DNA of 39,299 nucleotides from an uncultured archaeon (GTDB lineage Archaea; Micrarchaeota; Micrarchaeia; CABMEP01), in the NCBI GenBank assembly GCA_902385155.1, contig CABMEP010000035.1, positions 1-39,299 of the forward strand, given 5' to 3'. The notes beneath the pieces were generated by a model. It did not search any database. It was not told the origin of the DNA and saw nothing but the letters and a program-made list of their open reading frames with translations. This document shows positions 1 through 39,299 of this stretch, in pieces. Position numbers and translations under genes: made by a program. The number at the start of each line of letters is the position of its first letter. The stretch's first letter is position 1.

Positions 1-226
1 CCGTGTTCTGGCGGGTGTGGCCGTCCATGCGGATCAGGCCGTGGCCTTCGTCCTGCGGGTGGGCGGGCCATACGACTGCCACCGTGGTCTTCTTCGCCTT
101 CAGCTCTACGATGTCTCCTGTCGTAGCATTCAGCTTCTTCATGGCGACGGAGTCAAGCCTGACGATTCCTCTCGCCACGTCCGTCTTCAATGCCTCTGCG
201 ACCTTCAATTCGATATGTTCTGTCAT
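1..226 (-). CDS. CDC48/VAT-type AAA ATPase, N-terminal fragment (truncated by window edge)
   Basis: Minus-strand reading MTEHIELKVAEALKTDVARGIVRLDSVAMKKLNATTGDIVELKAKKTTVAVVWPAHPQDEGHGLIRMDGHTRQNT matches the double-psi beta-barrel N domain of archaeal CDC48/VAT. Confidence 0.85.
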   Translation of the reverse strand, partial: MTEHIELKVAEALKTDVARGIVRLDSVAMKKLNATTGDIVELKAKKTTVAVVWPAHPQDEGHGLIRMDGHTRQNT

Positions 227-341
227 GATTATCACCGTTGGATAGGGGTAGCATCGCACGCGCGTACCGACCTTGGACTCCTCGATTCCTACTCCATCCT
301 AAACTTTTTATACGTATTGCATTTCCGGAGTAGGATTAGAG

Positions 342-450
342 CGAGCCCGAAGGGAATTTCGGCGCTGCCGGAATCGTCTTCCGACCGCACGTTCGAACCC
401 TCAGCCTCCTGGTCCGAAGCCAGGCGCTCTATCCGTTGAGCTACGGGCCC
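342..450 (-). tRNA. tRNA-Arg(UCG) with 36-nt intron (391..356) in the T-loop, position 59/60
   Basis: GGGCCCG TA GCTC..GAGC G CCTGG CTTCGGA CCAGG AGGCT GAGGG TTCGAA [36 nt] T CCCTT CGGGCTC G. Exons sum to 73 nt. BHB: outer GAGGG/CCCUU, bulge AUU, central UUCG/CGAA, bulge AAC, inner GUGC/GCGC. Confidence 0.88.
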
Positions 451-522
451 ACTGCCGGATGAATAAGGAAAGAGAGGAATAAAAGGTGAACTGAAGCGAC
501 GGCGTAAAAGAAAAATAAAAAA

Positions 523-613
523 TAGCGGGGAGTGGATTTGAACCACCGATCTCCGGGTTATGAGCCCGGCGGGCACTCCAAGCTACCCTTAGGGAACATC
601 TGTTTACCCCGCT
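523..613 (-). tRNA. Initiator-type tRNA-Met(CAU) with ~16-nt insertion between acceptor and D stems
   Basis: AGCGGGG/CCCCGCT acceptor (A1-U72), anticodon arm CCGGG CTCATAA CCCGG with three G-C pairs, T arm GGTGG TTCAAAT CCACT. 18 nt instead of 2 between acceptor and D stem (TAAACAGATGTTCCCTAA). Confidence 0.8.
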
Positions 614-1464
614 AGCTTGGATATTACAAAACGCCTGAATTGAATAGGCGTTAACACTTTAATACCCTTCCGTAAGTAGCGTGTGTATTCTTCAGCGCGG
701 TTTCTTGTTGTTACAACAATCATTTTGACATCAGGGATCTCGTTTTTGATAAGATAGAACTTTTTGTTCAATCTATTTGATTTTTGTTCCGGATCATCCC
801 AACACGTCGCTTCAATAAGAAGATTTGGAGCCTGTTTTATAGAAAAATCTACAGATACATATCCATTTCTATTTTTAACCTTGAAAATCCGTTCATATTT
901 GTAATCAAATCCAGCCACCTGGAGTACAGATGCAACATAAACTTCAAGCCAATTGTACATTTTTTCTCCATTCGGACCGATCGATCCTCTATGGATTTGT
1001 TTTAATGCGCTCAGAGACCATCTCCTTCTTGAATTTACGGATGCGCCATGAATTCCACGTTGTCGTATTGCAAGTGTGGCACCGCCCAATTTGCATTTAG
1101 CACACCATCGATTATAGAATTCATCTCCATTAAGGAGTTCCAAAATCTTTTGTTCGCCTTTTATCGAACCGTGTTTCGCCTTTTTGATCCATTCTTTTCT
1201 AAAGTTAGGGTCTTTCATTAATTCCTTAAGTCGCGTTTTGACACGTATACTCATTTTTGAAGTGTATCTCAATCGATATGTCGGATCCTTTAATTTTTGT
1301 ATGATTGCCTTCGCACCATTTGAACGAATTGTTTTGAGATATGATGTGTTTCCTAACTCTGTCCTTAAACTTTCTTTTAGTTCCCTAAGTTTCATATGGT
1401 GTTTTATAGATAAATCAGCCAAGCGTTGTCCTGACTGGAACTCTTCAACAAGTTTACTGAACAT
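604..1464 (-). CDS. Putative PD-(D/E)XK-like (homing-type) endonuclease, AT-rich, probably acquired
   Basis: 286 aa ORF. N-terminal basic DPTYRLRYTSK../DPNFRKEWIKK repeats recall NUMOD-type DNA-binding segments; C-terminal VDFSIKQAPNLLIEATCW recalls a D..ExK/T nuclease core. Clearly lower GC than neighbours; TATA-like TTTATATA upstream (~1481-1488). Confidence 0.5.
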   Translation of the reverse strand: MFSKLVEEFQSGQRLADLSIKHHMKLRELKESLRTELGNTSYLKTIRSNGAKAIIQKLKDPTYRLRYTSKMSIRVKTRLKELMKDPNFRKEWIKKAKHGSIKGEQKILELLNGDEFYNRWCAKCKLGGATLAIRQRGIHGASVNSRRRWSLSALKQIHRGSIGPNGEKMYNWLEVYVASVLQVAGFDYKYERIFKVKNRNGYVSVDFSIKQAPNLLIEATCWDDPEQKSNRLNKKFYLIKNEIPDVKMIVVTTRNRAEEYTRYLRKGIKVLTPIQFRRFVISKLAG

Positions 1465-1515
1465 GCTTCAAATCAAAAATTAGTCATATATAAACATTTC
1501 TCTAGTTCATTTCGT

Positions 1516-2325
1516 GTGATTTACCCTACCCTGCTACGAGATGTATATTCCAGCTATCTTTATATTCCCTCGCCGTTTCGGAGTATCGTGCGCGGGGTGC
1601 TTTCGTTCCTCTATGCGTTCGCTGCGATCGCTTCGATCCTTTTCGTCTATTCGTACTATTCCTCGCTGAAAGGGGACATCGACTCGACGGAGCATCACCT
1701 CCTTGTCCTCGAAGACAGGCACGCGCGCGAAATGGAGCTGAAGCGGGCCGTCACGGACACGATACGGCACTCCGTGAATATGACTCTGAGTCTAGATCCG
1801 AACGCGGATCCCGAAGCGATACAGGAACGCATCGGCAATGACCTATCCTTGCTCAGGGGCGTCGAGGGCGCGGAGGGATACAAGAATTACTCATACGGCG
1901 ATTTCCGCAGCAGGTTCACTGTCAGATTCTGGTGCGGCAATCCATCGAAAGAAGAGCTTGATCGGGTAGCCGAGACCCATGACTGGTCCAAAAAGAGCGA
2001 TTACATCTGCGAAGGATGCCATTATCTCGACGAGGAGTTCGCGTACATTACCTTCGATTCGGATGGGAACGTCATCGGCGGCGGCACAAGGAACCTGTGC
2101 GCCCAGCTGCTCTCTGTCGATAAGGGCAACAAGATCATCTCGGTCTCCGCGTCCCAGCTGAAAAACGCGATTCTCCGCCACCGTATAATGATCGCGGATC
2201 CGCTTTCCGAAAGCGTCCTGCTTTCCGGCGATTCAATGTTCGGAGTGATGGTCTACGACAGCGCTGAAGACGTGTCATCGGTCGCAGTCATCCCGATGTC
2301 TACTGAAATCAGGTGGATTGGATGA
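1516..2325 (+). CDS. Membrane-anchored hypothetical protein, first gene of pseudopilin-like cluster
   Basis: 269 aa ORF from GTG; N-terminal hydrophobic helix after RGVLSF; ATGA overlap with the next pilin-like gene. Confidence 0.6.
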   Translation: MIYPTLLRDVYSSYLYIPSPFRSIVRGVLSFLYAFAAIASILFVYSYYSSLKGDIDSTEHHLLVLEDRHAREMELKRAVTDTIRHSVNMTLSLDPNADPEAIQERIGNDLSLLRGVEGAEGYKNYSYGDFRSRFTVRFWCGNPSKEELDRVAETHDWSKKSDYICEGCHYLDEEFAYITFDSDGNVIGGGTRNLCAQLLSVDKGNKIISVSASQLKNAILRHRIMIADPLSESVLLSGDSMFGVMVYDSAEDVSSVAVIPMSTEIRWIG

Positions 2326-2639
2326 GGGGTCAACTGTCGTTGGAATTCCTGGTGGTTCTGGCGGTCTACCTGGCGTTCGTAGGCGCGCTGGTGTCCGTTC
2401 AGCTGCATTACATCGACAGCTCGCGTTTCGCTTCTACAAAATCCCACATGCAGGCGACCCTGCTTTCCATCGAAGGGACGGAGAATGCGGTCAACAACAG
2501 ATACCTGCACGTAGGTTGGGGCCCGGGCGATTGCGCCATACTCGGCAGATTGGTGCTGTGCGGGACCGCGCCGGGCCTGATAGAGATCCCATTGGGTTAT
2601 TCGGAGATGAATGATATTGACAACCGATGCGTGTCGTAA
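2322..2639 (+). CDS. Type IV pilin-like protein (class III signal peptide)
   Basis: MRGQLSLEFLVVLAVYLAFVGALV: archaeal class III signal with G|QxSxE followed by hydrophobic helix. Confidence 0.75.
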   Translation: MRGQLSLEFLVVLAVYLAFVGALVSVQLHYIDSSRFASTKSHMQATLLSIEGTENAVNNRYLHVGWGPGDCAILGRLVLCGTAPGLIEIPLGYSEMNDIDNRCVS

Positions 2640-2658
2640 CGGCCGGCCGGACGCCGGA

Positions 2659-3078
2659 ATGAAGGGATTCTTCAGCTTCGATGCGGTACTCGCAGTAGTG
2701 GTGCTGATCTCAATGATCTCGTTCACCGCGTTGATGATAAATTCTATAGAGCGTTCAGCGGACGCTCTCGCTGGCCGGGAGAACCAGATGCGACTCCTCG
2801 TTCTGTCCGATATATTCGTAAGGAGAGAGTTTGCGGAAACGACCCGTTCTGCCGTCCATTCGAATGTCATCGATCTAGCATCGATATCCTCCGCTGCCTC
2901 CGCATCGAATTTCTCGGCATTCCGCATGTCAAACGTCAGCATAGAATTGACTGGCGCCGACGGAACAGTTATCGGGTCATCTAGCACCCTCCAGGCCGAC
3001 GCGTATTGCATCCAACGGATAGTGTTCGTGAAAGGACCATATGACGGCCCAGCGGTCCTGAAGGTGTGCGGTTCATGA
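2659..3078 (+). CDS. Pseudopilin-like protein
   Basis: MKGFFSFDAVLAVVVLISMISFTALM: short basic N-terminus, KG then hydrophobic helix; in tandem with other pilin-like genes. Confidence 0.65.
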   Translation: MKGFFSFDAVLAVVVLISMISFTALMINSIERSADALAGRENQMRLLVLSDIFVRREFAETTRSAVHSNVIDLASISSAASASNFSAFRMSNVSIELTGADGTVIGSSSTLQADAYCIQRIVFVKGPYDGPAVLKVCGS

Positions 3079-3455
3079 AGGGCCAGGTGTTCACTCTTGA
3101 GGCGCTGATCGCGCTGCTGTTCCTTGCATCATCATTCACCGTGATCTCCGCGCTCAAACAGGAGACGCGATCCGATTTGTATGATTACGTGTCTGTCGCT
3201 GACACGTTCGAGGTCTTGGAGAAGCAGTACCATGTCCAACTTGCGGATTCCTGCAGAACGGGCGCCTTGTCCCCAGATGTAACGGATCTCTTCAGATTCA
3301 TAGAGGGCCAGACTGGAAAGAGGATGTTCGTCGATTGCGGCCGTCTTGCCGTGCCTAACGACTGCGATCCGTCCCTGGCCATCATCAGGATGACTACGTA
3401 CGACGAGTTCGGGACGATCGTCTGGAGGCGGGTGAGCATCGGCATCTGCAGGTGA
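3075..3455 (+). CDS. Type IV pilin-like protein (class III signal peptide)
   Basis: MKGQVFTLEALIALLFLASSFTVI: KG|QxxxxE motif plus hydrophobic helix; ATGA overlap with preceding gene. Confidence 0.72.
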   Translation: MKGQVFTLEALIALLFLASSFTVISALKQETRSDLYDYVSVADTFEVLEKQYHVQLADSCRTGALSPDVTDLFRFIEGQTGKRMFVDCGRLAVPNDCDPSLAIIRMTTYDEFGTIVWRRVSIGICR

Positions 3456-3722
3456 TTATCTCCTGCGCGCCTTGGCCTTTGTCTTCCTTGGCGCCATCGC
3501 AGGGGACTGTTTGCTCCTGATCTTTTCCTGCAGTGCGATTGTTGTCGCGAATCCCGTTCCGATCGCCGAAGCGCTCACCAGCGCGGTGCTCACTTCAGGG
3601 GAGAAGAAGGCCCCGATGGTCATCATTCCGAGGCCGGCTATCGTGCCTCCGAAGACGCCTTCGAGGATGATAGGGACGCTCTCATGCGCATGGAGCTCCT
3701 TCGGAAAGAGGATCTCTTTCAT
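3456..3722 (-). CDS. Small Gly-rich membrane protein with basic C-terminus
   Basis: 88 aa, two hydrophobic Gly-rich segments, KTKAKARRR tail; upstream TATA-like sequence. Confidence 0.5.
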   Translation of the reverse strand: MKEILFPKELHAHESVPIILEGVFGGTIAGLGMMTIGAFFSPEVSTALVSASAIGTGFATTIALQEKIRSKQSPAMAPRKTKAKARRR

Positions 3723-3743
3723 CGGACTGGATTCGGATGGTTC

Positions 3744-3772
3744 TTATTTAACCCTTTCGGTAAGTTAAATAA
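3744..3772. promoter_or_regulatory. Divergent promoter made of two TATA-like boxes in a 9-bp perfect inverted repeat
   Basis: TTATTTAAC-N11-GTTAAATAA between the minus 88-aa ORF and plus tRNA-Met; right box lies ~26 nt upstream of the tRNA 5' end. Confidence 0.6.
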
Positions 3773-3797
3773 ACTTCAGCAACACAATAGTGTGGAA

Positions 3798-3917
3798 GCC
3801 AGAGTAGCTCAGCTTGGTTAGAGCGCCAGACTCATAAGTTTCACTCAAGACCCTGTGGAAACAGAACGGTGGAATTAAGAAATCTGGAGGCCGAGTGTTC
3901 AAATCCCTCCTCTGGCA
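3798..3917 (+). tRNA. Elongator tRNA-Met(CAU) with 45-nt intron at 37/38 (3837..3881)
   Basis: GCCAGAG..CTCTGGC acceptor, CCAGA CTCATA^..^A TCTGG anticodon arm; BHB with bulges UAA and AAA and one mismatch in central helix. Confidence 0.85.
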
Positions 3918-3940
3918 TTTCCTGCGTACGCAGTGGTCTA

Positions 3941-5017
3941 ATGGTCGCCGACATCATATCACGGACTCTATTCAATCTGGATGTGCCGGCGCTCACCGCG
4001 ATTAGCTCCTTTCTGGATATGGCCACGTGGCCGTTCCTGCTGCTCGCATGGCTCTATGTCGTTCTTTCAAAGGACCCCGGGCTGGCTTCATTGCGGAAGA
4101 AGGCGGACGTTGCGTTCATCGCCGCGCTGCTTCTGCTGGCCGCGCTCCAATACACCAAGACGACCGTGGATACGCCGCGTCCGTGCGAAACGGCGGATGC
4201 GGTCGGCAAGGGCGACTGCCCCGGCGACGGGTCGTTTCCGAGCGGCCACACCGCGATAGCCGCGCTGTTCACGGCGTTCGCGCTCGGCACGCCGCTGTTC
4301 ATCCCCTCTCTTGCCTTTTATGGCATGGTCGCGTTCTCGCGGGTGTATCTCGGATTCCATTACCTCAACGATGTGCTGGCGGGAACCGCATTCGGCCTGA
4401 TGTCGTATTTCCTGATCTGGTCCCTCGTGCGGCCAAGAGAACGGCTTCCATCAAACAAGGGAGGATTCTTCCTTCGCGAGATCGCGCACGTGGGATTCGG
4501 CCTGTCGGTGATGCTCCTCGTGGCCGTCGCACTACATTTCGTCGCGTCATGGGGGATCATGTCGGCGGCGCTCATCACATCGGCGCTCCTATGCTTCCTT
4601 CTCGTCATGGACATGAGATGGTCCGGCCGGAAAATCCCGCTTATAGGCCGGCTTTTCGGGAAGATTGGGATCAGGGATACATTCCCGGGCGAGGGCGCGT
4701 TCTGGTTCCTGGCCGGCTCTCTCCTCTTGCTCACCATGGTCACCGATTCATCCAAGGTGATGACATCGATCTTCATAGTGACGGTCGGGGACATCGCTTC
4801 GGCGATGTTCTCGTCATCGAGGACGGAGCGGTCGATATTCAAGAACAAGACGCCCGCGTCCTTCGCCGCTTTCGTGATCTCGACGCTTCCAGCGACATTC
4901 ATCGCGGGGTGGGGCGTTTTCCCGCTTTTGCTGGCGGCCGCCGCAATCGAATCACTGGACCTGAAGGTGAACGACAATTTCCTGATGCTTCTGCTTTGCA
5001 CCGTATTCTTCGCCTGA
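3941..5017 (+). CDS. Fusion: PAP2 phosphatase + CTP-dependent dolichol/polyprenol kinase-like (SEC59/VTE5-like) membrane domain
   Basis: PAP2 motifs KTTVDTPRP, FPSGHT, SRVYLGFHYLNDV; C-terminal GDIASAMFSSSRTERSIFKNKTPASFAAF...AAIESLDLKVNDNF fits the dolichol kinase/CDP-transferase family. Confidence 0.75.
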   Translation: MVADIISRTLFNLDVPALTAISSFLDMATWPFLLLAWLYVVLSKDPGLASLRKKADVAFIAALLLLAALQYTKTTVDTPRPCETADAVGKGDCPGDGSFPSGHTAIAALFTAFALGTPLFIPSLAFYGMVAFSRVYLGFHYLNDVLAGTAFGLMSYFLIWSLVRPRERLPSNKGGFFLREIAHVGFGLSVMLLVAVALHFVASWGIMSAALITSALLCFLLVMDMRWSGRKIPLIGRLFGKIGIRDTFPGEGAFWFLAGSLLLLTMVTDSSKVMTSIFIVTVGDIASAMFSSSRTERSIFKNKTPASFAAFVISTLPATFIAGWGVFPLLLAAAAIESLDLKVNDNFLMLLLCTVFFA

Positions 5018-5061
5018 TCCGCCAGTGATCCTGCGGAAAAAAGCCGTTCCTTGATCGATGT

Positions 5062-6882
5062 TCAGATGAGAGAATCGAGCTTTTCGGTTATCTTCGCCAT
5101 CTCGGAGACCACGAATCCGATCGTCTCCCCGCTTTTCACAAGGGCCACAAGCACGATGGTCCTTCCCCCGTAGATGATCGTGTCCCCGCTCGTGCTCTTC
5201 AGCATGACGAACCGGGTCTTTCCTCGCTCCAGCTCCATCGAAGCCATCTCGGCATTGGCGATAACCTTCGCGCTCACCGCGGCGATCATGTTCTGGTCCA
5301 CTTCCTTGGGCAGCATGGCTGCGATCAGGAGGCCGTCCTTCCTCATCGCCGCGACGCCCTCCATCTTCCCTGCCTGCATGAGCCCGTTGAGGAGCTGTAT
5401 CACTTCTTTCTTCTCCACGATCACGGTCTTTATCTTGACCAGCGCGCCGTTGTCTATCGTTATGGCCTCTCCGAGGTGCTCCGCCATGTATCTCGCAAGG
5501 GCCCATCTCCTCCAGCGCTGGGGTATCTTTACGAGCATTTCGGGCCCTACCCTGTCGTTCTCGAGCAGCATCTCGTCTATGGAATTCCGCCATACGGGCC
5601 AGTCAGTGAGCACTTCCTTCTTCCCGGCCAGGCTGTCTACCGCCGTCTGGATATCGGATATCGCTTTCGCTATCTGCGGCATGTACTGCTCCGCATTCTC
5701 GTCGTTCACGTCCTTGATGAGACGCTCGAGCCGCCTCCTTTCCACATCCGCGACGACCTCTTCCGTCTCGGTGTCGATCCCGGACTCGGACGAGGTCATG
5801 ATGCTGTTCTCCAATGAGTCTATCATTCCACTGATGTCCCTCAGCCTGGCTCTGGCGATGTCCAACGGGGTCATGAAGTACCTCTCTCCGAGGAGCATCC
5901 CCTTCACTACGTCGATCGCCGCGTAGTAGATGGATATCACACCTATCGCGATCACGAATGCGCCGATCGTCTTGGGGATGTTGGACCCGAGCCGCAACAG
6001 GGTCTCTAGATCCGCGGAACCCGGCGCCTCAGTAGTCAATAGCGCGATCGCGCTTCCGACCACCATCAGGCCCACGCCCGCAGCGATCCACACGTTGTTG
6101 TCCTTCCTCCCGTGGCCTAGGAAGTTGTACACTTCCGTGGTCAACGGTGTCTTCTTGACCAGGCTCACCACGTAGGCGGCGACCAACGACAGCAGCTCGA
6201 GATAAAGGAGAACAATCACGAACAGCAGCGCGCCGTAGATCCCGGACGCGATGTAGAAATTCATGTTCGTTTTCAGGAGCCCGTAGAAATTGCTTCCGAA
6301 CTGGGTGACGGTCACGAAGAATGGGACGGCGTTCGGGTCGATCACCTGGACCTCTATGTATGGCGATTGCGCGTACCTCTCCACCCAGGTCTTGTCTATC
6401 TCCTGGAATGCGACGGTGCTGTACTCGACGGTCTTTCCGACCTCCTCCCTTCCGCTGAACGTGAATTTCCACGATACCGTGATTGGCGGTTCCCTCCTAA
6501 GGAGCTCGCTGTATTTGGGCGTGAAATTGACCCGTTCCAGCGTAGTGGTCAGGGACGAAGGTATCACTTCTCGCACGGTGACATCCGTTATCTTGTCCGT
6601 CGCCTTGCTGAGGATGTTGAGCCTCACGATCACCGTGTTGCCCACATCCCTTTGGACGAGGAGCTCCCGCTTGATCGTTACCGGCCCCACGTCTTTCGAC
6701 GCGAATACGTATATCGCCTGGTCCGGGACGCCGTCGCCGTTCACATCGACAAGCCGTTCGGTCTCTATCGTCTCCTTCTCTGATGGATAGACGTTCTTCT
6801 GGACGCAACCGGACAGAACGACCGCGGCTATCGCGACGACGAGAAACAGAATCAACATTCGCGATGGATTCCCCGAACTCAT
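5062..6882 (-). CDS. Lipoprotein-anchored multi-TM protein with C-terminal Roadblock/LC7-like domain
   Basis: Lipobox VVLSGC; DVNGDGVPD Ca-loop-like motif; about three TM helices; coiled coil; C-terminus EGVAAMRKDGLLIAAMLPKEVDQNMIAAVSAKVIANAE... resembles roadblock/LC7. Confidence 0.65.
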   Translation of the reverse strand: MSSGNPSRMLILFLVVAIAAVVLSGCVQKNVYPSEKETIETERLVDVNGDGVPDQAIYVFASKDVGPVTIKRELLVQRDVGNTVIVRLNILSKATDKITDVTVREVIPSSLTTTLERVNFTPKYSELLRREPPITVSWKFTFSGREEVGKTVEYSTVAFQEIDKTWVERYAQSPYIEVQVIDPNAVPFFVTVTQFGSNFYGLLKTNMNFYIASGIYGALLFVIVLLYLELLSLVAAYVVSLVKKTPLTTEVYNFLGHGRKDNNVWIAAGVGLMVVGSAIALLTTEAPGSADLETLLRLGSNIPKTIGAFVIAIGVISIYYAAIDVVKGMLLGERYFMTPLDIARARLRDISGMIDSLENSIMTSSESGIDTETEEVVADVERRRLERLIKDVNDENAEQYMPQIAKAISDIQTAVDSLAGKKEVLTDWPVWRNSIDEMLLENDRVGPEMLVKIPQRWRRWALARYMAEHLGEAITIDNGALVKIKTVIVEKKEVIQLLNGLMQAGKMEGVAAMRKDGLLIAAMLPKEVDQNMIAAVSAKVIANAEMASMELERGKTRFVMLKSTSGDTIIYGGRTIVLVALVKSGETIGFVVSEMAKITEKLDSLI

Positions 6883-6988
6883 AGAGTGAATTTGTTTAAG
6901 TATTTAAAAAGGATTACTCTCTAGACAGAACGCGCGCGTCCTCTGTCCGCAAAGGAAATCTTGATAAATCCGGGGGAGATTGGAGAGC

Positions 6989-8275
6989 ATGGCCCCGATT
7001 GAAGTGAACTCCGATCTGCACCTGCACGGCCAATTCTCCGGAGCCGTCTCCGCTGACATGGTCCCGTCGAGGATAGGGGAGCAGGCGATCCTCAAGGGAC
7101 TGCATCTTGTCGGGACGGCGGACATACTGAATGACCGCTGGCTCCGGATGGTAAAAGACCAGCTGTCGCAAGAGGCGGGCAACGAAGGGGTGTTCATCCA
7201 CAAGAACGGGACGAGATTCATACTGCAGACTGAGATAGAGGACGCGATGAGGGTGCACCATATACTGCTATTCCCTTCCTTGAGCAAGGTGCAGGAAGTC
7301 AGGGAGCGTTTCTCGAGCAAGTGCAAGGATCTCGACACGGAAGGCAGGCCGAAGATACACCTGAACTCTGCAGAGATCGCGGACATCGCATTGGCCGCGG
7401 ACTGCCTTGTCGGCCCGTCCCATGCGTTCACGCCATGGACCGCGATGTACAAGGAGTACAATTCCTTGGAGAAATGCTACGGATCGAACGCAAGCAGGAT
7501 CGCATTCATAGAACTCGGACTGTCCGCGGACACCGACATGGCCGACAGGGTCTCGGAGCTGGGCCGCGTGACATTCCTCAGCAACAGCGACGCGCACAGT
7601 CCCTGGCCGAACAAGATGGGGCGGGAATTCACCACGCTCTCCATGGAAGGGATATCGTTTTCGGAAATGTCGAAAGCGATCAAGCGCGAAGGCGGACGAA
7701 GGCCTATCCTCAATGTCAAGCTCAGTCCGAAGGAAGGGAAGTACCACCGCACCCGCTGCATGGGGTGCCTGACGTTCTTCACCCATGGCGATGCGATGAG
7801 GCTGAGGTGGAGATGCCCGGCCTGCGGCAAGCCGATAAAGAAAGGCGTGCTCGAGCGGATCGACGAGCTCGCCAGCAGCAAGGAGCCAGTCCATCCCGAC
7901 CACAGGCCGCCTTGCGTCCACATCATCCCGCTGTCGGAGATCATCGGGCTTTCCCTCGGGGTGAAGAACGTCTATTCCGCGAAAGTGCAGGAGATGTGGC
8001 GGCTATTCATCAACAAGTTCAGGAACGAGATCTCGGTTCTCACCACGGCGCCGATCTCCGAGCTCGAGTCGGTGGACAAGAGGACAGCGGAGATGATCCG
8101 GCTCTTCCGCGAAGACAAATTCAGTTACATCCCCGGTGGCGCGGGGGAGTACGGGGTGCCGGTCCCGCCCGGAAAGGACGCCAAGATGAAAGTGTGGGAC
8201 GGCGCCAAAGTGGTCACTAAAGACATCAACGCCACGGTGGATTCGAAACAGCGGTCGCTATCCGAATTCCTATGA
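6989..8275 (+). CDS. Endonuclease Q (EndoQ), PHP-family DNA repair nuclease
   Basis: DLHLHGQFSGAVS, GTADILNDRW, HHILLFPS, SNSDAHSPWPNKMGREFT, Zn finger CMGC..CPAC, C-terminal HhH-like ELESVDKRTAEMI. Confidence 0.8.
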   Translation: MAPIEVNSDLHLHGQFSGAVSADMVPSRIGEQAILKGLHLVGTADILNDRWLRMVKDQLSQEAGNEGVFIHKNGTRFILQTEIEDAMRVHHILLFPSLSKVQEVRERFSSKCKDLDTEGRPKIHLNSAEIADIALAADCLVGPSHAFTPWTAMYKEYNSLEKCYGSNASRIAFIELGLSADTDMADRVSELGRVTFLSNSDAHSPWPNKMGREFTTLSMEGISFSEMSKAIKREGGRRPILNVKLSPKEGKYHRTRCMGCLTFFTHGDAMRLRWRCPACGKPIKKGVLERIDELASSKEPVHPDHRPPCVHIIPLSEIIGLSLGVKNVYSAKVQEMWRLFINKFRNEISVLTTAPISELESVDKRTAEMIRLFREDKFSYIPGGAGEYGVPVPPGKDAKMKVWDGAKVVTKDINATVDSKQRSLSEFL

Positions 8276-8299
8276 AAAAGGAAAATTAGTTGAAAAAAA

Positions 8300-8554
8300 T
8301 CAACCGAAGTTCTTCTTGTCAACGATAACGTAGTCGGACGCGGCGAGGATCGCTGTGTATGGAACATACACGAAGCCTTCCTCCTTCCTCATCTTCCTGA
8401 CGGACAGATTGTCGGGGTTAGGTTCAACCACAAGCGTCTCCAGCCTGCCATTCTTTTCGTTGATCACTATGTCAACGAGTCTTCCAACTTCCTCTCCGTC
8501 GTTCGTTATCAGTTTTCTGCCTGCCAATTGTCGCGCTAACAGGAGTTTAACCAT
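8300..8554 (-). CDS. PRC-barrel domain protein
   Basis: 84 aa; LAGRKLITNDGEEVGRLVDIVINEKNGRLETLVVEP pattern. Confidence 0.8.
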   Translation of the reverse strand: MVKLLLARQLAGRKLITNDGEEVGRLVDIVINEKNGRLETLVVEPNPDNLSVRKMRKEEGFVYVPYTAILAASDYVIVDKKNFG

Positions 8555-8670
8555 ACATCCACCTTCTGTATCGGTTTTAGAATGTAACTTTAAAAAGGTA
8601 TCTTAAAACCGAGGGGCGACGGGAGAACGTCGCAGAGTCGTATTTTAAAGCCGCCGCACATAATATCCGC

Positions 8671-8772
8671 GTGGGGATGGCAGAGCCTGGTCAAATGCGC
8701 GGGACTTAAGACCTGCACGGGAGGACATCCCGTGCCCTAGCGGCTTCGTGGGTTCAAATCCCACTCCCCACA
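8671..8772 (+). tRNA. tRNA-Leu(UAA) with 16-nt intron at 37/38 (8711..8726)
   Basis: GTGGGGA/TCCCCAC acceptor; CGGGA CTTAAG^ACCTGCACGGGAGGAC^A TCCCG; long variable arm; mature 86 nt. Confidence 0.85.
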
Positions 8773-8879
8773 TTCCCTTGTTTTTGCGTACAACCAATCC
8801 GACGTTAGATCCAGCAGTATCGATGTCTATCTTTCGGCGTCGGGCATATCTTTAAAAGGTAAGAAACCCTTGAAACAGC

Positions 8880-11800
8880 ATGCCTCGTTCTAGGGGAGTC
8901 AGAGGCCGCATATTTTCGGTTCCTGCGGCGTTCATTGTCATCTTTCTTATATCATTTGCACCATCAGCATGGGCGGACTGCAGGCCGAGCTACAGCGATT
9001 CGATCGCATCCGCGCAGGACATTCCTGGCGGATTCCAATCAATCACATGCAGTGTCGTTCTGCCGGCGAAATATGTGATCAGCGGCTGCCTGGGGCTTGT
9101 CGGCGACACCTGCCTTGAAAGCGTGGTCCCAGACGTCACATCCCTGAATGCGACACTCACAGCAGAGGAGGCGGCGAACTTCTCTAAGGCGGTCAATGAC
9201 CTGAACCGTTCCGCGGATTATATCATACGTGCTCAGAATAAGAGGAATGAGATAATCTACGATGGGATCGTAGCGATACATGGCCGCAGTTGCACGGCGA
9301 CAACCTCTTTCATACTGGGCTTTGAGCAAATAATTGGGAACCCACTCGACAGTTTCATCGGAAGAGATGACAGCACAAGCAATCTCTCTTTGTCTTTGTT
9401 CACGCAGCCCCAGGGATTGGATCAGGCGATAATGGATTGCGTCCTCTCGGGGGTGGCTGCAGACGGGACCGCCGGGGAGATCATCGCCAACGAGCGCAGC
9501 GCGCTCGAGGCGGCGAGCATGGGCCTGAACTCCGCGATGGACGTCCTGCAGAATGAGGCAGATGCGCTCTATTGCGAGGGCGGCGGGTACGGGGATCACA
9601 GCCTCGCCGCAGCAGTCATGTACGACAAGGTCAGGAACTTCATAAACATGTCGAACACCCAGACGACAGACGGTTCCGCGGATTTCGGCATGCGATGGGC
9701 GTCACTCTGCGGCAACATACAATTCCTTAAGAGCGGGTACGGCTCCTCTGGCGTGACTGACTGCAGGACCGCCAGGATACTTAACTCTGCTATCAGCGCG
9801 AACAGCATATTCCCCCTGCTTGTCGACATGTACCGCGAGGTCAGGGACGCAAGAATCCAGTTGAAGGCGGATCTGGCGTCTGCCAACCGCTCCGCGTTAG
9901 AGCAGTTCCAGTACGCGATGCAGGCCAGGAAACGGATGCAGGAGAACCAGTACAATCTGATCAACGCAGACGTGGTCAGCTATTTCACCAACGTGTCGAA
10001 TGATCCGTCCGCAGTCATTCCTTCAGAATCATTCCGTTCCATGGATAATAGTCTCAACAGCACGGGGACATCTCCCGGCGCGAACACCCTCCTCGCAGAG
10101 GCGAACAAGACGCTGCTGCTGAAAGAGCAGTTCTATTACGCCATCGCGATCGAGAAGCTGAATAGAGCGGAACGGCTGTCGACAGAGTCGATTGGAGTGG
10201 CCAACCGTACGGAATCATTCGTATCCTCTCTCCTCGAAAACGCAGAGCGGATAACCGCGGCGAAGAGGGCATCCGCGGAATCCGCGATCGCGAGCTTCAC
10301 CGCGAGAGGCGGCGTCGAGTCCATCCAGCAGCAGCTCGCGGTAAGGAGATTCAACGATACAGAGAAGGAATACCTGAAGGATGAAGGCAGGGCGGGCGTC
10401 CGCCTCAGGACCCTGATGAACGCGTCGATGCGCTATGACGAGGCCGCGGACCTGGTGTCCGCGAAAGGCATAATGATCGCTTCGAGCATCGGCAGCCTGG
10501 GCCAATCCATACAGCTCCTGAATTCCGTGATCAGCCTGGCGAAATCGGACGGAGTCAACGTCTACGACGCCGAGCAGCTCGTGAAGGACAAGTCGTTGCT
10601 GGTCCAGTACGCGAATACCACCGCAGTGGAGGCGGATTCCGCGAAGGCGGAGATAGACGCGATGGCCGCCACGCTCTATGTCCGGGCCCCCCAGCAGTAT
10701 TCGGACCTGTCCGCCAAGAGGAGAGTGGCGCTCCAGACGCTCGACGCGCTCGGCGAGGCCCCCGGCGCTCCGGACATGACTCAGATACGGTCCAACGTGA
10801 GCTATCTGGAGGGGTTCGTCTATTCGAACGGGTCATTCATTCCGGATAATATGCTCGGGCACTACAAGGCCGCGCGGGCGACATATGACAACATCATCAC
10901 GGAGCTGTCGAAGCGCGTATCCGAGGTGCTGAAGAGCTACCTGCCAAAGAAGGCGAAAGTCATAAAGACGTACCAGACCGTTCCCGTTGTCGATTCCGCC
11001 GGGGCCGTCACCACGTCGATAGACATCGTGAACGATCTTCCCGTCAATTCGAGCTCTCCTGTCACGGTGAGCATACAGAACGTCCCGGTCAACGTGAACA
11101 GCAACTTCACGTTCGGGCAGGACGGAGTCAGGGCCGCCGCATCAGGCACAGGCGTCGACATCTACCTCTCGGGAGTCAACGAGATGTCCACGTATTCGAT
11201 ACAGGTAGTCACCCCGTACAGGGTGGCGGAGCTCCAGAAGAAGTCGGTGAGCAGGGTGTCCTTGACGCAGTACGAGCTCATCGAGAAGACCGATTATACG
11301 ATAAGGGTGAAGGACGACCTCGATTCACTCACGCTGAACGACGCCACGAGCGCCGACGACTGCACCGCGTACGTCAACGGCAAGGAGCACTCTCTCCTGT
11401 TTGTCGGGGGCAACTTCAGCGCCCGGTTCTCTCCGGTCTATGCGGGCACGGTACAGGCGAGCGTCGTATGCACGACATTCAACCCGATGGAAGTGATAGA
11501 ATCCAATTCGACGGGCACGGACAACAATCTCGACTACCTTTTGAGCGTGAGGAGCACGAAGTCCAGCCTGGAGAACGTCGGCATGACGCTGACATTGAAG
11601 GCGAACCCGAACCTGATCATTCCGACCTCCATCCGGGTATCGGACGGGTCGGACGCGGCGCCGAAGGACTTCTCATATGCGCTCGTTGGCGGCAACTACG
11701 TGGCCAAATGGACGATACCCATCCTCTCGCAGTCGTTCCAGGTGTACAGGGTGTTCTACACCACCACGGACATCGACCAGTACTACAATGAGCTGAAATC

Positions 11801-13121
11801 GCTGGTCAGCTCCGCTTCCGCGGCGGAGAAAGTCGACGTCTCCGCGTACGTCCGCGACGCGGAGTACAGGGTCGGCGTGGGCCACTACGCCGACGCGACC
11901 GAATCGCTGCGCCGCGCCCAGAGGATCATAGACCAGGGCAGGAACGACAGGCTGCAGAGGGAGGCAGTGGCGAACCGCCTGTCCACGGTCTCGGACAAGC
12001 TGTCCGCGGTAAGGAACGCGTCGTCCGGGATACTGTCCCTCGCTTCCTCGTTGAGCATGCCGGACACCATATTCGAGCTGAACAAGCAGCTGGCGGAATT
12101 CGACTCCAAGAAGACGCAGGCGGACCTCTACCTTTCCATGAATGACACAGGCGCCGCGCTGTCCGCGGTCAAGGAGCTGGAGAAGATGTCGGAGTCCACG
12201 AGCCTGGACAAGACATTCTACTCGAAGCAGGAATCGCTGTTCAAGTCATTGAGCAAGCAGAAGTCGACATCGTTCGCGCTGGGCGCGTTCGGCGACACGA
12301 CAGACCTCATCAACACGATCGAGGCAGCGGAGAACACGCTGAAATCTGTGAGCGTGGACATCGCCTCCGGCGCGTATTCCTCCGCGATCGCCACGATGTC
12401 GAACGTCTCCAGCGGGGTGTCCTCCATGGACAAGACGCTGTCGAACAGGACGGGATCCATGGCATCCGAGGCGTCAGCGATCCTTGCGGAAGCGAAGTCG
12501 GCGGTCGGCGGATGGAAACTGCTGAAGGACGGGGTGGCGAACGCGCTGAAGGTCAATTCGGACAATCCAGGGACGAGGGTGGACACCACGTCATTGGCGT
12601 CCTCCGTCAGCGATACGGACAAGAAGGCGACCGAGCTGTCGGCGCTCTACGACAAGCTGAAACAGTACGGCGCCAACGACATACTCCTCAACATCGCCGA
12701 GTTCAGGCAGCTGAAATCGAAATCATCGGACGTCTCCGACGGCGCGGCCTATCTCGAGGGCATAAAGGACGACTATAAGGCGGTCGCTCAGGAATCGCTT
12801 AACGATACTCGCACGTTCATCGAGCAGCGCCTGGCGAACGCGAGCTCCAATGACGAGAAGCAGGTCCTCACGTCGATGCAGCCCCTCCTGATCGCGGCGA
12901 AGGACTCATACGATTCCGGCCTTTACCTCAATTCCATGATCCTCACAGATCACATAAGGAACAGGATAGCGGGCTTTGTTGCGACACCGCAACCGATCGT
13001 CGACCCATTGGTGATATACGTCGTGATAGTCGTCGTGGCATCCGTCGCCGTAGTGGTGCTGTTGTTCAGAAAAGAAGAGCCAAAGAGCCCAAGGCTGATT
13101 GAGAGGTTCAAGCTGGATTGA
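8880..13121 (+). CDS. Giant secreted/surface protein (1413 aa), signal peptide plus C-terminal TM anchor
   Basis: N-terminal hydrophobic signal ending APSAWA; many N-x-S/T sequons; long helical segments; C-terminal VIYVVIVVVASVAVVVLLFRKEEPKSP anchor. Confidence 0.8.
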   Translation: MPRSRGVRGRIFSVPAAFIVIFLISFAPSAWADCRPSYSDSIASAQDIPGGFQSITCSVVLPAKYVISGCLGLVGDTCLESVVPDVTSLNATLTAEEAANFSKAVNDLNRSADYIIRAQNKRNEIIYDGIVAIHGRSCTATTSFILGFEQIIGNPLDSFIGRDDSTSNLSLSLFTQPQGLDQAIMDCVLSGVAADGTAGEIIANERSALEAASMGLNSAMDVLQNEADALYCEGGGYGDHSLAAAVMYDKVRNFINMSNTQTTDGSADFGMRWASLCGNIQFLKSGYGSSGVTDCRTARILNSAISANSIFPLLVDMYREVRDARIQLKADLASANRSALEQFQYAMQARKRMQENQYNLINADVVSYFTNVSNDPSAVIPSESFRSMDNSLNSTGTSPGANTLLAEANKTLLLKEQFYYAIAIEKLNRAERLSTESIGVANRTESFVSSLLENAERITAAKRASAESAIASFTARGGVESIQQQLAVRRFNDTEKEYLKDEGRAGVRLRTLMNASMRYDEAADLVSAKGIMIASSIGSLGQSIQLLNSVISLAKSDGVNVYDAEQLVKDKSLLVQYANTTAVEADSAKAEIDAMAATLYVRAPQQYSDLSAKRRVALQTLDALGEAPGAPDMTQIRSNVSYLEGFVYSNGSFIPDNMLGHYKAARATYDNIITELSKRVSEVLKSYLPKKAKVIKTYQTVPVVDSAGAVTTSIDIVNDLPVNSSSPVTVSIQNVPVNVNSNFTFGQDGVRAAASGTGVDIYLSGVNEMSTYSIQVVTPYRVAELQKKSVSRVSLTQYELIEKTDYTIRVKDDLDSLTLNDATSADDCTAYVNGKEHSLLFVGGNFSARFSPVYAGTVQASVVCTTFNPMEVIESNSTGTDNNLDYLLSVRSTKSSLENVGMTLTLKANPNLIIPTSIRVSDGSDAAPKDFSYALVGGNYVAKWTIPILSQSFQVYRVFYTTTDIDQYYNELKSLVSSASAAEKVDVSAYVRDAEYRVGVGHYADATESLRRAQRIIDQGRNDRLQREAVANRLSTVSDKLSAVRNASSGILSLASSLSMPDTIFELNKQLAEFDSKKTQADLYLSMNDTGAALSAVKELEKMSESTSLDKTFYSKQESLFKSLSKQKSTSFALGAFGDTTDLINTIEAAENTLKSVSVDIASGAYSSAIATMSNVSSGVSSMDKTLSNRTGSMASEASAILAEAKSAVGGWKLLKDGVANALKVNSDNPGTRVDTTSLASSVSDTDKKATELSALYDKLKQYGANDILLNIAEFRQLKSKSSDVSDGAAYLEGIKDDYKAVAQESLNDTRTFIEQRLANASSNDEKQVLTSMQPLLIAAKDSYDSGLYLNSMILTDHIRNRIAGFVATPQPIVDPLVIYVVIVVVASVAVVVLLFRKEEPKSPRLIERFKLD

Positions 13122-13139
13122 TCGGGTCGGAGGGAAGGA

Positions 13140-13253
13140 TCACTCTTCTATGTCGCCTTCGTCTTCCTCTTCGTCCTCCCATTCCTCGCCCTCTTCCTCT
13201 TCGAGGTCGTCTTCCTCATCCTCATCTATTACGTTCTCGTCGCCTGCTGGCAT
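13140..13253 (-). CDS. 37-aa extremely acidic microprotein
   Basis: MPAGDENVIDEDEEDDLEEEEGEEWEDEEEDEGDIEE*; preceded by AGGTGA ribosome-binding site and TTTAAAAATATTTA TATA-like box; not in supplied ORF track. Confidence 0.6.
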   Translation of the reverse strand: MPAGDENVIDEDEEDDLEEEEGEEWEDEEEDEGDIEE

Positions 13254-13335
13254 AGGATTTTCACCTTGCCCAATAAGCACAGTAAATATTTTTAAACCCT
13301 CATCAGGCGGCGTTTCCAGCCGCCAACGTCTGATT

Positions 13336-13848
13336 TCAGGGCACGATGCGGCTGAGCTTGATGTAGGTGACGTCGCCTTCGGTGTCCACGATCGCCCATA
13401 TCATCTTCTTCTTCACGGAGTGGGATATCCTGATCGCGCCCGCGATCTCGTAGACCGACGTCTTCATCTCTTCCGGCACCGGCTGGACGAGCAGTTCGGA
13501 ATGCCCCTCTCCGACGCGTATGCCCTTGTCGTACACGCGGAAGTAGGTGCCGTACTTGAGCCCCGTCCTGACCACGTATCCCTTGGAGCGGAGGTCGCGG
13601 TAGACCGCGTATTTCATGTCCAGTTCCTTCTCCGCCTTCTTGAACGCCAAGAACAACGAGTCGAATGCCATCCGTTTCTTGCCGTCTAGGACCGATATCC
13701 GCTTCTTCTCCACGAGGTAGAGCGCCTCGACCGGAGCGAGCAGCAGCCGCTCTCCGACCTCCTCTCCGAATCCCCTTTCCTTCAGCATCTTCGCCGCAGC
13801 CGGCTCGTTCTCCATCACTTTATTACCTGTGAATATCGCCATGTCCAC
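13336..13848 (-). CDS. endA: tRNA-splicing endonuclease EndA
   Basis: YAVYRDLRSKGYVVRTGLKYGTYFRVYDKG...GEGHSELLVQ...RISHSVKKKMIWAIVD: catalytic Tyr/His/Lys context of archaeal EndA. Confidence 0.93.
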   Translation of the reverse strand: MDMAIFTGNKVMENEPAAAKMLKERGFGEEVGERLLLAPVEALYLVEKKRISVLDGKKRMAFDSLFLAFKKAEKELDMKYAVYRDLRSKGYVVRTGLKYGTYFRVYDKGIRVGEGHSELLVQPVPEEMKTSVYEIAGAIRISHSVKKKMIWAIVDTEGDVTYIKLSRIVP

Positions 13849-13948
13849 CAGTGTCCGGCGGCCGATTTAAACCCTCGCTTTTCACGTCAGAGCGGACGTC
13901 GTAAAAAGGTTATTAAAGCCTATGAGAAAATAGGTGCAGGTGATCCTG

Positions 13949-14329
13949 ATGGCAGATGATTCTAACGAACCTATCAACGAGAACGGCGAGGCGGAGCTCT
14001 CGCCAGAGATGGACGAGAAATTGCCTTTCCCGACCGCGCGAGTTGTACGGCTGATGAAGGAAGGGATGACCAAGCCGCACCAGATCCGCGCTGAGGTCAA
14101 GGTGGCGGCGAACGAGTTCCTCGGCGAGATCATGAAGGACATCGCCCAGGAGATGGACAAGGAGGAGGTATTCACGCTCACGACGGAGCACTTCAACAAG
14201 GCGGTCAAGAAGTACAAGATGATCGCCTACCAGGCGAAGCGGATAGAGAAGATCAAGAAGCTTCTCGAGAAGCAGAAGACCGAGGTCGAGGAAGTGATCA
14301 TGGAGATCGACCTCACCCGCGAGCTCTGA
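13949..14329 (+). CDS. Histone-fold protein with N-terminal acidic and C-terminal helical extensions
   Basis: LPFPTARVVRLMKEGMTKPHQIRAEVKVAANEFLGEIMKDIAQEM..VFTLTTEHFNKAVKKY matches histone-fold pattern. Confidence 0.7.
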   Translation: MADDSNEPINENGEAELSPEMDEKLPFPTARVVRLMKEGMTKPHQIRAEVKVAANEFLGEIMKDIAQEMDKEEVFTLTTEHFNKAVKKYKMIAYQAKRIEKIKKLLEKQKTEVEEVIMEIDLTREL

Positions 14330-14344
14330 TCCAACGGTGCGCAG

Positions 14345-16363
14345 ATGGCTGATGAGCGGAAGAGAGAGTCTGGTCTGGAGATCCTCGGAGCGGTAGCATT
14401 TCTCCTGCTCTTACTGCTGCTCTGCGCCCTCAAGGTGATCTGCCCCACCGGCGAGTGCTCCAGCGGATTTACGAAGTGCCAGAACTGCCCCGGCGGCTGC
14501 TGCCTGCCAGACGGCACGTGTCCTTGTCCTACAGGCTCATCGCCCTGCAAGGACAAATGCCCTTCGACGACCAATTGCGCGAGCGGCTGCTGCGGTGACG
14601 ATTGCAACTGCGTCATCACCCCAGAGTGCCCCCCGGGCAGCCAATGGAGCAGCCAACGCGGATGCTGCGTGATACTCGAAGGAGTCAGGCGCGGCGAATG
14701 CCTCTCTGTCTGCGCTACGGACACGACAAGGCCCGGCGGCTGCCTCCCGAATATCGACGCATGCGACAAGGACGGCTGCTGCCCGCTGGGCTCGTTCGGT
14801 TGGGACTCCAACTCGTTATGCTGCATCGATCAGCAAGGGGTGTGCATGTCGCTGTGCGCCACCGATCCCACGAGGATCTATTGCCCCTCTCCCTCTGTCG
14901 GCTATTGCGGCGCGGATAACTGCTGCCCGATGAATGCGCATTGGGATTACATCCAGCAATGCTGCGCCGACATGTTCGGAAAATGCGTCTCCGGCGATTC
15001 GTCCGGATGCCCGACTGGATCGGTCTACGATTCGACGCTCGGCTGTTGCGTAATCCCGTCTGAGCCGGGCTCATGCACGACCAGTCCGAACAATTGCCCG
15101 GCCGGAACGCACCCGGACGTCACATCCGCATGCTGCGTGTACGACGGCACGAACATCTGTTTCGGATCCTGCGTCGCTCCGCTTTATTTCGATGCGGTCC
15201 TGAAATGCTGCGTCGACCCGTCGGTCCCGAACGCCTGCGCGTCGGATTCCGGCATCACCTGCCCGGACGGCACCACGTTCAACTCGTTGATCGGCTGCTG
15301 CGTCTACGACGGCACCGACATGTGCTATTACAGCTGCATCCCCCCGGCCTCGTTCGATCCCGTCAAGAAATGCTGCGTGCTGCCGGGGACAGACGTCTGC
15401 GTCGATGGCTGCCCCGCCGGCTCTTTCTATGATGACACGCTGAAATGCTGCGTCTATGCCGGGACATCGATATGCTTGGGCGGCTGCCCGCAAGGCACAG
15501 TCCTCGACTCGGCCCTGGGCTGCTGCGTGTATGCGGGTTCCGCCATATGCGTCGGAAGCTGCCCCGCCGGCACCACATACGATGCGACCCTGAAATGCTG
15601 CATCTATACGGGATCAAAGATATGTTACGGGGGCTGCACTCCGCCGGCGTTTTACAACCCCTCGCTGTTCTGCTGCGTTCTTTCTGGGACGCAGACCGAA
15701 TGCACATCGAACTGTCCGCCCGGAACCGCATACAATGATACAATTGGCTGCTGCGCCTACCCCGGGACGACCATCTGTTTCGGGACCTGTCCGGCCGGCA
15801 CTGAATACGACGGCAACCTGAAGTGCTGCGTCTACGAGGGCTCAGACATCTGCTCAGACAGCTGCCCCGCAGACACCATGTACGATGCGACCCTCAAGTG
15901 CTGCGTCTATGCTGGTTCCAACATCTGTTACGGGGGCTGCCCCTACCCCTCGGTGTACAGCCCGGCGCTGAAATGCTGCGTGCTGCAGGGCGATCCCACC
16001 ACATGCATCAACACCGGATCAGGCGGGGTATGCACATTGCCCAACGTCTATGACGAAACGCTGAAATGCTGCGTCCTTCCGTCGAATCCTGGCGTATGCG
16101 CGGGATCTCCGTCGGGTCTGGTGAGTTGCGATTATAGCGGGACCGCGGGCGCCTGCGCGTCAGGCCTGCTATGCAGCTCGCCCAGCAACTGCGTCGACCA
16201 GGGCAGGAAATGCAACGATCTCCGGCTTCCGATGGGCACATGCAAGGGAACCGGGATATCGTGCAGCGCTTCCTCGCAATGCTGCTGCGGCCTGAATTGC
16301 CAGATGTTCGCAGGAAACGGCGTGTGCTGCCCGGGCGGAATCTGGACCTGCTTTACTGGATGA
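14345..16363 (+). CDS. Membrane-anchored cysteine-rich repeat surface protein
   Basis: Single N-terminal TM (ILGAVAFLLLLLLLCALKVI) then many CC[VI]YxGxxICxGxCPxGxxYDxxLK units. Confidence 0.85.
   Translation: MADERKRESGLEILGAVAFLLLLLLLCALKVICPTGECSSGFTKCQNCPGGCCLPDGTCPCPTGSSPCKDKCPSTTNCASGCCGDDCNCVITPECPPGSQWSSQRGCCVILEGVRRGECLSVCATDTTRPGGCLPNIDACDKDGCCPLGSFGWDSNSLCCIDQQGVCMSLCATDPTRIYCPSPSVGYCGADNCCPMNAHWDYIQQCCADMFGKCVSGDSSGCPTGSVYDSTLGCCVIPSEPGSCTTSPNNCPAGTHPDVTSACCVYDGTNICFGSCVAPLYFDAVLKCCVDPSVPNACASDSGITCPDGTTFNSLIGCCVYDGTDMCYYSCIPPASFDPVKKCCVLPGTDVCVDGCPAGSFYDDTLKCCVYAGTSICLGGCPQGTVLDSALGCCVYAGSAICVGSCPAGTTYDATLKCCIYTGSKICYGGCTPPAFYNPSLFCCVLSGTQTECTSNCPPGTAYNDTIGCCAYPGTTICFGTCPAGTEYDGNLKCCVYEGSDICSDSCPADTMYDATLKCCVYAGSNICYGGCPYPSVYSPALKCCVLQGDPTTCINTGSGGVCTLPNVYDETLKCCVLPSNPGVCAGSPSGLVSCDYSGTAGACASGLLCSSPSNCVDQGRKCNDLRLPMGTCKGTGISCSASSQCCCGLNCQMFAGNGVCCPGGIWTCFTG
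15049..16110 (+). repeat. Tandem ~25-aa (75-bp) CC-repeat array inside the Cys-rich ORF
   Basis: About 14 successive units such as CCVYAGSAICVGSCPAGTTYDATLK / CCVYEGSDICSDSCPADTMYDATLK. Confidence 0.85.
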
Positions 16364-16381
16364 GTGCCGGATCGAACGGTG

Positions 16382-17767
16382 TCAGCCCGCCATGATCCTT
16401 TTTGCTATATAGGATGAGTCGAAGGCGACCAGGTCATCGTATCCCTGCCCTATCCCCAGGTACAGGACGGGCACCCCGGTTGCTCTCTTGATGGATATCA
16501 CAGTGCCTCCCTTGGCGTCGACATCCATCTTGGTGAGTATCACGCCATCGAGGCCTATCGCCTTGTGGAATTCGGAGACCTGCGACAGGAGCGCGTTGCC
16601 CGATATGCCCTCTCCGACAAAGACCTTGAGGTCCGGCTGCGCCACGCGCTCTATCTTCTTCAGCTGCTCTATGAGGTTCCTGTTGGTCTCCTGCCTTCCG
16701 GCGCTGTCTATGAGCACGACGTCGATCCCCTTCGCCTTGGCGTATTTCACCGCGTCGAATGCGACTGCCGCCGGATCGGAGCCGTAGTCGTGCTTTATCA
16801 CCGGTACATTGAGCCTTTTCGCATGCTCGCTCGTCTGCTCAATGGCGGCAGCGCGGAACGTATCCGCGGCAGCTATGACGCATGTCCTGTTGTTTTTGTT
16901 GAGCATGTGGGCGAATTTCGCTATGGCTGTCGTTTTTCCGGCCCCATTTGGGCCTATGAATAGTACTCTCAGCGGCTTCTCCTTCTTGGCCATCAGTTCG
17001 AACAGGTCGAAGCGATCCTGTTTCGTCACTTCAAGGATTGAATCGGATATCGCCTTCTTCACGTGCCCTTCCAGCTGGCTTGACTTGACCGAGCTGCCCA
17101 CGAGCTTGGATTTCACATCCTTCGCGATCTCTTCCGCCACGGGCAACGCAACATCCGCCGTCAGGAGCTGCATCTCGAAATCCTCCAGGACGGAACTGAC
17201 GTCTCCCTCCTTTATGGTCACTTCCGGCATCACCACCGATTTCAGCTTGGTGAGGAGGCTCGGCGCGACATTGAATTCCTTCTGCTTCAGCTCGCTCTCC
17301 CTGGGCATGGCTGGCTGCGGGGCGGGGGCCTGCGGGATCGGTGCCGCTTGCTCATGGCGTTTCTCCTCTTTCTGTCCATGCGCCGGTTTGGTGGGAATCT
17401 GGACCTTTGGTTCAGGCCTCTCGAATTTCACCGGATAATGGAACGGCACAGGCTGCGCGTGAGCAGCTGTTTTTCTCTGGACTGTCTCTTGCGGTCTGAT
17501 TTCCGGGGATTTCGGTTCTTCATGAACGGCCGCATGCTGCGGTCTGGCCTCTTCCCTCTGCGGCGGAATCGTGGCGGCCTCGGCTTCCTTGTCCCGTATC
17601 GGCTTGAGCTCCGCCTGCGAACGCTTCGGCAGCTCGAAGACCGCCTTCTCCTCTATCTCCGCCTTGATCTCCGCGGGGGCCGGCTCCTCCGGCTTGCGCT
17701 CGCCCGCCACTTTCTTCGATAATGAGTCTACGAATCCTCCGATCTTCTTCTTCAGGAGGTCGAACAT
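16382..17767 (-). CDS. ftsY: Signal recognition particle receptor FtsY
   Basis: GPNGAGKTTAIAKFA, ADTFRAAAIEQ, LIDSAGRQETNRNLIEQL, LTKMDVDAKGGTVISI; long charged A-domain. Confidence 0.95.
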   Translation of the reverse strand: MFDLLKKKIGGFVDSLSKKVAGERKPEEPAPAEIKAEIEEKAVFELPKRSQAELKPIRDKEAEAATIPPQREEARPQHAAVHEEPKSPEIRPQETVQRKTAAHAQPVPFHYPVKFERPEPKVQIPTKPAHGQKEEKRHEQAAPIPQAPAPQPAMPRESELKQKEFNVAPSLLTKLKSVVMPEVTIKEGDVSSVLEDFEMQLLTADVALPVAEEIAKDVKSKLVGSSVKSSQLEGHVKKAISDSILEVTKQDRFDLFELMAKKEKPLRVLFIGPNGAGKTTAIAKFAHMLNKNNRTCVIAAADTFRAAAIEQTSEHAKRLNVPVIKHDYGSDPAAVAFDAVKYAKAKGIDVVLIDSAGRQETNRNLIEQLKKIERVAQPDLKVFVGEGISGNALLSQVSEFHKAIGLDGVILTKMDVDAKGGTVISIKRATGVPVLYLGIGQGYDDLVAFDSSYIAKRIMAG

Positions 17768-17776
17768 GAGACAACC

Positions 17777-18193
17777 TCACTCGCGCCTTTCCGACTTGAG
17801 TATGCGCCTGGCCTCGTCGTCTATCTCCTTCAGCCGGGAGGAGATCGCGTGCATGCTCTGGAGCAGCTCCTGCCTCGCGTCCGCGAGCTCCTTCTTCTTC
17901 TCGTTGAGGAATTCGGTCGCGCCGGCCGGGTCCTTCTCCACCATCACATTCGCGCCGACATTGAGCATGAGCCTGTTCACCTGCTTCAGCTCGCCCCTTA
18001 CGAAGACGCCGGAGCCGATGTTGAACATGCTGCTCTTGCCGTCCTTCAGGCTCGCGAGCGCCTGGAGCGTGCGATCCATCTCGGCCTCTACCTGGTTGAG
18101 CGCCTGCATCTGGTTCTGGATGTCCTGCGCGTACCTCTGGTGGTAGTTCGCCTCGGCGGCGAGAACCTCGAACTGCTCTTGGTTTGTAGCCAT
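17777..18193 (-). CDS. pfdA: Prefoldin subunit alpha
   Basis: Coiled coil flanking GSGVFVRGEL...VNRLMLNVGANVMVEKDP, adjacent to ftsY. Confidence 0.9.
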   Translation of the reverse strand: MATNQEQFEVLAAEANYHQRYAQDIQNQMQALNQVEAEMDRTLQALASLKDGKSSMFNIGSGVFVRGELKQVNRLMLNVGANVMVEKDPAGATEFLNEKKKELADARQELLQSMHAISSRLKEIDDEARRILKSERRE

Positions 18194-18210
18194 GGATGTC
18201 ACCTAGGCCA

Positions 18211-18384
18211 TCAGGCCTTCGTTATCTTCTCTATGATTATGTTCCTCTGCACCATCCTGTACGTATTCCCGAAGTAGGAGAAGACAATGTGTTTCACCAT
18301 GCTCTCCCGCGCTACATCGAATATCTTGGAGAACGGTTTCGTCTTGTTGCCTATCTTGAACTTGCCTGTCACTTTGAACTTCAT
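18211..18384 (-). CDS. rplX: Ribosomal protein L18a/LX (eL20 family)
   Basis: MKFKVTGKFKIGNKTKPFSKIFDVARESMVKHIVFSYFGNTYRMVQRNIIIEKITKA*; position between prefoldin and aIF6 genes; not in ORF track. Confidence 0.85.
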   Translation of the reverse strand: MKFKVTGKFKIGNKTKPFSKIFDVARESMVKHIVFSYFGNTYRMVQRNIIIEKITKA

Positions 18385-18433
18385 GCTTTCACCTTCCTAT
18401 CAATGAACATTAATCCGATGATCAATCGACCAT

Positions 18434-18856
18434 TCACTTAACCTGGAGACCATTATCAACCTTTCTGTCGACCGTCAGGAGCACCACGCCTTCCGCGGAT
18501 TCCCCGACGGCGAGGAGCATCCCGTTGGATTCCACGCCCCTCAGCTTCCGCGGCTGGAGATTCGCCACGATCACGATCTGCTTGCCGACAAGGTCCGCCG
18601 GAGCGTACGATCTCGCTATCCCCGCGACCAGCTGCCTCTTCTCGGTTCCGACATCTATGGTCAGCCTGAGGAGCTTGTCCGCCCCCTGCACCAATTCGGC
18701 TTCAAGCACCGTAGCGACTCTCATCTCGACCTTGCAGAATGCATCGTAATCTATCCTTTGCGGCGTTTCCTGCGCCGCCTCGGGTTTCGTTTCCTGGCTG
18801 GTTGCCGGCTGCACTGCAATGGCCTTGTCAATATCGGAGTTGGATTCCATCGTCAC
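18434..18856 (-). CDS. Stand-alone tRNA-binding domain protein (MetRS C-terminal/EMAPII-like)
   Basis: IDYDAFCKVEMRVATVLEAELVQGADKLLRLTIDVGTEKRQLVAGIA...GKQIVIVANLQPRKLRGVESNGMLLAV. Confidence 0.85.
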   Translation of the reverse strand: MTMESNSDIDKAIAVQPATSQETKPEAAQETPQRIDYDAFCKVEMRVATVLEAELVQGADKLLRLTIDVGTEKRQLVAGIARSYAPADLVGKQIVIVANLQPRKLRGVESNGMLLAVGESAEGVVLLTVDRKVDNGLQVK

Positions 18857-18878
18857 ACCGTTCAGCTATCGATACGCC

Positions 18879-19571
18879 TCACTTGATGAGGCCGAGCGAC
18901 TCCTCTATCCTGTGGAGCTCGAATCCCGTCGTGAGGTCCCCGAACACCACGCTCTTGTCGTTCGCGACGATGCCGAGCGACACGAACGGCATCCCTCCGT
19001 TCGCGGTGCCGACCCCTCCGTCGACCTTGAAGAGGCTCTTCAGGGCATCCATCTCCTCTTCCGTGATGTGCGGATGGGTTATGAATCCCTTGTTCGTCGC
19101 GGCCACCGCGGCCCCCACTGTCTTGTAGCCGGCGATGGTCCTCGCCTCTATGTCCACCTGGAGCACGTCCGATATCTCCTTGGCCGTGTCGTCGTTGGCG
19201 AAGTCGGGATTGATGAGCGCTCCCGAATCGTTCAGCGCGATGTTGTTGCCCAGCGCGGTGAAGTTGGTCCTCATCTTGAGGACGTTGATGTCCGATCCCG
19301 CCTCCTTCAGCGACTTCTTGAGGAGATCGACTTCCCAGTCCTCCACCACTTCGGATATGATTATCCCGTTGCTGTTCATCACGCAGTAGAGGCCGATGAG
19401 CGGGCTCTCCGCGAAAGTGGTCTTGACGATCTTCGTCCCGAGCAGGTCGGCCATGCGCGTGAACTTGTCCGGCGCGGACACCCCGATGAGGGTGACTTCG
19501 TTGTTGGTGCGCGCGTAGAATCCTATGAATGGATTGCCATAGAAGGTGAACTTTCCGAATTGGTCGGACAT
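18879..19571 (-). CDS. eif6: Translation initiation factor aIF6
   Basis: GNPFIGFYARTNN...; ...GLYCVMNSNGIIIS...NDSGALINPDF... full aIF6 pattern. Confidence 0.95.
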   Translation of the reverse strand: MSDQFGKFTFYGNPFIGFYARTNNEVTLIGVSAPDKFTRMADLLGTKIVKTTFAESPLIGLYCVMNSNGIIISEVVEDWEVDLLKKSLKEAGSDINVLKMRTNFTALGNNIALNDSGALINPDFANDDTAKEISDVLQVDIEARTIAGYKTVGAAVAATNKGFITHPHITEEEMDALKSLFKVDGGVGTANGGMPFVSLGIVANDKSVVFGDLTTGFELHRIEESLGLIK

Positions 19572-19581
19572 GCGCTCACCC

Positions 19582-19977
19582 TTACTTGGCGCCTTCGACC
19601 TTCTTCTGCTCGAATTTAGGCTTTGGCTGCGCTTTCTCGGGGGCTTTCTCCTGCTTCGGCTCCGCCTTCTTCTCGGCGGGTTTCACCGCCTTGACTGGCT
19701 TTGCCTTCTTCGGCTTCTCCGCCTTCTTCTCTGGCGGCATCGCGAACACCATCCCCTTCTCGTCGGTGACGATCTTCACCTTGATCTTGTGGAGAGGTGC
19801 CATGCCTCCGTGCTTGAACAGCTCCTCGAGCAGCTCATTGTCGATCCTCACATTGGAGATATCGGTCTTGGAGTGCCTGGCGACGAGGCTCCTGATGAGC
19901 TCGACCGCCCTCCTGTGTCTCTTCGTCACCGGCTTGCGGATGACGTCCTTCAAATTAGCGATAAATATCCTTTCCAT
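19582..19977 (-). CDS. rpl31e: Ribosomal protein L31e with Lys/Pro/Ala-rich C-terminal extension
   Basis: MERIFIANLKDVIRKPVTKRHRRAVELIRSLVARHSK...VRIDNELLEELFKHG. Confidence 0.9.
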   Translation of the reverse strand: MERIFIANLKDVIRKPVTKRHRRAVELIRSLVARHSKTDISNVRIDNELLEELFKHGGMAPLHKIKVKIVTDEKGMVFAMPPEKKAEKPKKAKPVKAVKPAEKKAEPKQEKAPEKAQPKPKFEQKKVEGAK

Positions 19978-19981
19978 GCTA

Positions 19982-20146
19982 TCAATCCTTCTCGGTTACC
20001 TGAAGCCTTCCGCTCCTCCAGTGCCTTCTCGCGGGTGTGGAGGAAACCTTCCTCGCGGTCTTCAACCTGACGAACAGCGGCACAGGCTTCGCTCGTTTGG
20101 CCGCCCTGACCAGGCGAGACTTCTTCTTCGGTCCTTTCTTTCCCAT
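19982..20146 (-). CDS. rpl39e: Ribosomal protein L39e
   Basis: MGKKGPKKKSRLVRAAKRAKPVPLFVRLKTARKVSSTPARRHWRSGRLQVTEKD*; not in ORF track. Confidence 0.9.
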   Translation of the reverse strand: MGKKGPKKKSRLVRAAKRAKPVPLFVRLKTARKVSSTPARRHWRSGRLQVTEKD

Positions 20147-20147
20147 G

Positions 20148-20453
20148 TTACTTCCTCCTTATCTCGATTGTCCCTGTCTTCCTTTCGACAGAGGCGCTCA
20201 GCAGCGTCAGCAATTCCCGTTCTGTTATCTTCCGTCCTGTCTTCTTGTACATGTATACGAGGCCATTCACTGCCTTCGCGTATACTTCCTGATTTGATAT
20301 CCGGACGTTCATCAGCCTGTCGTACGCGGGCTGCTCCAGTATCCTCGCCAGCACGATCTTGATCTGCGCGTCGGCCTGTTGAGCCTTCTGCGCTTCCTCA
20401 AGGCGCTTCCGCATCTCTTCATGCGGTGTGCTTGCGCCTTCCATGATTCTCAC
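20148..20453 (-). CDS. PDCD5-family DNA-binding protein
   Basis: AQIKIVLARILEQPAYDRLMNVRISNQEVYAKAVNGLVYMYKKTGRKITERELLTLL. Confidence 0.88.
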   Translation of the reverse strand: MRIMEGASTPHEEMRKRLEEAQKAQQADAQIKIVLARILEQPAYDRLMNVRISNQEVYAKAVNGLVYMYKKTGRKITERELLTLLSASVERKTGTIEIRRK

Positions 20454-20468
20454 TTATGATTGCGCGGA

Positions 20469-20885
20469 TCAGGCCTTGCCGACTTTCTTCGCGACTCCGT
20501 TCAACAGCGCGATCCCCTTGCTGGAGATCTTCCTGCCGTCCTTGATCTTCATGACGAGGCCCGCCCTCTCCAGCTGCTGCAGAGGCTTCCTGACTGAGGA
20601 TCCGCCCGCCCTGGTGAAGTGCATCCTTCCGCTCCTGCTTCCCGGCTTGCCGCCGTATTTCTCGCGGAGCGCTCCGACGCCCTGCGGTCCCTTGACATAA
20701 AGGGTCCTCAGTATGGACGCGCAGCGCTTGTACCAGAACTTCGGGTCGTCCGGCGCCCTTTCCTTGTGGGCTCCGCTCTTCACGTACTGCACCCACTCCG
20801 GCGGGGCTACGGTCTTGTCGTCGTTGAGTTTCTCGGCGACGGCATTGATGAGCCTGTTCGGCTCGATATCGTAAGCTGTGATCAT
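20469..20885 (-). CDS. rps19e: Ribosomal protein S19e
   Basis: PPEWVQYVKSGAHKERAPDDPKFWYKRCASILRTLYVKGPQGVGALREKYGG. Confidence 0.95.
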   Translation of the reverse strand: MITAYDIEPNRLINAVAEKLNDDKTVAPPEWVQYVKSGAHKERAPDDPKFWYKRCASILRTLYVKGPQGVGALREKYGGKPGSRSGRMHFTRAGGSSVRKPLQQLERAGLVMKIKDGRKISSKGIALLNGVAKKVGKA

Positions 20886-20904
20886 TCTTCATCCCTCATT
20901 GGCA

Positions 20905-21225
20905 TTATTTCTTCTTCTCGGTATAACCAAAACGTCGGAGCGCTCCGCATTCGCAGCGGTACTCAACAGTCCTGTTCCGCCGGTTCAATCGGACGGTCAC
21001 GTTATAACCAGGAATCCAGTATCTGCTACATACTTTGCATATTCTTTTTTTAAACCTTTCCGGCATCCTCACGCGGTATCTCGTCGACATCCTCCCCGCG
21101 AGCGCGACGTAGCGCTTGGCCCTGGACGGATTTTTCCTCTGGTTCTCCTCTGCGAGCCCCATCAGCCTTCCGATCCGTTCCAGGATCAGCGCGTGGAGCT
21201 TCGGGTCTGTCTTCATCGTTTTCAC
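20905..21225 (-). CDS. rnp4: RNase P protein component 4 (Rpp21)
   Basis: YVALAGRMSTRYRVRMPERFKKRICKVCSRYWIPGYNVTVRL..CECG zinc ribbon. Confidence 0.9.
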   Translation of the reverse strand: MKTMKTDPKLHALILERIGRLMGLAEENQRKNPSRAKRYVALAGRMSTRYRVRMPERFKKRICKVCSRYWIPGYNVTVRLNRRNRTVEYRCECGALRRFGYTEKKK

Positions 21226-21248
21226 GTCGTGCAGGATGCGAGCATGAG

Positions 21249-21364
21249 TGGGCCGGCGGAGATTTGAACTCCGGACCTACAGTTGACCTAAGCCTGTCCT
21301 GATATTAGTGTATCAGAACGCGCCATATAAGACTGCCGCTCTGACCAGGCTGAGCTACCGGCCC
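21249..21364 (-). tRNA. tRNA-Ile with UAU anticodon and 41-nt intron at 37/38 (21325..21285)
   Basis: GGGCCGG/CCGGCCC acceptor; GCAGT CTTATA^..^A ACTGT; BHB: outer GCAGU/ACUGU, bulge UCA, central CUUA/UAGG, bulge UAU; intron hairpin UUCUGAUA/UAUCAGGA; mature 75 nt. Confidence 0.78.
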
Positions 21365-21448
21365 CCGGCTGATAGGACGCCGGATAAGAATTTAAACGCT
21401 CCCCGATGCCCGCGCGGCGCCGTTTCGCCGGATATTCGCCGCCGCGGC

Positions 21449-22129
21449 TCATTTCTCGCCGGTCTCGATCTCGTCGCACTCCTTCTTGTAGGCGCAGTAC
21501 TGGCACATCCACCTGTTCTTGCTGGACTGCCTCGCCTCCGGATGCGGGACCGAATTGTTCTTGAGCGATAGATGCAGTTCCCTGAACCTGCTGATGATCG
21601 TCTCCGCGAGCTTGGGGTCGTAATTGGTCGCGAAGCTCTTGCTCTTCAGCGTGTTCTTCTCCACGTACAGTATGACTCCCTTGTGTATTCCTGTGGCGTG
21701 CATGTAGAACTGCAGCTGCATCATGTACTGCTCGGACGGCTCGCGCAGGAAGTCCACCGACTTGGTGGATTTCACCTCGACGAGGAGCTTCTCCCCGTTG
21801 TGTTCCAGCCTGATGATGTCGTCGATCCTTCCGCTGATCTCGAACTCGTCTATCTTCATCTTCAGCGGCAGTTCGCTGTCTATCAATGTGACCTCGGGTG
21901 TCTTATCGCTCTTGAGGACTTCCACCACGAATTCGTGAAGGAGGTTGCCCGCCTCGAATATCTTGGTGACGTTGGGCTCGATCTGCTTCGGCATCTTGAA
22001 TGAGAACCACGATTTCCTGATGCACTGCCCGACCTCTGAAGGGTAGTAGCGGCCGACGGTCTTCGTCCGCGCCTCGCGGTAGAGGTACTTGTCTATGATC
22101 CTGTCGAAGTCTATGCTGTCCCCGTCCAT
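21449..22129 (-). CDS. Cas4/RecB-like PD-(D/E)XK nuclease with probable Fe-S cysteines
   Basis: SGRIDDIIRL..LLVEVKSTKSVDF..QLQFYMHATG..; Cys at GQC and WMCQYCAYKKEC. Confidence 0.8.
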   Translation of the reverse strand: MDGDSIDFDRIIDKYLYREARTKTVGRYYPSEVGQCIRKSWFSFKMPKQIEPNVTKIFEAGNLLHEFVVEVLKSDKTPEVTLIDSELPLKMKIDEFEISGRIDDIIRLEHNGEKLLVEVKSTKSVDFLREPSEQYMMQLQFYMHATGIHKGVILYVEKNTLKSKSFATNYDPKLAETIISRFRELHLSLKNNSVPHPEARQSSKNRWMCQYCAYKKECDEIETGEK

Positions 22130-22130
22130 C

Positions 22131-22835
22131 TCATCTCCTCTTCCGTGGCTTTGCCTTCTGTTCCAAAGCCGGTTTCTTTGTCTTGCTCTTCACTCTTTTC
22201 TTGCATCTCTTCCCGAGCGGGCAGCTGTCGCATTCCGGCCTAACCTTGCAGTGCCGCTTCCCGAGCTCTACGATCAGGGCGTGGTATTCGTTGAACAGCC
22301 GCTCGTTCCTAGGCAGCTTCTCCTCGAATCTCTGTTTCAGTTCATGGTACCTTATGGTTTCGTCTTCCGCGAGGCCGTATCTTTCCGCCATCCGTTTGGT
22401 GTATGCGTCGATCACGAATGTCGGGACGTTCCCCGCGTAAAGCAGTATGGAATCGCACGTCTCCGGACCGATCCCATCCATGGAAAGTAGTTCCTCCCTC
22501 GCCGCAGGGATCGGCATCGAGTATGCGCCCCTGATCCGTTCGTAGGATCGCGCCATGTCGATTATCCTCCTGCTCTTCACCTTGTAGAATCCCGCCGGCC
22601 TCACCAGCTTCTCGACGAAGGCCGCCTCCGCTTCCGCGAGACGCCTGGGGTCGAGCAGCCCGTGGTCCTTGAGGTTCGCTATCGCCTTCTCGACATTGGA
22701 CCATTGCGCCTGCTGCGTCAGTATCGCGCCGACTATGACCTCGAAATCGGTATCCGCCGGCCACCAGTTCCGTGGGCCGTAGGCTGAATGGAGCTTCTTG
22801 TATACCCACATCAGCTGCTTGCGCGTCGGTTTCAT
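22131..22835 (-). CDS. HhH-GPD DNA glycosylase (endonuclease III/MagIII-like)
   Basis: FEVIVGAILTQQAQWSNVEKAI, MDGIGPETCDSILLYAG..FVIDAYTKR, 4Fe-4S C-x6-C-x2-C-x5-C. Confidence 0.88.
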   Translation of the reverse strand: MKPTRKQLMWVYKKLHSAYGPRNWWPADTDFEVIVGAILTQQAQWSNVEKAIANLKDHGLLDPRRLAEAEAAFVEKLVRPAGFYKVKSRRIIDMARSYERIRGAYSMPIPAAREELLSMDGIGPETCDSILLYAGNVPTFVIDAYTKRMAERYGLAEDETIRYHELKQRFEEKLPRNERLFNEYHALIVELGKRHCKVRPECDSCPLGKRCKKRVKSKTKKPALEQKAKPRKRR

Positions 22836-22921
22836 CTGATCAACAATAAGAGATGCAGTCTCGGTATTTTATTGTTGCCCCAGCGGGTTTCGCGTGATCG
22901 CCTTCGGTGCGCGCACCGGGC

Positions 22922-23635
22922 CTACTTGGGGAAAAGCGATTTGATGAAATCCGTGACTCCCTTGGTATCCTTCTTCTTCAGTATGCCCAGCCTCTTCATC
23001 GCGGAGATCACTCTCCCCAGCGCGACGGTGGGCTTGATCCCGCGCTGGGTATAGTATTGGAACAGCTTGGAGGCGACCTCCTTCGTCGGCTCTTTCATTC
23101 CCTTCCTTCTCGCCTCTTCCACGAGCTTCGAGAGCTGCTCTCTTTCCTTCAGCAGTATCTCCTTCCTGATGGCCTCGTCGCGCGCGATCTCCATCCTCTT
23201 CAGCCCTGCGGCCGGCGCCTTGGCCTTCGCCGTCTCGGCCGGGGCGAGCTTCTCCGCCGCCTCGCGTTCTGCCGCGGTTTTCTCCTTGACCGTCTCTTCC
23301 TTGTGGACCTCCTCCTTGCGCGTCTCCTCGGATTTCTTCTCCTCTTTCTTGTGCTCCTCCTCTATGAGCTTGACCGCCAGCTCCTCCTTCACGACAGGCT
23401 CGTATTTCTCGGCGCCGTACACTCCGTGCACCGGGGTCTTCACGAACCTGACTTCCGTCAGCGGCCTCGCCTCGCCGAACGCCATTCCCTTGTCCGCGCC
23501 CTTCTCTATCTCCCCTTTCTTCGACTCCATCTCCGGGCTGCGCTCCTCCTGCTTCTCCCTCTTCTTGCGCTTCTGCTCCCCCTCCTTGCGCTCCTCCTCT
23601 TTCTTCTCCTCTTCCTTGAAGGCGGATTCCGGCAT
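22922..23635 (-). CDS. Lys/Glu-rich low-complexity protein with folded C-terminal helical module
   Basis: From MPESAFKEEEKKEEE...; C-terminal ~70 aa non-repetitive (EPTKEVASKLFQYYTQRGIKPTVALGRVISAMKRLGILKKKDTKGVTDFIKSLFPK). Confidence 0.6.
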   Translation of the reverse strand: MPESAFKEEEKKEEERKEGEQKRKKREKQEERSPEMESKKGEIEKGADKGMAFGEARPLTEVRFVKTPVHGVYGAEKYEPVVKEELAVKLIEEEHKKEEKKSEETRKEEVHKEETVKEKTAAEREAAEKLAPAETAKAKAPAAGLKRMEIARDEAIRKEILLKEREQLSKLVEEARRKGMKEPTKEVASKLFQYYTQRGIKPTVALGRVISAMKRLGILKKKDTKGVTDFIKSLFPK

Positions 23636-23719
23636 CGTTCTCGGAGCTATGTCATTTAGGGGGGTTTTAAACCTGACGAACGTCGCTGCGCTCACCGCAG
23701 AGGATGAAAGAATTAGAAG

Positions 23720-23794
23720 CGGGCTCGGTGGGATTTGAACCCACGACATTTCGGTTAAGAGCCGAACGCTCTGGCCAAGCTGAGCTACGAGCCC
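23720..23794 (-). tRNA. tRNA-Lys(CUU), intronless
   Basis: GGGCTCG TAGCTC..TTCGG CTCTTAA CCGAA..GTGGG TTCAAAT CCCAC CGAGCCC. Confidence 0.95.
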
Positions 23795-24012
23795 ATTCGC
23801 ACTGATGCAAAATGCGCAGACAGAATATACATCCAATATTTATATAGTCTACGCGCCAGCGATTTTTGTCTTTTTTAGGCCGAAATCCGGTTTCAGCCGC
23901 TGATTTTAACTTCGGTAGGTTTTCGCGAAATCCCGGAACGAAGGTTTTTATAAAGCAAAGAAAAATCCGGAAGTAATTTAAACACTGGAACGATTTATCC
24001 TCGAGGCGCGAC

Positions 24013-24798
24013 ATGGCAGAACGACAAACAAATCCCAACGTCCAGGCAGTATCGAACAAGACCGTCCAGGACTATCTCACTTCTAATTTTGGGGAAGAGT
24101 CTGTCAAGATAATAAGGGCCGCGACGGAGGACATGACCGACGACGCCCTCGCCGTTAAATGCAAGCTCAAGGTGTCCGAGATCCGCATGGTGCTCAACAA
24201 GATGCACAGCATGAGGCTCGCGGAGTACACGAGGATAAAGGACAAGGACACCGGATGGTACTCGTACATCTGGCGGGTGAACCTCGGCGGGATATACGAG
24301 GTGCTGAACCAGTCCATGCAGGGCGAGATCAACCAGCTCAACAACCAGCTCGAGGAGAACACCACCGTGCTCTCGTACATCTGCTCCAAGTGCTCGAAGA
24401 GCAATGTGATCGACTTCGAGATCGCATCCAAGCTCGCGTTCAGGTGCCCGAACTGCAAGAGGCGCCTCTACGAGAAGAAGAACAGCAACGACGAGATCGT
24501 GTCCAGGCTCGGCGAGCTGAAGACCAAGCATACCGCGTTCCAGGGCCACATCCGGAAGCACGAGGAGATGAAGCGCCTGGAGGCGCAGAAGCGCCTCGAG
24601 GAGATGAAGGCCGCCAAGGAAGCGGCAATGAAGCGGGCGGCGGAAGAGGCGGAGGCCGCGAAGCTCGCGAAGATCGCCAAGAGGAAGGCGGCCGTCCAAG
24701 CGAGAGCTGTCGCGAGGAAGGCGCTGAAGGCCAAGCTGATGAGGGCGAAGGCGCCCAAGATGAAGGCCAGGGCGAAAACCGCGAAGAAGAGGCGCTGA
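24013..24798 (+). CDS. tfe: Transcription factor E (TFE alpha) with long Lys/Ala-rich C-terminal tail
   Basis: wHTH plus zinc ribbon YICSKCSK..FRCPNCKRRLYE; tail EAAKLAKIAKRKAAVQARAVARKALKAKLMRAKAPKMKARAKTAKKRR; TATA TTTTTATAAAG upstream. Confidence 0.9.
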   Translation: MAERQTNPNVQAVSNKTVQDYLTSNFGEESVKIIRAATEDMTDDALAVKCKLKVSEIRMVLNKMHSMRLAEYTRIKDKDTGWYSYIWRVNLGGIYEVLNQSMQGEINQLNNQLEENTTVLSYICSKCSKSNVIDFEIASKLAFRCPNCKRRLYEKKNSNDEIVSRLGELKTKHTAFQGHIRKHEEMKRLEAQKRLEEMKAAKEAAMKRAAEEAEAAKLAKIAKRKAAVQARAVARKALKAKLMRAKAPKMKARAKTAKKRR

Positions 24799-24865
24799 AC
24801 ACATCACATCTCGACTGCGCCGCGCTCGGCATAAGGATTAAAATACTCACCAGCGATAGCTGGCC

Positions 24866-25054
24866 ATGGAAATGACTCGTTTTGAGAAGGCGCGAGTGGT
24901 TGGAGCGCGAGCACTCCAGCTTGCGATGGGAGCGCCACCGCTGATCGAGCTGCCGAGCCACGTGTTCGAGCCGTTCGAGATCGCGAGGCTCGAGTTCGCT
25001 GCGGACGTGGTTCCGCTGACGGTCTACAGGCCGACATCGGCGGCTTCTGAATGA
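24866..25054 (+). CDS. rpoK: RNA polymerase subunit K (RpoK/Rpb6-like)
   Basis: TRFEKARVVGARALQLAMGAPPLIELPSHVFEPFEIARLEFAADVVPLTVYRP. Confidence 0.9.
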   Translation: MEMTRFEKARVVGARALQLAMGAPPLIELPSHVFEPFEIARLEFAADVVPLTVYRPTSAASE

Positions 25055-25064
25055 GGTGTGATAC

Positions 25065-25613
25065 ATGCTGGAAATAATCGCAGGTCTAATCGTAGTGGTG
25101 GCCATCGTCGGCGTGCTCATGTACAACGGCCTGGTCACCCTCAGGAACAACTCCAAGAACGCATGGGCGCAGATCGACGTCCAGCTGAAGAGGAGGGCGG
25201 ACCTCATACCGAACCTCGTCGAGACTGTCAAGGGATATATGAAGCACGAGCGCGAGACCCTCGAGTCGGTGACGAAGGCGAGGACAGCCCTCATGTCGGC
25301 CACCGGGCCGCGCGAGAAGGCGAAGGCGGAAGGCCAGCTCGCGGGAGCGCTGAAGACGCTCTTCGCTGTCGCGGAAAGCTACCCGACGCTCAAGGCGAAC
25401 GAGAACTTCATGCAACTGCAGGAGGAATTGAGCGGAACGGAGACGAAGATCGCGTACGCGCGCCAGCTCTACAACGACGTGGTGCTGCAGTACAACAACT
25501 CGATCCAGACCATCCCGTCCAACATCGTCGCCGCGCTGTTCGGCTTCAAGGAGATAGAGTTCTTCAAGACCGAGAGCGAGGCGGAAAGGCAGCCTGTGAA
25601 GGTCAAGTTCTGA
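25065..25613 (+). CDS. lemA: LemA family protein
   Basis: N-terminal [45 protein letters not shown]. Confidence 0.95.
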
Positions 25614-25684
25614 GCTGGAACCCATGGTTCCGGCGGCCCCCAGGCCCAGTTCTCTTTTTTATTCTTTGTTCATGAATACCTAGC

Positions 25685-26578
25685 ATGACCCTTTACGAAG
25701 AGATAGGAGACAACAACCGCGCGACGGTCGCGATGTTCATCCTCTACGCGATCCTCTACGGGGCGGTGATCTTCGCCTTTCTCGCGGTCATAGGGATATC
25801 TCCTTCGTTCCCGCTGTTCACGGTCTCTACTGTAGCGACGCTGCTGGTGTTCTACCTCATCGTGTTCCCCAACGCGCCGCAGGCGATACTGTCCATGACC
25901 GGGGCTCGCGAGCTGAGGAAGAAGGACGATCCCTACCTGTTCAACATCGTGGGGGCGCTCGCCATCGGGGCGGGCATCCCCATGCCGAGGATATACATCA
26001 TAGAGAGCGACGCGCTCAACGCGTTCGCAACCGGCCCGGACCCGAAGCGTTCGCTCGTCGTGATAACCACGGGGCTCAGGGGCAGGCTGAACCGCCTGGA
26101 GCTCGAGGGCGTGATGGCGCACGAGATGTCGCACATCAAGAACTACGACATCCGCTCCATGCTCGTCGCGACGATGTTCGCCCTGGCGATAGCGCTCGTC
26201 GCGGACATCGGCATCAGGTCGGTGTTCTACAGGCGCAGGGACGACCGTGGCGGCGGCTCCGCCATCATAATGCTGCTGGCGGTAGTCGGCCTGATCCTCG
26301 CGCCGATGATATCCGCGCTCATCAGGCTCGCGATATCCCGGAACAGGGAATACGCAGCCGACGCGAGCGGCGCGATGCTCACTCGCTATCCGGCGGGGCT
26401 CGCGAGCGCGCTCCAGAAGATACAGAAGGAGTACGCGAAGGGGAACAACGAGATCGAAGGCGTCAATGACGCCACACGGCACCTGTTCATATTCGATCCG
26501 GCGAAGAAGAGCCTTCTCGGCCTGCTCAGCACCCACCCCCCTATAGAGGACAGGATCGCAAGGCTGAAGAAGATGTGA
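25685..26578 (+). CDS. htpX: HtpX-like M48 metalloprotease
   Basis: VMAHEMSHIKNYD (HExxH), REYAADASGAMLTR, LLSTHPPIEDRIARL. Confidence 0.95.
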   Translation: MTLYEEIGDNNRATVAMFILYAILYGAVIFAFLAVIGISPSFPLFTVSTVATLLVFYLIVFPNAPQAILSMTGARELRKKDDPYLFNIVGALAIGAGIPMPRIYIIESDALNAFATGPDPKRSLVVITTGLRGRLNRLELEGVMAHEMSHIKNYDIRSMLVATMFALAIALVADIGIRSVFYRRRDDRGGGSAIIMLLAVVGLILAPMISALIRLAISRNREYAADASGAMLTRYPAGLASALQKIQKEYAKGNNEIEGVNDATRHLFIFDPAKKSLLGLLSTHPPIEDRIARLKKM

Positions 26579-26620
26579 AATCAGCGGCTGTCGCTTCGCC
26601 GTTAGGGGGAATCCATTTTT

Positions 26621-27502
26621 TCAGAGAGTGAGCGTTTGGAGCAGCAGCCTCACGCTGCTCTTCTCTATCAGGTTCAGCATCGCGGCATGCGCCAGTTCCG
26701 CGTCATCGAAAATCCCGAACACCGCGCCGCCAGATCCAGCCAGGAGCGCTCCCAATGCGCCGCTGTCGCGCATGGTCTTCTTGACATCAGCCAATTCGGG
26801 ATGTAGCCTGAACGCCACGAGCTCGAAGTCGTTGCGCATGTGCTTGGCTATTCCGGCCCAGCTGCCGGACCTTAGCGCCGCGAGCATCGGGCGCTCGTCC
26901 GCCTCGGTTCTTTCGATCCTGTCGATCTCCTCGTATAGGAACGCTGTTTTCCTGCCGTTCATGTTGCTGAGGTAGCTGTTCGGGACCGCAATGCACGCAT
27001 GGATCGGCTTGAGCGCAAACTCCTCGATTATTTCGTCTCCTCTTCCTTCCGCGTAGCACGTCCTCTTCCGCAGCGCCTGCGGGACATCCGCTCCGATCAA
27101 TGATCCTATCTCATCCATCCTCGCCCGATTAAGCCTCATCCTCCACGCCTCGTTGAGGGCTCTTATCACCGGTGCGGCATCGATGGCGCTGCCCCCGAGC
27201 CCGCTCGAGAGGGGAACATTCTTCTCTATCGCTATGCTGATGCCCGTCATTGCCGGATCCCTCCCAGCAGCCCTCATCATCAGCTCCGCTGCACGATAAG
27301 CGGTGTTGCGCCCGTCTTTGGGCACGAGCGGATTGTTGCACTTGACGTGTATGCCGGGCTCCTTCGACTCCTCCACCAGGACCTTGTCGTGCAGCTCCCT
27401 TATGGGCTGGAACACCGTCTTCAGCCGGTGGTAGCCTCTTTCGTCCCTCGGTCCTACGGACAGGAACAGGTTGACTTTCGCATGGGCCTTGATCATGGTC
27501 AC
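26621..27502 (-). CDS. GHMP kinase resembling IspE (4-diphosphocytidyl-2-C-methylerythritol kinase)
   Basis: AKVNLFLSVGPRDERGYHRLKTVFQPI, CNNPLVPKDGRNTAYRAAELM, VPLSSGLGGSAIDAAPVIRALN, GADVPQALRKRTCYAEGRGD, LLAGSGGAVFGIF. Confidence 0.78.
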   Translation of the reverse strand: MTMIKAHAKVNLFLSVGPRDERGYHRLKTVFQPIRELHDKVLVEESKEPGIHVKCNNPLVPKDGRNTAYRAAELMMRAAGRDPAMTGISIAIEKNVPLSSGLGGSAIDAAPVIRALNEAWRMRLNRARMDEIGSLIGADVPQALRKRTCYAEGRGDEIIEEFALKPIHACIAVPNSYLSNMNGRKTAFLYEEIDRIERTEADERPMLAALRSGSWAGIAKHMRNDFELVAFRLHPELADVKKTMRDSGALGALLAGSGGAVFGIFDDAELAHAAMLNLIEKSSVRLLLQTLTL

Positions 27503-28158
27503 AGTGCCTCCTCGAACGGCCTGAGGACGAACTTCTTCTTCGGCCTCTCCCCTTCCCGGGCCGAGCGTTCCTTCTTCTCGTTCTCTTCAAGCTTCTTCCT
27601 GAGATCTGTGACTTCGGTCTTCAATGCGGTGATCTCCTTCATGACCAGCTCCATCGGGTCCGCCTTCTTCTCCTTCTTGGCGGCGGCGCGGTCGCTGATC
27701 TCCTTCACTATCTGCGATGCGTTCTTCACCCCAGGGAAATTGACTGTCCGGTCCCCGTGCACCACAACGGTCGCTATCCCCAGGTAATCGTCTATGAATT
27801 TCAACCCCACCTCTCCGACATGCGCGCTCTTTATCCCGCTGTAAGGAACTATGGTCTGGTTCTTGCCTATGAGCCCTGACGAGAGCGTCACTGCCGTGTC
27901 GTCGTACTTCATCGATATGGTCCTCTTCAGGAGGTTGACGTAGAGGAACTCCAGTATCGCGAGCAGCGCGAACGATCCGGCCGCGAGGGTCATGATGACC
28001 GCGCCGTTGTCGCTTCCGGCCGCGAGCTCCACCCGCATCCCTGCGAATTCCAGGAATCCTATCAGGACGTTCACCGTCGTCCAGAATACAGCCAATACTA
28101 TCGCCGTCTTCACGATCAGCGACAATGCGTAGTTCTCACTGATTGCAACGTCCGCCAT
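27499..28158 (-). CDS. Membrane protein with bacterial-PH-like domain
   Basis: Two TM helices then ISMKYDDTAVTLSSGLIGKNQTIVPYSGIKSAHVGEVGLKFIDDYLGIATVVVHGD; coiled-coil tail; overlaps ispE-like start by 4 nt. Confidence 0.65.
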   Translation of the reverse strand: MADVAISENYALSLIVKTAIVLAVFWTTVNVLIGFLEFAGMRVELAAGSDNGAVIMTLAAGSFALLAILEFLYVNLLKRTISMKYDDTAVTLSSGLIGKNQTIVPYSGIKSAHVGEVGLKFIDDYLGIATVVVHGDRTVNFPGVKNASQIVKEISDRAAAKKEKKADPMELVMKEITALKTEVTDLRKKLEENEKKERSAREGERPKKKFVLRPFEEAL

Positions 28159-28159
28159 G

Positions 28160-28792
28160 TCATTCCTCTCCTTTCAGCTGGTTGTAGTATATGTTGTTGA
28201 ACTCGTATATGTTGCGCTCGTCCCCGAACCATTCCTTGAGCAGCGTCTCCTTGTCTCCGCTCACGCTCGCCTTGCTAGTGGTGTCGAGCAGGCGCCACTG
28301 CTCCCCGAATTTGTAGCCGACCGCGACCTTGATTCCGCTGTCCACTCCCACGATCACGTACGAGTCCGGGTTGTCCAGCGCGATCAGCAGGGAGCAGAGG
28401 AAGACCGCCTTGTCCATGGGGTCGCCGCCCCTCAGGTTCATCATCTCCTTGGGCGTGAGCCAGAAGTCTATGAGGGACTTCACTGTGCGCATCTCGCGCA
28501 CCGTCTTGTGGGCCGCCTCCGCAGCTATATCGAAGTGCTGGTCATAGATGTACGGCCTCATGGCCGACGTGATCTCCTCCTTCGCCTTCTGGACCGTCTC
28601 GTCGTTCGGCCTGATCATCGCCTTGAGGTCAGCGATCGTCTTCGACTCGCTGTGCTCTATCATCTGGCGGTACCTTCCCAGCACCAGCTCGTATAATCGT
28701 ATCTTGTCCTGGAGGATGTTGGCTTCGCTCCTCCTCTCCACGAACTCGTTTCCCTCTCCCTTCCGGAAAGGCAGGAATTCCCTCGGGGCCAT
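28160..28792 (-). CDS. Hypothetical, possibly transglutaminase-like
   Basis: GGDPMDKAVFLCSLLIALDNPDSYVIVGVDS..GEQWRLLDTTS layout. Confidence 0.45.
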   Translation of the reverse strand: MAPREFLPFRKGEGNEFVERRSEANILQDKIRLYELVLGRYRQMIEHSESKTIADLKAMIRPNDETVQKAKEEITSAMRPYIYDQHFDIAAEAAHKTVREMRTVKSLIDFWLTPKEMMNLRGGDPMDKAVFLCSLLIALDNPDSYVIVGVDSGIKVAVGYKFGEQWRLLDTTSKASVSGDKETLLKEWFGDERNIYEFNNIYYNQLKGEE

Positions 28793-28882
28793 GTAAATAG
28801 GGCCATTTCCGGCTATTTAAACAATGCGGACGTACCTCTTCCAGTATTGTCTTAGCAAAGGCCGCGGTTGCCTATTTCCGTA

Positions 28883-29881
28883 TCAGCACGCGCCCATGCA
28901 GGACTCGGTGCACGCCACGAACGACGGCTTCGCCATGCAGTCGTCTATGCATGAGGCGTTGATCGCCATCTTGCATGTGGAGTTGTCGCTCTTCCTGGTC
29001 TTGAGGCAGTCCAGTTTGCACTGCTCCTGGTCGCCCGTGTAGCAGACGTTGTTCGGGCAGTTGCAGTCCACCATGCATGTGGTGGTTGCGTTCATGTCGC
29101 AGTCGCGGCTCTTGTCGAGCGCGCACGAAGTGAGGCATTCCTTGTAGACGTCATTGGTCTTCGCGCATCCGGCCACGCAGTCGGGCATGCATTGGGAATA
29201 CATCTTGACCATGGTTGTGGCGGACGATGCATCGAACGACTCGACTGCCGCGGGGTCGACCTGGTTGATGTCGAACACGATCGTTACGGAATACGTCTCG
29301 CTTTCGTTCGTCATGTTGAGGCTTAACGGGATCTCCACGATGCTGGAGGGTATCGTGAGCGGGGTCGCCTTCTTCTCGGACACCACCCCAGGTATCGCCG
29401 TGCTGGTCACGTACACCGATTCCGCGCTTATGATGTTCATCCTGATCTTGTCGTAATTACCGAGCGTGGTGTTCGCTGAAGAGAGGGGCTCCTTTCCGCC
29501 GCTGACCGCCGCGAGGTCCACTGTCGTCGCGTTGTCGGAGACCGTCGTCCATCCTTCCGATCCGTGGATTTCTATCTTGCCCAGGACCACGTTGAAGGAA
29601 TCCAAGCCCTTGCCTATGGGCGAGGACGCCGAGGACGAGAATCCGGTATTGAGGATAGCCTTCCTGGTCTCCAACGGGATGACTGGCGTTGTCGTCAGGT
29701 TCTCTTCCTGTGTCTGGTTTATGGCCGGGCCCGTGCTCTCGTTGACGACGGGTGATTCCGGTGCGCTCTCATTCTTCTGCGGCGCCTGCTGCGTGCAGCC
29801 GAACAGGAAAACCGCGCCCACGAGAAGGAGCGCCACCATCATGAATCCGAATTTAGTCGCCATAACATCACGTTCCATCAT
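28883..29881 (-). CDS. Lipoprotein, DUF4382-like domain plus Cys-rich C-terminal domain
   Basis: Lipobox FLFGC; SFNVVLGKIEIHGSEGWTTVS; C-terminal CMPDCVAGC..CLTSC..CMVDC..CKLDC..CIDDC..CTESCMGAC. Confidence 0.65.
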   Translation of the reverse strand: MMERDVMATKFGFMMVALLLVGAVFLFGCTQQAPQKNESAPESPVVNESTGPAINQTQEENLTTTPVIPLETRKAILNTGFSSSASSPIGKGLDSFNVVLGKIEIHGSEGWTTVSDNATTVDLAAVSGGKEPLSSANTTLGNYDKIRMNIISAESVYVTSTAIPGVVSEKKATPLTIPSSIVEIPLSLNMTNESETYSVTIVFDINQVDPAAVESFDASSATTMVKMYSQCMPDCVAGCAKTNDVYKECLTSCALDKSRDCDMNATTTCMVDCNCPNNVCYTGDQEQCKLDCLKTRKSDNSTCKMAINASCIDDCMAKPSFVACTESCMGAC

Positions 29882-29907
29882 ATCAATGTCAGTTCACTCT
29901 TACGCTA

Positions 29908-30795
29908 TTACACTCCCGCAATCAGTCTTAAAACATTGCGCAACCCGGGCGCCAGCCCGAACACGATGATCAGGAGGTATATGAAATTCATCTCATGCCC
30001 GTCCGCGCTCTCCTTCTCTATCACCCAGGACGCGACGATCGCGAACAGCACCTTTATCGCGAGGTAGAGCCCCGTGCCGTACACGATCACCTCGCCGAAG
30101 AACCGCTCCACAACGTGCTGGCCGAAATAGCACAGCCCCTTCTCCAGGCATTCTGGCGACATCCGGTTGAACACCTCTATCGCCACGAAGCTCGCGGCGC
30201 CGTCCAATGCGTGGGCGAACACGGCGATCCTGCTCTGCATGCTGCCTATCCCGTACCTGCTGAATATCTCGTTGGACAGGTAGTAGAACACCATCACTAT
30301 CACGAAGATCATCGCGGCGTACGGCCAGTTCACCATGAGCGGCGACAGCAGCAGGAGATGCGGGAGCCAGAGCGCGAGCCCGATCGCCGGATATAACCTC
30401 GGCTTTTTCAGTGCCGCGCTGACCAGTATGGCTGCGATCGTTATCGCCGCCGTCATTATGTATATCCCAGGCGTGACTGTCAGCGGCCCGTAGTTGTACG
30501 CTCCCGAATCGACGACCTTGCCGACCAGCCCGAACAGGGCGTCCCTGTGCTGCTGCATCGCCCCCGAGTCGATCGAGTCCGTGACCACCCGCATCGTCGA
30601 GCCGAGAAGGACGAATGGGATGGTGTAGAGTATGAATTCCCTGGTGAATCTCCTCTTGAATACCTTGAACAGGAAGTAGGCGGCCGCCATGGCGATGACC
30701 GCGTAGACGAGCGTGTTAACTATGTTGTAGCCGCTGTGCTCGGCTATGGGCTGCATGAAATACTGGTTGATCATGTCGCTGATGGGGTCCGCCAT
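29908..30795 (-). CDS. DUF63-family archaeal membrane protein
   Basis: Multi-TM; GSTMRVVTDSIDSGAM, HALDGAASFVAIEVF, GLAPGLRNVLRL. Confidence 0.8.
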   Translation of the reverse strand: MADPISDMINQYFMQPIAEHSGYNIVNTLVYAVIAMAAAYFLFKVFKRRFTREFILYTIPFVLLGSTMRVVTDSIDSGAMQQHRDALFGLVGKVVDSGAYNYGPLTVTPGIYIMTAAITIAAILVSAALKKPRLYPAIGLALWLPHLLLLSPLMVNWPYAAMIFVIVMVFYYLSNEIFSRYGIGSMQSRIAVFAHALDGAASFVAIEVFNRMSPECLEKGLCYFGQHVVERFFGEVIVYGTGLYLAIKVLFAIVASWVIEKESADGHEMNFIYLLIIVFGLAPGLRNVLRLIAGV

Positions 30796-30818
30796 TCAAT
30801 CATCATCCCGATGCGGTG

Positions 30819-31580
30819 TTACGCTTTCCGCCATTCCGCTCCTGCTTCACTGGTGAGCTTCAATACCTTTTCCTTCTGCGGAGCCTTCAGTCCCTTCCAG
30901 TCTATCAGCACGACATCTATATCCTCCGTGGTCCGTTCGAATGCCTGCATGAACGCGTCAGCTGTGACGGCGTCAGCGGCGTAATTGGGCAGCACGTGCG
31001 CCACCGCGATGTTGCCTTCCAGTTCCATCCTGTTGAACGCCGGGCAGTAGTGCCCCCCGCCTATGCAGAACGCGACCTCCTTCACTTCGATCTCTTTCCT
31101 TGCGTCGTCTATCCGCTCTATGGCCGCGGCGACCGCTTCGGCGTGTCTCTCGGTCTTCCACTCCTTCTCCGTGCTTCCTATCTCGGTGAAGCAGCACGGC
31201 GTCATGCAGAGCGGCCCGTGGTGGTCCACCTCCATCCCGATCCCTATGTCGATCCCCGCCTTTTTCTTCTGCGTGTCGAGCGCGACCGCCATCGCCTTCA
31301 TGCTTATCGGATCGCTTTCGGATATCTGCCCCGGCTTCCCGCCCATCTCGGCGGCGTTCCAGTTTCCCGGCACATGGACAGTGAATGTCGGGGTGCCGCT
31401 TTCGCTCCTGTGCTTGCTGGCGAAAATGAGGAAATCGGCCGTCATCCGCTCCACGTCTTTCTCCGCGTAGAGCAGGCCGGATTCCGTCCCTGTGATGGTT
31501 ATCCCTGCCTCGTCCTTCTCCAGCTGCTTCGCGATGTTGGTTCCGGCCGGATCCTGCGTGGAGTATATGACTGCATCCAT
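30819..31580 (-). CDS. dtdA: Archaeal D-aminoacyl-tRNA deacylase (DTD2/DtdA)
   Basis: TVHVPGNW, MEVDHHGP, TEIGSTEKEW, CIGGGHYCPAFNRME. Confidence 0.92.
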   Translation of the reverse strand: MDAVIYSTQDPAGTNIAKQLEKDEAGITITGTESGLLYAEKDVERMTADFLIFASKHRSESGTPTFTVHVPGNWNAAEMGGKPGQISESDPISMKAMAVALDTQKKKAGIDIGIGMEVDHHGPLCMTPCCFTEIGSTEKEWKTERHAEAVAAAIERIDDARKEIEVKEVAFCIGGGHYCPAFNRMELEGNIAVAHVLPNYAADAVTADAFMQAFERTTEDIDVVLIDWKGLKAPQKEKVLKLTSEAGAEWRKA

Positions 31581-31611
31581 TCGATCACCGTATCAATCGG
31601 CCGGCTTGGCA

Positions 31612-32487
31612 TCAGAACATGGAGTAAAGGAGCTGGTTCCCGAACAGTATGTAGATCACGAGCGCAACCAGGACGTAAGGGAGGAACATCGGCAGGTCGA
31701 GCACCGGCCATTTCCTCCTGAGCTTGCTCATCCTCTTCAGCTGGCCCTTGTCGACGAGCCTGCCTATCGAGTGCCTGCTGATTAATCTGCTGTCAAGGAG
31801 CTCGACCGCGAGCACATCCTCTCTTTCCGGCCTCCTCGTCCATTTCACCATCGATCCCATTATGACATCCTTGTAGAGGGTGAAGAATATCGCGGAGACG
31901 AACAGTATCTCCATCAATGCGATCAGGTTGACGGAGAACGTCGGCAATTGGGAGAACATGTAGACGAATGCGCCGAACGACAGGAGGAGCATGAACGATT
32001 GGCCCAGCTGCATCGCGCTGAACTTCACCTCTCCGCGGAACGTCCTCCTCAGCGCGTCGGGCGCGTACCTCACGACGATCCATATCGCGAACAGCAGCAC
32101 CGCGATGGAAGTCACGACCAAGATGGACGGCATCTGGAATTGGCTGAATATCGTGTCCTCCTGCGTTCCGAGAAGCGGGCCGCTGACGACCGGTATAGAC
32201 GCGTATATCGCGGCGAGCACGAGCACATCCGCTCCGCCGAGCTGGCCGATGCGGTAGAGGAAATACATCGACCCTATCATCACAGCGGCGATCGGCAGGT
32301 TCTGCAGGAAGGCGGACGGGTCGAATATGTTCACCACGACCGCGATCCCGAGGAATGCATACAGCAGCATGTCCGGGACGTTCTTCCTGTTGAACACGTC
32401 GTAGTATGCCGCCGCGCCCGTTCCTGCGACCGCAATGAGCATCCTGAGCAATTCGAATTCCATCAGATCACATATCGTCGCGATCAT
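31612..32487 (-). CDS. A24 prepilin/preflagellin peptidase-like protein
   Basis: AAYYDVFNRKNVPDMLLYAF and GQLGGADVLVLAAI Asp motifs; polytopic. Confidence 0.8.
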   Translation of the reverse strand: MIATICDLMEFELLRMLIAVAGTGAAAYYDVFNRKNVPDMLLYAFLGIAVVVNIFDPSAFLQNLPIAAVMIGSMYFLYRIGQLGGADVLVLAAIYASIPVVSGPLLGTQEDTIFSQFQMPSILVVTSIAVLLFAIWIVVRYAPDALRRTFRGEVKFSAMQLGQSFMLLLSFGAFVYMFSQLPTFSVNLIALMEILFVSAIFFTLYKDVIMGSMVKWTRRPEREDVLAVELLDSRLISRHSIGRLVDKGQLKRMSKLRRKWPVLDLPMFLPYVLVALVIYILFGNQLLYSMF

Positions 32488-32514
32488 TCGCGCTGACTCT
32501 GCTTTGTATCCATC

Positions 32515-33624
32515 TTACCAGAACTCTTCAAGCCACTCACTGTGTATCGCGGTGACCGTGAGGTCGGAGCACTTCGCCTTCCGGTTCAGCATGGATGAGA
32601 CGCTGGGCTGCGTCCTGCCCTCGTCGCCGCTGATGAATTCCTTGATGTAGGTGCCGGACTGCGTAGTCATGATGAGCTTGAAATGGGACTTGTCGATCCA
32701 TATCGAATCAAGGCGCTTCACAGTCCTCTTGCGGATGAGATCGGCCCTGCGGTTGGCCACCCTCAGCGGAGTCCTCTGCGCGAGAGGCACACTGCCAGGC
32801 AGCTTCTGGAGGTCCGGCTTGGATATCGGCTTGTCCAGCTCCACCGTCGCCTCGTATGTCTTGTCGAACTTGGCGCGCTTTATCACTTCCACCCTGTTCT
32901 TGTCGCAGAACCTGAGCGCTTCGACCGCAGCGATGCCCTTCGCTGACTTGTTTATCGCCAGCTGCGCCTTCCTGGCGTCGAACTTCCTCACCTGCGGCCT
33001 GACCACTTCCATCACGAACGGCCTTCCGCCGCCCGCCATGAGGACGTCTATGTCCTCCCTTCCCGCGCCATGGAGGACCGCCTTCTGCCCTTTCGTTATC
33101 CTGAGCAGCGGAGCCTCTATCTCCGCTTCCACCGACTTCTCATCGGAATCCACCCGTTTGGTCTGCCTGACGTTGCGCTTGAGCTTCCTGTACCTTCCGT
33201 ACAAATAGACGGATGCGACCTGGGTCTCTATCCCGCCGGTGACGACATCGATCATCGCCCTGACGTGCGGATCCAGCCTGAACTTGTATTTGGAATTCTT
33301 CTCCACCCACTTGCCTATCTCCCTGTTGAGCTCCCCTTTCACGCTCTCGGCTTTGGCGAGGTCGACCATGTCCCAGATGCCCTCCTCGTACCGTTCGCTG
33401 TCCTTGGTCAGCCGGGTGCCCACCGAGAATGTCTCGGCGCCGGGAACCTTGTCTATCGCAGTGACTATCTTCCCGCCGAGATCGGCCACCCGCAGGAAGC
33501 TGCCAAGGCATAGCTTGCAGTCCCGCTCCTTCACCACTTCGGCTTTCGCTGGCTTGGCTATTCCGTTGCGTTTCCAGCATCGCTTGCACAATGAGACTGC
33601 GGCCATGGAGCAATATCCTCTCAT
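32515..33624 (-). CDS. pus10: tRNA pseudouridine synthase Pus10
   Basis: GAGREDIDVLMAGGGRPFVMEVVRP; CxxC motifs; IKEFISGDEGRTQPSVSSML. Confidence 0.93.
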   Translation of the reverse strand: MRGYCSMAAVSLCKRCWKRNGIAKPAKAEVVKERDCKLCLGSFLRVADLGGKIVTAIDKVPGAETFSVGTRLTKDSERYEEGIWDMVDLAKAESVKGELNREIGKWVEKNSKYKFRLDPHVRAMIDVVTGGIETQVASVYLYGRYRKLKRNVRQTKRVDSDEKSVEAEIEAPLLRITKGQKAVLHGAGREDIDVLMAGGGRPFVMEVVRPQVRKFDARKAQLAINKSAKGIAAVEALRFCDKNRVEVIKRAKFDKTYEATVELDKPISKPDLQKLPGSVPLAQRTPLRVANRRADLIRKRTVKRLDSIWIDKSHFKLIMTTQSGTYIKEFISGDEGRTQPSVSSMLNRKAKCSDLTVTAIHSEWLEEFW

Positions 33625-33710
33625 GGTTTAAAATGGCTACCAGCGTGCAGGTTTCCCCGTTGTCAGCGGTCCAGCGTCTCATTTTTTAATATTCGCTGAG
33701 TATTCAGCGA

Positions 33711-35246
33711 ATGGAAACCGGGAACGTGGAGATAAACGAGAACGACCACTGGGTGGACCTGCTCGCCAGACGCATCGTCAACGAGAAGAAGCCCCCATAC
33801 GTGATCACCTCCGGCATCACCCTCAGCGGCCCGATGCATCTCGGGACGCTGTGCGAGGCGTTCTTCCCGGTAGCGATAGGCGCAAAGGTGGCCGAATCGG
33901 GCAAGCCGGTCAAGAACTACTTCATATCGGACGACCTCGATGCCTTCGATTCGGTGCCGGCCGTCCTTTCGCAATACACCGCGGTGCTCGCGCCACATCT
34001 CGGGAAACCGTTGGCCCACGTTCCGGATCCGACCGGCAAGTCGAAGTCGTTCGGGGACTACTTCCTTGACGAGATGAAAGGCGTCATGAGGAAGTTCGAG
34101 GTCGCGCCCGAGATAAGGCGGATGAGCGAGGAATACCCGTCAGGAAGGTTCGATTCGTACGCGCGCCTCTATCTCAGGGAAGTGGAGGAAGCGAAGAGGA
34201 TAGTGGCTGAGTCATCGCAGAGGGATCTGCCGAAGGACTGGAGCCCGATAATGCCCATCTGCGAGAAATGCGGCAAGATAGCGACCACCATGGTCACCTC
34301 GTTCGACGAGGAATCGTACAGCTACACCTGCGGCCGCGACGTCAAGTACACCAAGGGCTGCGGATTCTCCGGCAAGAACAGGATTTCCGATCACAAGTAC
34401 AAGATCACATGGAGGCTGCATTGGCCGTCCTGGATGGACTCGTTCGGCACCAGCGCGGAAGGCGCGGGCATGGACCATCACACCAAGGGCGGCTCGTGGG
34501 ACACGCTGGTCCAGGTGTTCAAGGAGATGTTCAAGAAGGAGCCGCCGATAGGGTACAAGTTCGGGTTCTTCCTCCTCCGCGGCGCAAAATACTCCAAGTC
34601 CAAGGGAGTGGGCATGGGCGTGGCGGATTTCATGATGCTGGCTCCCCCGGAGCTGATCAAGTACTTCCTTCTCAGGGCGGACATAGACGAGAACAAGGAT
34701 TTCGATCCCACCGGCCAGTCTCTGATGAGGCTTTACGATGATTACGAGACCGCGAGCGAGGTCGACCTCGCCAACACCGACCGGGCCGGCGAGAAGAAGC
34801 ACGCCGCGTTCCTCATCGCGGGGAAGAAGAACTGGAAGGCGAAGTTCCTCGATGTGCTCCTGCACTACCAGATCTACCGCGACTGGAACAAGGTCGGCGC
34901 GGCGCTGGAGGACCCGGCCGGAGTGAAATACCTCTCCCCCTACATATCCCAATGGATAAAGATCGGATTCGTGCCGGAAGACTACTCGTTCACGATCAAC
35001 CCGACAAAGCCGGAGTCGATGGCCGGCGTCATCGAGTTCGCAGGCAAGCTCGACGACAGCCTGGACGCGTTGGCGATACACAACCTTGTCTTCGAGGTCG
35101 CGAAAGAGAAGAGCATCCCTCCGGCGGCGCTGTTCGGGTCGCTCTACATGGCGATCATCGGCAAGCCGAAAGGGCCGAAGCTGGGCAAGCTTGTCAAGGC
35201 ACTCGGGCCGAATCTTGTCAGGGAGATGCTGAACAAGTTCAAGTGA
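33711..35246 (+). CDS. lysS: Class I lysyl-tRNA synthetase
   Basis: SGPMHLGTLCEA (HIGH-like), KYSKSKGVGM (KMSKS-like), GMDHHTKGGSWDT. Confidence 0.93.
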   Translation: METGNVEINENDHWVDLLARRIVNEKKPPYVITSGITLSGPMHLGTLCEAFFPVAIGAKVAESGKPVKNYFISDDLDAFDSVPAVLSQYTAVLAPHLGKPLAHVPDPTGKSKSFGDYFLDEMKGVMRKFEVAPEIRRMSEEYPSGRFDSYARLYLREVEEAKRIVAESSQRDLPKDWSPIMPICEKCGKIATTMVTSFDEESYSYTCGRDVKYTKGCGFSGKNRISDHKYKITWRLHWPSWMDSFGTSAEGAGMDHHTKGGSWDTLVQVFKEMFKKEPPIGYKFGFFLLRGAKYSKSKGVGMGVADFMMLAPPELIKYFLLRADIDENKDFDPTGQSLMRLYDDYETASEVDLANTDRAGEKKHAAFLIAGKKNWKAKFLDVLLHYQIYRDWNKVGAALEDPAGVKYLSPYISQWIKIGFVPEDYSFTINPTKPESMAGVIEFAGKLDDSLDALAIHNLVFEVAKEKSIPPAALFGSLYMAIIGKPKGPKLGKLVKALGPNLVREMLNKFK

Positions 35247-35263
35247 GCCGACGGCAAGGGTCG

Positions 35264-36046
35264 TCAGAGCGCGGCGAACAGTCTCTTTATCTCGTCCAGG
35301 GTGAGAGTGAACACCCTCCTCTCGCCCAATCCCAGCCGTTCGGCCGCGCTGTCCGCCTTCGGATAATTGGTCTCAAGCTCCCCGGCCCTCAGCGCGGAAT
35401 GGACTGTGTTCTTCCTGTGCGAGAAGAGCCGTTCTATGAACTTGTCCCTATCCGCATCGCGCTTCTCGTCGGTCTTGGTGAGCATCACCATCGCCGAATC
35501 CACCTGCGGCATCGGCCTGAACGAGCCGCGCTTCACGGATCGGAGGTAGATCGGCCTGAAATAGAGCTGGGTCATCACGCTGAGGCGCGACCAGTCCCTC
35601 TCGCCGGGCTTCGCCACCATCCTCTGCACGAATTCCTTCTGCAGGCAGAGGAGCGCCTGCTCGAAACTGAACTCGGGGAGCTTGAACAGCAGCGGGGATG
35701 AGATCACGTACGGCACGTTGCTGATTATCAGGTCTATTCTCTTGGCTTTGGCCCGCTTCATTATGTCCGCTTCCGATAAGCCAAGGAAATCGGCGTGTAT
35801 CACGCGGACGTCCTTGTCCTCGTCGAATTCGAACAGCTCGGTCAGGGCCTCCACCATGACCTCGTCCTTCTCCACGATGATGAGCTTCTTGGCCGTCTCC
35901 GCGATCCGCTTGCTGAGGTTGCCTGTCCCCCCGCCTATCTCCAGCACTGTCTTGCCTTCAGGCCCGAGCATCGCCGTCTCGTAGTCCAGCGCCTTCTCGT
36001 CCATGAGCATATGCTGCCCGAAACGCCTTGTCCGTTGGTGGGTCAT
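35264..36046 (-). CDS. ksgA: 16S rRNA dimethyltransferase KsgA/RsmA
   Basis: FGQHMLMDEKALD, VLEIGGGTGNLSKRIAE, LIISNVPYVISSPLL. Confidence 0.95.
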   Translation of the reverse strand: MTHQRTRRFGQHMLMDEKALDYETAMLGPEGKTVLEIGGGTGNLSKRIAETAKKLIIVEKDEVMVEALTELFEFDEDKDVRVIHADFLGLSEADIMKRAKAKRIDLIISNVPYVISSPLLFKLPEFSFEQALLCLQKEFVQRMVAKPGERDWSRLSVMTQLYFRPIYLRSVKRGSFRPMPQVDSAMVMLTKTDEKRDADRDKFIERLFSHRKNTVHSALRAGELETNYPKADSAAERLGLGERRVFTLTLDEIKRLFAAL

Positions 36047-36149
36047 ATCATCAGCGCTATCAGCTATCCTTCATCCTATTAAACATGGAGCTTCCGCTCG
36101 AGCGGAGAGGATAAAGAAAAAGGAGAGAAAAGAAAAAGAAACGGAGCGT

Positions 36150-36713
36150 TCAGCCGAAAGAGCCGGCCTGGGTCAGACCGTACATCACGAGCATCGCGGC
36201 TATCGCGGCGCCCACGATGAACGCGACTATCGCCAGGACGATTCCCGGGATCAGCCACGCGAGGACCGCCTTCACCGTGTCCAGCTTGTGCACTTCCTTG
36301 ATGGAGAGCGTGAGCGGATAGAGCATGTAGAGGCTCAGAAGTCCGTTCAGTATCCCTCCGAGGACGGGCACTATGTTGAGCACGCCCGCTATCGCGATCG
36401 GGGCTCCGAACAGCGAGTAGAGGCAATACTGCTGGGAGAACTCTCCCTTTCCGCCCAGTATCTTCGCCATCACCCACACGACGCCGTTGCCGAGCAGGGA
36501 CATGAGCAGGGTGGCTATCGCGCCGCCTATCGCCCCGCCTATGAGGCCCATCGGTCCAGCCATGAGGCCGACCACGGCACCGCACACCGCACCGGCGAGG
36601 GTCATGACGATCGCGGCGTCAACCAATGACGCCTTCTTCTTGTTCGCCTTTGCTAATGTTTCAGCCGGCTTCGTGAGGGCCGGAATCCACATGTCAGTCG
36701 GAATGTCTACCAT
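36150..36713 (-). CDS. YIP1-like membrane protein
   Basis: Several Gly-rich TM helices; FSQQYCLYSLFGAPIAIAGVLNIVPVLGGILNGLLSLYMLYPL. Confidence 0.65.
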   Translation of the reverse strand: MVDIPTDMWIPALTKPAETLAKANKKKASLVDAAIVMTLAGAVCGAVVGLMAGPMGLIGGAIGGAIATLLMSLLGNGVVWVMAKILGGKGEFSQQYCLYSLFGAPIAIAGVLNIVPVLGGILNGLLSLYMLYPLTLSIKEVHKLDTVKAVLAWLIPGIVLAIVAFIVGAAIAAMLVMYGLTQAGSFG

Positions 36714-36779
36714 GACAGACGTTCCACTAGGGAGTTTAAAAACCTCACTACGACGTGGCCGGATGGCGGGCCCGGGCAG

Positions 36780-37397
36780 TTATCTCCTGAATCCGCCTGG
36801 CCGTCCGCTGTAGCCGCCGTACCCGTGCTGCTCATGCGGCGGGGTCGGGGGCCTGGTGAACAGGAAATACCTCTCCTCGCCGTTGAGCTCGGCCACCACC
36901 CGTTCGGTGATGATGTCCGCGGGGTTCAGCATGTGCGGTATGCGCTTCAGCATTTCGTCGAAGGACTCGAACGGCTTCTTGTCGCGCTCGTCGAGTATCT
37001 CCGCGAGGTGCTTCTTGCCCACCCCTGGCAATAATTCGAGCTGGTGCTGCCTGATGGTGATCGGGCCGCACTTGTTGATGAACGTGACGAACTCGGGCTC
37101 CCTCATCCTGACTATCTTCTTGATGACCGCCTTCAGCTCGCTCCTCGCCGAGCTGGATATCTGAGGCATCTCGATCCTGCCGCGGATCCTGTCCACCTCC
37201 TTCCTCAGGCTGAGCTCCTTGCCTATGTAGAGCCTGTCGCCGATGGATATCTCCAGGTCCTTCTTGGTGACCGCCTCGAGCAGGGTGAAGAAATTCTCCC
37301 CCACCATGAACACCGTAGGCTCGCGGCGTATGTCATCGGACTTGCCCGATGGTAAATAGTCTAGCACGAAACCGTATTCTTCCATCATGGAGGTCAC
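36780..37397 (-). CDS. DUF655 protein (OB/HhH)
   Basis: EYGFVLDYLPSGKSDD...GITIRQHQLELLPGVGKKHLAEIL-like; next to rpoF/L21e. Confidence 0.88.
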   Translation of the reverse strand: MTSMMEEYGFVLDYLPSGKSDDIRREPTVFMVGENFFTLLEAVTKKDLEISIGDRLYIGKELSLRKEVDRIRGRIEMPQISSSARSELKAVIKKIVRMREPEFVTFINKCGPITIRQHQLELLPGVGKKHLAEILDERDKKPFESFDEMLKRIPHMLNPADIITERVVAELNGEERYFLFTRPPTPPHEQHGYGGYSGRPGGFRR

Positions 37398-37398
37398 C

Positions 37399-37740
37399 TC
37401 AGGCTTTGGCGTACTTACCTACGATCTCCAGCACCTTGGACACCTCGTCCTCGGTTAGGGCGAACGTCTCCTTGGCGAAGAGGGGCGCCACTTCATCCGG
37501 AGTCTTCGGCATGAGGTCAGCGAGCTTGACCGCCTTGGCGCGGTTGATCTTGGCGACCGCCGCCATCAGCTCGTCTATGAGCTCGTATGCCTTCTTCTTG
37601 TCCAGCTTCGCGACCTTCTTGGAATAGTCCAGTGTCTTGGTCTGCTCGAAGCCGGCCTCCATGTCGCTGGGCATCTCGAGTATCTCCTTCACGTCCGCGA
37701 GGGGGACCTCCTTTACATCAATAGTCCTTCGTCCTATCAT
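37399..37740 (-). CDS. rpoF: RNA polymerase subunit F (Rpb4)
   Basis: MIGRRTIDVKEVPLADVKEILEM..FEQTKTLDYSKKVAKL..LMPKTPDEVAPLFAKE; located between L21e and DUF655. Confidence 0.88.
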   Translation of the reverse strand: MIGRRTIDVKEVPLADVKEILEMPSDMEAGFEQTKTLDYSKKVAKLDKKKAYELIDELMAAVAKINRAKAVKLADLMPKTPDEVAPLFAKETFALTEDEVSKVLEIVGKYAKA

Positions 37741-37758
37741 ATGAATCACGCCCAATGA

Positions 37759-38043
37759 TCAGCAGCTCTTGAGGTGTATGGCTGTGGTGATGAACCTCTT
37801 TGTGAGGCTGCCGTCCTTCAGCTCGACGACATACGCGCTCCCCTGCTTGCCCACCACGGTGCCGACACGGCCGGCGTACCTCGGGGACGGGAAATCCTCG
37901 TACTTGGCGTTCGGCACGAGCTGCACCTTCGTTCCTACTTCCAGCTTGTGCATCCGCTCCGACACAGTGACGTCTCGCCTGCGCGCGTTCCTCCCGAGGA
38001 GGCGCGACCTGCGGTTCATTCTTCCCTTCGATGATCTCGCCAT
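37759..38043 (-). CDS. rpl21e: Ribosomal protein L21e
   Basis: MARSSKGRMNRRSRLLGRNARRRDVTVSERMHKLEVGTKVQLVPNAKYEDFPSPRYAGRVGTVVGKQG. Confidence 0.9.
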   Translation of the reverse strand: MARSSKGRMNRRSRLLGRNARRRDVTVSERMHKLEVGTKVQLVPNAKYEDFPSPRYAGRVGTVVGKQGSAYVVELKDGSLTKRFITTAIHLKSC

Positions 38044-38130
38044 ACATACCACTGATGATTATCCAACGTTCTCTATCTTCAAAAGAACTGTCATTATAGT
38101 ACATCTCGCATTTAAAAAACCAACGTTCGG

Positions 38131-38153
38131 GTATTTAAATGGCCTTTAAATAC
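38131..38153. promoter_or_regulatory. 9-bp perfect inverted repeat of TATA-like elements upstream of half-TBP
   Basis: GTATTTAAA-TGGCC-TTTAAATAC. Confidence 0.75.
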
Positions 38154-38158
38154 TTTTC

Positions 38159-38168
38159 TTTATAAATA
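38159..38168 (+). promoter_or_regulatory. TATA box of half-TBP gene
   Basis: TTTATAAATA, ~51 nt upstream of ATG, predicting a start site near 38185-38192. Confidence 0.6.
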
Positions 38169-38186
38169 CATACAGAGTTCTGCAGT

Positions 38187-38206
38187 GGCGCACATAGCGG
38201 TGCGCC
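38187..38206 (+). promoter_or_regulatory. 7-bp perfect inverted repeat / leader hairpin
   Basis: GGCGCAC-ATAGCG-GTGCGCC between TATA box and GAAGGTG/ATG of half-TBP. Confidence 0.65.
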
Positions 38207-38218
38207 GAAGGTGTATGC

Positions 38219-38497
38219 ATGGTAAGAGATGTTCCTTTCAGGATAGAGAATATCGTCGCTTCCGCGAATCTGGGCATAGAGCTTGATCTCTACACGCTCG
38301 GAAGGAAGGTGCCAGACATCGAATACGAGCCGGAGCAGTTCCCGGGCGCGATCCTGAAGCTGAAGGACCCGAAGGCGTCCCTCCTGCTCTTCAAGAACGG
38401 CAAGATCATCTGCACCGGGTGCAGGACCGAGCACGAAGTGAAGCTCGCCATCAGGAAGGCGCTCACCATCCTCCTCAAGGCGCAGAAGAAGAGATAG
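38219..38497 (+). CDS. Single-repeat TATA-binding protein homologue (half-TBP)
   Basis: RIENIVASANLGIELDLYTLGRKVPDIEYEPEQFPGAILKLKDPKASLLLFKNGKIICTGCRTEHEVKLAIRKALTILLKAQKKR then TAG; one TBP repeat only; no second repeat in the downstream sequence. Confidence 0.9.
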   Translation: MVRDVPFRIENIVASANLGIELDLYTLGRKVPDIEYEPEQFPGAILKLKDPKASLLLFKNGKIICTGCRTEHEVKLAIRKALTILLKAQKKR

Positions 38498-38642
38498 CAC
38501 CCTTCTTTTTTCTTTTATTCCGCACGGCCTAGCCTCCGGCCCGTCGTTCCCGGCCGCGTCCGTCCCCGATCCGCCGCACGTCAGGGCCGCTTCCAGCAAA
38601 GGATTTAAACCATGGATGGGTCAGCTAATCGTGGAGAGGAAG

Positions 38643-39299
38643 ATGGAACTGCAGAAAAGCGCCGAGCAGAATCCGATCGCGAGACAGAAGCAGATGGAAC
38701 GGATAGTGGATGCGGTCTTCCTCAACGAGGCCGCCGCCCTCAAGTATCCCAATGACAGGATGAGCGACCTGAGGTCAAAGTACGACGACTATGTCTCCTC
38801 CATAACCGCGACGGTGCGCGACCACGTCTCCAACCCGAGGAACGAGCGAGAGGTGTTCGACCATCTCGCCAGCATCTTCTATTCGAACTTCGATTATTCC
38901 GAGCGGAAGCTGGTCCTGACCGGCCTTGAGTCGAAGCCCCCGGCAGTCAACTGCTACGGCTCATCTCTCATGTTCGCGGACGTCATGGCCAGGATCGGCC
39001 TCGAGTTCCGGGTGGCGATAGCGCCGAACCACGTCTTCCTCGTGGGCAAGGAGTACCGCTTCGAGACCACGTACGACGACGGGGACGTCCTGCTGAATGT
39101 CAAGGACATCGGCAAGACCTATCCGCACTATTCCATCGGCGGCCTTGATTTCCTCCTCGCGGCGTCGTACAGCTCGGCGGGCCTGCATCTCATGGACGAG
39201 AGGCGGAACAAGGAGGCGATAGGGCTGTTCAGGAAGGCGCTCGAGATCAATCCGAAGAGCTCCGATGTCCAGTACAACCTCGGCCTATCCTACTGGAGG
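38643..39299 (+). CDS. Transglutaminase-like + TPR protein, C-terminus beyond window
   Basis: In-frame to window end: MELQKSAEQNPIARQKQMERIVDAVFLNEAAALKYP..VNCYGSSLMFADVMARIGLEFRVAIAPNHVFLVGKEYRFETTYDDG..NKEAIGLFRKALEINPKSSDVQYNLGLSYWR; TTTAAA box at 38603. An in-frame ATG at 38616 is also possible. Confidence 0.7.
   Translation, partial: MELQKSAEQNPIARQKQMERIVDAVFLNEAAALKYPNDRMSDLRSKYDDYVSSITATVRDHVSNPRNEREVFDHLASIFYSNFDYSERKLVLTGLESKPPAVNCYGSSLMFADVMARIGLEFRVAIAPNHVFLVGKEYRFETTYDDGDVLLNVKDIGKTYPHYSIGGLDFLLAASYSSAGLHLMDERRNKEAIGLFRKALEINPKSSDVQYNLGLSYWR

What the first reader, a model, noticed from the sequence alone, without database searches (positions are those of the whole stretch)
38219..38497. 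Stand-alone half TATA-binding protein
Canonical archaeal/eukaryotic TBP is ~180 aa with two imperfect repeats forming a pseudo-symmetric saddle. This ORF is one repeat and then a clean TAG, TATA box upstream and T-rich tract downstream. It keeps the DNA-facing ENIVAS segment and both positions equivalent to intercalating Phe residues (QFPGAILKL and LLLFKNGK). By eye it mixes features of both repeats of ordinary archaeal TBP: RIENIVAS is repeat-1-like and EYEPEQFPG is repeat-2-like. Inference: it may homodimerise into a truly symmetric TBP saddle, heterodimerise with another half, or act as a TBP antagonist. Alternatives are an ancestral-like state or reduction from a full TBP. Whether the genome also encodes a full TBP cannot be seen here.
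Basis: partly seen in the sequence, partly recalled or inferred. Interest (0 to 1): 0.92.

Follow-up and report, generated by a model that had tools for sequence, protein, structure and literature searches.

The report
Half-length TATA-binding protein, used alone
This micrarchaeon appears to run its promoters with a TATA-binding protein of half the usual length, which most likely works as a pair of identical copies, and the half-size form recurs across most of its archaeal class.

Summary
Window 38219-38497(+) encodes a complete 92-aa protein that is exactly one TBP lobe (Pfam TBP, E 2.6e-28). It is not a frameshift or fragment: a sister genome has an 88%-identical half of the same length under strong purifying selection. 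It is the only TBP found in its 965-kb (83% complete) assembly, and one half is likewise the only TBP in a single-contig 771-kb relative. Class-wide (Micrarchaeia, 301 genomes), about 199 of the 276 genomes with a TBP belong to families with stand-alone halves. Some carry one, some two separate genes; other families carry a fused two-lobe TBP whose lobes are unusually alike. Halves and fused forms share one locus (divergent from rpl21e-rpoF), so the half is the tbp orthologue, not an antagonist. TFB and BRE/TATA promoters are present. Best explanation: an obligate dimer (homodimer here) forming a symmetric saddle. Dimerisation and DNA binding were not tested. Single-lobe archaeal TBPs were already noted in the literature; that they are the sole TBP of most of a class, sometimes paired and possibly re-fused, I did not find reported in the searched library.

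The parts
38219..38497 (+). Stand-alone single-lobe TBP, 92 aa, ATG to TAG (strand/helix order S1-H1-S2-S3-S4-S5-H2)
38246..38269 (+). Codons for residues 10-17 (strand S1, ENIVASAN); DNA-facing N11 and V13 invariant in 49 halves; predicted seam strand of a dimer
   Evidence: compare S1 length in fused TBP
38321..38347 (+). Codons for residues 35-43 (EYEPEQFPG, stirrup): C-lobe-type TFB-contact glutamates E37 and E39, first intercalating Phe F41
   Evidence: C-lobe TFB signature from PMC7221094
38384..38404 (+). Codons for residues 56-62 (LLFKNGK) with second intercalating Phe F58
38145..38152 (+). TATA-like box TTTAAATA
   Evidence: position and consensus only
38159..38166 (+). TATA-like box TTTATAAA (palindromic); function inferred
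   Evidence: genome-wide motif
38208..38213 (+). AAGGTG, Shine-Dalgarno-like, 5 bases before the ATG
38506..38516 (+). T-runs downstream of the stop (possible archaeal terminator)
37759..38052 (-). Ribosomal protein L21e, divergent neighbour; syntenic marker of the tbp locus
37399..37755 (-). RNA polymerase subunit Rpb4/RpoF, syntenic
36780..37397 (-). DUF655 protein, syntenic
35264..36046 (-). KsgA/Dim1 rRNA adenine dimethylase, syntenic

Best explanation
The ORF is the cell's genuine and only TBP, in single-lobe form. Shown: it is one complete, conserved TBP lobe at the orthologous tbp locus, with a TFB gene and BRE/TATA promoters in the same genome and no other TBP found. Inferred: two copies pair through strand S1 (S1-S1') into a ten-strand saddle like canonical TBP but truly symmetric. 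Four Phe residues (F41 and F58 of each copy) kink a TATA box. [quoted passage not shown]
For: One lobe over its full length; AlphaFold model pLDDT 90.6, matching TBP lobes in the PDB at 0.8 A over ~79 residues. Sole TBP in own genome, in the same-family genome and in the single-contig G148, even at E<=10. Each of 15 half-TBP families verified by extracted sequence; class tally. Same locus as full TBPs: L21e divergent upstream in 41 of 48 halves and 23 of 29 fulls. DNA-face, Phe and TFB-contact residues invariant (TFB signature from PMC7221094). Canonical TFB with Zn-ribbon and two cyclin folds in half-TBP genomes. BRE+TATA motif upstream of genes in half-only genomes, near -29 in own genome. 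Purifying selection: dN 0.10 with pS 0.82. A fused Micrarchaeia TBP is predicted as the canonical saddle, and its S1 strand is 11 residues against 6 in the lone half, as expected if S1 is completed by a partner lobe. Relatives with two different half genes (A_DKE complete chromosome, G033, G056) fit a need for pairing.
Against: No dimer was modelled or measured, and AlphaFold-Multimer was not available. The assembly is 83% complete, so a second half or a full TBP could be missing; the sister genome (92%) and the single-contig G148 argue against this. A symmetric dimer might predict palindromic TATA boxes; that test was not consistent (own genome near-symmetric, sister G001 asymmetric), and it is not diagnostic in any case.
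Confidence: 0.8

Rival explanations
1. The species has a second, divergent half (as in Micrarchaeum A_DKE and family f3) that falls in an assembly gap; the working TBP is a heterodimer.
For: Two half genes per genome are common in family f3 and occur in complete genomes; own assembly is 83% complete.
Against: Same-family G001 (92% complete) and single-contig G148 have exactly one. The divergent B copies form one supported group in f3-type sequences only.
Confidence: 0.1
2. A full two-lobe TBP exists in the missing 17% and the half is a regulator or antagonist.
For: Incomplete assembly only.
Against: The half is at the tbp locus shared with full TBPs; no full TBP in the relatives checked that carry halves, except G270, where it looks foreign; TFB-contact and DNA-contact residues are retained.
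Confidence: 0.03
3. A lone lobe works as a monomer on half a TATA box, with TFB or another factor supplying the rest.
For: TBP-like domains work singly in RNase HIII (PMC7221094; PMC12917281).
Against: The TATA box keeps its usual length and BRE spacing; in the lone-lobe model S1 is short compared with the fused form; lineages with two half genes or fused lobes suggest two lobes are needed.
Confidence: 0.06
4. Truncation by sequencing error, misassembly or pseudogenisation.
For: Draft assembly in 67 contigs.
Against: Same-length orthologue in G001 with 44 synonymous against 11 nonsynonymous codon differences; many other halves in the class; no remnant downstream.
Confidence: 0.01

Closest known systems
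Canonical archaeal TBP (e.g. M. jannaschii 2z8u, P. woesei 1pcz/1ais)
   Same: Fold, DNA-facing residues, Phe pairs, TFB-contact stirrup; partner TFB and BRE/TATA promoters.
   Different: One lobe instead of two in a chain; FPGAI and FKNGK in place of FPGL/V and F-SGK; the C-lobe TFB signature is carried by the only lobe.
Monopartite TBP-domain proteins of some Archaea (Brindefalk et al. 2013, NAR, abstract recalled from memory, text not held; [quoted passage not shown]
   Same: Single-lobe archaeal TBP proteins; very likely the same kind of protein.
   Different: Sole-TBP status, class-wide distribution, two-gene lineages, shared locus with fused TBPs and TATA usage were not found stated in the passages I could read.
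RNase HIII N-domain and DNA glycosylase TBP-like domains
   Same: A single TBP-like domain that binds nucleic acid.
   Different: Part of an enzyme; no TFB partner and no promoter role; sequence far apart (from general knowledge and PMC7221094).

Membership tests
TBP (PF00352 domain family) | TBP lobe by sequence profile | tested here: met
   98.1 bits against cut-off 22.9
TBP (PF00352 domain family) | TBP lobe fold | tested here: met
   pLDDT 90.6; TBP lobes in PDB at 0.8 A
Canonical archaeal/eukaryotic TBP | Two lobes in one polypeptide | tested here: not met
   92 aa, one lobe; no second-lobe remnant
Canonical archaeal/eukaryotic TBP | Intercalating Phe pair per lobe | tested here: met
   F41 and F58 by alignment, invariant in 49 halves
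Canonical archaeal/eukaryotic TBP | C-lobe TFB-contact glutamates | tested here: met
   YEPEQ invariant; signature from PMC7221094; the contact itself was not tested
Canonical archaeal/eukaryotic TBP | TFB partner and BRE/TATA promoters in the genome | tested here: met
Monopartite archaeal TBP | Stand-alone single TBP lobe in an archaeon | tested here: met
Monopartite archaeal TBP | Dimerisation and TATA binding | not testable with these tools
   needs protein or a multimer prediction

The most novel reading that the evidence does not exclude
The base of Micrarchaeota ran on a single-lobe, homodimeric TBP (the form usually placed only before the TBP duplication). Within the class it was duplicated into heteromeric pairs in one lineage and re-fused into two-lobe TBPs in one or two others, so living cells show every step of the origin of TBP.
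Probability: 0.45. Interest if true: 0.88.

Novelty: new variant of a known kind. Interest (0 to 1): 0.78.

Why it matters
[quoted passage not shown] Lineages whose only TBP is a half, others with two halves and others with a fused pair let the duplication be studied directly. They also test how a symmetric TBP gives directional transcription (TFB/BRE alone), and give a minimal TBP for structural work. Ca. Micrarchaeum A_DKE has two half-TBPs and a complete genome; a stable Micrarchaeum co-culture is described in PMC8975820, so the idea can be tested.

Tried and rejected
Palindromic TATA boxes as a signature of a symmetric TBP: the own-genome core TTTATAAA is near-symmetric (p 0.24 for all sites, 0.015 for leaderless ones), but sister G001 and G148 are asymmetric; a Sulfolobus TATA box quoted in PMC8131849 (TTTTAAAA) is palindromic with a canonical TBP, so this is not diagnostic. 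Re-duplication as a statistical result: AU tests against keeping first lobes apart from second lobes did not reject (p 0.125 and 0.107). Antagonist, pseudogene and assembly error were rejected. L100, first counted as a half, is a full TBP cut by its contig end. Brindefalk 2013 is not held.

Full report
OBSERVATION. Window 38219-38497(+) encodes a complete 92-aa protein ending in TAG. It matches the Pfam TBP lobe once, end to end (98.1 bits, cut-off 22.9), and aligns to both repeats of solved archaeal TBPs with similar scores. No second lobe can be read downstream in the three + frames. TATA-like boxes lie at 38145 and 38159, an AAGGTG motif five bases before the ATG, and T-runs follow the stop.

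NOT AN ARTEFACT. The same-family genome G001 has an 88%-identical half with the same C-terminus; 44 codon differences are synonymous and 11 are not, dN 0.10 with synonymous differences at 0.82 per site.

SOLE TBP. In the own assembly (965 kb, 67 contigs, 82.7% complete) no other TBP is found by Pfam or by a half-TBP profile at E<=10. The same holds for G001 (92% complete) and G148 (single contig of 771,545 bases). A missing second gene here cannot be fully excluded.

DISTRIBUTION. Contig titles of relatives place the window in Micrarchaeota. In the class, 276 of 301 genomes have a TBP match. By family, about 199 belong to 15 families whose extracted TBPs are halves (each verified) and about 77 to 11 families with two-lobe TBPs (7 of these verified by sequence; 4 read from paired matches only). 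Counts were made by hand from family membership. Family f3 typically has two half genes on separate loci, including single-contig genomes G033 and G056. Ca. Micrarchaeum A_DKE (complete chromosome) has two halves and no full TBP. Iainarchaeota mostly have two-lobe TBPs; one half was found.

ORTHOLOGY. Half and full tbp genes sit in the same place, divergent from rpl21e-rpoF(Rpb4)-DUF655-ksgA: L21e lies divergent upstream in 41 of 48 halves and 23 of 29 fulls tested (Pfam names). This identifies the half as tbp itself.

ANATOMY. In 49 halves N11 and V13 (strand S1), Y36-G43 (YEPEQFPG) and F58-K62 (FKNGK) are invariant. The YEPEQ loop carries the two glutamates that PMC7221094 describes as the C-lobe signature for contact with TFB. 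The AlphaFold model (pLDDT 90.6) superposes on TBP lobes at 0.8 A. A natural fused TBP of the class (L098) is predicted as a full saddle (pLDDT 93.3); there strand S1 spans 11 residues (11-21) against 6 (12-17) in the lone half. I read this as S1 needing a partner lobe; this is inference.

PARTNERS AND PROMOTERS. TFB in the own genome and in other half-TBP genomes has the Zn-ribbon, B-reader and two cyclin folds. A BRE (GGAAA-type) plus TATA motif precedes genes in the own genome, centred near -26 from the start codon, and a similar motif is found in G001, G148, G301 and G013. Gene starts were called by a simple script, so positions are approximate. Palindromic symmetry of the TATA box was not consistent and is not used as evidence.

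EVOLUTION. In a tree of 110 lobes, all Micrarchaeota and Iainarchaeota lobes fall on one side of canonical archaeal lobes of both kinds (SH-aLRT 87). Lobes within one Micrarchaeia full TBP are 49-78% identical, mostly 55% or more, against 42-55% in the canonical ones sampled. Keeping all first lobes apart from all second lobes is not rejected (p 0.125). On a tree of the neighbouring genes, halves occupy the sister trio L103/L105/L121 and most basal branches, and full TBPs occupy two nested clades (the basal order is unresolved, and the lone 'half' L100 inside a full clade is a contig-end truncation). This favours a half-state near the base and re-fusion, but reduction plus homogenisation of repeats is not excluded.

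MECHANISM. Most likely an obligate homodimer forms a symmetric saddle, kinks TATA DNA with four Phe residues and presents two equal TFB-binding stirrups; the BRE decides which one TFB uses. Dimerisation, bending and TFB recruitment are inferred, not shown.

PRIOR KNOWLEDGE. Single-lobe archaeal TBPs were noted in PMC7221094 and, from memory, in Brindefalk et al. 2013. A DPANN survey lists TBP as conserved without remark on its size in the passage found (PMC8407392). Ten library searches found no report of class-wide, sole half-TBPs; the library is incomplete.

Noticed in passing
L072 (G270:C43), 2711-3266: A family-f3 genome with two half-TBPs also carries a canonical-type two-lobe TBP on a short contig; contamination or transfer.
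   Followed up: partly
L034, L035, L036 (G027, G017): Family f6 genomes carry up to three half-TBP genes, two of them about 1.3 kb apart in tandem in G027.
   Followed up: no
L180 (G302:C1:420110-420310) and G003:C9:21028-21222: Weak third TBP-like stretches (19-24 bits, ~95-99 aa frames) in genomes that also have a full TBP; possibly a distant TBP-lobe protein.
   Followed up: no
L166 (DAOWAC010000024.1): Record labelled Chloroflexota carries an archaeal Iainarchaeota-type TBP locus; probably a mis-binned contig.
   Followed up: no
window 14345-16363: 672-aa cysteine-rich protein with many repeats of the type CCVYxGTxICxGxCPAGTxYDxTLK; likely secreted.
   Followed up: no
window 8880-13121: 1413-aa predicted surface protein with an N-terminal signal-like segment and a C-terminal transmembrane segment followed by a basic tail.
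   Followed up: no
G009 (TFIIB search): Five TFIIB-fold matches in a genome with a single half-TBP: TFB paralogues.
   Followed up: no
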